From a virus, in IMG/VR virus record IMGVR_UViG_3300009149_000152, positions 1 to 33,083 of that record: a DNA stretch of 33,083 nucleotides, one strand, 5' to 3'. A program made the position numbers and the translations under genes. Of this stretch, positions 1 to 33,083 are shown piece by piece (the stretch's first letter is position 1; the number at the start of each line of letters is the position of its first letter). Below the pieces are notes generated by a model. It made no database searches. It was not told the DNA's origin and saw only the letters and a program-made list of their open reading frames with translations.

Positions 1-488
1 GAAATAAATCCAGGGTCTCCTTCAACTAAAGTACCACCTAACTTATCTGCTAACGCTTCACCAGAGGTGTCTATTTGCCCCTCTACGGGCTTTTCAGGCT
101 CTTGGCTGGTAGTTAACCCTAAATGCTGTTCAATGCGTGTAAGGCGGAATTTAAGGCTTGATACTTCTGACTCTAAATTAGTAGCTTGAGGTGCTTGTGG
201 CACGGTTGCAGATGGCTGTCCTGTGTATAATGCAATCGTCATTATTGTACGATAAAATGTTCCTTCGTTCTGTGGGTTTGGATTTTCATCGTGTTTTATA
301 ACAAATGTTTTTCCTGTAGCAGACATTGCATGAGGTTCAAATGATGTATAAGCTACGGTTGGTGTTCCATCTTTTTTAGTTCTCCAAATTGAGAATACTT
401 TACCGTCTGCTACAATCTTAATGCGTTTTTCTTCGAGTTGTACTTCTGTGATTGTTATTGTTTTTTCTAGGAGTGGTGCGTCTGACAT
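1..488 (-). CDS. Hypothetical protein, N-terminal 162 residues (continues at the right edge of the window)
   Basis: The frame opens at ATG 488-486 in the usual 'aataaatATG' context and has no stop before position 1. The first ~90 residues are mixed beta/charged (IVADGKVFSIWRTKKDG, FVIKHDENPN). A Pro/Ala/Gln linker follows, then a helical segment (ESEVSSLKFRLTRIEQHLGL) that could be a short coiled coil, then an acidic tail. If the molecule is circular, the frame continues unbroken at 33083 and ends at 32984, giving about 195 residues in all. No family is recognised. The N-terminal pattern loosely recalls small OB-fold nucleic-acid binding proteins, but this is only an impression. It is the last gene before the window edge in the leftward small-gene operon, three bases downstream of the 61-residue gene. 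Confidence 0.75.
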   Translation of the reverse strand, partial: MSDAPLLEKTITITEVQLEEKRIKIVADGKVFSIWRTKKDGTPTVAYTSFEPHAMSATGKTFVIKHDENPNPQNEGTFYRTIMTIALYTGQPSATVPQAPQATNLESEVSSLKFRLTRIEQHLGLTTSQEPEKPVEGQIDTSGEALADKLGGTLVEGDPGFI

Positions 489-490
489 AT

Positions 491-676
491 TTATTGTGGT
501 AAATTATTAAGTTCTTCTGAAGTAAAGGGTACTTCATCTGGATTGTTTATTTGTTTTCTAATACGCTTGAAAGTCTCTACATACTTAGGGTAATTCTCTT
601 CATAGTCTGCTAGGCTTTCAAACTCTAGCTCCTCATAGGCATACTGCTCTAAAGGGATGCGTTTGTGGATTTTCAT
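491..676 (-). CDS. Small acidic hypothetical protein, 61 aa
   Basis: A 61-residue, strongly charged protein rich in Glu, Tyr and Lys (YEELEFESLADYEENYPKYV), probably all helical, without Cys or membrane segments. Its ATG overlaps the stop of the upstream 62-residue zinc-motif gene by four bases (ATGA), so the two are translationally coupled. Only two bases separate its stop from the next gene. No family is recognised. The tight packing and protein-like composition support a real gene in the leftward early-type operon. Confidence 0.7.
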   Translation of the reverse strand: MKIHKRIPLEQYAYEELEFESLADYEENYPKYVETFKRIRKQINNPDEVPFTSEELNNLPQ

Positions 677-861
677 AAGACTTTTAATTCTGGGTGATTT
701 AATTTAGCTTCGTCATTAGTTGCAAGGATATTTCCACCATACTCTCTGTAATACTCTGCATCACATTCTTCGCACCAATATACTTCTCCGTGATGTGGTT
801 CATCTGGAAAAACAAACCCTTCATCATCTAACTCTATACAGTGTTCACATTTTTTGCTCAT
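673..861 (-). CDS. Small zinc-motif protein, 62 aa
   Basis: A 62-residue protein with two CxxC pairs (CEHC at residues 5-8 and CEEC at about 30-33) separated by an acidic stretch. This is the layout of a small zinc ribbon. Such proteins are common in phage early regions, where they act as adaptors or nucleic-acid binders, but the partner cannot be told from the sequence. Both ends overlap neighbours by ATGA (start overlaps the stop of the 51-aa gene; stop overlaps the start of the 61-aa gene). This indicates one polycistronic message. Confidence 0.75.
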   Translation of the reverse strand: MSKKCEHCIELDDEGFVFPDEPHHGEVYWCEECDAEYYREYGGNILATNDEAKLNHPELKVL

Positions 862-1013
862 ATAATCAATCCCCCTTCTCCTAATTGATAGTTATCAATA
901 AGGTTATCTACTTGCTCTTGTTCCATTAGTTGGATGTCCTCCTGGCTATCAGGTTTCTCGTAGCTGTATAGTTTCTCTTGTTGTTCGATTAGTTCATCTT
1001 TGATTTTGCTCAT
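858..1013 (-). CDS. Small acidic helical protein, 51 aa
   Basis: A short frame of 51 residues beginning MSKIKDELIEQQEKLYSYEK and ending GEGGLII. It is rich in Glu, Gln, Asp and Leu and probably forms a single helix pair or short coiled coil. Its start overlaps the stop of the upstream membrane peptide gene by ATGA, and its own stop overlaps the start of the zinc-motif gene in the same way. This four-gene chain of ATGA overlaps is the main evidence that it is translated. No function is recognised. Confidence 0.65.
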   Translation of the reverse strand: MSKIKDELIEQQEKLYSYEKPDSQEDIQLMEQEQVDNLIDNYQLGEGGLII

Positions 1014-1150
1014 AGAAATGCGATTAAAGTGATGAGTAAAAAGATTGCTATACCGACTAATACAGGAAGTTGTATTGAGTCTTTTTTATACCTCTTTGTG
1101 TCTGTTTTGTGAAACGTATTGATTGCAATACGGTCTCTTATGTAATTCAT
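1010..1150 (-). CDS. Single-pass membrane peptide, 46 aa
   Basis: A 46-residue protein with a basic N-terminal half (RDRIAINTFHKTDTKRYKKD) followed by one hydrophobic segment (about residues 29-46, LPVLVGIAIFLLITLIAFL) that ends the protein. By the positive-inside rule the N-terminus should be cytoplasmic. The ATG sits in the 'aataaatATG' context next to a 20-bp repeat (1151-1170) that links it to the upstream gene. Its stop overlaps the next start (ATGA). A role in the membrane is inferred from hydrophobicity only. Confidence 0.65.
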   Translation of the reverse strand: MNYIRDRIAINTFHKTDTKRYKKDSIQLPVLVGIAIFLLITLIAFL

Positions 1151-1170
1151 ATTTATTCTATTATAGGTTA
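1151..1170 (-). repeat. Stop-to-start linker repeat, copy A
   Basis: ATTTATTCTATTATAGGTTA on the plus strand. It differs by one base from copy B at 1363-1382. Its last three bases are the TAA stop of the upstream gene (read on the minus strand), and it ends just before the next ATG. On the minus strand it contains TATAAT. Confidence 0.7.
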
Positions 1171-1359
1171 ATCTTTAGGCTTTTTTCCTTCTCGTAGTAC
1201 CCAACCGACTTTATTCTTTGGTTTCCAATCTTCATTATTACTCCGTGTCCATTCTGTTGCTATCTTCCATTCATAAATATTTCCGTCATCACCTAAACCA
1301 ACGATGGTGTATGTACCGATACCTGTTTCTTTATGAGTCCACGCCTGAATGATTTTCAT
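1168..1359 (-). CDS. Small hypothetical protein, 63 aa, beta-rich
   Basis: A 63-residue protein that looks like a small beta barrel: MKIIQAWTHKETGIGTYTIV, then GDDGNIYEWKIATEW and GWVLREGKK, with alternating hydrophobic and charged residues and several Trp. No family is assigned. It is the first gene downstream of the long structured RNA leader that begins at the promoter at 1768-1796. It may therefore be the first protein made from that transcript. Start context is 'aataatATG' with no SD. Confidence 0.7.
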   Translation of the reverse strand: MKIIQAWTHKETGIGTYTIVGLGDDGNIYEWKIATEWTRSNNEDWKPKNKVGWVLREGKKPKD

Positions 1360-1362
1360 ATT

Positions 1363-1382
1363 ATTTATTATATTATAGGTTA
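1363..1382 (-). repeat. Stop-to-start linker repeat, copy B
   Basis: ATTTATTATATTATAGGTTA, 19 of 20 bases identical to copy A at 1151-1170 and placed the same way directly before a start codon. The minus strand carries TATAAT about 12 bases before the ATG, so a near-leaderless start is conceivable. Confidence 0.65.
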
Positions 1383-1384
1383 GT

Positions 1385-1761
1385 TAATTTTATTGTTACG
1401 CTACATTTCCCAGCCCTCCGTAGAAGATCCATTGACTGCCGTTTGTCGCAGGTATTTACCTTTGGACTGGGGAATATAGCCTAGTTAGTTATATAGTTAT
1501 CTAAGAGCGAAGTCCTAACACTTCGGCTCGACCCATAAACGTTATATAGGTCTCCCACGCTTGTTCCTCCAGGCTTAGTCAGGACGTGGTTTGTAGACGT
1601 TTTCCAACCGCTACCTATTTAGGATAAAGTGTACGGTCGAGAAGCCCTCGCTCTTAGATAACTATGTTATACATCAGTCGCTATGGGAGAAGTAAGCCCA
1701 TGCTAAGTTCAAACCTCTCCCAAGCTGTTGATGTGATGTGAGATAAGCTCTCACTTGCTAT
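1385..1761 (-). ncRNA. Large structured RNA / leader downstream of promoter P1
   Basis: No protein gene fits here, but the stretch is full of perfect stems. In minus-strand order they are: a 6-bp hairpin (1754-1749 with 1743-1738, loop of 5); an 18-bp perfect helix (1665-1648 with 1510-1493); inside it CTCGACC/GGTCGAG (1641-1635 with 1533-1527); GTCT/AGAC (1598-1595 with 1553-1550) stacked on CCACG/CGTGG (1589-1585 with 1559-1555); and a hairpin CGAAGT/ACTTCG (1525-1520 with 1513-1508) that competes with the end of the 18-bp helix. Nearer the 3' side, CCCAGTCC can pair with GGGCTGGG (one G-U). The consensus promoter just upstream gives the direction. There is no U-run at the end, so the RNA may be a processed leader of the 1359 operon. 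It matches no RNA family I can recognise. Confidence 0.7.
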
Positions 1762-1767
1762 ATACAT

Positions 1768-1796
1768 ACTATAACATGTATATACGATACTGTCAA
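1768..1796 (-). promoter_or_regulatory. Promoter P1, consensus sigma-70
   Basis: On the minus strand TTGACA (1796-1791), a 17-base spacer and TATAGT (1773-1768); five of six bases match in the -10 box and all six in the -35 box. Transcription should start near 1761. The -10 box sits in the middle of an inverted repeat, TATATACAT/ATGTATATA (arms 1759-1767 and 1776-1784), a plausible operator. A DnaA-like box lies 10 bp upstream of the -35. Confidence 0.85.
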
Positions 1797-1805
1797 TAGC
1801 GGTAC

Positions 1806-1814
1806 AGTGGATAA
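1806..1814 (-). promoter_or_regulatory. DnaA-box-like 9-mer upstream of P1
   Basis: TTATCCACT on the minus strand matches the bacterial DnaA box TTATCCACA at 8 of 9 positions. It lies in the 21-base gap between the 93-aa gene and the P1 -35 box. A chance match is possible, but the two other strong promoters also have such a box. Confidence 0.45.
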
Positions 1815-1817
1815 CTT

Positions 1818-2099
1818 TTAGCCTACTGACGGATTATTATTCCTATACTCCTCATGATACTCTTGTTCTTTTTCTCTTTGTTCTTTGGTGCTATCTATGA
1901 ACTCTCGGCGTTTTCTAGTGACATTCTCAGGTTTGTACTCCATCATAAGAGCTTTTATGTTCTCCCATGACTTATCTATACCACGTATATCACATGCTGT
2001 TTCATAGAAGGCTATGATGAACCGAGTGTTACTTCCTACAGACTCAGGTCGTTCAGAGAATACGTAGTCTATTATTTCTTTTGTAACTTTCATAAGCAT
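1818..2099 (-). CDS. Hypothetical phage protein, 93 aa
   Basis: A 93-residue charged protein. The N-terminal half (KEIIDYVFSERPESVGSNTR, FIIAFYETACDIRGID) looks like a small helical domain. The C-terminal half is a basic/acidic helix (RKRREFIDSTKEQREKEQEY) of the type that binds nucleic acid or protein. Two in-frame ATGs lie six bases apart (2099 and 2093); either could be used and neither has an SD. The family resembles small phage early proteins with a conserved RKRREF motif, but no function is known to me. Its stop is 21 bases from the P1 -35 box. Confidence 0.75.
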   Translation of the reverse strand: MLMKVTKEIIDYVFSERPESVGSNTRFIIAFYETACDIRGIDKSWENIKALMMEYKPENVTRKRREFIDSTKEQREKEQEYHEEYRNNNPSVG

Positions 2100-2115
2100 G
2101 ATTTTATATAGTTAA

Positions 2116-2304
2116 TTATTTACGATGAAACGACTTTAGTTTTGACATTTTACTATTGTAATAATTCTCGATACATGATTCACAATATGTTGGTTTTCCT
2201 GTATCTTCATCAGGATAGCAAAATGGATACTCATTAGAATCAAACATTTCTTTTTTAAGTTCTTTTATTTCTTCTTCTGTTAAGTAACCGTATCTTGGTA
2301 TCAT
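2116..2304 (-). CDS. Small hypothetical protein with Cys motif, 62 aa
   Basis: A 62-residue protein with an acidic helical N-terminus (LTEEEIKELKKEMFD) and a CESC motif at about residues 41-44, preceded by a single Cys at about 29. It could be a partial zinc-binding module, but the second Cys pair is incomplete. The tail is basic (SKMSKLKSFHRK). The start lies inside ATACATGTAT, and the 11-mer ACATGTATATA just upstream also occurs in the P1 promoter region, a possible shared regulatory site. No family is recognised. Confidence 0.65.
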   Translation of the reverse strand: MIPRYGYLTEEEIKELKKEMFDSNEYPFCYPDEDTGKPTYCESCIENYYNSKMSKLKSFHRK

Positions 2305-2353
2305 ACATGTATATAGTTATTAAATAATCTCATTCCCTCCTATATGAAACTAC

Positions 2354-2518
2354 TTAGATAGAGCCGTAGAAGAATAGAGCAAAAAACACTATTGCGACTA
2401 CTGTTATTACCTTCTCGTATTGTGTACGCTTCTTCCATGTCTTTGTGTGTTGGATCATTCCGAAATGTACCCATGAATAAATCATCGCCATCCCGAACAC
2501 CATGTAAAATCCTTCCAT
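2354..2518 (-). CDS. Two-pass membrane protein, 54 aa
   Basis: A 54-residue frame with two hydrophobic segments (about residues 4-21, FYMVFGMAMIYSWVHFGM, and 37-54, VITVVAIVFFALFFYGSI) separated by a basic loop (HTKTWKKRTQYEK). Both termini are predicted to face outward, with the loop in the cytoplasm. It starts in an 'aaatATG' context. Phage two-pass proteins of this size can be holins or superinfection-exclusion proteins, but nothing here decides between them. Confidence 0.65.
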   Translation of the reverse strand: MEGFYMVFGMAMIYSWVHFGMIQHTKTWKKRTQYEKVITVVAIVFFALFFYGSI

Positions 2519-2542
2519 ATATTTATGGTTAAGATGAATAAA

Positions 2543-2605
2543 TTATTTAACTACTTTTTTAACTACGAACCAAACTATAACGCACATTAGGATAAAAGGT
2601 ATCAT
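2543..2605 (-). CDS. Very short membrane peptide, 20 aa
   Basis: MIPFILMCVIVWFVVKKVVK: one hydrophobic span followed by a Lys-rich end. It lies between the 54-aa membrane protein and the ribbon-helix-helix-like gene on the same strand. Similar tiny membrane peptides occur at 5631, 30388 and 31355 in this genome, which makes translation more likely. The short length keeps confidence moderate. Confidence 0.45.
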   Translation of the reverse strand: MIPFILMCVIVWFVVKKVVK

Positions 2606-2661
2606 ACTTCTTTTGTTATTAAATAATCTTAGATAAGGTTTATATTAAGTGTTTATATTGT

Positions 2662-2808
2662 TTAACTTGTCTGTTTGTCATACTCTCTTATTATTTTAAG
2701 TATAAATAGATTCCATGAAAGACCCGATTCTAACTTTAGCTTTCTAAAAGCTATCCAAGTAGTATCAGCCATTCTTATTCCTTTAATGTTGTAATGTTTA
2801 TCTCTCAT
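2662..2808 (-). CDS. Ribbon-helix-helix-like DNA-binding protein, 48 aa
   Basis: A 48-residue protein whose start ATG overlaps the stop of the methyltransferase (ATGA at 2808-2805). The pattern is a short beta strand (YNIKGIRMA), a first helix (TTWIAFRKLKLESG), a turn, and a second helix (SWNLFILKIIREYDK). This is the order and size of an Arc/CopG/MetJ ribbon-helix-helix domain. Such proteins dimerise and bind palindromic operators, often their own. The 16-bp palindrome just before the methyltransferase start is a natural candidate site. An internal ATG at 2772 would remove the beta strand, so the upstream start is preferred. Confidence 0.7.
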   Translation of the reverse strand: MRDKHYNIKGIRMADTTWIAFRKLKLESGLSWNLFILKIIREYDKQTS

Positions 2809-4025
2809 AATAATGCTTGTTGTATAGACTCTTTCTTAGCATGGTCTATCCTAGCTCTAGCTATGCGACAATACTCTTCATCTAAATCTATACCTATAAA
2901 ATCAAAGCCTTCGTATACACATGCCTTGCCAGTTGAACCTGAACCCATGAACGGGTCTAATACTGTTCCACCTTTAGGAGTAACGAGGCGAACGAGGTAT
3001 TGCATTAGTTTAGTAGGCTTAACCGTTGGATGGTTGTTGGCTGATATTGATTTGTTACGTTGATATGCGTTTTCTATGGTCTTGTTTCTTCCGTCGTGGC
3101 TGTACTGCTTCTCCTCAAAATCATCAAGCCCATCATTCCTATCACTCTTACTTGCTTTCGCACAGTAGAAGAATCTTGCTGCAGAACCAGAGTCGCCGAA
3201 ATGTATTCCTGACTTAATGTTATTTATTACATGGGCGGTGTTGTCGTTGTTGCTTTGCTCAAAATTGTATCCACTCTTGGTCGAAGCCTTTGTATCAGGA
3301 AACAACCCTACCACCTCATCTTCTCCCGAGTGAATAAAGTTTGCTGGGAATCTGCCTTGCCTTGTTTCGTTTATTTCTTTCCATTTACAACCACCACCTT
3401 CAGGAAAGACCTTCCCACCATTTATCTTAATTTCCTCTGTTCCCACCCTACTCTCATCTATATTTATTCCACCTGTTCCATATTTTAATACATTCTCTGC
3501 TACTGTTTTTTCTGATAAAGGTTTCCTTGCTACTGTAATAGGTTCTAGGGCTGGCTTCAGTGCTGTTCCCCAGCCTTCCCATTGTTTAGCTTCATCTCCT
3601 TTTGGCTCAAACTTATATCCATAATCAGACCGCTTGCTTAAATCTCTTTTACCACCTGGATTATTAAACAATGTGCTTGTTGTTTCTTCCAACACTCCAT
3701 TTTTCTTTTCTATTGCTTTCGATATATTGTGACTTTTGGGAAATCCCGAACCGTAAACCCAAGCTATCATATCTCTAATCTCAAATCCTGCATCTTCAAT
3801 GTTGACTGCCATTCTATGTTGAGTACGAGTACCTGCAAAAGCTAGTAAATATCCACCTGGTTTGAGAACTCTAATACATTCCACCCATATCTCTACACTT
3901 GGTACGTCATAGTCCCATTTTTTACCCATAAAGGATAGTCCATATGGCGGATCGGTTACTATACTATCAACAGAGTTATCCTCTAGCTTCTTTAACTCTA
4001 CTGTGCTGTCTCCTTGTATTATCAT
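2805..4025 (-). CDS. DNA methyltransferase, beta class (N4-cytosine or N6-adenine)
   Basis: A 406-residue protein that transfers a methyl group from S-adenosylmethionine to an exocyclic amino group in DNA. The catalytic motif IV, DPPYG, is at residues 25-29, close to the N-terminus. The SAM-binding motif I, DPFMGSGSTG, is at 357-366, followed by FIGIDLDEEYC. The order IV, target-recognition region, motif I defines the beta class. The middle (about 120-320) is the variable target-recognition part. No restriction endonuclease is adjacent, so it is an orphan enzyme. Likely roles are protection against host restriction or marking phage DNA. It is coupled by ATGA to the ribbon-helix-helix gene. 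Its start is preceded by a 16-bp palindrome and a structured leader of more than 300 bases. Confidence 0.93.
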   Translation of the reverse strand: MIIQGDSTVELKKLEDNSVDSIVTDPPYGLSFMGKKWDYDVPSVEIWVECIRVLKPGGYLLAFAGTRTQHRMAVNIEDAGFEIRDMIAWVYGSGFPKSHNISKAIEKKNGVLEETTSTLFNNPGGKRDLSKRSDYGYKFEPKGDEAKQWEGWGTALKPALEPITVARKPLSEKTVAENVLKYGTGGINIDESRVGTEEIKINGGKVFPEGGGCKWKEINETRQGRFPANFIHSGEDEVVGLFPDTKASTKSGYNFEQSNNDNTAHVINNIKSGIHFGDSGSAARFFYCAKASKSDRNDGLDDFEEKQYSHDGRNKTIENAYQRNKSISANNHPTVKPTKLMQYLVRLVTPKGGTVLDPFMGSGSTGKACVYEGFDFIGIDLDEEYCRIARARIDHAKKESIQQALL

Positions 4026-4343
4026 ATATATTTGTAGTTACTATTGTATATACAATACCCCACCATCCTTATACCGTGTCCTCTCTTAGAATTGCCTAGT
4101 ACAGGTAGCTACTATTAGTATATGCCTATAGGGGGTACTCTAGTAAGAGTTATAAGGATAGATTGGTAAAGAGCTAATAAAATTGGGGCGATTCTTGAGT
4201 GGAGGTGTTCCGTTGAGTGGTTCTATTCAATTCCATTTATAGTGCGATTGAAACCCGACCATCTGGGCTATAAGGTTACACTATCGGTCGCTATATAGGT
4301 TACTCATAAAAGTAACTTAATAAAGACAGATAAATTCGGGTAG
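4026..4343 (-). other. Structured leader of the methyltransferase gene, no gene seen
   Basis: About 320 bases lie between the end of the P2 small RNA and the methyltransferase start. They contain inverted repeats: GTTACT/AGTAAC; CGACC/GGTCG interleaved with ATAGTG/CACTAT (a pseudoknot order); ACTCT/AGAGT; and the palindrome at 4042-4057. A direct repeat TTGAGTGG occurs at 4195-4202 and 4213-4220 (18-bp period). No convincing open frame is present on either strand. Confidence 0.5.
4042..4057. promoter_or_regulatory. 16-bp perfect palindrome, candidate operator
   Basis: TATTGTATATACAATA, a perfect palindrome 16 bases upstream of the methyltransferase ATG. It is well placed to be bound by the ribbon-helix-helix-like protein encoded downstream. 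Its core GTATATAC also occurs in the P1 region (1778-1785). Confidence 0.5.
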
Positions 4344-4357
4344 AAAAAAACACTGTT
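4344..4357 (-). terminator. Intrinsic terminator (3' arm and U-run) of the P2 RNA
   Basis: The arm AACAGTGTTTT is followed on the minus strand by an uninterrupted run of T (4350-4344). Its 5' partner is 62 bases upstream at 4430-4420, so the terminator stem encloses or interlocks with the rest of the RNA rather than being a simple short hairpin. Confidence 0.6.
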
Positions 4358-4461
4358 CAGGCGTCGTGCTGCTCAGTCTCTTTCCAAAGACCTTTGTCCC
4401 TAAGGACACACAACACCCTAACAGTGTTTTCTTGGAAAGATTTTGAGCAGGCTGAATTGAC
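4344..4461 (-). ncRNA. P2 small RNA with pseudoknot order of helices
   Basis: The predicted transcript runs from about 4461 to the U-run at 4350-4344 (about 118 nt). Helices in transcript order: CTGCTCA (4450-4444) pairs with TGAGCAG (4375-4369); CTTTCCA (4439-4433) pairs with TGGAAAG (4386-4380); these two stack with a short internal loop. AAAACACTGTT (4430-4420), lying inside them, pairs perfectly over 11 bp with AACAGTGTTTT (4357-4347), lying outside them, which gives an H-type pseudoknot. A tight hairpin TGTCC/GGACA (4408-4404, 4399-4395) fills the loop. The last helix plus seven U's also forms the terminator. No frame in it looks protein-like. Not a family I recognise. Confidence 0.7.
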
Positions 4462-4467
4462 AAAGAT

Positions 4468-4496
4468 ACTATAATATATTTTGGGGAATCTGTCAA
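4468..4496 (-). promoter_or_regulatory. Promoter P2, consensus sigma-70
   Basis: On the minus strand TTGACA (4496-4491), 17-base spacer, TATAGT (4473-4468). Both hexamers and the spacer length are identical to P1. It drives the pseudoknotted RNA and, if termination is incomplete, the methyltransferase operon. The perfect DnaA box starts 29 bp upstream. Confidence 0.85.
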
Positions 4497-4524
4497 GTAG
4501 TAGATTACTATGGGGAGATTTGGG

Positions 4525-4570
4525 TTATCCACAACCATTACGAGCATGTCCTCGATATGGTTTGTCCACA
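4525..4570. other. Candidate replication origin or control element: two DnaA boxes around an inverted repeat
   Basis: A perfect DnaA box TTATCCACA (4525-4533) and a one-mismatch box TTGTCCACA (4562-4570) lie in the same orientation. Between and partly overlapping them is an inverted repeat: AACCAT (4533-4538), CGAG (4541-4544), six-base loop, CTCG (4551-4554), ATGGTT (4557-4562). The element lies between the divergent promoters P2 and P3 at the point where the two transcription arms of the genome separate. Host DnaA binding there could start replication, regulate both promoters, or both. Only two good boxes are seen, fewer than in most chromosomal origins. Confidence 0.5.
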
Positions 4571-4571
4571 G

Positions 4572-4601
4572 TTGACCTACTATATGTAAAGATGCTATAC
4601 T
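4572..4601 (+). promoter_or_regulatory. Promoter P3, sigma-70 type
   Basis: TTGACC (4572-4577), 18-base spacer, TATACT (4596-4601); five of six matches in the -35 box and five of six in the -10 box. Transcription would start near 4608 and run rightward. The one-mismatch DnaA box ends two bases before the -35, so DnaA binding there could affect polymerase access. Confidence 0.75.
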
Positions 4602-4607
4602 AAAAGC

Positions 4608-4798
4608 AACAAGAGAAGTTGCGTTTTAACAATTAGAAATCCCTATCTACAAGCATGGGAGAAGCATATAGGTTATAACAGGCTCAGGCTCGTTATTCTC
4701 AATAGTGGTTCTTCTTGGATAAGGGTTTTTGCTTGTTACGAAGGAGCTGTACAAAATTATAGAGATGATGATCTAGTTTAGTTACGCTAGATTTTTTA
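4608..4798 (+). ncRNA. P3 structured RNA, about 190 nt
   Basis: It runs from the predicted P3 start to a T-run after a 6-bp stem. It opens with a hairpin at the very 5' end (GCAAC/GTTGC flanked by AAAA and TTTT), then CCTAT/ATAGG, ATAAC/GTTAT around a repeated GGCTCA motif, and ends with ATCTAG/CTAGAT. No protein-like frame is present. It could be an independent small RNA or an attenuated leader of the rightward operon. Confidence 0.55.
4771..4797 (+). terminator. Probable intrinsic terminator of the P3 RNA
   Basis: ATCTAG (4771-4776), 10-base loop, CTAGAT (4787-4792), then T's through 4797 and a second T-run after one A. The stem is A/T-rich, so termination may be partial, leaving transcription to continue into the 79-aa gene and the structural operon. 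Confidence 0.55.
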
Positions 4799-4891
4799 TT
4801 TTTGATAAAACTACTGGGTACGTGATTATAGCACGTATAACTGATTTTCAATCAGCCACTTTAAACCTCTCAGACACCTCCATTATAGCCT
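4799..4891 (+). other. Short spacer with two perfect hairpins
   Basis: TACGTG/CACGTA (4819-4824 with 4832-4837) and CTGATT/AATCAG (4841-4846 with 4850-4855). The second resembles a tRNA anticodon arm, but no D arm, T arm or acceptor stem can be built. It probably belongs to the 5' leader of the 79-aa gene. Confidence 0.4.
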
Positions 4892-5131
4892 ATGTTATTC
4901 GAATCAGGTTGTATTCATTGTGGAAAACATACTTACGACCACGTAATAGGTAGCCCTTTGTGTTTTAAGCATTACAGACAATATAATCTCGGTCTTTCGG
5001 ATAAACTTAGAAGAGAAGGACGCTTTGAAAAGAGATATGAGCCTAGAAGAACAAAAAAGGTAAGCGTATTCACAGCTCTTAACTTCATATTCTCAGATAA
5101 GGAAGATTTTACAATAAACGATTTAGTATAA
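4892..5131 (+). CDS. Small Cys/His-motif protein, 79 aa
   Basis: A 79-residue protein with a metal-binding pattern near the N-terminus: C7, C10, H13 (CIHCGKH), then C24 and H27 (CFKH). A basic middle follows (LRREGRFEKRYEPRRTKK) and a short folded tail ending in DFTINDLV. This could be a small zinc finger with an RNA- or DNA-binding tail. It is placed between two structured RNA segments on the same strand, so an RNA-binding role is attractive but unproven. It starts at ATG in 'agcctATG' with no SD. Confidence 0.65.
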   Translation: MLFESGCIHCGKHTYDHVIGSPLCFKHYRQYNLGLSDKLRREGRFEKRYEPRRTKKVSVFTALNFIFSDKEDFTINDLV

Positions 5132-5630
5132 TTTCTATAGTAGCCCTGTTATAACAGTGAGCACAAAAAGTGGCTTGCTAGATGACATCTCAAGGCGTCG
5201 TCTAGCAGGGCTAAAATAGAATAATACGAGAGATTTCAGGAAGACCTCTCGCAAATAAACCTCCCTGTAAGTCGCATGACTAATGCACAGTTCAATCCCC
5301 GCAATGTCTGACCACTTGACAACGGGGTGCTCAAATGTGCATTAGTTGCGGATGTACTACGTGCTGTGAATGAAGGCGAAAGCCCTGAGCCCACTAGCCA
5401 CCACTGGTACGACTATTATTCTTACATAAAAGCCTTGAGATAGACCATATTCCCTATGAGCCTAAAAGTGGCGTATGGCATTAAAATTAGCAATATAATG
5501 GAAGCATACATTAGGTCGCTATAATCATTTAGTGGCATTGGAAGGGAGCTTCTTGGCTGGGTCTTATGAGACTTCGACTACCTCATAGGTTATTGCCTAG
5601 ACCAATAATGACCTTCCATTATACTGTTAT
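5132..5630 (+). ncRNA. Second large structured RNA region, about 500 nt
   Basis: A non-coding stretch with at least four independent stem domains. Domain 1: TTCTAT plus TAGCCCTG (5141-5148) pairs with CAGGGCTA (5206-5213) plus ATAGAA, enclosing GCTAGA/TCTAGC (5177-5182, 5201-5206). Domain 2: CGAGAG/CTCTCG (5227-5232, 5246-5251). Domain 3: an 11-bp perfect helix (5279-5289 with 5336-5346) enclosing CCCCG/CGGGG and TGTC/GACA. A GNRA-capped stem GGC-GAAA-GCC follows near 5376. Domain 4: an 11-bp perfect helix (5494-5504 with 5613-5623) enclosing GGTCT/AGACC, TATGAG/CTCATA and GAAG-GGAG-CTTC. Strand is assigned from the neighbouring genes and P3; no terminator is seen at the end. Confidence 0.6.
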
Positions 5631-5723
5631 ATGGACAACAGTGGCTTTGATTGGATATCTATTTTAGTAATGGTATTAGTAGGGATGTTAATACTTACAG
5701 CGGTTTATAATATAATATTTTAG
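5631..5723 (+). CDS. Single-pass membrane peptide, 30 aa
   Basis: A 30-residue frame starting MDNSGFDWIS, then one hydrophobic segment to the end (ILVMVLVGMLILTAVYNIIF). Its stop (TAG, 5721-5723) is four bases before the next ATG. It begins right after the last structured RNA helix, in a 'gttatATG' context. Its position at the head of the packaging operon and its similarity in size to the other tiny membrane peptides favour a real gene. The role is unknown. Confidence 0.55.
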   Translation: MDNSGFDWISILVMVLVGMLILTAVYNIIF

Positions 5724-5727
5724 CTTT

Positions 5728-6000
5728 ATGAGTACAGAAATGGACGTATTAAACACAGAAGAACTATCTCCTGAAGATAAGAAGAAGTTTGAAGACTATG
5801 AAAATAGACTAACCACCTTCCAAGAGAAGCTCAAGAAGCTAGAAGAGAAGTACCAGGTAAGAGCTCAGATGACCTATAGAATGATATACGCTGACCTTAA
5901 ACTATACAATGAGATGGCTGAGATCAAAGACAAGAAGGACGCCAAAGTCAAAGAAGTCATAGACAAAGCCGTAGAAGAAATAGTAGAAAATAATAAATAA
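5728..6000 (+). CDS. Coiled-coil protein, 90 aa
   Basis: A 90-residue protein that is almost entirely charged helix (EELSPEDKKKFEDYENRL, FQEKLKKLEEKYQVR, then a Lys/Glu/Val tail to VEEIVENNK), with heptad spacing suggesting a coiled coil. It lies directly upstream of a basic peptide and the terminase genes in one tight operon. Such proteins can be head-assembly or packaging accessories, but no family is recognised. Confidence 0.75.
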   Translation: MSTEMDVLNTEELSPEDKKKFEDYENRLTTFQEKLKKLEEKYQVRAQMTYRMIYADLKLYNEMAEIKDKKDAKVKEVIDKAVEEIVENNK

Positions 6001-6004
6001 ATAT

Positions 6005-6166
6005 ATGCCAAGAAAAAAAGCAGAGTCAACTAAGAAGGTAAAGAAAGCTCCTAAAAAAGTTATCAAAGAAGAACCAAAGTTCATTTATAGAAACGGTGTT
6101 AAACTAGAACTCACTCCTCGCCTTAAAGCAAAAGCAGAACGTAGAGCAGTGAAATATAATAAATAG
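6005..6166 (+). CDS. Small lysine-rich basic protein, 53 aa
   Basis: A 53-residue protein starting MPRKKAESTKKVKKAPKKV, very Lys-rich, with a second half FIYRNGVKLELTPRLKAKAE. The charge suggests nucleic-acid or head-interior binding. It starts five bases after the previous stop in 'aaatatATG' and stops four bases before the small terminase. No family is recognised. Confidence 0.65.
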   Translation: MPRKKAESTKKVKKAPKKVIKEEPKFIYRNGVKLELTPRLKAKAERRAVKYNK

Positions 6167-6169
6167 AGT

Positions 6170-6586
6170 ATGTCAGTAGACCCAACTCCTAAGCAAGAAA
6201 AGCTGTTAAAGCTAATTATGGAAAACTATGGTAAACCTGGGGAGACAAAATCCCTTGGGAGTTTGATGATAGAAGCTGGATATTCAGAGGAGAGTTCAAA
6301 GAACCCTAAACTTATATTACAGAGCGAATACTTAAAGGATAAGTTAGATGACTGGGCAAAAATGTTAGATGACAAGAGAAGAATGGCTATTACTCAGATA
6401 ACAGAAGAGAAGCTAGTGAAGAGTAGTGCAAGAGACTTAGCACAGATAGTAACTACGCTTAATAAAGATTTCCAACTTGTATCAGGTGGTGCAACTGAGA
6501 GAACAGAGAACGTATTAACTAAAGAACAACTCGATGAAATTCTCCTTAGAAGATCAACTCAAGATAATACAGACGGGGAAGTATAG
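6170..6586 (+). CDS. Terminase small subunit (probable)
   Basis: A 138-residue protein with an N-terminal helix-turn-helix-like region (about residues 8-55; PKQEKLLKLIMENY, LGSLMIEAGYSEESSKNPKL). This resembles the DNA-recognition domain of small terminases, which bind packaging sites and hand DNA to the large subunit. A helical middle (KLDDWAKMLDDKRRMAITQI) would serve oligomerisation. Its 3' end overlaps the large terminase by 53 bases, the classic gene order. The assignment rests on position, size and the N-terminal pattern rather than a diagnostic motif. Confidence 0.75.
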   Translation: MSVDPTPKQEKLLKLIMENYGKPGETKSLGSLMIEAGYSEESSKNPKLILQSEYLKDKLDDWAKMLDDKRRMAITQITEEKLVKSSARDLAQIVTTLNKDFQLVSGGATERTENVLTKEQLDEILLRRSTQDNTDGEV

Positions 6587-7934
6587 TCTCATAGACTTTA
6601 GCATTATTACTGATAGAAGGTATAAGCCTGCTAAACTACACGAGACTATAGCTGACAAATTAGAAGCAGTAGAGAGAGGGGAAATAAAAAGGTTAATGAT
6701 CTTTGTACCTCCTCGTCATGGTAAATCTCAACTAGCATCTATTAACTTTCCTGCATGGTATCTAGGGAGAAACCCTAATAAAGAAGTCATAACAGCTTCT
6801 TATTCTGCGGAACTAGCACAAGACTTTGGTGGAAAGACAAGAGAACTTTTCAAAGATGACAGATTTCAAAAGATATTTAAAACAAGATTAAAACAAGACG
6901 AACAGAACAAAGCCAAGTGGAAGACTACAGAGGCTGGAAGTTATACGAGTGTAGGTATCGGTGGTGCTATTACTGGAAGGGGTGCAGACTTATTGATTAT
7001 TGATGACCCGATTAAGAATAGAGAAGAGGCTGAGAGTAAACTGATACGTGATAAACATTGGAACTGGTATACATCTACTGCTTATACACGTTTAGAGAAG
7101 GATGCAGCGGTAGTACTTATCCTCACTAGATGGAATATAGATGACTTAGCTGGTAGATTACTGGCTAAACAGGCTGAAGGTGGCGATAAATGGGACGTTA
7201 TAGAGCTTCCTGCTATCAAAGATGACATGCCTTTATGGCCTGAGAAGTACGATTTAGATGCCTTAGAGCAAATAAAAGAGACTATTGGGCTATATGATTG
7301 GTCTGCTCTGTACCAACAGAAGCCTATCATGAGTGAATTACAAGAGTTTAAGCCTGAATGGATTAGAGAAGTAGAGAGATCTGACGTAGATAGGATGAAT
7401 ACTCGTAACTTCCTGATAGTAGATACTGCTATGAGTAAGAAGGAGAGTGCTGACTATTGTGGATTCTCAGAGAACTACGTTGATAAAGAGAACAACTGGA
7501 ACTTAGCAGGCTATAGGATGAAGCTTAATCCTAAAGAGCTAGTAGATTACCTTTTTACATTACAAGACAAAAGAAACTTTGAAAAGATTGGGATAGAGAA
7601 GACAGCTTACACTTGGGGACTGAAGCCTTACCTAGACGAAGAGATGCGGAAACGTAACAGGTTCTTACCTATAGTAGAAGTAGAACATAAAAATACAAAT
7701 AAAGAAGTTAGAATTAGAGGTTTGATACCACGATACAGTAGTGGATCTATTTACCACATCAAAGGAGAGTGTAAAGCACTCGAAGAAGAGATGCTTACTT
7801 TCCCTCAATGTGTCAACGATGACGTTATAGACGCTACACAGTATCAAAACGATATAGCAGAACAACCTGAACTCGAAACTAATAACTATAATCAACCAGA
7901 TTGGGAAGACTCCTTTACTGGAACAGGCGGATAA
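6534..7934 (+). CDS. Terminase large subunit (ATPase/nuclease)
   Basis: A 466-residue packaging motor. The ATPase domain has Walker A PPRHGKS at residues 59-65 and Walker B DLLIIDDP at 152-159, followed by a coupling-type segment (VVLILTRWNIDDLAGRL). The C-terminal RNase H-like nuclease domain begins near FLIVDTAM (about 290-297), with further acidic residues in NDDVIDATQ (about 436). These would cut the concatemer and drive DNA into the prohead. The start at 6534 overlaps the small subunit out of frame; the next in-frame ATG is too far in to keep the N-terminal adenine-binding region. Full length for the family. Confidence 0.95.
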   Translation: MKFSLEDQLKIIQTGKYSLIDFSIITDRRYKPAKLHETIADKLEAVERGEIKRLMIFVPPRHGKSQLASINFPAWYLGRNPNKEVITASYSAELAQDFGGKTRELFKDDRFQKIFKTRLKQDEQNKAKWKTTEAGSYTSVGIGGAITGRGADLLIIDDPIKNREEAESKLIRDKHWNWYTSTAYTRLEKDAAVVLILTRWNIDDLAGRLLAKQAEGGDKWDVIELPAIKDDMPLWPEKYDLDALEQIKETIGLYDWSALYQQKPIMSELQEFKPEWIREVERSDVDRMNTRNFLIVDTAMSKKESADYCGFSENYVDKENNWNLAGYRMKLNPKELVDYLFTLQDKRNFEKIGIEKTAYTWGLKPYLDEEMRKRNRFLPIVEVEHKNTNKEVRIRGLIPRYSSGSIYHIKGECKALEEEMLTFPQCVNDDVIDATQYQNDIAEQPELETNNYNQPDWEDSFTGTGG

Positions 7935-7937
7935 TAT

Positions 7938-9920
7938 ATGTCAATAGAAAACAATATACTTGACCAAAGTGTCAAAGAATACGATAAGGCACTGAAACAT
8001 CGCTCTACAAGAGTCACATCTTCTTGGCATCCCAATGAAGATCTTTACTATGGTCGCAAACAAAAGAAGCTTAGAGGAAGACACAACGTACTATTGGGAG
8101 AGATGCAGGGGTTTATTGAAACACTTGTATCTAAGATTGATGATGCTCCATTCCTCGTATTCCAACCTACTGATGAAGCTGATGTACGAAAGGCTGAGAA
8201 GGTTACGAAAGCATGGGAACAAGACAGCTCAGTATCACGTGGAGACTGGAAGAGTAAGGACCTTATGGGTAAGAAGCTCGGTGGCTTATATGGGCGTGCA
8301 GTATTTAAATACTTCGCATCTAGTGAGCCTGAATACTCATCTAACCTCGTGTTAGTAGACAATTATGATTTCCTAGTAGACCCTCTTGCAGGTGGTGAAA
8401 CGATTGAGGAAGCTAATTACATGGGACAAGATAATATATTCAAGACAATCAAAGAGCTAGAAGACGATGAACGATACGATGATAAACAGGTAGTTATCCT
8501 TAAGATGTCTAAAGGTAGAGATACCGAAATTGACGATAATAACTCAGAACAAGAGAAACAGAACAAATCATCCCTCATAGTAGGGAGAGAAACTAAGCGT
8601 TATCAGAGTGAGGAGACTGCTACATTGGTAGAATGGTACACAACTTACGAGGGTATACGATACATTTGTACCTATGACCGACCTACAAAGACATGGATTA
8701 GAGTAGAGAAGCTTAAGAACGTATTTAAGACAAAGGAATATCCTAATGGAGATCCACTATGGCCATTTGATAGTTGGGCATTCTTTCCAGATCCTTTTGA
8801 GTTCTGGACACCATCTCCTGCTGACCAAGTAAGAGACACTATCATTTCAAAGAACATATTGATTAACCAAGCACTAGATAACCGTCAATACCGTAACTTC
8901 GGTATGAAAGCCTATGACACACGTGTATTTAAAAATCCTGCTTTACTTGAGCCTCGTTGGGCTGGGCTTGTGCCTGCTACTCCTGATGCTGGTAAAGACG
9001 TAAGAAGCGGTATATACGAGTTCAACTATCCTGATGTCGGAGATACAACTACACTCTACGGATTGGTAGATAGCGCTCAAGGTAGAAACTCTGGTATTAC
9101 AGCTGGTTCACAGGGAGCTACTGAGAAAGACAAGAAGGTCGGGGTATTTGAAGGAGAGCTTGCACAGACAGCTGATAGACTTGGATTATTTGAAAAGAGT
9201 TATGGTTCATTCTGGATTAGAATGGCTAAACGATATCTCAATGGATTGAAAGAACACATGGGACAGTCAATGGCCATCAAGATGCTTGGAGAGCAAGGCG
9301 TACAGTGGGACGAGCTTATCAAAGATAACCTGAATCCTAAATACGATATAGCTACTAAGGGACTTAATGCAGAGCTACAAGCTGATTCACGCAAGAGACG
9401 TAGTAAGTTTGAAAGCCTCAACATGGAAATTCAGAACCCTTTGCTCAATCCTAAGACAGCCCTAGAGAAACGACTAGAGATAGCAGGGTTTGAACGTGAG
9501 GAGATTAGAGAGCTTATGAATATATCTGATGAAGGAAACAGTGAGAGCGTACTACAAGCTGCTGAAGAGAATGAGAAACTATTGAAGAAAGACGTTGAGC
9601 CTAATGAATACGCTACTCCGTTACATGTACAGAAACATCTCGACTTCATGGCAGACAATGAGTTGAAGGGTGAAGTTAAAGACAGAATCCTTGCTCATGC
9701 TAAAGCTGAGGTAGACTTTGCTCGAACTAACATGGTCAAATCAGTATTTGATCAATTAGCTGAAGAAGGCTCATTACCGAGCGTTTTAGAGGATGAAGGT
9801 CTCATAGGTCAAGAACTACCTCAAACAGCCCCACAGACGCCAAATATTGCCCCTGAAGGGCTTACAGGACAAGGACCTTTACCAGTCCCTACTAGGGAAC
9901 AATTATTATCACGAGTATGA
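7938..9920 (+). CDS. Portal protein
   Basis: A 660-residue protein directly after the large terminase, where portals usually lie. Typical portal features are visible: an N-terminal helix region with YYGRKQKKLRGR, then IETLVSKIDDAPFLVF, a beta-rich wing (TATLVEWYTTYEGIRYICTY), a stem-like segment (PADQVRDTIISKNILINQAL), and an acidic, Pro/Gln-rich C-terminus. Length fits podovirus and other large portals. It forms the dodecameric DNA gateway that docks terminase and later the tail adaptor. It is coupled to the next gene by an ATGA overlap. Confidence 0.88.
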   Translation: MSIENNILDQSVKEYDKALKHRSTRVTSSWHPNEDLYYGRKQKKLRGRHNVLLGEMQGFIETLVSKIDDAPFLVFQPTDEADVRKAEKVTKAWEQDSSVSRGDWKSKDLMGKKLGGLYGRAVFKYFASSEPEYSSNLVLVDNYDFLVDPLAGGETIEEANYMGQDNIFKTIKELEDDERYDDKQVVILKMSKGRDTEIDDNNSEQEKQNKSSLIVGRETKRYQSEETATLVEWYTTYEGIRYICTYDRPTKTWIRVEKLKNVFKTKEYPNGDPLWPFDSWAFFPDPFEFWTPSPADQVRDTIISKNILINQALDNRQYRNFGMKAYDTRVFKNPALLEPRWAGLVPATPDAGKDVRSGIYEFNYPDVGDTTTLYGLVDSAQGRNSGITAGSQGATEKDKKVGVFEGELAQTADRLGLFEKSYGSFWIRMAKRYLNGLKEHMGQSMAIKMLGEQGVQWDELIKDNLNPKYDIATKGLNAELQADSRKRRSKFESLNMEIQNPLLNPKTALEKRLEIAGFEREEIRELMNISDEGNSESVLQAAEENEKLLKKDVEPNEYATPLHVQKHLDFMADNELKGEVKDRILAHAKAEVDFARTNMVKSVFDQLAEEGSLPSVLEDEGLIGQELPQTAPQTPNIAPEGLTGQGPLPVPTREQLLSRV

Positions 9921-10261
9921 TACTAGACAAAATAGAAAAACTAAGAGAAAAGATGCTTGGATATAGGGGAGAGCTTGATGATGCTACTGAGAAGAACATA
10001 GAGATATGGCACGAACAGATTAGAGAGAATCAGCAACTTATAGACCTTGCACGTACTCCTGGTATGAAGATCCTGACCAAAGAGGTCAAACGTAGGCTTG
10101 TCGCTATAGATGGACAGCTTACAGACCTTGATACAGATGAGAGACAGATGTATGTACTGGTAGCTTACAAGAAAGCATGGACAGATGTACTTCAAACTCT
10201 TATGGGTGCAGGTGAAAGACTAAGAGCCCTAGAATCACAAATAGACTACGAACTAGAATAA
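9917..10261 (+). CDS. Small helical head-associated protein, 114 aa
   Basis: A 114-residue helical protein (LDKIEKLREKMLGYRGELDD, then RRLVAIDGQLTDLDTDERQM and ERLRALESQIDYELE). The start overlaps the portal stop by ATGA, so it is made together with the portal. Position between portal and scaffold suggests a head-assembly or portal-associated role, but no family is recognised. Confidence 0.75.
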   Translation: MILDKIEKLREKMLGYRGELDDATEKNIEIWHEQIRENQQLIDLARTPGMKILTKEVKRRLVAIDGQLTDLDTDERQMYVLVAYKKAWTDVLQTLMGAGERLRALESQIDYELE

Positions 10262-10270
10262 AACTTATAA

Positions 10271-11188
10271 ATGGCGAAGTACATCGCCTTAACAAATCTA
10301 TATATGTCTGATGACATTCAGGTCACTTATGGTGACGAGCTCTCACCAGAGCAAAAGGAACGCTTAGCTGGATTAGAAGGCGAAGCACCAGAGGAAGAAA
10401 AGAAGGAAGAACCTCTTATGGAGGAGAAACCCGAAGATACACCTCGGCCTAAGAAAAAGGAATCTAAAGAAGAGGAAATCGTTAATGACGATGAATCTGA
10501 TGATGATGACGATGACTTAGAAGAGGAAGACAAGCCTACTCGTAAGAGTAAGTTCGTCAACCTAGATAAGCACAAGAAGATGCGAGACAGAGCTAAAGAA
10601 GCAGAGGAAGAATTGGCTACCTTGAAAACTCAATTAGAGGAATACAAGGACAAGCCAAATCAAGCCAATGCCGAAGACCTTATATCATCAATAGATGAAT
10701 ATGCGGATGAGTTCGGTGTTAGTAAGGAATCTGTATCAAAGTTATTGAAACTTGCTGAAGAAGGTGCTTATAAGAAAGTCAAAGATGAATTTGGTTCAAA
10801 GCTAACTGAATTTGAAGAAGCTACTAAGTCTGTTCGGGAAGCCGAAGCAGACGCCACACAAGAGAAGTTATGGCGTAAAGACCTCGAAACACTCAAGGAA
10901 AAATACCCTGATGAAGATATAGAAGCTATCAGAGGTAAACTTAAACAGCATTATTTCTCAGAAGATTATTCCAAAACTCCTATAGACGTGATCTATCGTG
11001 GAGTAGAAGGTCTAAGGCCTGCTAAAGGTTCTAAGACCGTAGAGAAGGGCAGAGGTGGTACTTCAAAGGATACTCCTGTACATGACTTCAAGAAGATTCT
11101 TGATGACAATAACCAGGAAGCTATACAAGCCATGGATTCTGAGACTTTCAATGAGTTCAGAGATTATATCTCTAAACGTAAAGTCTAA
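10271..11188 (+). CDS. Putative scaffolding protein
   Basis: A 305-residue, highly acidic protein placed immediately before the major capsid gene. Residues 24-95 are an extreme low-complexity Glu/Asp/Lys stretch (including DDESDDDDDDLEEEDKP). A long predicted coiled coil follows (KHKKMRDRAKEAEEELATLK onward) and a basic C-terminus (YISKRKV). Acidic, helical, coiled-coil composition with a basic tail and this gene position are typical of internal scaffolds that guide prohead assembly. No protease motif is seen, so it probably exits intact rather than cleaving itself. Confidence 0.75.
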   Translation: MAKYIALTNLYMSDDIQVTYGDELSPEQKERLAGLEGEAPEEEKKEEPLMEEKPEDTPRPKKKESKEEEIVNDDESDDDDDDLEEEDKPTRKSKFVNLDKHKKMRDRAKEAEEELATLKTQLEEYKDKPNQANAEDLISSIDEYADEFGVSKESVSKLLKLAEEGAYKKVKDEFGSKLTEFEEATKSVREAEADATQEKLWRKDLETLKEKYPDEDIEAIRGKLKQHYFSEDYSKTPIDVIYRGVEGLRPAKGSKTVEKGRGGTSKDTPVHDFKKILDDNNQEAIQAMDSETFNEFRDYISKRKV

Positions 11189-11207
11189 TTAAATTAATCC
11201 TAATAAC

Positions 11208-12395
11208 ATGGCAAACTTACTCGGTAATGGATTGCTAAACGCTGCTTATTGGAGCAAAGTGATGCAAGAAGTCCGTTACAAAGAACTTGTGGCTATGGCT
11301 ATCACAAAGGTTGAACTTCGTTCTACCCTCAAAGATGGGGACACTGTTCACCAGCCATACCGCTCAACTATCGTAGGCCAAGCTTACACAAAAGGTACTG
11401 CTTTCACAGTACAGGATATTTCAGCGACTGATGATACTCTCGTAGTAAACATCTCTCGTGTCGTTCCATTTTATTTGGACGATGTCGATTCTATCCAAAA
11501 TTCATACAACACTGCAGACGAATTTGCAGCTGATTCTATGGATAAACTTAATCGTTTCGTTGATGCTGATGTACTTGGTGAATATGCTAATGCTACATCT
11601 GACGTTGATGACGGTGATGTTGGTGGTACAGCTGGTAATGCAGTTGCTCTTACAACTTCAAACATTCAGAAAATCTTTACAGCAGCAGCTCGTAAACTTG
11701 ACCTCTTGAATGTATCTGCAAAGAATCGTTTTGCTGTTATTTCACCTTCAGTATTGGAGCTTTTGCGTCAATACCTCGAAGGTAAAGATACTTCATTCGG
11801 TGACGAAGTAGGAAACAATGGTTTGGTTGCTAAAAGATTTGGTTTTAACCTTCATCTTTCAAACAACCTTTCATACACTGCTACTTGGACACCTGCAAAC
11901 AATCCAACTGAAGCTGACACTGTAACCATCGCTGGTGTAGTGTTCACTTTCAACGCTACTCCATCTGGAGCTGGTTCTGTTGATATTGGTGGAACAACAG
12001 CTGTTTCTATTGATAACTTGGTTGCTTGTATCAATGGTACAGGTACTGCTGGTACTGACTACATTGCTTTGTCTGCTGCTAGTAAAGCTGCTCTTGAAGG
12101 TCTAGTCGCTATTGACGGAACAACTAACATGACAATCGTATTCCACGGTGGTTCTGAAGCTGCTCTTTCTGCTAGTGAAGCTGCTGATCCATGGTCAGTT
12201 GAAACCCTTCACCTCTTGTTTGGTCAAAAAGGTGCTACAAACTTGGTTATGCAAAAAGCTCCAGGTGTTGTTATCAAAGATGTTTCTGACAAACTTGGTA
12301 AAAACTATGCTCCTTGGATGTTGTATGGTCTCAAGACCTTCAACAACGACAAAGACAAACTCGTTGACGTTAAGATTGATGGTTCAGCACTTTAA
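11208..12395 (+). CDS. Major capsid protein, with an inserted domain
   Basis: A 395-residue protein following the scaffold. N-terminal part MANLLGNGLLNAAYWSKVMQ, then VQDISATDDTLVVNISRVVP and a long helix (ADEFAADSMDKLNRFVDADV) match HK97-fold capsid proteins of the P22/podovirus-like group. The A-domain returns with FAVISPSVLELLRQYL and the C-terminal LGKNYAPWMLYGLKTFNNDK. Between about residues 222 and 333 is an extra beta-rich module (DTVTIAGVVFTFNATPSGAG, then TAGTDYIALSAASKAALEGL) that probably projects from the capsid surface. Its codon use is more T- and C-ended than its neighbours, consistent with strong expression. Confidence 0.9.
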   Translation: MANLLGNGLLNAAYWSKVMQEVRYKELVAMAITKVELRSTLKDGDTVHQPYRSTIVGQAYTKGTAFTVQDISATDDTLVVNISRVVPFYLDDVDSIQNSYNTADEFAADSMDKLNRFVDADVLGEYANATSDVDDGDVGGTAGNAVALTTSNIQKIFTAAARKLDLLNVSAKNRFAVISPSVLELLRQYLEGKDTSFGDEVGNNGLVAKRFGFNLHLSNNLSYTATWTPANNPTEADTVTIAGVVFTFNATPSGAGSVDIGGTTAVSIDNLVACINGTGTAGTDYIALSAASKAALEGLVAIDGTTNMTIVFHGGSEAALSASEAADPWSVETLHLLFGQKGATNLVMQKAPGVVIKDVSDKLGKNYAPWMLYGLKTFNNDKDKLVDVKIDGSAL

Positions 12396-12418
12396 TTCAC
12401 TACTAACTTTATAACAAT

Positions 12419-12808
12419 ATGGATATAAAGGAAATTGGCAAAATTGCTATGGTGGTAGTTGGTGTTGTACTGATTTTCTTCGGTATAAAAAGTTTCTTTT
12501 CTCCATCTCTAGAGGGTGTTTATAACAACCCTACAGGTGGTGTCATTGCAAACGTAACTGGTAATGTAACTGGGGACGTAACAGGCGATGTAACGGGAGA
12601 CGTCACAGGAGATTTGACAGGAGACGTAACTGGTAATGTCACAGGTGCATTGACAGGTACAGCAAGTACAACTTTGTCAACTTCGACTGCTAGTGTTGTT
12701 ACCTCAGATGCAGGATTCTGTGTATGGAATGGTTCAAACTATACCGTATTCGATTTTGCAGCTAACTCTACATCTACTGTAACATTCACAACTTCAACAG
12801 GTTGCTAA
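12419..12808 (+). CDS. Membrane-anchored or head-surface protein with VTG tetrapeptide repeats, 129 aa
   Basis: A 129-residue protein in three parts: a hydrophobic N-terminal segment (residues 7-25, GKIAMVVVGVVLIFFGIKS); a run of about eleven near-perfect x-V/L-T-G tetrapeptides (about 44-82); and a Ser/Thr-rich C-terminal domain ending TSTGC, with two Cys that could form a disulphide. Short regular repeats of this kind suggest a beta-solenoid or fibrous spike. Location right after the major capsid gene suggests a decoration or spike protein, but the membrane segment is odd for that. It could instead be displayed on the host envelope. Confidence 0.7.
   Translation: MDIKEIGKIAMVVVGVVLIFFGIKSFFSPSLEGVYNNPTGGVIANVTGNVTGDVTGDVTGDVTGDLTGDVTGNVTGALTGTASTTLSTSTASVVTSDAGFCVWNGSNYTVFDFAANSTSTVTFTTSTGC
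12552..12660 (+). repeat. Tandem 12-base repeats encoding VTG units
   Basis: About nine imperfect 12-base units such as GACGTAACAGGC. Differences are mostly in third codon positions, so the protein repeat is kept while the DNA diverges, which points to selection on the peptide. Confidence 0.75.
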
Positions 12809-12899
12809 TAGGCCTTATTTAGGCAGGGAATGGGCATTCTATGCCCTGCCCCTAATAAGTCTTAATTTATAAGCCCTCACGGGCATAACTAACTTATAT
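12809..12899 (+). other. Intergenic hairpins without U-run
   Basis: A strong stem GGCAGGG/CCCTGCC (12822-12828 with 12844-12850), extended by CTTATT/AATAAG (12814-12819 with 12854-12859). The overlapping alternative hairpin GGGCAT/ATGCCC (12832-12837, 12841-12846) is also possible, and a small GCCC-TCAC-GGGC hairpin lies at 12873-12884. No T-tract follows, so these look like mRNA processing or stability elements, or an attenuator, between capsid and adhesin genes. Confidence 0.5.
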
Positions 12900-13880
12900 A
12901 TGTACATACAAAAGTTAGCCGATGCTGCCGCTAGTCTAATTACAGTTACTAGCACTGCAACAAGTCTTTACGACCTAATAGACACCGCTGGTGGTTCAAA
13001 CAGCGAACTCGGCACAAAGAATTTGAACGCAGTAGATATCTCTGTAGAAGATGGAGATGTAAGAATGTTAATGGATGGCAATACCCCTACAACTACGGAG
13101 GGTATGTTGTTGTCTTCAGGGAATACCTACTATCTTAGAGGTGTACCTTTGAGCAAAATGTTACTTGTACGTGTTTCAGGTGATGTAGCTTGTTCAGTAC
13201 AAGTTGGTAAATCAGAGCTAGGCGAAAATACAAGCTCATCTGCTCACGCAGTTACTTTAGAAGTGGGAACTGTCGAAATTGGTGATGTTGGTATCACAGA
13301 GCTTGGTAATCAAGATTTACCAATCGATGACGCTGCTATGATAGCTTCTCCAGTGTTCTCCCCATCTGGTGGTGAATATAGAGCTGCTGATACAACTTAC
13401 GCAGACGGAGACGCTACAATCGCTCAAACAGATGTTAATGGTGTCTTGAAAACCAGAGACAAAGCATACGATTCTTCAACTCAAGCTAATAAGAGTGGAG
13501 AGGTAAATCCTTTGAACAGGCAGTATGTACCAGCAACACTTGCAGACGTAACTAATGAAACTGATGCAACTAATTATTACTACATAGACATGGCAGGATA
13601 CAGAAACTTTAGTATTCAAGGTGAAACAGGTGGGACAGCTCCAACAAGTACGCTGACTGTAACAGTAGAAGCGACAGATCAAGATGACGGAACAGCTCAA
13701 GCGAGTTGTGCTTATCAAGATGTAACAAACGCATTATTCGGAGTAGCAAGTTGGGTTGATACTGACTTCTTTGGTATTACAGATACACCAGTAGCGTTCA
13801 AGTATGTTCGAGTAAAAACAGTTACAGCAGGTGGAGGTAATGACCAAGACTATACTTTATACTCTAAGAAAATGTACTAA
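12900..13880 (+). CDS. Putative virion surface protein, 326 aa
   Basis: A 326-residue beta-rich protein, Thr/Ser/Ala-rich, with no signal peptide or membrane span. The N-terminal third (VTSTATSLYDLIDTAGGSNS, then NTYYLRGVPLSKMLLVRVSG) and the C-terminal third (VTNETDATNYYYIDMAGYRN to KYVRVKTVTAGGGND) look like two separate beta domains; the latter has jelly-roll-like spacing. It sits between capsid and adhesin genes, so a head decoration or tail-associated role is likely. No family is recognised. Confidence 0.7.
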   Translation: MYIQKLADAAASLITVTSTATSLYDLIDTAGGSNSELGTKNLNAVDISVEDGDVRMLMDGNTPTTTEGMLLSSGNTYYLRGVPLSKMLLVRVSGDVACSVQVGKSELGENTSSSAHAVTLEVGTVEIGDVGITELGNQDLPIDDAAMIASPVFSPSGGEYRAADTTYADGDATIAQTDVNGVLKTRDKAYDSSTQANKSGEVNPLNRQYVPATLADVTNETDATNYYYIDMAGYRNFSIQGETGGTAPTSTLTVTVEATDQDDGTAQASCAYQDVTNALFGVASWVDTDFFGITDTPVAFKYVRVKTVTAGGGNDQDYTLYSKKMY

Positions 13881-13902
13881 TTCATAACTAACTAAAAAGT
13901 AT

Positions 13903-15735
13903 ATGACAGTAAACAGAAGTTCATCAATAATTTCACAGTACAATAGTCCTGTTGTGAAAATACCAGGCACAGTCACTCCAACAGAAAGGGTAACGGATGG
14001 AGATTTTGCTAACTGGGGTACAGGTCTCTACCCTGATGGATGGGGTATGTGGGACGCTGTGAATGATTCCACTCCCAATCCTACTGGTTGGTCTAGAAGC
14101 ACAGACGTACAAGCTGGTACTTATTCTTTAGAATTAACTGCTAATCTTGATACAGGCGGAGGATATGCATCTGCTGTATTGACTGGAGTCTATGATACGG
14201 CAGTTGCAGAAAAAACAATCCAGGCTAGATTTTATGCAAAATACACTACTGGAACACCTGCCATTGGAGTAATACCAAAATACTGGGACGGAGTAAATGA
14301 TTATGTATGGGACATTACATCTGGAGATTGGATGATTGATGGGACAGAGGATAACAGTTTAGAACAAGTAGCCATTACTGGTTCTTATACTCAAGTAATT
14401 AGCACACAAAGAACATTACCTGCTGGAGCTACAGAGTTCTGGTTTGACATAGTTGTTGTCGGTAATCAAAATGACGTGGCATTACTTGATAATGTAGAAT
14501 GGTTATTAGATGGGGCTGACGTTGCTACCAATGGAACAATGGAAGCTTGGACAGAATATGCTAATCCAATAACTCCTTTGACTAGTTGGGGATTTGAGCC
14601 AGGAAGTAACTGGGCATTTGACCCTCTTGATGTAGGAGATAATAATCACATTACTAGAGGAACAGACACACAAGCAGGAACTTATGCTGTTGAAATGTTG
14701 GTACTTGGGTCTGGTAATGGAGAAAGAGGTTTTGTATACCAAACAATCACTCGTCCAGCAGGTACAAGTATAGACTTATCAGTTTACACAAAGACTTCTG
14801 ACGCACAGACTCCTTACCTAATTTGTTTAGACGGAGTTGATGTGGCGATGACTCAACAGTACGATTTCGTAGCTGATACTTGGGACACTCAAGGAACTTC
14901 TCCAACAGACTTACCAGGGACTCCAAATGCTAAAACCTTAAGTGGAACAACATCTTATGTAGAGAACACTCACACAGTTGTAGTGCCAGCAAGCGGAACT
15001 CTTGTTGTAGTTCTTATGACAGATGATGGAGATGATGGAGCAGGGTACACTTACAAGTTTGATACCGCTTCGGGGATTGAAGACTTGGCTGTTCCTAGTG
15101 ACCCAGTAGAATTATTTAACAAGGTGGCTGGAGGTGTGGATAAAGATAACTTGGACAGTGGGGACTTAGTAGATGCGATGATTGATTCCGATGGAGACAC
15201 TATTTTTGGATGGACTTCAGATGATGATGGAGGACTTACAGCTGTAACAGACTTAAACAAGATTGACTTCTCTGCTCACGACATGAGATTTGGCAGCCCT
15301 TCAGTTGGGGGGAATCCTGTTACTAAAACATATTGGGATGCTAATAAATTCACAACTGATGACGTAAAAGAAACAGCAGTATATTTATTCGGAACAGTAG
15401 CGGTAGACCTTAAAGTACAGACTACATATGCTCTCGGTACGGTTCCTGCTGGGTACACTTTCCGTCCTGTTTATTTCCAAAACAAAACAACAGCACTGGA
15501 CGCCCCCGATAATTTCTCTAGTGTTGGTATCGGGTACTCTGCACCAAACTATGATGAAGTCACTTCTCCCGCTCAACAACCAAGCGGTACGGTTGGAGTT
15601 GTGCAAACAGTAGCCCTCACTTCAACGCACGACATACCTGCTGAATCAGCACTTGTGGTGAGCGTGAACACAGCGGATGGAGGTACAGCACTGAATGCAG
15701 ATTACTCTTTATACGGAATCCTAATAGCAGTTTAA
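13903..15735 (+). CDS. Putative adhesin with two carbohydrate-binding-like modules, 610 aa
   Basis: A 610-residue protein with two related beta-sandwich modules. The first begins near residue 31 (DGDFANWGTGLYPDGWGMWD, then STDVQAGTYSLEL), the second near 210 (NGTMEAWTEYANP, then GTDTQAGTYAVEML). The 'W...STD.QAGTYS.E' signature is typical of carbohydrate-binding-module-like folds in phage and bacterial surface proteins. The last ~200 residues form another beta domain (NPVTKTYWDANKFTTDDVKE onward). It is probably a virion protein that binds host glycans. No catalytic residues for a depolymerase were recognised. Confidence 0.72.
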   Translation: MTVNRSSSIISQYNSPVVKIPGTVTPTERVTDGDFANWGTGLYPDGWGMWDAVNDSTPNPTGWSRSTDVQAGTYSLELTANLDTGGGYASAVLTGVYDTAVAEKTIQARFYAKYTTGTPAIGVIPKYWDGVNDYVWDITSGDWMIDGTEDNSLEQVAITGSYTQVISTQRTLPAGATEFWFDIVVVGNQNDVALLDNVEWLLDGADVATNGTMEAWTEYANPITPLTSWGFEPGSNWAFDPLDVGDNNHITRGTDTQAGTYAVEMLVLGSGNGERGFVYQTITRPAGTSIDLSVYTKTSDAQTPYLICLDGVDVAMTQQYDFVADTWDTQGTSPTDLPGTPNAKTLSGTTSYVENTHTVVVPASGTLVVVLMTDDGDDGAGYTYKFDTASGIEDLAVPSDPVELFNKVAGGVDKDNLDSGDLVDAMIDSDGDTIFGWTSDDDGGLTAVTDLNKIDFSAHDMRFGSPSVGGNPVTKTYWDANKFTTDDVKETAVYLFGTVAVDLKVQTTYALGTVPAGYTFRPVYFQNKTTALDAPDNFSSVGIGYSAPNYDEVTSPAQQPSGTVGVVQTVALTSTHDIPAESALVVSVNTADGGTALNADYSLYGILIAV

Positions 15736-15751
15736 TAATTAATAAATAAAT

Positions 15752-16051
15752 ATGGCAGACGTAATCAAAGAGGTCTTAGATTCAAAAGAATTGGCAGACC
15801 TAAAATACATTAAAGTAGAGGAAGCTAAAGTAAAAGAAACACTTAAAAAACCAAAGGTAGAAGAAGTTATTGCTCTCTTAAAAGAAGTAGAGAAAAACAA
15901 CGGACATCTAAACATCGCTAAGATGGCAGGTGTTTCAGTAGAAAAGGTAAAAGAGATTCATAAGAAGATGGAAGTTCGTATCGCTGAATTTACACCAGAG
16001 CCTACTCCACAAGAGGATCACGGTGGTAAGATAGTAAATCCAGCTTTATAA
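15752..16051 (+). CDS. Small helical protein, 99 aa
   Basis: A 99-residue charged protein (KEVLDSKELADLKYIKVEEA, then KPKVEEVIALLKEVEKNNGH). It has a helix-turn-helix-like stretch (NIAKMAGVSVEKVKEIHKKM, about residues 55-74) and a flexible Pro-rich tail. The HTH pattern could bind DNA, but between adhesin genes a structural or chaperone role is equally possible. Confidence 0.7.
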   Translation: MADVIKEVLDSKELADLKYIKVEEAKVKETLKKPKVEEVIALLKEVEKNNGHLNIAKMAGVSVEKVKEIHKKMEVRIAEFTPEPTPQEDHGGKIVNPAL

Positions 16052-16061
16052 TTGATAGTTA

Positions 16062-16098
16062 ATCTACCTCTCTAGTAGGGGTAGACCCTACTATTAAA
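16062..16098 (+). other. Overlapping alternative hairpins before the LamG gene
   Basis: TAGTAGGG-GTAGA-CCCTACTA (16073-16093) is an 8-bp perfect hairpin. TCTACC (from 16063) can instead pair with GGTAGA at 16080-16085, which uses part of the same bases. The two folds exclude each other. No U-run follows, and the start codon of the LamG gene is 14 bases downstream. Confidence 0.5.
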
Positions 16099-16107
16099 CT
16101 ATAAAAT

Positions 16108-17805
16108 ATGACACTAAAATACGCACAAAGACCCAGTGAAGACATTTGTTTCAGAGATAATTTCATCTCGAACGACTATGTTACTGATAATGGAGGGACT
16201 ATTTATAATGCTCCTACTATTAGTAATGAAATAACTACAAATGGTTCAACACAGTATGTTGATTACGGAGATGTTTGCAACCTAGGCTCTGACGACTTCT
16301 CTTTCAGTTTCAAGATTAGTTTCGCTTCAGCAGGTACACAGGAGTATATTTTCTCTAAATGGGAAGATGGAAATAATAGATGGTATGTAAGGAGAGATGA
16401 CACTGGACGTGTATTTATGTTTTGCGTAATAGGGGGAGTAACTAAAATATCAGCTATTTCTGCAGCTAGTGCAGTCTCTGCGGCAAATACTGAGTATGAT
16501 ATAGCTATAGTAGGGAACTGGGCTGACACTATACGATTTTACGTAAATGGAGTTGAGTCAGTAGGTAGTGCGGCTACTTTCACAAACGCTGATATAACAA
16601 ACACTGGACCTCTTAGAGTTGGGCGAACGGACTCTAATTATGGTGCATTCACGATGAAGAACCTCTCAATCAGCAACAGAGCTTTAGTATTAGACGAAAC
16701 TTTAGACATCTACCAAGCTGATACATTCAGAGAAATAGACGCAAGTAAAGCGGTAATAAGTTTACCTTTGAGAAGTAGTTTTATTGAACCTACAGGAGTG
16801 AACCTTGTTGTTGATGGTGATTGTGAAGCAACTGGTGTAGCTGCTTGGACTGTAGCAAATGATGCTACATTAACAAAGAGTACTGATAGCCCACAAGCTG
16901 GAACACAAGCACTTCGTGTAGCCTACAACGGAACAAGCACCCCAGGAGCATACCAAACAATAGTACCAGTAGGGAAAAGATATAGGATTACAGGATACGC
17001 AAGAGGCGATGGTTCTTTTGCCCCTGAAATAACTACTGGTGCAGGTGCTGCGATTGTGACAGGTCTTACTTCGTCAACCTCTTGGCAGTATTATGATGTT
17101 ATATTTATAGCAATAAATTCAACAATAATCTTCCGAAGTTCAGCTACGTCAGCTGGGTGGGCGGAGTTTGATACTATGACAGCTGAATTAGCACCAACTG
17201 TTACAGAGAATATAGGAACAGAAGCTAATGCAATAATGGGTGATGGCTCAACGACCAATACAATGCCAACGCTAAAAAGCCCTCACGGGATTATTAACGA
17301 CGCTCTTATAGTTGGCACATATATGTCAATTCCAGATAATGCAAATTTAAGAACTGCTAGTGTGTCAGTGTTCGCTTTGGTTAAGCCTCAAAGAGACAGT
17401 GCTGCAAGAAATACAATAGTCTCAAGTGGTAATCCAGGTGCTTATGCTATTAATAATTTTGCATTTGAATACATAAATGGAACAGGGCTTAGGTTGTTTG
17501 GCAGAACTGATGGAGCATCAGTAACGGTAGCAGATGTACTTAAATACAACCAATGGAATTCTGTAGCTTTTACTTGTGATGGCACAACAACAAAGCTCTA
17601 TGCTAATGATAAATTGGTAGCGTCTGGGGCAATAGTCACAGGAACGGATAATACTACTGGAACATATATTGGATGTGTTAATAGAGGAACAATAGATTAT
17701 TGCCTAGAAGGAGAAATGGACGCAATTCAGCAGTTTCCTTTCGTTCTTACACCAACACAAATAAAAGAGCTTTCGAATAACGCATTTGCTAACTTAAACG
17801 TATGA
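16108..17805 (+). CDS. LamG-type (concanavalin-like) adhesin, 565 aa
   Basis: A 565-residue protein with three beta-sandwich domains. Residues about 35-200 form a LamG/concanavalin-like lectin fold (YVDYGDVCNLGSDDFSFSFK, then TEYDIAIVGNWADTIRFYVN and GPLRVGRTDS). About 230-355 form a carbohydrate-binding-like module (NLVVDGDCEATGVAAWTVAN, then SPQAGTQALRVAYNG). About 375-555 form a second LamG fold (SIPDNANLRTASVSVFALVK, then WNSVAFTCDGTTTKLYAND). Such proteins are usually exposed on virions and bind polysaccharide. Its stop overlaps the next gene by ATGA, so the two LamG proteins are co-translated. Confidence 0.82.
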   Translation: MTLKYAQRPSEDICFRDNFISNDYVTDNGGTIYNAPTISNEITTNGSTQYVDYGDVCNLGSDDFSFSFKISFASAGTQEYIFSKWEDGNNRWYVRRDDTGRVFMFCVIGGVTKISAISAASAVSAANTEYDIAIVGNWADTIRFYVNGVESVGSAATFTNADITNTGPLRVGRTDSNYGAFTMKNLSISNRALVLDETLDIYQADTFREIDASKAVISLPLRSSFIEPTGVNLVVDGDCEATGVAAWTVANDATLTKSTDSPQAGTQALRVAYNGTSTPGAYQTIVPVGKRYRITGYARGDGSFAPEITTGAGAAIVTGLTSSTSWQYYDVIFIAINSTIIFRSSATSAGWAEFDTMTAELAPTVTENIGTEANAIMGDGSTTNTMPTLKSPHGIINDALIVGTYMSIPDNANLRTASVSVFALVKPQRDSAARNTIVSSGNPGAYAINNFAFEYINGTGLRLFGRTDGASVTVADVLKYNQWNSVAFTCDGTTTKLYANDKLVASGAIVTGTDNTTGTYIGCVNRGTIDYCLEGEMDAIQQFPFVLTPTQIKELSNNAFANLNV

Positions 17806-18854
17806 ATATAATTGATAAATACCCACCTAGAGTAGAGTTTGACTTTACTAAAGGTTCACTACAAGACCAGTCAGCTAATGGCTACGCTTCTACTCTTACA
17901 GCAGGCTCTGCTTATTGGGGCAAAGGACGGAAAGGCAGAAGCTTTGTATTTGATGGTGCAGCTACTGCCCTAAATCTTGGTAATGTTTCAGACTTTGACA
18001 ATGATGAGGTACAGAGTTTTGCTGCAGTTTTTAAGACAACATCAGCCGCTATTCAGATGATTGCGATTAAGTCAGATGGAGCTACTGTGTTCCCTGGTTG
18101 GGCTTTATATCTTAGTGGAGGGCAGATATTCTTTAGAATATACCAAACATCCACAGGCACAGGATTTAGATTATCTACTGACGACACGTTTAATGATGGA
18201 GAATACCACTCTGTTGTAGTTACTTATGGTGGTTTAGACGGGGCAGATAAAGGTGGTGACAACGCAAAGATTTATGTTGATAATCAGCTTGTTGATACTA
18301 CTCTTGCACACGACGTAGCATTTACAGCAAGTACTTTAAACACAAATGATTACAGAATTGGAATGGCTAGTTATGGTTCGCTTTGGTTTGATGGTCCAAT
18401 GAGTTATGTTGCACAATTCGGAGTAGAACTTTCAGCACAAGAAGCTACACAACTACTTACAGAGATGAACACAGCGATTCCTTACAACCTTACAGATATT
18501 AAGAGTTATCCTGCAAGTACAGGTATGAAAGATGGTGTAGTACAGGCTTACATAGCAGATGGTAAGGGGTGGAATGAGAGTGTGGCTAATGTAACTTCTG
18601 GACTCCTAGAAAATACTGGCTTCACTGTAAATACTGGTACTTGGAAAGTATCTGACCGAGATGGATTTAATAAGGTTTTAGAATGCGTTGCTGATGGACA
18701 AATTGAACAACCTTTAGGCGGAGTGAGTGGATGGACTACTAACACTTTTGAACTTGTGAGTGGTACACCTACTTTAATTAAAAACGCAACTAATATCCAA
18801 ATAGATGCTGTAGCAGGTGACAAGGTTGGTGTTATTAGTTTAAGCAATTCTTAA
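17802..18854 (+). CDS. LamG-type adhesin, 350 aa
   Basis: A 350-residue protein coupled by ATGA to the preceding adhesin. Residues 1-215 form one LamG/concanavalin-like domain: VEFDFTKGSLQDQSANGYAS, then VFDGAATALNLGNVSDFDND, EYHSVVVTYGGLDG and AKIYVDNQLVDTTLAHD. About 235-345 is a second small beta domain ending in VISLSNS. The pattern 'F.F..G...D.S.NG......G....G..G..' is the standard N-terminal motif of phage and bacterial LamG-like proteins. Probably a virion or tail-associated glycan binder; paralogous in fold to its neighbour. Confidence 0.82.
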   Translation: MNIIDKYPPRVEFDFTKGSLQDQSANGYASTLTAGSAYWGKGRKGRSFVFDGAATALNLGNVSDFDNDEVQSFAAVFKTTSAAIQMIAIKSDGATVFPGWALYLSGGQIFFRIYQTSTGTGFRLSTDDTFNDGEYHSVVVTYGGLDGADKGGDNAKIYVDNQLVDTTLAHDVAFTASTLNTNDYRIGMASYGSLWFDGPMSYVAQFGVELSAQEATQLLTEMNTAIPYNLTDIKSYPASTGMKDGVVQAYIADGKGWNESVANVTSGLLENTGFTVNTGTWKVSDRDGFNKVLECVADGQIEQPLGGVSGWTTNTFELVSGTPTLIKNATNIQIDAVAGDKVGVISLSNS

Positions 18855-18872
18855 TCCCTTACATAGAATAAT

Positions 18873-19292
18873 ATGCCTGATGGTAAACCAACAACTTACC
18901 CAATGTCACTCGCTACTAAAATAGCCATTGATAGCATAAAAGATAACATCAGTGACATGAAGAAAAGCATGACACCTACAAATGGAGAACTAGGTATAAT
19001 GATTACTAACCTATGCACTACGGTAGAGACTGGCTTTAAAGGTGTCCACGATAGACAGGATAAAACTAATGGCAATGTTGAGAGGAATAAGGAGGCAGTA
19101 GCAGAGTATAAACTTGATAAGATTTTCATTGATGAACTAAGATGCGATAAATTAGAAAAGAAGAAAGAGATTAGAACACTGAAAAATAAACTATCAGATT
19201 ATACCATTAGGGCTTTAGTCTTCGGATTAGTAGCTCTGATAGCTGGATTTGTAGGGGGTAACGCAAGCGGTTTATTAACTTTTATTAGATAG
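18873..19292 (+). CDS. Membrane-anchored coiled-coil protein, lysis-associated (putative)
   Basis: A 139-residue protein with a long charged helical region (about residues 20-108, including IAIDSIKDNISDMKKSM and ELRCDKLEKKKEIRTLKNK) and one C-terminal membrane segment (about 112-134, RALVFGLVALIAGFVGGNAS). The architecture resembles haemolysin XhlA-like or accessory holin proteins. It stands immediately before the peptidase (two bases apart) and the holin-like gene, which supports a lysis module. No signal peptide. Confidence 0.65.
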   Translation: MPDGKPTTYPMSLATKIAIDSIKDNISDMKKSMTPTNGELGIMITNLCTTVETGFKGVHDRQDKTNGNVERNKEAVAEYKLDKIFIDELRCDKLEKKKEIRTLKNKLSDYTIRALVFGLVALIAGFVGGNASGLLTFIR

Positions 19293-19293
19293 T

Positions 19294-20196
19294 ATGATTT
19301 TAAAAAACCAGGGATTTATCTGGAACAAACTAGCACCTGAGGATTGGTTGTTGGGGGATCTACCCGAAGAACACCCAGTATTGTGCAAGGATGGTAACTG
19401 GACCAAATGGCTGGTAGAGAAAGAGTATCAGTCATCTAAGTATCTCCGTACATCAGCATGCGTTTCTTATAGCAAGCTAAACCAGATAGAGATGTTGTTC
19501 AAAAGGCTGTACGGAATAGAGATAAACTTTTCAGATAGGTTCACAGCTAAACAAAGTGGCACAAAACAGGGGTATGGAAACACTGGTAAGAAGGTAGCTG
19601 ATAGTGTTAGAAAAGATGGCTTAATATTAGAAGAATACTACGGATGGGATAAAGACAAAGTAAGAACAGGAGATGAGTATTACAAGACAATACCTGAGTC
19701 GTTACAGGTAAGGGCTAAGGGCATACTAAACAATTTCAATTTCAACTACTGGTATGTATGGGAACGTAAGGAAGAAGATCAGCGTGTATCATTGATGAGG
19801 GCTCTAAGATATTGTCCAGTACAGGTCTTTATAAAAGCTTATGGTCCATTGAGGAAGGGTGTATATCAGAGAATAAGTGGTGGTTCAAATCATGCAGTAT
19901 TGCTTTTCAACTATAAGGAAGGGGAGTGGTGGGAGATATACGATCACTATGACGCAGTTGTTAAGAGGCTCGCATGGAACTATAGGATTACATCTGGTCA
20001 AATTGCTACAGTAGATGAGAGAGTATACGCAGTTAAGAGAGAAAAAGGAGTTAAGATAGACGGTAAGATTCAACCACCTGTAGAATATAGGCAAATATAC
20101 AAAGAATCACCGTTCACTCTTACAGGACCTTACATAAGTAACTACTTAATTAATAAACGGGGTTATGTTAAAACAATACCTCGATATGATTACTAA
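19294..20196 (+). CDS. Papain-like cysteine peptidase (putative endolysin or virion peptidase)
   Basis: A 300-residue protein with the catalytic pattern of C1/C39-like peptidases: Cys56 in RTSACVSYS, His200 in GGSNHAVLLFNY, and Asp217 in WWEIYDHYD as the probable third residue. The order Cys, then His after about 145 residues, then Asp/Asn 17 later fits papain-fold enzymes. Such proteins are common in phages near lysis genes and may cut peptidoglycan cross-bridges or host surface proteins. No signal peptide, so release would need the holin. No separate wall-binding domain was recognised; about 80 C-terminal residues (after 220) are of unknown role. Confidence 0.75.
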   Translation: MILKNQGFIWNKLAPEDWLLGDLPEEHPVLCKDGNWTKWLVEKEYQSSKYLRTSACVSYSKLNQIEMLFKRLYGIEINFSDRFTAKQSGTKQGYGNTGKKVADSVRKDGLILEEYYGWDKDKVRTGDEYYKTIPESLQVRAKGILNNFNFNYWYVWERKEEDQRVSLMRALRYCPVQVFIKAYGPLRKGVYQRISGGSNHAVLLFNYKEGEWWEIYDHYDAVVKRLAWNYRITSGQIATVDERVYAVKREKGVKIDGKIQPPVEYRQIYKESPFTLTGPYISNYLINKRGYVKTIPRYDY

Positions 20197-20197
20197 T

Positions 20198-20380
20198 ATG
20201 GAATACTTTAAGAGGATGCTTAAATCACGTACTATATGGGCAGGTGTTATACAAATTGTAACAGCTGCAAGTCTGTATTTTACAGGAGAACAATCACTGC
20301 ATGAGTTAATTCTTGGTGGTTCAGGTATATTGATGATTATCATGCGTATAATTACTACACAACCTATTATAAAAAAATAA
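20198..20380 (+). CDS. Holin-like membrane protein, 60 aa
   Basis: A 60-residue protein with two hydrophobic segments (about residues 13-29, IWAGVIQIVTAASLYFT, and 37-54, LILGGSGILMIIMRIITT) and charged ends. The pattern 'SRTIWAGV..I......FTGE...........I....RIITTQP' resembles small phage holins found next to endolysins. A longer start at 20165 would overlap the peptidase by over 30 bases. The start at 20198 has the usual 'taatATGG' context and directly follows the peptidase stop, so it is preferred. Confidence 0.7.
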   Translation: MEYFKRMLKSRTIWAGVIQIVTAASLYFTGEQSLHELILGGSGILMIIMRIITTQPIIKK

Positions 20381-20549
20381 GCTGTATTGTACGGCTTTAT
20401 AGTCGCCTAATGGCGTGCATAAGGTGAAACCCCTTACTATAGCCTAAGGTAGCTATATATGAGTACGGCTTTACGGCCAGGACTAACGGATTATTCCGTG
20501 GGTCTGCCGAGCCCCTTTACGGGGGCTTACCAGACTTAATCAAAAAAAT
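20381..20549 (+). other. Structured intergenic region between lysis and tail genes
   Basis: 169 bases without a gene. They hold several hairpins: CGCC/GGCG, ACGGA-TTAT-TCCGT (20486-20499), and a compound stem GTCTG (20502-20506) with CAGAC (20531-20535) enclosing AGCCCC (20510-20515) with GGGGCT (20522-20527). TACGGCTTTA occurs twice as a direct repeat. No U-run is present. It may be an mRNA processing site, an attenuator or a small RNA; no promoter was convincing. Confidence 0.5.
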
Positions 20550-21197
20550 ATGACTGGCTCAGAACTTCTAACTTACTTCAATTTCCTCGTAGATGATTCT
20601 ATCGAGGATGATAGATTTGAGGACATAATTCAAATAGCATCTCGTCGTCTTTGGGTTCAAAGACCGTGGGAGTTTTTGAAGACAAACACAGACGCAACAT
20701 CAACTGCGGTAGGTACAACGACTTATAGCTTACCAGCTGACTTCCTATTGCCTTTGCCTATATGGGCTGGTGATACACAAGTTTATCCTATTGCACGAGA
20801 CCAACGAAGACTATTCAGAAACTCATTCAATCGTTACTATCTCGATTTGAAGAATAGCAACTTTATACTTACACAATCACCTACATCTGTAGAGACTATA
20901 TACTTTGACTACATTTATAATCCTAGTGATATAGAGGTAGATGATACAGACATAGAGACTACAGTGCCTGGGTTCTTGAGTGCGTTCCATCCATTGCTTG
21001 CATATGAGGCAGCTAAGACTTTCTTCTATCAAGATACTGGATCTAAGGCAGACAGTTGGTCAAGAGAGTATGAGGCTGAATACCAGAACTTATACGCACA
21101 GATGGTTGAATATGATAATGCTCTTAAAGCATCCGCACAGAACAGTGCAATCCCAGAAATATACTATCCAAATAATAATTCAGACGTTATAGAATAA
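20550..21197 (+). CDS. Head-tail adaptor (T7 gp11 / P22 gp4-like), putative
   Basis: A 215-residue protein with an N-terminal helical bundle (ELLTYFNFLVDDSIEDDRFE, DIIQIASRRLWVQRPWEFLK), then a beta segment TTYSLPADFLLPLPIW and a helical C-terminus. The 'A...W....PW.F' plus 'Y.LP.DFL' pattern is typical of adaptor proteins that sit below the portal in short-tailed phages. The following gene looks like a tail hub, as in that group. The family assignment is by pattern. Confidence 0.72.
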   Translation: MTGSELLTYFNFLVDDSIEDDRFEDIIQIASRRLWVQRPWEFLKTNTDATSTAVGTTTYSLPADFLLPLPIWAGDTQVYPIARDQRRLFRNSFNRYYLDLKNSNFILTQSPTSVETIYFDYIYNPSDIEVDDTDIETTVPGFLSAFHPLLAYEAAKTFFYQDTGSKADSWSREYEAEYQNLYAQMVEYDNALKASAQNSAIPEIYYPNNNSDVIE

Positions 21198-21198
21198 T

Positions 21199-23067
21199 AT
21201 GAGTAATCGACTCGTTAAAAATGAAGTGTTCAAGAATGGCATAGTCAACAAATATGAGGCTAAAGCTATTCCTAGAGGTGCAGCTTCTGACGGCTTCAAC
21301 TTTCTTACGTTACTAGATAAGATAGAACTCGTCAGAGGTAGAAAGATTTTGGGTACAGAAAATACAGGCTTGGGTAGCATAACTGGGCTACACACAGCAC
21401 AGAAAGCTGACGGTACTGAGGTACTATACTCAAGCTACGGAACTAATGTTAAGTATTACGACACAGTTACAGAAGACTGGATCTCTGTTAAGAACGACAT
21501 TACTGATGACGAAGAGGTTGCCTTTGATAATTATCACTCAACAGCAGGAGCTCAGATGTGGTTTTGTACCAAAGAAGAAGGACCATATAAGGTGATGACT
21601 GCTAACCCTGCTGATGAATACGATCAATATGATGCTGCTAAGAACTTCAGAGGAAAGATAGTCACGAAAGATAATAGAATGTTCTTGTGGGATAGAAATG
21701 AAGACGCTACTGGTCTTTACCTATCCTTTATAGATGAATTGAATACAACCGCTGTAAGTGCTGAAGCTATCGGGGGGTCTGGTTCACAGACATATACAGG
21801 CACTCTGGCTTTTAAGGCTGGTGGTTCTAAGAGAACTTGCTACGGTATTATTATTACAGAATCAGGCGGAGAGGTGTTTACCGATGATTTCAGTGGAGTA
21901 TTAACTGGTAGTGCAGGTGGTACAGGAACAATAAACTATTCAACAGGTGCTTATAGCGTAACCTTTAATGCTGTTACTTCAGGTGCTGTTACAGCTGGCT
22001 ATAACTGGGAAGATGCTACGAATGGTGGTATTGCTGACTTCACGTTCTCAGCTCCTAGAACAGCAGGAGAGGGAGCTATTTTTAGACAAGATGTTGGTGG
22101 TGATAGAATAATGAACGTTAAGACTTATGGGTCAGATATATACAGTTTCAAAGATAAACGTGTTTATCGTCTAACATTAACAGCTGATGATACTGACGCT
22201 ACGAACCAGGTATACCGTGAGAAGGCTGGTAGTCCGTTCTGGGGGGCTCAAACAGAGACAGAGGAGGGTGTGTACTTTATTGACGATAGCACTGAATTTG
22301 AGGCTAAATTACGCATCATGAAGGTAGGGGCTAACAATGACACTGTTATCCCTGTATCAGCCACAGAAGGCTTTGATATAGGTAACTACGACTTCTCAGA
22401 GTGTTCTATGGTGTCATGGGGTGACTACGTTGCATTTACTGGAAAAGATACTGGTGAAACTTACAACAACAAACTATTCCTATTCCATAGAATCTACAGA
22501 AGCATTGATATTGTTAATTGGTCTTTGACTAAACTTGCGGTGTATAATGGAGCTTTGATAGGTGGCGAATCTATCTCAGACAACGTCTATACTTTGTTCT
22601 CAGGGTACGATGATGATGACTTCGGGTATGGTGCTGAATGGGAGAGCAGCCTAGACAACCTAGACATGGAAGGATTGAAGAAAGCTAAACGCTTGAGACT
22701 GAATGGGGCTATCGGACCAGACCAGAAGATATACGTTTATATAGCCTATGATAATGATAATTATGGTCTCTTGATTGATGATGACCATCCAGAGGGAGCT
22801 ATAGACGGACAAGGTAGTTACATAGATACGTCTGCATCAGTAGCTGTAGGGGCTGTTACATTGGGTAGAGCTGAAGCAGGTGGAGGAGGAGACGGTATAT
22901 CTGCTTACAATTACAAGACTGAGTTCAAATTAAACAGTGGAAAGTTTGAGAGAGTCAAGCTGAAGTTCGTTGTTACAAGTGAGAACTCTGGATATGCCTC
23001 AGTATCATTGTATGAATATTTCGATCTTCGATTGAAGAAAAACAAATTACCAACTAAATATAGATAA
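21199..23067 (+). CDS. Tail hub / DNA-stabilisation protein (podovirus type), putative
   Basis: A 622-residue beta-rich protein. The N-terminus 'KNGIVNKYEAKAIPRGAASDGFN' region (residues about 12-34) resembles the opening of tail-tube and packaged-DNA-stabilisation proteins of short-tailed phages. It is followed by repeated beta blades (GLHTAQKADGTEVLYSSYGT, MFLWDRNEDATGLYLSF, YSFKDKRVYRLTLTADD) suggestive of a propeller-like hub. Placed directly after the adaptor and before the fibre. The absence of a tape-measure gene supports podovirus morphology. Confidence 0.72.
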   Translation: MSNRLVKNEVFKNGIVNKYEAKAIPRGAASDGFNFLTLLDKIELVRGRKILGTENTGLGSITGLHTAQKADGTEVLYSSYGTNVKYYDTVTEDWISVKNDITDDEEVAFDNYHSTAGAQMWFCTKEEGPYKVMTANPADEYDQYDAAKNFRGKIVTKDNRMFLWDRNEDATGLYLSFIDELNTTAVSAEAIGGSGSQTYTGTLAFKAGGSKRTCYGIIITESGGEVFTDDFSGVLTGSAGGTGTINYSTGAYSVTFNAVTSGAVTAGYNWEDATNGGIADFTFSAPRTAGEGAIFRQDVGGDRIMNVKTYGSDIYSFKDKRVYRLTLTADDTDATNQVYREKAGSPFWGAQTETEEGVYFIDDSTEFEAKLRIMKVGANNDTVIPVSATEGFDIGNYDFSECSMVSWGDYVAFTGKDTGETYNNKLFLFHRIYRSIDIVNWSLTKLAVYNGALIGGESISDNVYTLFSGYDDDDFGYGAEWESSLDNLDMEGLKKAKRLRLNGAIGPDQKIYVYIAYDNDNYGLLIDDDHPEGAIDGQGSYIDTSASVAVGAVTLGRAEAGGGGDGISAYNYKTEFKLNSGKFERVKLKFVVTSENSGYASVSLYEYFDLRLKKNKLPTKYR

Positions 23068-23077
23068 TTAACAATAT

Positions 23078-24796
23078 ATGGCAACATTACCAAAAGCATA
23101 CGCCCTATTTGAGACTACGTTACAGGATAGTATATCTAGTTCTGCAACATCAATGACTTTAGTCACAGGAACAGACAAAGAAGGGTCTGCACTATCTGGG
23201 ACTATAGGTTTCATAATAGATGAGGGAACAGCCTCAGAAGAGTTCGTCATTGGCTCAGTCACTGCAACAGCGGTGTCCTCAATGCTTAGAGGTGTATCAT
23301 CTTCTGATGGTACTACTGAAGTGGCAGGAAATAAAAAAGCTCACCGTAAAGGAGCTTCAATTAAGATTACAAATCATCCTTTACTTATTCGTTTATATAG
23401 GATAGCTAACGGAGATGATGCTTTCCCTGATAATCCACAGACGCTAGGGGATAGCTCACAAATGGCTACAAGTGCTGCTCCTACTGCAGACGCAGACATT
23501 GCTAACAAGAAGTATGTTGATGACACAGCTGTCGCTGGAGCGCCTGATGCAACTACTACTGTTAAAGGTAACGTAGAGATAGCTACTGATGCAGAGTTAG
23601 CAGCAGGAACAGGAACAGGTGGGACTGGTGCTGCAACCGTGGCAACAGGAAGTTCATTTAACGAAACAGCCGCCGCAGGTAAAGTGCCTGTCGGGGATAG
23701 TGGTGGTAAGATTGGTGCTGATTGGGGTGGAAGTGCAAGTACACTTGCTACTCTTGACGGTTCAGCTAAGGTTGTAGAAGACCCTGCAAACGCAACAGCT
23801 ACTCCTACAGCTTCTAAGATTCCTATTGCTGATGGGAGTGGTAAGTTGGATGATGATTGGTTATCAGATAATCTTATAGGACTTGGCTATTTCGGAGACG
23901 GCTCAGACGGAGACGTAACAATCTCTGGAGCAACTACTCTTACAGCTGACATGTACTACGAGACTCTTACTATTGCAACTGGTCAAGAATTAAAACCAAA
24001 TGGATTCAAGATATTCGTTCGAGATACCTTAACCTTTGAAGGTACTGGTAAGATTAGTGCTTATGGTGGCGCTGGACAAGTGGGTCAAGCTGTACCAGGT
24101 CTTGCTACCGCAGGAACACAAGCCAACACAGCAGGAACTCTACCTTCTAGTGCCACCGCAGGTGCAGGTGGCAAAGGGGGAGAAAATGGTGGAAGCGGTA
24201 TTGCTACCGCAGGTGCAACAGGATTAGCCTCAACAAAAGCTATCGTATCAGCGAATGGTTCTGCAGGTGGCGCAGGTGGAACGGGTGGTGGCGCTGGTGG
24301 CGCAGGTGGAGCAAATACAGGAACACCTGTAAACCCTCTAAAAACATATAATGATGTTTATAGCCTAATTGATTGGAGTGACAATACTCTAGCTAGAATG
24401 GATATAAGCGCTGGCGCTGGAGGCGGGGGCGGGGGGGCTGCTGGGTCTGGTCCTAATTATAGTAATGGCGGAGGCGGAGGTGGAGGCGGAGCCGCTGGTG
24501 ATAATGTATGGGTCTCTGCTAAAAATATTGTAACAGTAAATGGTAATGATTATATAGACGTTCATGGTGGCGCTGGGGGGAATGGTGGTACTGGTGTTAA
24601 CCAAGGGTCTGGCGGTGGCGGAGGAGCTGGAGGAAATGGCGGTGTCGCTATAGTAAGTTACTACACAAAAACTGGTACTGGTACTATCAATGTAGCTTTT
24701 GGAGCAAAAGGAACAGGTGGAACAGGTGGAGATGCAAATGGAGCAGATGGTAACGATGGAACAGTTGGAGAAAGTTATTTAATACAAATTAATTAA
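23078..24796 (+). CDS. Tail fibre with glycine-rich C-terminal tip, 572 aa
   Basis: A 572-residue protein. The N-terminal ~110 residues (KAYALFETTLQDSISSSATS, then GFIIDEGTASEEFVIGS and KKAHRKGASIKITNHP) match the attachment domain common to many phage fibres. A linker region ADIANKKYVDD and TTVKGNVEIATDAELAAGT, repeated in fibre proteins, follows. From about residue 340 the protein is dominated by glycine runs (GGAGGTGGGAGGAGG, GGGGGGAAGSGP, GGGGGGGGAAGD) alternating with short variable loops. This layout resembles adhesin tips built of polyglycine-II helices, where the loops decide host range. Confidence 0.85.
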   Translation: MATLPKAYALFETTLQDSISSSATSMTLVTGTDKEGSALSGTIGFIIDEGTASEEFVIGSVTATAVSSMLRGVSSSDGTTEVAGNKKAHRKGASIKITNHPLLIRLYRIANGDDAFPDNPQTLGDSSQMATSAAPTADADIANKKYVDDTAVAGAPDATTTVKGNVEIATDAELAAGTGTGGTGAATVATGSSFNETAAAGKVPVGDSGGKIGADWGGSASTLATLDGSAKVVEDPANATATPTASKIPIADGSGKLDDDWLSDNLIGLGYFGDGSDGDVTISGATTLTADMYYETLTIATGQELKPNGFKIFVRDTLTFEGTGKISAYGGAGQVGQAVPGLATAGTQANTAGTLPSSATAGAGGKGGENGGSGIATAGATGLASTKAIVSANGSAGGAGGTGGGAGGAGGANTGTPVNPLKTYNDVYSLIDWSDNTLARMDISAGAGGGGGGAAGSGPNYSNGGGGGGGGAAGDNVWVSAKNIVTVNGNDYIDVHGGAGGNGGTGVNQGSGGGGGAGGNGGVAIVSYYTKTGTGTINVAFGAKGTGGTGGDANGADGNDGTVGESYLIQIN

Positions 24797-24856
24797 TACC
24801 TTTCAATTCCCATCATTATAAAATGGTGGGAACTACTAAGCTAATAATTTATATAT
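24797..24856 (+). other. 11-bp hairpin between fibre and internal-protein genes
   Basis: TTCCCATCATT (24807-24817), loop ATAA, AATGGTGGGAA (24822-24832); one G-U pair in 11. No U-run follows, so it is not a typical terminator. Confidence 0.5.
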
Positions 24857-26296
24857 ATGGCATTCACACAAGAACAACTAGACGCACAAGCTGCTTTGAC
24901 CGCTGGGGATGAAGCAGCATGTCAAAGACAAATAGCAGATGCGAGAGCGCGTACTCTTGCAATGCAAAAGAAACGTGAAACTTCTGGTCTACCAGCAACA
25001 ACGGAGACAGGTGAACCTACTGTTTCAGACATGAAAGGTACAACAGGTTTTACTCCAAGAGATACTTCTGAGCAAGAAAGGCTCAGGACTTCTTATACTA
25101 CTGGTGTAGATGAAGATGCTATACGTGCAGCCGAACAGGCTCGTATCCAGGAACAGATTGAGGCTATACAGCGTCAAGCTGATGTAGAGCGCGCTAAACT
25201 AGCAGGAGAGGCACAACAGAGAACTGGGCGTACTAGAGCTACGAGTGCACGTGCTGGTCTTGCTGGTTCTACTTTTGGTGAAGCACAGGCACAACAGACT
25301 GGTATTTTTAATCAGCAACAACGTGAAGCTTTTGAAGCACAGGTAGCTACTCAAATTGCTGTTGCTAAAGGTAATGCAAGCCAACGTGCTGTTGATGAGA
25401 TAGCTGCTCAACGTGAATTGAAGTCTCAAGATTACGGGAGATTCTTGGAAGAACGTAGTAGAATACAAACTGCTGCTCGTGAAGACATCGCAGGTCTAGG
25501 AGCTCAAGGTGGTACACTAGATGATCTTGATTCAGCTACTAAAGATATGTTGCTTAAACAGTCTGGTATGAGTGAGTTTGCTGCTAATGCTGTGGCTTTT
25601 TCAAACAATCCTCAAGCTAATGCTAAATATCAAGTTATTGGAGATAAGTTCGTAGGATATTACTTCGACCCTAAGACTGGGACAATCCAGACTGTAGAAA
25701 GTGAAGCTATCCCTGGCATTAATCCTGAAGCTGATATGCAGATCATAGGCGGTGTACCTTATGTTATGACTAAAGATGCTGACGGTAACTTAAGTGGTGA
25801 GATACTACCTGGATTCAAACAAGAAGATGTATTCAAATACCAGAAGGGGACCAAATCACAACCAGCTGGTTGGTTTAATGAAACTACTGGTGAATTTACT
25901 CCGTTAAGTGAGGGGACTCCAGCAGGAGCACCTAGTGGACCTAGTGGACCTGACTCACCAGATAAACCTGGCTCAGAATTTGATAATGCAAGACAGTTTA
26001 TAATTGATAACCCTGATGCTTCTGATGATGAGTTAAAACAAGCCATGCAAGAACACACTGGCCTGAGTGTTAGTGAAATAAATTCACTAGTTAAGACTAG
26101 GACAGAGGTGGCACAAGAGGGTGGAGCTTATAGTGTCAAAGAAACATCACAATATCTTTATGATAATTTCTCGAATAAAGAAGCATTAGCTGAGATTGAA
26201 GGATATGACCTAACTCCTGAGCAAAAAGAAGAATTAAAACAGAGTTTACAAAGTAAAAGAACAGGGGCACAAAAGTTTTTACCATTTGGAAAATAA
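24857..26296 (+). CDS. Internal virion / ejection protein (putative), 479 aa
   Basis: A 479-residue protein rich in Ala, Gln, Glu and Arg. Residues 90-200 are a long helix (AAEQARIQEQIEAIQRQADV, then RARAGLAGS-like TSARAGLAGSTFGEAQAQQT). The 'ARAGL.GS..G.....' motif recurs in internal or ejection proteins of short-tailed phages. The middle (about 250-345) is a beta region (KYQVIGDKFVGYYFDPKTGT), followed by a Gly/Pro linker and a helical tail. Located after the fibre and before two large polyvalent-type proteins, consistent with ejected virion proteins. Confidence 0.7.
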   Translation: MAFTQEQLDAQAALTAGDEAACQRQIADARARTLAMQKKRETSGLPATTETGEPTVSDMKGTTGFTPRDTSEQERLRTSYTTGVDEDAIRAAEQARIQEQIEAIQRQADVERAKLAGEAQQRTGRTRATSARAGLAGSTFGEAQAQQTGIFNQQQREAFEAQVATQIAVAKGNASQRAVDEIAAQRELKSQDYGRFLEERSRIQTAAREDIAGLGAQGGTLDDLDSATKDMLLKQSGMSEFAANAVAFSNNPQANAKYQVIGDKFVGYYFDPKTGTIQTVESEAIPGINPEADMQIIGGVPYVMTKDADGNLSGEILPGFKQEDVFKYQKGTKSQPAGWFNETTGEFTPLSEGTPAGAPSGPSGPDSPDKPGSEFDNARQFIIDNPDASDDELKQAMQEHTGLSVSEINSLVKTRTEVAQEGGAYSVKETSQYLYDNFSNKEALAEIEGYDLTPEQKEELKQSLQSKRTGAQKFLPFGK

Positions 26297-26299
26297 TAT

Positions 26300-28642
26300 A
26301 TGGCTTTGAATTTCTCAGCATTTAAAAGTGTGTCAACCAAGACTTCAAGTAAATTAAACTTGTCTAGTTTTGGTGTTGAAAAGGTAGAGCCCAGGGGCGA
26401 CGATGTACAAATAAAGACTATAGATCGACCAGGGTTAGGGCTCAAAGCTCAGTTTTTAAGCACTCCTAGTGGAAAACTAGCTAAAGAGACAAGAGGAACT
26501 GGGTCATTTAAGACTAAAAAAGGCCAAGAAATAGATCACTCTATTCCAGTATCGTTGGGTGGTACTTCAAGAGATTCGAACTTACAGTACCTAAAAGATG
26601 CTAACATCATAGACAAGTTCACTCAAAAAGATCCATTTAAAAGGGCTAGTAGACAGGATGGTAAGATGATTATTGAATTAAAGGCTATTGAGGATTATAA
26701 AAAAGGTAGAATCGGGTTAAATGAGGCTCGTCAGAGGGTGTTGAACTGGAATAACCAGCCTGAAAGTAGTATAAAGCTATTTGCTGAGGCAATACTTGAG
26801 TCAAAACCAGTAAAGACAGCCATTTCTCTTACAAGTCTACTTAACAAAACGCAGGCCGCTAAAAGCCCTCTTGTAAGCACCATAGATTCTATTCGTGGGG
26901 CAAGTACCAAAGAAGACCTCAAACAGTCCGTTACGGGCACTCTGGACACGCTCAGGGCATCTACACAGGTCGCTGCTACTCCACTTGCTGCTGGCTTTGG
27001 TGCTACACCTGGTGGAGCTACTCCACTTGAGGGAGCAACTGAAAGTTTGAAACTAGCTAGAGATATGTGGACTAGTAACGATGTTCACCTTGGTAAAAAC
27101 GTAGACAAGGCAGCACAGATGTACTTAGAGAACCAGAAGATAGGTAGATATGGTGGCAATGAACCAAGTGCTAAGGATGTTGTAGTACTAAGTGCTCTAG
27201 GATTTGCTAATATCTTTGGCGACCCTGCATTTGAGGTGGGGCTAGGTTTAAAAGGTATAAGAGCATTAAAAGAATTTAAAACATTTAAAAAAACAGGCAC
27301 AGTTAAAAAGACGTTGCCTGAAGGGCAGGCGTTTGTAAAAGGTAAAGAAGTACCAAGAGAAATTAAAATAAGTGATGACCTAAAAGTAAAGATAAATCCT
27401 AAAGGTAAGACTGTAACTATTAAAGGTTATGAGAGACGTTTCCCTACACAAAAGGGATTACCTGAAGGAGCTACTACTAAGGAAGTAACGGATATTGTAA
27501 AAGGAATTGAACAAGCTACAGGTGCTACAGTTAAACCGTCTATTGTAGGTGGTGATTTGGTTTTAAAAACAACACAACCTCTAGCAAAAACAGCTCCTAA
27601 GGTTGTACAACCTACTGTTAAAGCAGTAGACCCTCTTATACAAGAAGCTAAGAAGTATAAGAGTGCTGATGATTTTGTGAATGAACAGACTTTTTATAGG
27701 GGGGAAGGTAGTAGTAATGGGAAAGGTAACTATTTTACAAGAGACCAAGAATTTGCGAATGAATTTGCTGGTATCAAGCCACTAACAGAAACTACTATTC
27801 CAGAAAGCCAGATTTATAGACCAAAGGAACTTGGTTTCGCTGGAAATGAAAAAGATGTTACACAAGCCATATCTGAGGCAAAAGGTAAAGGTTATAAAGC
27901 GGTTTATCTTAGTGAGGGAAGTCCTTTTGGAGAGCCTATCGAAAGTGTATTTGTTTTTGATAAAAGTGCTATTACTCCTAAATCCCAACTAACAGACATC
28001 TGGAATAAAGCACAAGAGAAACCTTTACCTAAACCTACTCCACAAGCCCCAAAACAGACTTCTAAGCCTGTTATAGAGCCTAAAGAGGTTTCTGTACCAA
28101 GAGAGCAAATTCCAGCAGGAGAAGGGAAAACAAAGGTAAGTAAACTAGAAGCTAGAGTTAAAAACCAACTTGATAAGGTGTCACAACAAGAAATTGATGA
28201 CATCGGGCTGTCTACATTCAGAGAATTGAACAAGGAATCTAATATAAAGGCTGCTTCTGAGTTTGTAGCTAAAGATCCAGACCAAGCACTCAGGGTTTTG
28301 AAGGGAGAGGTCGAAGCACCTAAGGGGGTATTGACAAATTCGGTATTTGTTGCTATGAATAACCTAGCTAAAGGTGATACTGGGCTTGCTCTTAAATTAG
28401 CATCTGTTAGAGCTACTAGGTTAGGTCAGGAACTTAGTATATTGACCGAGATCGACAAGGGTTCTCCAGTGAGTATGCTACAGGAATTATACAAGATAAG
28501 AGAGGCCTCATTTGAAAAAAGAACTAAAACTAAGCCAAAGACTAAACTTACTGCAGAACAAAAGAAAATACAGCGTGAGATTAAAGCTGTTGAGAAGTCG
28601 GAGGCACAACTTAAGTCATTTATTGATTCAATAATCTGTTAA
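26300..28642 (+). CDS. Large polyvalent virion protein with HNH-like and ADP-ribosyltransferase-like segments, 780 aa
   Basis: A 780-residue multidomain protein. Residues 66-110 have an HNH/endonuclease-VII-like pattern: GQEIDHSIPVSLGGTSRDSN (D79, H80, N94) then LQYLKD. A long helical linker region follows. Residues about 463-570 look like an ADP-ribosyltransferase fold: FYRGEGSS (465-472), GNYFTRDQEFANEFAG, then GYKAVYLSEGSPFGEPIESV and FVFDKSAITP. The rest is Lys-rich helix. Phage 'polyvalent' proteins combine such effector domains and are injected with the DNA to disarm the host. The C-terminal glutamate of an active transferase was not identified with certainty. Confidence 0.78.
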   Translation: MALNFSAFKSVSTKTSSKLNLSSFGVEKVEPRGDDVQIKTIDRPGLGLKAQFLSTPSGKLAKETRGTGSFKTKKGQEIDHSIPVSLGGTSRDSNLQYLKDANIIDKFTQKDPFKRASRQDGKMIIELKAIEDYKKGRIGLNEARQRVLNWNNQPESSIKLFAEAILESKPVKTAISLTSLLNKTQAAKSPLVSTIDSIRGASTKEDLKQSVTGTLDTLRASTQVAATPLAAGFGATPGGATPLEGATESLKLARDMWTSNDVHLGKNVDKAAQMYLENQKIGRYGGNEPSAKDVVVLSALGFANIFGDPAFEVGLGLKGIRALKEFKTFKKTGTVKKTLPEGQAFVKGKEVPREIKISDDLKVKINPKGKTVTIKGYERRFPTQKGLPEGATTKEVTDIVKGIEQATGATVKPSIVGGDLVLKTTQPLAKTAPKVVQPTVKAVDPLIQEAKKYKSADDFVNEQTFYRGEGSSNGKGNYFTRDQEFANEFAGIKPLTETTIPESQIYRPKELGFAGNEKDVTQAISEAKGKGYKAVYLSEGSPFGEPIESVFVFDKSAITPKSQLTDIWNKAQEKPLPKPTPQAPKQTSKPVIEPKEVSVPREQIPAGEGKTKVSKLEARVKNQLDKVSQQEIDDIGLSTFRELNKESNIKAASEFVAKDPDQALRVLKGEVEAPKGVLTNSVFVAMNNLAKGDTGLALKLASVRATRLGQELSILTEIDKGSPVSMLQELYKIREASFEKRTKTKPKTKLTAEQKKIQREIKAVEKSEAQLKSFIDSIIC

Positions 28643-28643
28643 T

Positions 28644-29189
28644 ATGGCATTTTGTCTTACAAAAGATAAAGCACAGAAGTTCTTACAAGCTATTAAGAGT
28701 GGTGCTTTGGATATAAACAAACTAGCAGGTATGACTAGTGCTGAAAGAGTTGCAGAGTTTATGAAAGTAATAGAGATAGATCTAGCAACAGCAAAAGAGG
28801 TCAATGCCTTATTTGAAAGTAAACTACTTCTAAAATATCAGAAGACTGGTATTAAGAACTGGATAGAGAAAACTGGTGGTCTAAAGACTGATGTTAAAAG
28901 AGATCTTGTGACTCGTGTGAATAGACTAGATAAAGCCCTAGAACCTCAGGATGCCTTCCTAGAAGATTTAGTATCAAAGAGAATAGGTATAGGTGTATCA
29001 GAAGAAGAGGCTCAAAAGTTATTTGACCTTGCTAAGAATGTAGAAGATAAGAAGGCTTTAGTAAAAGACACACCGATTGGCAGCAAGGAGAGATTAGACT
29101 ACGGTTTAGCTATTGTTAAGATGCAGGATTACTTCAAAGAATTGAAGCTAGTTACTGAGAAGAAAGTTTTAGGAGATTTTATAAAATAA
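28644..29189 (+). CDS. Polyvalent/internal virion protein, N-terminal part (ends at an in-frame TAA)
   Basis: A 181-residue helical frame, MAFCLTKDKAQKFLQAIKSG to KKVLGDFIK, one base after the previous stop, in the usual 'taatATGG' context. The stop at 29187-29189 is in frame with the next reading frame (offset 600 bases). Translating through it gives PQELLYELGGASKSLLASMD joined to the downstream protein. That segment resembles the conserved '.LP..LKASLD.S...RQG' region of phage polyvalent proteins. So the natural protein was probably 580 residues; here it is split. The N-terminal piece alone may be a stable helical protein. Confidence 0.75.
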   Translation: MAFCLTKDKAQKFLQAIKSGALDINKLAGMTSAERVAEFMKVIEIDLATAKEVNALFESKLLLKYQKTGIKNWIEKTGGLKTDVKRDLVTRVNRLDKALEPQDAFLEDLVSKRIGIGVSEEEAQKLFDLAKNVEDKKALVKDTPIGSKERLDYGLAIVKMQDYFKELKLVTEKKVLGDFIK

Positions 29190-29243
29190 CCACAAGAACT
29201 TCTATATGAGCTTGGTGGGGCTTCAAAGTCACTGCTTGCATCA

Positions 29244-30386
29244 ATGGATAATAGTTTTTTTGGAAGACAGGGGATAAAACTACTATTTAACTCTCCGTCT
29301 AGTTGGGCTAGAAACTTCGGTAAGTCATGGGGAGATATTGGAAAAGAACTAAAGGGAGTAGATGCTATAACTCCTATAAAAGCAGAGATATTCTCACGTC
29401 CTAACGCCATAGACGGAACGTATAAGAAAATGGGATTAGATGTAGGATTAGACAGTGAAGAGGCATTCCCATCATCATTACCTGAGCGTATACCTGTACT
29501 TGGTAGACTATTTAAGGCATCTGAGAGTGCATACAATGGTGCTGCTTTACGCATGAGGGCGGATTATGCAGATAAAATGTTAAAGATTGCAGAAAGCGGT
29601 GGAGTTGATATCACTAATAAGGAAGAGTTAGAGGGTATTGGTAATCTAGTAAACTCGATGACGGGTCGTGGTAGTATTGGTAAGTTAGCCCCACTTGGGA
29701 AACAAATCAATGCTCTTATGTTCTCTATTAAATTCTTGAAATCGAACATTGATACAATTACAGCTCATCAATTTGATCCTAAAGCAACTAAATTTACTAA
29801 GAAACAGGCTCGTAAGAATCTAGGTAAAATAGTAGGTGGGCTTGCATCTGTTTACGCAATGGCGTATGCCGCTAATCCAGATAGTGTAGAGCTAGATCCA
29901 AGAAGCACAGCATTTGGTAAAATAAGAGTTGGAAATAGATTCTTTGACCCGACGGGTGGCTTATCTTCATTAGCTGTACTGGCTACGAGACTATTACCAA
30001 CAAAACATGAAGGTGAGTGGGGGTCTTGGCAAAAGAGTAGTACAGGTAAATGGACTAATTTGACGTCTGGTAAAGCTTTCCAAAGAAATGCAGAGGATGT
30101 ATTCTTTGACTTCTTTGCTGGTAAAACAGCACCTCTTGCATCTATGGTAAGGGATTACTGGAGAGGTAGAGATTTTGATGGCAATAAACCAACTGTTTTT
30201 AGCTCAATAAAACGTAGTGTGACTCCTATCCCTATACAAACATTTAATGATTTAACCTGGGAAGATCCTTTACTAGACTTTGCTACTATAATAGGAGAAG
30301 AAATAGGTATTGGCAGCTACGATATAACACCTAAAAAAGAAGATAAAAAAGAAACAAAGAAACCTTTTTTACCTAAAAAGAAGTAA
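29244..30386 (+). CDS. Polyvalent/internal virion protein, C-terminal part
   Basis: A 380-residue frame from the first ATG after the in-frame TAA. It contains FFGRQGIKLLFNSPSSWARN, then ALRMRADYADKMLKIAESGG, INALMFSIKFLKSNIDTITA, a hydrophobic stretch (LGKIVGGLASVYAMAYAAN) and a C-terminal globular part with a Lys-rich tail (PKKEDKKETKKPFLPKKK). This matches the C-terminal region of large phage polyvalent proteins, which may insert in or cross the membrane during DNA entry. The 54 bases between TAA and this ATG also look coding and have no in-frame start. The piece is therefore either made by readthrough, by internal initiation here, or is the remnant of a recently broken gene. Confidence 0.72.
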   Translation: MDNSFFGRQGIKLLFNSPSSWARNFGKSWGDIGKELKGVDAITPIKAEIFSRPNAIDGTYKKMGLDVGLDSEEAFPSSLPERIPVLGRLFKASESAYNGAALRMRADYADKMLKIAESGGVDITNKEELEGIGNLVNSMTGRGSIGKLAPLGKQINALMFSIKFLKSNIDTITAHQFDPKATKFTKKQARKNLGKIVGGLASVYAMAYAANPDSVELDPRSTAFGKIRVGNRFFDPTGGLSSLAVLATRLLPTKHEGEWGSWQKSSTGKWTNLTSGKAFQRNAEDVFFDFFAGKTAPLASMVRDYWRGRDFDGNKPTVFSSIKRSVTPIPIQTFNDLTWEDPLLDFATIIGEEIGIGSYDITPKKEDKKETKKPFLPKKK

Positions 30387-30387
30387 T

Positions 30388-30456
30388 ATGGCACAAGCAA
30401 TTATATTAGGAGTCGGGGTGATTTGGTTGGTTAGTTTAATGTACGACGAGAGTTAA
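30388..30456 (+). CDS. Very short membrane peptide, 22 aa
   Basis: MAQAIILGVGVIWLVSLMYD plus ES: one membrane span. It starts one base after the previous stop in the same 'taatATGG' context used by its large neighbours. It is the last gene of the rightward operon, just before the terminator. It could be a small lysis or membrane accessory peptide; function unknown. Confidence 0.55.
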   Translation: MAQAIILGVGVIWLVSLMYDES

Positions 30457-30472
30457 AACCTATAAAGACGAA

Positions 30473-30501
30473 AAAACACTCCAATTACGGGGTGTTTTTT
30501 T
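30473..30501. terminator. Bidirectional intrinsic terminator between converging arms
   Basis: AAAACACTCC (30473-30482), loop AATTAC, GGGGTGTTTT (30489-30498): 10 bp with one G-U pair. It is followed by T's through 30501 on the plus strand, and by an equivalent T-run on the minus strand (A's at 30471-30476). It ends the rightward structural operon and, from the other side, the leftward operon that passes through the zinc-ribbon cassette. Confidence 0.88.
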
Positions 30502-30592
30502 AATATAAGGAGTGGTAGTTTATGAACAGATACTACCAAACTGTTGCCTGTTAAGGCGAATGAAAAAGAGCGTGGGGCTTCGGGTAGCAGGA
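30502..30592. other. Spacer after the terminator, one hairpin
   Basis: GGTAGT (30514-30519) with ACTACC (30532-30537). From about 30560 the composition becomes G+C-richer. No gene seen. Confidence 0.4.
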
Positions 30593-30820
30593 TCAGCGTT
30601 TCTTCTTGAGAGGCTTCACGCTTTCAAAGCCTTTCTTGGTGGCAGAAGCATCGGCGACGTGTCGCTGTTGCCTCTTCGTCTCTTCGAGGTCGACATAGAA
30701 CTTGCCAAGCTCTTGGCATCTTCGGCATGAGCCGATGAACTCTTTGTCGTCGGGTCTATCGTCGAACAGCATCACCTTGATGACCGCCCCACAATAGCAT
30801 CTCAATGTCGAGCGGCCCAT
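30593..30820 (-). CDS. Zinc-ribbon protein, 75 aa (G+C-rich cassette, last gene)
   Basis: A 75-residue protein starting MGRSTLRCYCGAVIKV. Cys pattern CxC near residues 8-10 and CRRC at about 32-35, a plausible zinc ribbon. The C-terminal half is basic (TKRQQRHVADAS, then KPLKKKR), suggesting nucleic-acid binding. A strong SD (AGGAGG seven bases before ATG 30820) selects this start over the longer frame to 30853. Base composition and the SD differ sharply from the phage's other genes. Fourth and longest of the cassette's Cys proteins. Confidence 0.72.
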   Translation of the reverse strand: MGRSTLRCYCGAVIKVMLFDDRPDDKEFIGSCRRCQELGKFYVDLEETKRQQRHVADASATKKGFESVKPLKKKR

Positions 30821-30831
30821 GATTACACCTC

Positions 30832-30981
30832 CTATCCGCTGTGCGCGAACCACTTCTGACAGCTTTTACACTTGCCATGGTAGTTCACCATGAACAGTTT
30901 CTTCCTCACCTGCCACCGTTTCCAGGAGAAGGTGACCTTGAGGAACTTCTCACACTGGGAACAGTACCAGATGGTTATCAT
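30832..30981 (-). CDS. Zinc-ribbon protein, 49 aa
   Basis: A 49-residue protein, MITIWYCSQCEKFLKVTFSW onward, with CxxC at residues 7-10 and CKSC at 38-41, a compact zinc ribbon. SD GGAGGT six bases before ATG 30981. The start overlaps the stop of the upstream paralogue by ATGA, so the longer frame to 31032 is not preferred. Trp and Lys/Arg-rich middle. Function unknown. Confidence 0.72.
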   Translation of the reverse strand: MITIWYCSQCEKFLKVTFSWKRWQVRKKLFMVNYHGKCKSCQKWFAHSG

Positions 30982-31127
30982 TTCGGCACCTCCATCTGGA
31001 AGATGTAGATCTTCTCGCCACAGCACTGGCACTCCGCGACACGGTAGAGCTTACCGTTCTTGGTAACCTTCTTGCCCGTGTACTCAAAGACCTCGTGATA
31101 GAAACAGGACGGACACCAACGCTTCAT
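30978..31127 (-). CDS. Zinc-ribbon protein, 49 aa
   Basis: A 49-residue protein starting MKRWCPSCFYHEVFEYTGKK, with C5/C8 and C33/C36 pairs. It aligns without a gap to the upstream gene (31268): W4, C5, C8, T17-G18-K19, G25-K26, Y28, A31-E32-C33 and C36 are all shared. A tandem duplication is the simplest explanation. SD GGAGGT five bases before the ATG; ATGA overlap with the next gene. Too short to give a long-frame signal, but the motif, SD and coupling make it convincing. Confidence 0.72.
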   Translation of the reverse strand: MKRWCPSCFYHEVFEYTGKKVTKNGKLYRVAECQCCGEKIYIFQMEVPK

Positions 31128-31130
31128 CTC

Positions 31131-31268
31131 TTACCTCCGTCTGAAAAGAAGTTTTCTCTGACAAAGAATACACTCTGCCTCGACGTACACCTTGCCGTCG
31201 ACTACTTCGGTCTTGCCCGTCAGAACCCATCTACGGGTACACTGACAGGTAGCACACCAGTGATTGAT
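31131..31268 (-). CDS. Zinc-ribbon protein, 45 aa, apparent ATC start
   Basis: Residues INHWCATCQCTRRWVLTGKT to KLLFRRR. An in-frame TAG lies only 4 codons upstream of the presumed first codon (TAG GAG GGG CTT ATC), and no ATG, GTG or TTG occurs between it and the first Cys. AGGAGG ends five bases before ATC. The gap-free alignment with the 31127 paralogue puts ATC exactly opposite its ATG. So either ATC is used as a rare non-canonical start, or an ATG to ATC change has silenced the gene. Zinc-ribbon Cys at 5, 8, 33 and 36 are intact, arguing against long decay. Confidence 0.6.
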   Translation of the reverse strand: MNHWCATCQCTRRWVLTGKTEVVDGKVYVEAECILCQRKLLFRRR

Positions 31269-31277
31269 AAGCCCCTC

Positions 31278-31355
31278 CTACAAGAAGACGATGATAACGA
31301 GTATCACGAGGACACACGCCATCAGCTCGTACCGTTCATTCCATTTGTCGGACAT
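31278..31355 (-). CDS. Single-pass membrane peptide, 25 aa
   Basis: MSDKWNERYELMACVLVILV plus IIVFL: charged N-terminus and one membrane span. SD GAGGTG four bases before ATG. First gene of the G+C-rich cassette; nine bases before the next gene's apparent start. Unknown function. Confidence 0.6.
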   Translation of the reverse strand: MSDKWNERYELMACVLVILVIIVFL

Positions 31356-31418
31356 TTGACACCTCTTTTTTAAATCCCACAGTCTACTATCCCAATTATG
31401 AGATAGTTTGTGTGTTAT
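31356..31418. other. Boundary spacer with hairpin
   Basis: ACTATC/GATAGT (31386-31391 with 31402-31407). Marks the change from A+T-rich SD-less genes to the G+C-richer SD-led cassette. No clear promoter. Confidence 0.35.
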
Positions 31419-31649
31419 TTAAGTAGTTCTGGGCTGTAGTGGATTGGTTAATCTATGTATTTCTTCTCTACTCATTTCGGTAGTCCTCCCAAAACTCTCG
31501 CCATCTTTGTTTAACCCCATAAAACTATCCAGCTCTACAATCTCTGCTTCATCATCAGGCCTATCTATTATAACAATAGCGGTAAAATAACTAATATTAT
31601 TATTTGAATACCAGTCTATCAATGCTTTTAATGCTTTTGTTTTATCCAT
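31419..31649 (-). CDS. Hypothetical protein, 76 aa
   Basis: A 76-residue protein (DKTKALKALIDWYSNNNISY, then FTAIVIIDRPDDEAEIVELD) with a helix followed by beta strands, a small alpha/beta fold. The start is in an 'aaatATGG' context without SD, as in the main phage genome. A weak promoter-like TTGACA lies upstream (31710-31705) but its -10 is poor. No family is recognised. Confidence 0.72.
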   Translation of the reverse strand: MDKTKALKALIDWYSNNNISYFTAIVIIDRPDDEAEIVELDSFMGLNKDGESFGRTTEMSREEIHRLTNPLQPRTT

Positions 31650-31842
31650 ATATTTATTATTTAGTTATCAATGAGTTGATTAAAATTGATTATCTATGTT
31701 TTATTGTCAACTATTCAAAAGTTAGTTAAGAAGTGGGATGGGCAAAGCTATGGACAATACACTACCCTTGCTTGAGCCACCCTGTGTATATTAGGCTGTC
31801 TATTTCAACCACCATCCACACTCCTTAACCAGCTTTTGAGGG
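31650..31842 (-). other. 193-base intergenic region, no clear gene
   Basis: Contains TTGACA at 31710-31705 without a good -10. A minus-strand frame reading KLVKECGWWLK directly after the 104-aa gene is in a different frame from that gene and ends quickly. It looks protein-like and could be a decayed C-terminus, but this is not firm. Confidence 0.35.
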
Positions 31843-32157
31843 CTAGGTTGGCTCTTCTCCGATTAAATAGTGTTTTCCAGCAAAATAAACATCATAAGAA
31901 TTGTCGTGTTCATAACGCCTATCAATAAATAGTTTTCTATCCTCGTCTACATCAAAATACGCCTGTATGCAATGCTTGTAGTCTGTTATAAGTTCAAAAT
32001 CTTTACTTAAACCATCTACTTTTAATGTTTTTGGGTAAGGTTCTGACCATCCTTCATAGTAAAATACCCAATTTTTTCCTTGGTAATCAAAATCTAAAAC
32101 CAATCTTCTTTTATCAACATAACATTTCTCTTGATTTATTTTAAGTTCTTCTTCCAT
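31843..32157 (-). CDS. Hypothetical protein, 104 aa
   Basis: A 104-residue protein rich in Tyr, Asp and Lys (KRRLVLDFDYQGKNWVFYYE, then YKHCIQAYFDVDEDRKLFID), beta-rich, without membrane segments. Start context 'atatATGG' with no SD. No family is recognised. It may have lost a few C-terminal residues by frameshift (see the downstream spacer). Confidence 0.72.
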   Translation of the reverse strand: MEEELKINQEKCYVDKRRLVLDFDYQGKNWVFYYEGWSEPYPKTLKVDGLSKDFELITDYKHCIQAYFDVDEDRKLFIDRRYEHDNSYDVYFAGKHYLIGEEPT

Positions 32158-32206
32158 ACTATATATATTTAATTATTTAATTCTTGGTCTATATAATCAG
32201 ATACTC

Positions 32207-32234
32207 TATTTATTACTCCCTGTTAGGGGGGTTA
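32207..32234. repeat. Intergenic repeat family R, copy 1 (28 bp)
   Basis: TATTTATTACTCCC followed by TGTTAGGGGG, one extra G, and TTA. Same unit as copies at 32650 and 32956. On the minus strand it contains CCCT-AAC-AGGG, a tiny hairpin. Confidence 0.8.
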
Positions 32235-32645
32235 GATTAGATTATTTTCTTTAAGATAAATAAGCATTTTAGCCATAGCATTAACAAGACTTGCGTCATT
32301 AAAAAACCCTCTATTTCCAGCATCTCCTCCACCTTGATAACAAACTTCCCACCAAGTTTTATCTTTTGATATTTCCAAACTATAATGTGTTTTATAATCA
32401 GTTGCTCTTGCTTCTTCTTTTAATCTATGTGGTAGCATCTCTCCCATTTCCGCTACTGTGTAGGCTGGACAAACTACAATCATATTATCATCGTCCCATT
32501 TACTTAAATCTGTGCAAATTCGTGGCTGATAATTATTTCTTAAACCGCTTTCTTCTCCCCAATAAAATAAACTTTCCTTTTCAAATCCTAGTTCTTTTAA
32601 TTTTGTACTTAGCTCTAGTGAGCAAACTTGTTGTTCTAATCCCAT
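32232..32645 (-). CDS. Conserved phage hypothetical protein, 137 aa
   Basis: A 137-residue protein. The opening VCSLELSTKLKELGFEKESL, then FYW, and the central CPAYTVAEMGEMLP motif recur in a family of phage and prophage proteins of unknown function. The C-terminus is helical (SLVNAMAKMLIYLKENNLI). Overlaps repeat copy 1 at its stop codon and starts just after copy 2. Family known only by sequence pattern. Confidence 0.8.
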   Translation of the reverse strand: MGLEQQVCSLELSTKLKELGFEKESLFYWGEESGLRNNYQPRICTDLSKWDDDNMIVVCPAYTVAEMGEMLPHRLKEEARATDYKTHYSLEISKDKTWWEVCYQGGGDAGNRGFFNDASLVNAMAKMLIYLKENNLI

Positions 32646-32649
32646 ATAT

Positions 32650-32676
32650 TATTTATTACTCCCTGTTAGGGGGTTA
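32650..32676. repeat. Intergenic repeat family R, copy 2 (27 bp)
   Basis: TATTTATTACTCCC, TGTTAGGGGG, TTA. Its TTA is the TAA stop of the upstream gene, and it ends four bases before the downstream ATG. Confidence 0.85.
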
Positions 32677-32952
32677 CTTAATAAGTTTCTTTTCTACTTT
32701 ATAAAACCGACCATTTTCAAGTTCACAATCTCTAAAGTCTATTTCTTTACCAACGGTGTGATAGTCAGTATTGCTTTTACAATCTATCCAAATGCACACC
32801 TGCGGGGAATCGAAACTATCCCAGTTCTTCTGGACTTCTTTGTAGTATTTATCCCACAGCTCTTCGGTTTCACTCCTTGTTATCAAATCAGTGTCCTCAA
32901 TCACACTGCTCCGTGTTGCATACTGGAATAAACAGTCTTTTATTTCTTCCAT
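32674..32952 (-). CDS. Hypothetical protein, 92 aa
   Basis: A 92-residue acidic protein (KDCLFQYATRSSVIEDTDLI, then WDKYYKEVQKNWDSFDSPQV). Cys and Trp are frequent; no zinc pattern. Start in 'aaatATGG' without SD. Its stop is part of repeat copy 2 and its start directly follows copy 3. No family is recognised. Confidence 0.72.
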   Translation of the reverse strand: MEEIKDCLFQYATRSSVIEDTDLITRSETEELWDKYYKEVQKNWDSFDSPQVCIWIDCKSNTDYHTVGKEIDFRDCELENGRFYKVEKKLIK

Positions 32953-32955
32953 ATT

Positions 32956-32982
32956 TATTTATTACTCCTTGTTAGGGGGTTA
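32956..32982. repeat. Intergenic repeat family R, copy 3 (27 bp)
   Basis: One base different from copy 2 (CTTG for CCTG). It lies between the stop of the window-spanning gene and the next start, like the other copies. Confidence 0.85.
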
Positions 32983-32983
32983 T

Positions 32984-33083
32984 TTATTGTTTATGAGGGG
33001 TGATATGCCAGTTGATTCTATTATCTGTAATGTGTACCCTGTCTTTGTCTTTCCACTCGTTTTCTCCGTCATTTATTAGAGAA
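32984..33083 (-). CDS. C-terminal fragment of the gene that spans the window ends
   Basis: The frame enters at the right edge and reads SLINDGENEWKDKDRVHITD to PHKQ before TAA at 32986-32984. With the left-edge gene the reading is ...EGDPGFI, S, SLINDG..., in frame and without a stop. Another frame here has an ATG at 33072 but gives a less protein-like 30-residue product and is rejected. Confidence 0.72.
   Translation of the reverse strand, partial: SLINDGENEWKDKDRVHITDNRINWHITPHKQ

Follow-up and report, generated by a model that had tools for sequence, protein, structure and literature searches.

Positions 4344 to 4461 of the window, by which we mean the whole 33,083-nucleotide stretch of viral DNA analyzed here (IMG/VR record IMGVR_UViG_3300009149_000152), raise the question of whether a compact, interlocked RNA is a small RNA in its own right, as a preliminary description of this locus proposed, or the regulated beginning of a longer transcript. 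We conclude that it is probably a pseudoknotted transcription attenuator, that is, a conditional terminator, forming the 5' leader of the leftward early (replication) operon. The parts listed in the preliminary description, namely a consensus promoter (P2), three perfect long-range helices of 7, 9, and 11 bp in crossing order, an inner hairpin, and a U-run, were all located in this 33-kb record (Table 1), and they place the RNA on the minus strand, which the description had left unstated. The start near 4461 and the end at 4344 are both consensus predictions, and strong expression, which formed part of the original claim, would be expected from the match of the promoter to consensus.

Table 1. 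Positions of the interlocked leader, its pairing arms, and neighboring features in the window.
Feature	Position	Strand	Sequence or pairing	Basis
DnaA box, perfect	4525-4533	+	TTATCCACA; ~28 nt upstream of the -35 hexamer	Sequence
Promoter P2	4496-4491 and 4473-4468	-	TTGACA, 17-nt spacer, TATAGT	Consensus scan, 11/12 matches
Leader RNA (predicted ~118-nt terminated RNA)	4344-4461	-		Promoter, helices, U-run
Arm P1 (outer part of b helix, 5' side)	4444-4450	-	CUGCUCA	7 perfect pairs with 4375-4369
Arm b (5' side)	4432-4440	-	UCUUUCCAA	9 perfect pairs with 4387-4379
Arm a (terminator helix, 5' side)	4408-4430	-	AAAACACUGUU at 4430-4420	Pairs with a'
Inner hairpin	4395-4408	-	UGUCC-UUAG-GGACA	Folding
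Arm b' (3' side)	4379-4387	-	UUGGAAAGA	Pairs with b
Arm P1' (3' side)	4369-4375	-	UGAGCAG	Pairs with P1
Arm a' (terminator helix, 3' side)	4347-4369	-	AACAGUGUUUU at 4357-4347	Pairs with a
U-run	4344-4350	-	UUUUUUU (seven U)	Sequence
DNA methyltransferase (N6_N4_Mtase), first downstream gene	2805-4025	-		Pfam PF01555, E 5e-36; phrog_67

The 7-bp and 9-bp helices are nested and are together termed b, and the 11-bp helix, termed a, crosses both of them, giving the order b-a-b'-a'. Beyond its 11 perfect base pairs, the a:a' helix continues past one mismatch into about 11 weaker pairs (4418-4408 with 4369-4359), several of them G.U. The terminator stem is itself one half of the crossing pair, and we uphold the earlier proposal that folding and termination are coupled in this RNA. 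A scan of the entire window for the b-a-b'-a' order with a U-run recovered a single site, with a score of 69.5, and the same scan of ten shuffles of the window gave a maximum score of 39 per 33 kb; the architecture at 4344-4461 is beyond chance. Single-strand folding of the window RNA yields a terminator form of -44.4 kcal/mol (z = -4.2). The plus strand was also tried as the RNA and was rejected, its fold being weaker (z of -2.2 versus -4.2 for the minus strand).

Relatives of the window, chosen by their terminases (86 to 90% identity), carry unlike sequence at the syntenic place with the arm order unchanged. In loci L006 and L011, a promoter (TTGACA-17-TATTCT) is followed by the arm UUUCGGAAACU, a linker, the arm AGAACCCUAAACGAUGGGA, a hairpin (UGUC-GCAA-GACA), GGUUUCCGAAA, and then the a' arm and U-run (score of 60.5); the leftward operon has its first start codon within ~14 nt after the a' arm. 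The first operon gene of L011 encodes a DnaD-like helicase loader (phrog_2514, E 4e-32), behind which come an HNH-like gene and a methyltransferase resembling that of the window. More distant leaders with the same parts are present in L101 (score of 72) and L115 (score of 57), and a promoter equivalent to P2 also stands ahead of most of the relatives' leaders. The close relative L001 has other sequence at this place and no high-scoring b-a-b'-a' copy there. Its positions 130-300 (minus strand) hold a third structured sequence, with a local hairpin terminator, a 10-bp inner hairpin, and the promoter TTGTAA-17-TATTAT, and this differing structure suggests module replacement at the leader site.

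Several other structured or noncoding sequences were observed in these genomes. In the window, plus-strand positions 4572-4795 carry another candidate noncoding transcript together with a divergent promoter (TTGACC-18-TATACT), and 4610-4729 on the same strand have a weak b-a-b'-a' score of 36. A short motif of the 4572-4795 region (AAGCAT.GGAGA...TATAGG) is common to L006, L011, and L001; a pattern built from this neighboring plus-strand RNA retrieved only close relatives and one chance coding match and was set aside. A weak tRNA-like match (22.5 bits, against an Rfam threshold of 29) occupies 4812-4883 on the minus strand, and the segment at 4224-4284, between the leader and the methyltransferase gene, is noncoding, has 79% identity to L001:69-128, and may belong to an origin, a packaging site, or an attachment site. 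In L101, the leader is followed by a long noncoding region (4500-5640) that opens with a tRNA-like stretch (GGTTCGATTCC, TGCTA...TAGCA) and contains several short tandem repeats. Very strong interlocked arms of 22 nt and 16 nt (score of 74.5) occur in L135 at 4102-4184 on the minus strand, within the intergenic space that follows a glycosyltransferase-like gene, which is not the position of a leader.

The architecture recurs ahead of replication genes, which counts in favor of the attenuator reading. A joint search of the first viral loci, in which a promoter with at least 10/12 matches was required together with the architecture, returned 23 rows, some of them redundant, whose scores reached 72; shuffled loci gave 2 rows, scoring at most 33.5. 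The family was then collected by following the loader gene, which gave ~50 distinct loci. With detector thresholds that had been tuned during inspection, upstream regions scored at least 44 in 18 of 51 cases for replication genes (15/48 without L011, L115, and L126, which were found via the detector itself) and in 1 of 347 cases for other genes in the same contigs (Fisher p 7e-17), and we regard this native-control comparison as the fairest number. The sole control match, L270:2527, is itself an operon leader in its phage, and each of the 18 high-scoring regions outscores every one of the 100 dinucleotide shuffles made from it. The leader is present in 13 of 15 loaders that open an operon versus 2 of 33 other loaders (p 5e-8). 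In these replication-gene loci the a' arm ends 5 to 32 nt before the start codon, which puts the terminator between promoter and gene and leaves no room for another promoter. The genes behind the leader vary, being mainly DnaD-like loaders but also a Lin1244-type replication protein in L115 (Pfam E 5e-10), an HNH-like gene in first place in L126 and L270, and the methyltransferase in the window; the leader therefore belongs to the promoter of the operon and not to one protein. Of the 23 members, 13 have a DnaA-like box upstream of the leader, versus ~1.1 expected, and in ten of the 13 the box is 63 to 87 nt before b, an arrangement that ties the leader cassette to replication control or an origin.

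This placement bears directly on the compact ~118-nt RNA of the preliminary description, whose architecture is real but for which a stand-alone small RNA is not the best reading, the relatives' copies being operon leaders. Because the same architecture forms a 5' leader in relatives, with a' ending so close to the start codon, a conditional terminator with a ~120-nt product is the better reading. The relatives' leaders lie between the promoter and the first gene of the operon, whereas the window leader lies 319 nt before the methyltransferase gene. We searched the window record for a loader gene and found none, and an ATG leader ORF of the kind described below was looked for in the window's copy and is absent. 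The window's copy is thus atypical among the leaders, with a 319-nt gap, a methyltransferase in first place, and neither loader nor ATG leader ORF, and it could have drifted toward a stand-alone RNA. An independent small RNA with a stable pseudoknot, acting in trans on host genes or other phage genes, would suit the strong promoter, the complete terminator, and the distance to the next gene in the window. We nevertheless consider it unlikely, given that the terminator stands directly ahead of the first operon gene in relatives, that the sequence is hypervariable, and that the leader has no unusual match elsewhere in the window. The points that we count against the attenuator reading itself are the atypical window copy, the case of L001, the lack of a leader at most loaders that do not open an operon, and the fact that mutual exclusion of the two helices is argued from topology and from nested folding.

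Most leaders could not be aligned with one another, though their loaders align. The loaders of L287 and L290, for example, have 71% identity over 126 aa, and in the corresponding leaders the flanks match and the pairing arms do not. The homologous leaders of L345 and L347 share the anchors AUAUGCCU, UAGCACC, GGUGUAGGCAC, and UUUUUUGUUAUG and differ in their arms, where both sides have changed, with pairing kept, in 13 of the 23 a pairs and 3 of the 8 b pairs, for a total of 16 double compensatory pairs; among the rest, one b pair shows a one-sided change, and three a pairs fail to form in one or the other leader. The preliminary description had named covariation of the helices in relatives as a test of its fold, and these pairs support the fold. 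No arm sequence motif is common to the members. The outer helix P1 was seen in several members without being significant as a family feature (p 0.14), and a small hairpin with b' in its loop, also present in several members, is marginal in this respect (p 0.03). Since crossing helices cannot be represented in a covariance model and the leaders do not align, we relied on a descriptor, with shuffled and native sequences as controls. Judged by these sequence comparisons, what is conserved in the leader is the order of its complementary arms and not a sequence. A strong long-loop terminator of the ordinary kind would alone account for the a:a' helix and the U-run, leaving the crossing helix functionless, but this is very improbable when the crossing helix occurs in ~20 unrelated sequences at one genomic position, beats shuffles, and has b arms that covary in L345 and L347.

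Folding predictions for partial and full RNAs of the 23 members gave two alternative folds, one of them an intrinsic terminator. When the RNA was folded up to but excluding a', the b:b' helix had a probability of >0.5 in 19 of 23 members; when the complete RNA was folded, a:a' exceeded 0.5 in 22 of 23 and b:b' was gone in those members, an exclusion that is partly imposed by the method, as the folding program handles nested pairs only and cannot show both helices. The two predicted states of the window RNA have energies of -33.9 kcal/mol (before a') and -44.4 kcal/mol (full RNA). The predicted pattern is as expected of a bistable attenuator, with the peculiarity that the competing helices, as modeled, have no bases in common; they cross.

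In the attenuator that we propose, RNA polymerase would start at the consensus promoter adjoining the DnaA box, and b (with P1) would pair with b' ahead of the transcription of a', enclosing arm a in a closed loop. On emerging, a' would be able to pair with a and form the U-tailed terminator. Because the helices cross, however, a:a' would have to thread the closed loop with its 3' end held by the polymerase, so that a preformed b:b' would hinder the long a:a' helix, serve as the antiterminator, and leave the operon on. With b:b' absent or displaced, a:a' would form, transcription would stop, and an RNA of ~120 nt would be released. The assignment of b:b' to the read-through (ON) state is what this topological argument predicts. 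We infer that termination at the leader is conditional and that the switch would be either translation of a leader ORF, which most relatives have and the window lacks, or the pairing of terminated copies in trans.

Candidate triggers can be weighed against the features of the 23 members. Antisense control as in pT181 and pIP501 is not favored, as opposite-strand promoters with at least 10/12 matches are absent in 22 of 23 members, and the window has none. A tentative but serious possibility is that a ribosome gates the attenuator, in which case translation of a short leader ORF would melt the arms, permit read-through, and deliver ribosomes to the next gene. A 5'-proximal ATG ORF ending near a' is present in 13 of 23 members versus 3.8 in shuffles (p ~6e-6, with the stop required within -32 to +42 nt of the a' end, limits that were set after inspection), rising to 15 of 23 if the ORFs of L256 and L126, which overlap the next gene, are counted, and an SD-like site was found in 0 of 15 leader-bearing loaders versus 13 of 33 others. 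The absence of such an ORF from the window and several members speaks against ribosome gating as a general trigger, as does the fact that the leader peptides are mutually unrelated.

Rather more doubtful is RNA autoregulation or immunity, an extension of the attenuator reading and not its opposite, in which the terminated leader would itself be the effector. A released copy would pair with the nascent leader, b' with b and a' with a being complementary, block b:b', and force termination; replication genes would be off when the RNA is abundant, and superinfection immunity or copy control would result, as with the P4 CI RNA. The arms are self-complementary by construction, change far more quickly than the loaders that follow them (L287 and L290), and differ between close relatives at the same place, all of which would suit such a mechanism. 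Intramolecular pairing should, however, beat pairing between copies, and a search elsewhere in the window for a target in trans recovered no unusual complement of the leader, with matches no better than those of shuffled leaders. With similar reserve, we suggest that these leaders may represent a topology-defined class of phage RNA, in which the helix formed first would block an interlocked terminator topologically, not through shared bases, and the terminated RNA would be its own antisense, conferring a lineage-private specificity of immunity or copy control.

We found no similar DNA among annotated phages, where the best identity of the window terminase is about 40% at most, and matches to the window's portal protein and to the loader are none or very distant; no cultured relative carrying the architecture was found. 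Prophages in bacterial genomes with distant terminases yielded no convincing leader, and the scan of these gave two matches above background (L200 and L192), of which L200 resembles a local repeat. Terminase relatives were found in contigs binned as Paceibacterota and Ignavibacteria. Patescibacteria were considered as hosts and rejected, the loader being present in just 1 of 380 genomes of the phylum and that one being without the leader. A loader homologue in L352 (G103:C73), from the Paceibacterota phylum, has one in-frame TGA, possibly reflecting an alternative genetic code or a disrupted gene.

If the attenuator reading is correct, the commitment of these uncultured phages to replication would be under the control of an RNA switch, and one that would be poorly visible to sequence-based and nested covariance models because it is conserved as an order of arms and not as a sequence. 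Promoter, DnaA box, and leader would together make up one small cassette, whose internal complementarity suggests a simple route by which RNA immunity specificities could diverge. The descriptor (promoter, b-a-b'-a', U-run, and start codon) is usable on other phage genomes.

The family was not recognized in the preliminary description, and a comparison with Rfam 15 agrees, with no family at its gathering threshold in the window (the best at the site was MIR904, with 18.1 bits versus 80) and a tRNA elsewhere as the only match in 19 member loci. No described phage element of this kind was found in the literature searched, which covered few subscription journals, and by the features tested the leader is assigned to none of the pT181/pIP501, ColIb-P9 repZ, and P4 CI RNA types. 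In the leader of the pIP501 replication gene, alternative helices decide between a terminator and read-through (PMC4981023). The leaders of pT181 repC and pIP501 repR (RNAIII) are like the present one in placing a choice between termination and read-through ahead of a replication gene, but in those systems an opposite-strand antisense RNA triggers termination, and here there is no strong opposite promoter. The alternative helices of the pT181 and pIP501 attenuators share bases, whereas the helices here cross.

Part of the literature, as cited in PMC10724649, describes a pseudoknot in the leader of the replication initiator for ColIb-P9 repZ and for IncB and IncL/M repA. ColIb-P9 repZ is like the present system in its combination of pseudoknot, leader ORF, and replication gene; among our members a leader ORF is enriched (13/23), but the window has no ATG ORF. 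Switches of the ColIb-P9 type act on translation, the pseudoknot activating that of the initiator gene, are controlled by a plus-to-minus antisense Inc RNA, and have conserved sequence motifs, including one in a loop. They have no intrinsic terminator among their helices, whereas here the terminator is the crossing helix itself and no motif is common to the arms.

Among phages, RNA pairing causes termination in the early leader of P4 (PMC4825925). Like the leader described here, the P4 CI RNA and IsrK systems have a phage early leader that gives either a short RNA or read-through into replication genes. The P4 CI RNA, however, is a processed RNA that pairs with seqA and seqC, and a b-a-b'-a' order with a U-tailed stem is not known to be described for P4; as for complementary target sites up- and downstream, like seqA and seqC, the complementarity of b with b' and of a with a' lies within the leader, and matches elsewhere in the window are at the level of shuffled leaders. 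Terminator riboswitch platforms also oppose a compact leader fold to a terminator directly before a gene, but the present leader has neither a conserved core able to bind a ligand nor an Rfam match. Finally, put of HK022 is a cis-acting antiterminator RNA in a phage early leader, conserved in sequence, that acts on RNA polymerase at later terminators. It is like the present leader in being a structured phage early-leader RNA that affects termination; unlike put, the leader described here has the terminator as part of its own structure, and its sequence is not conserved.
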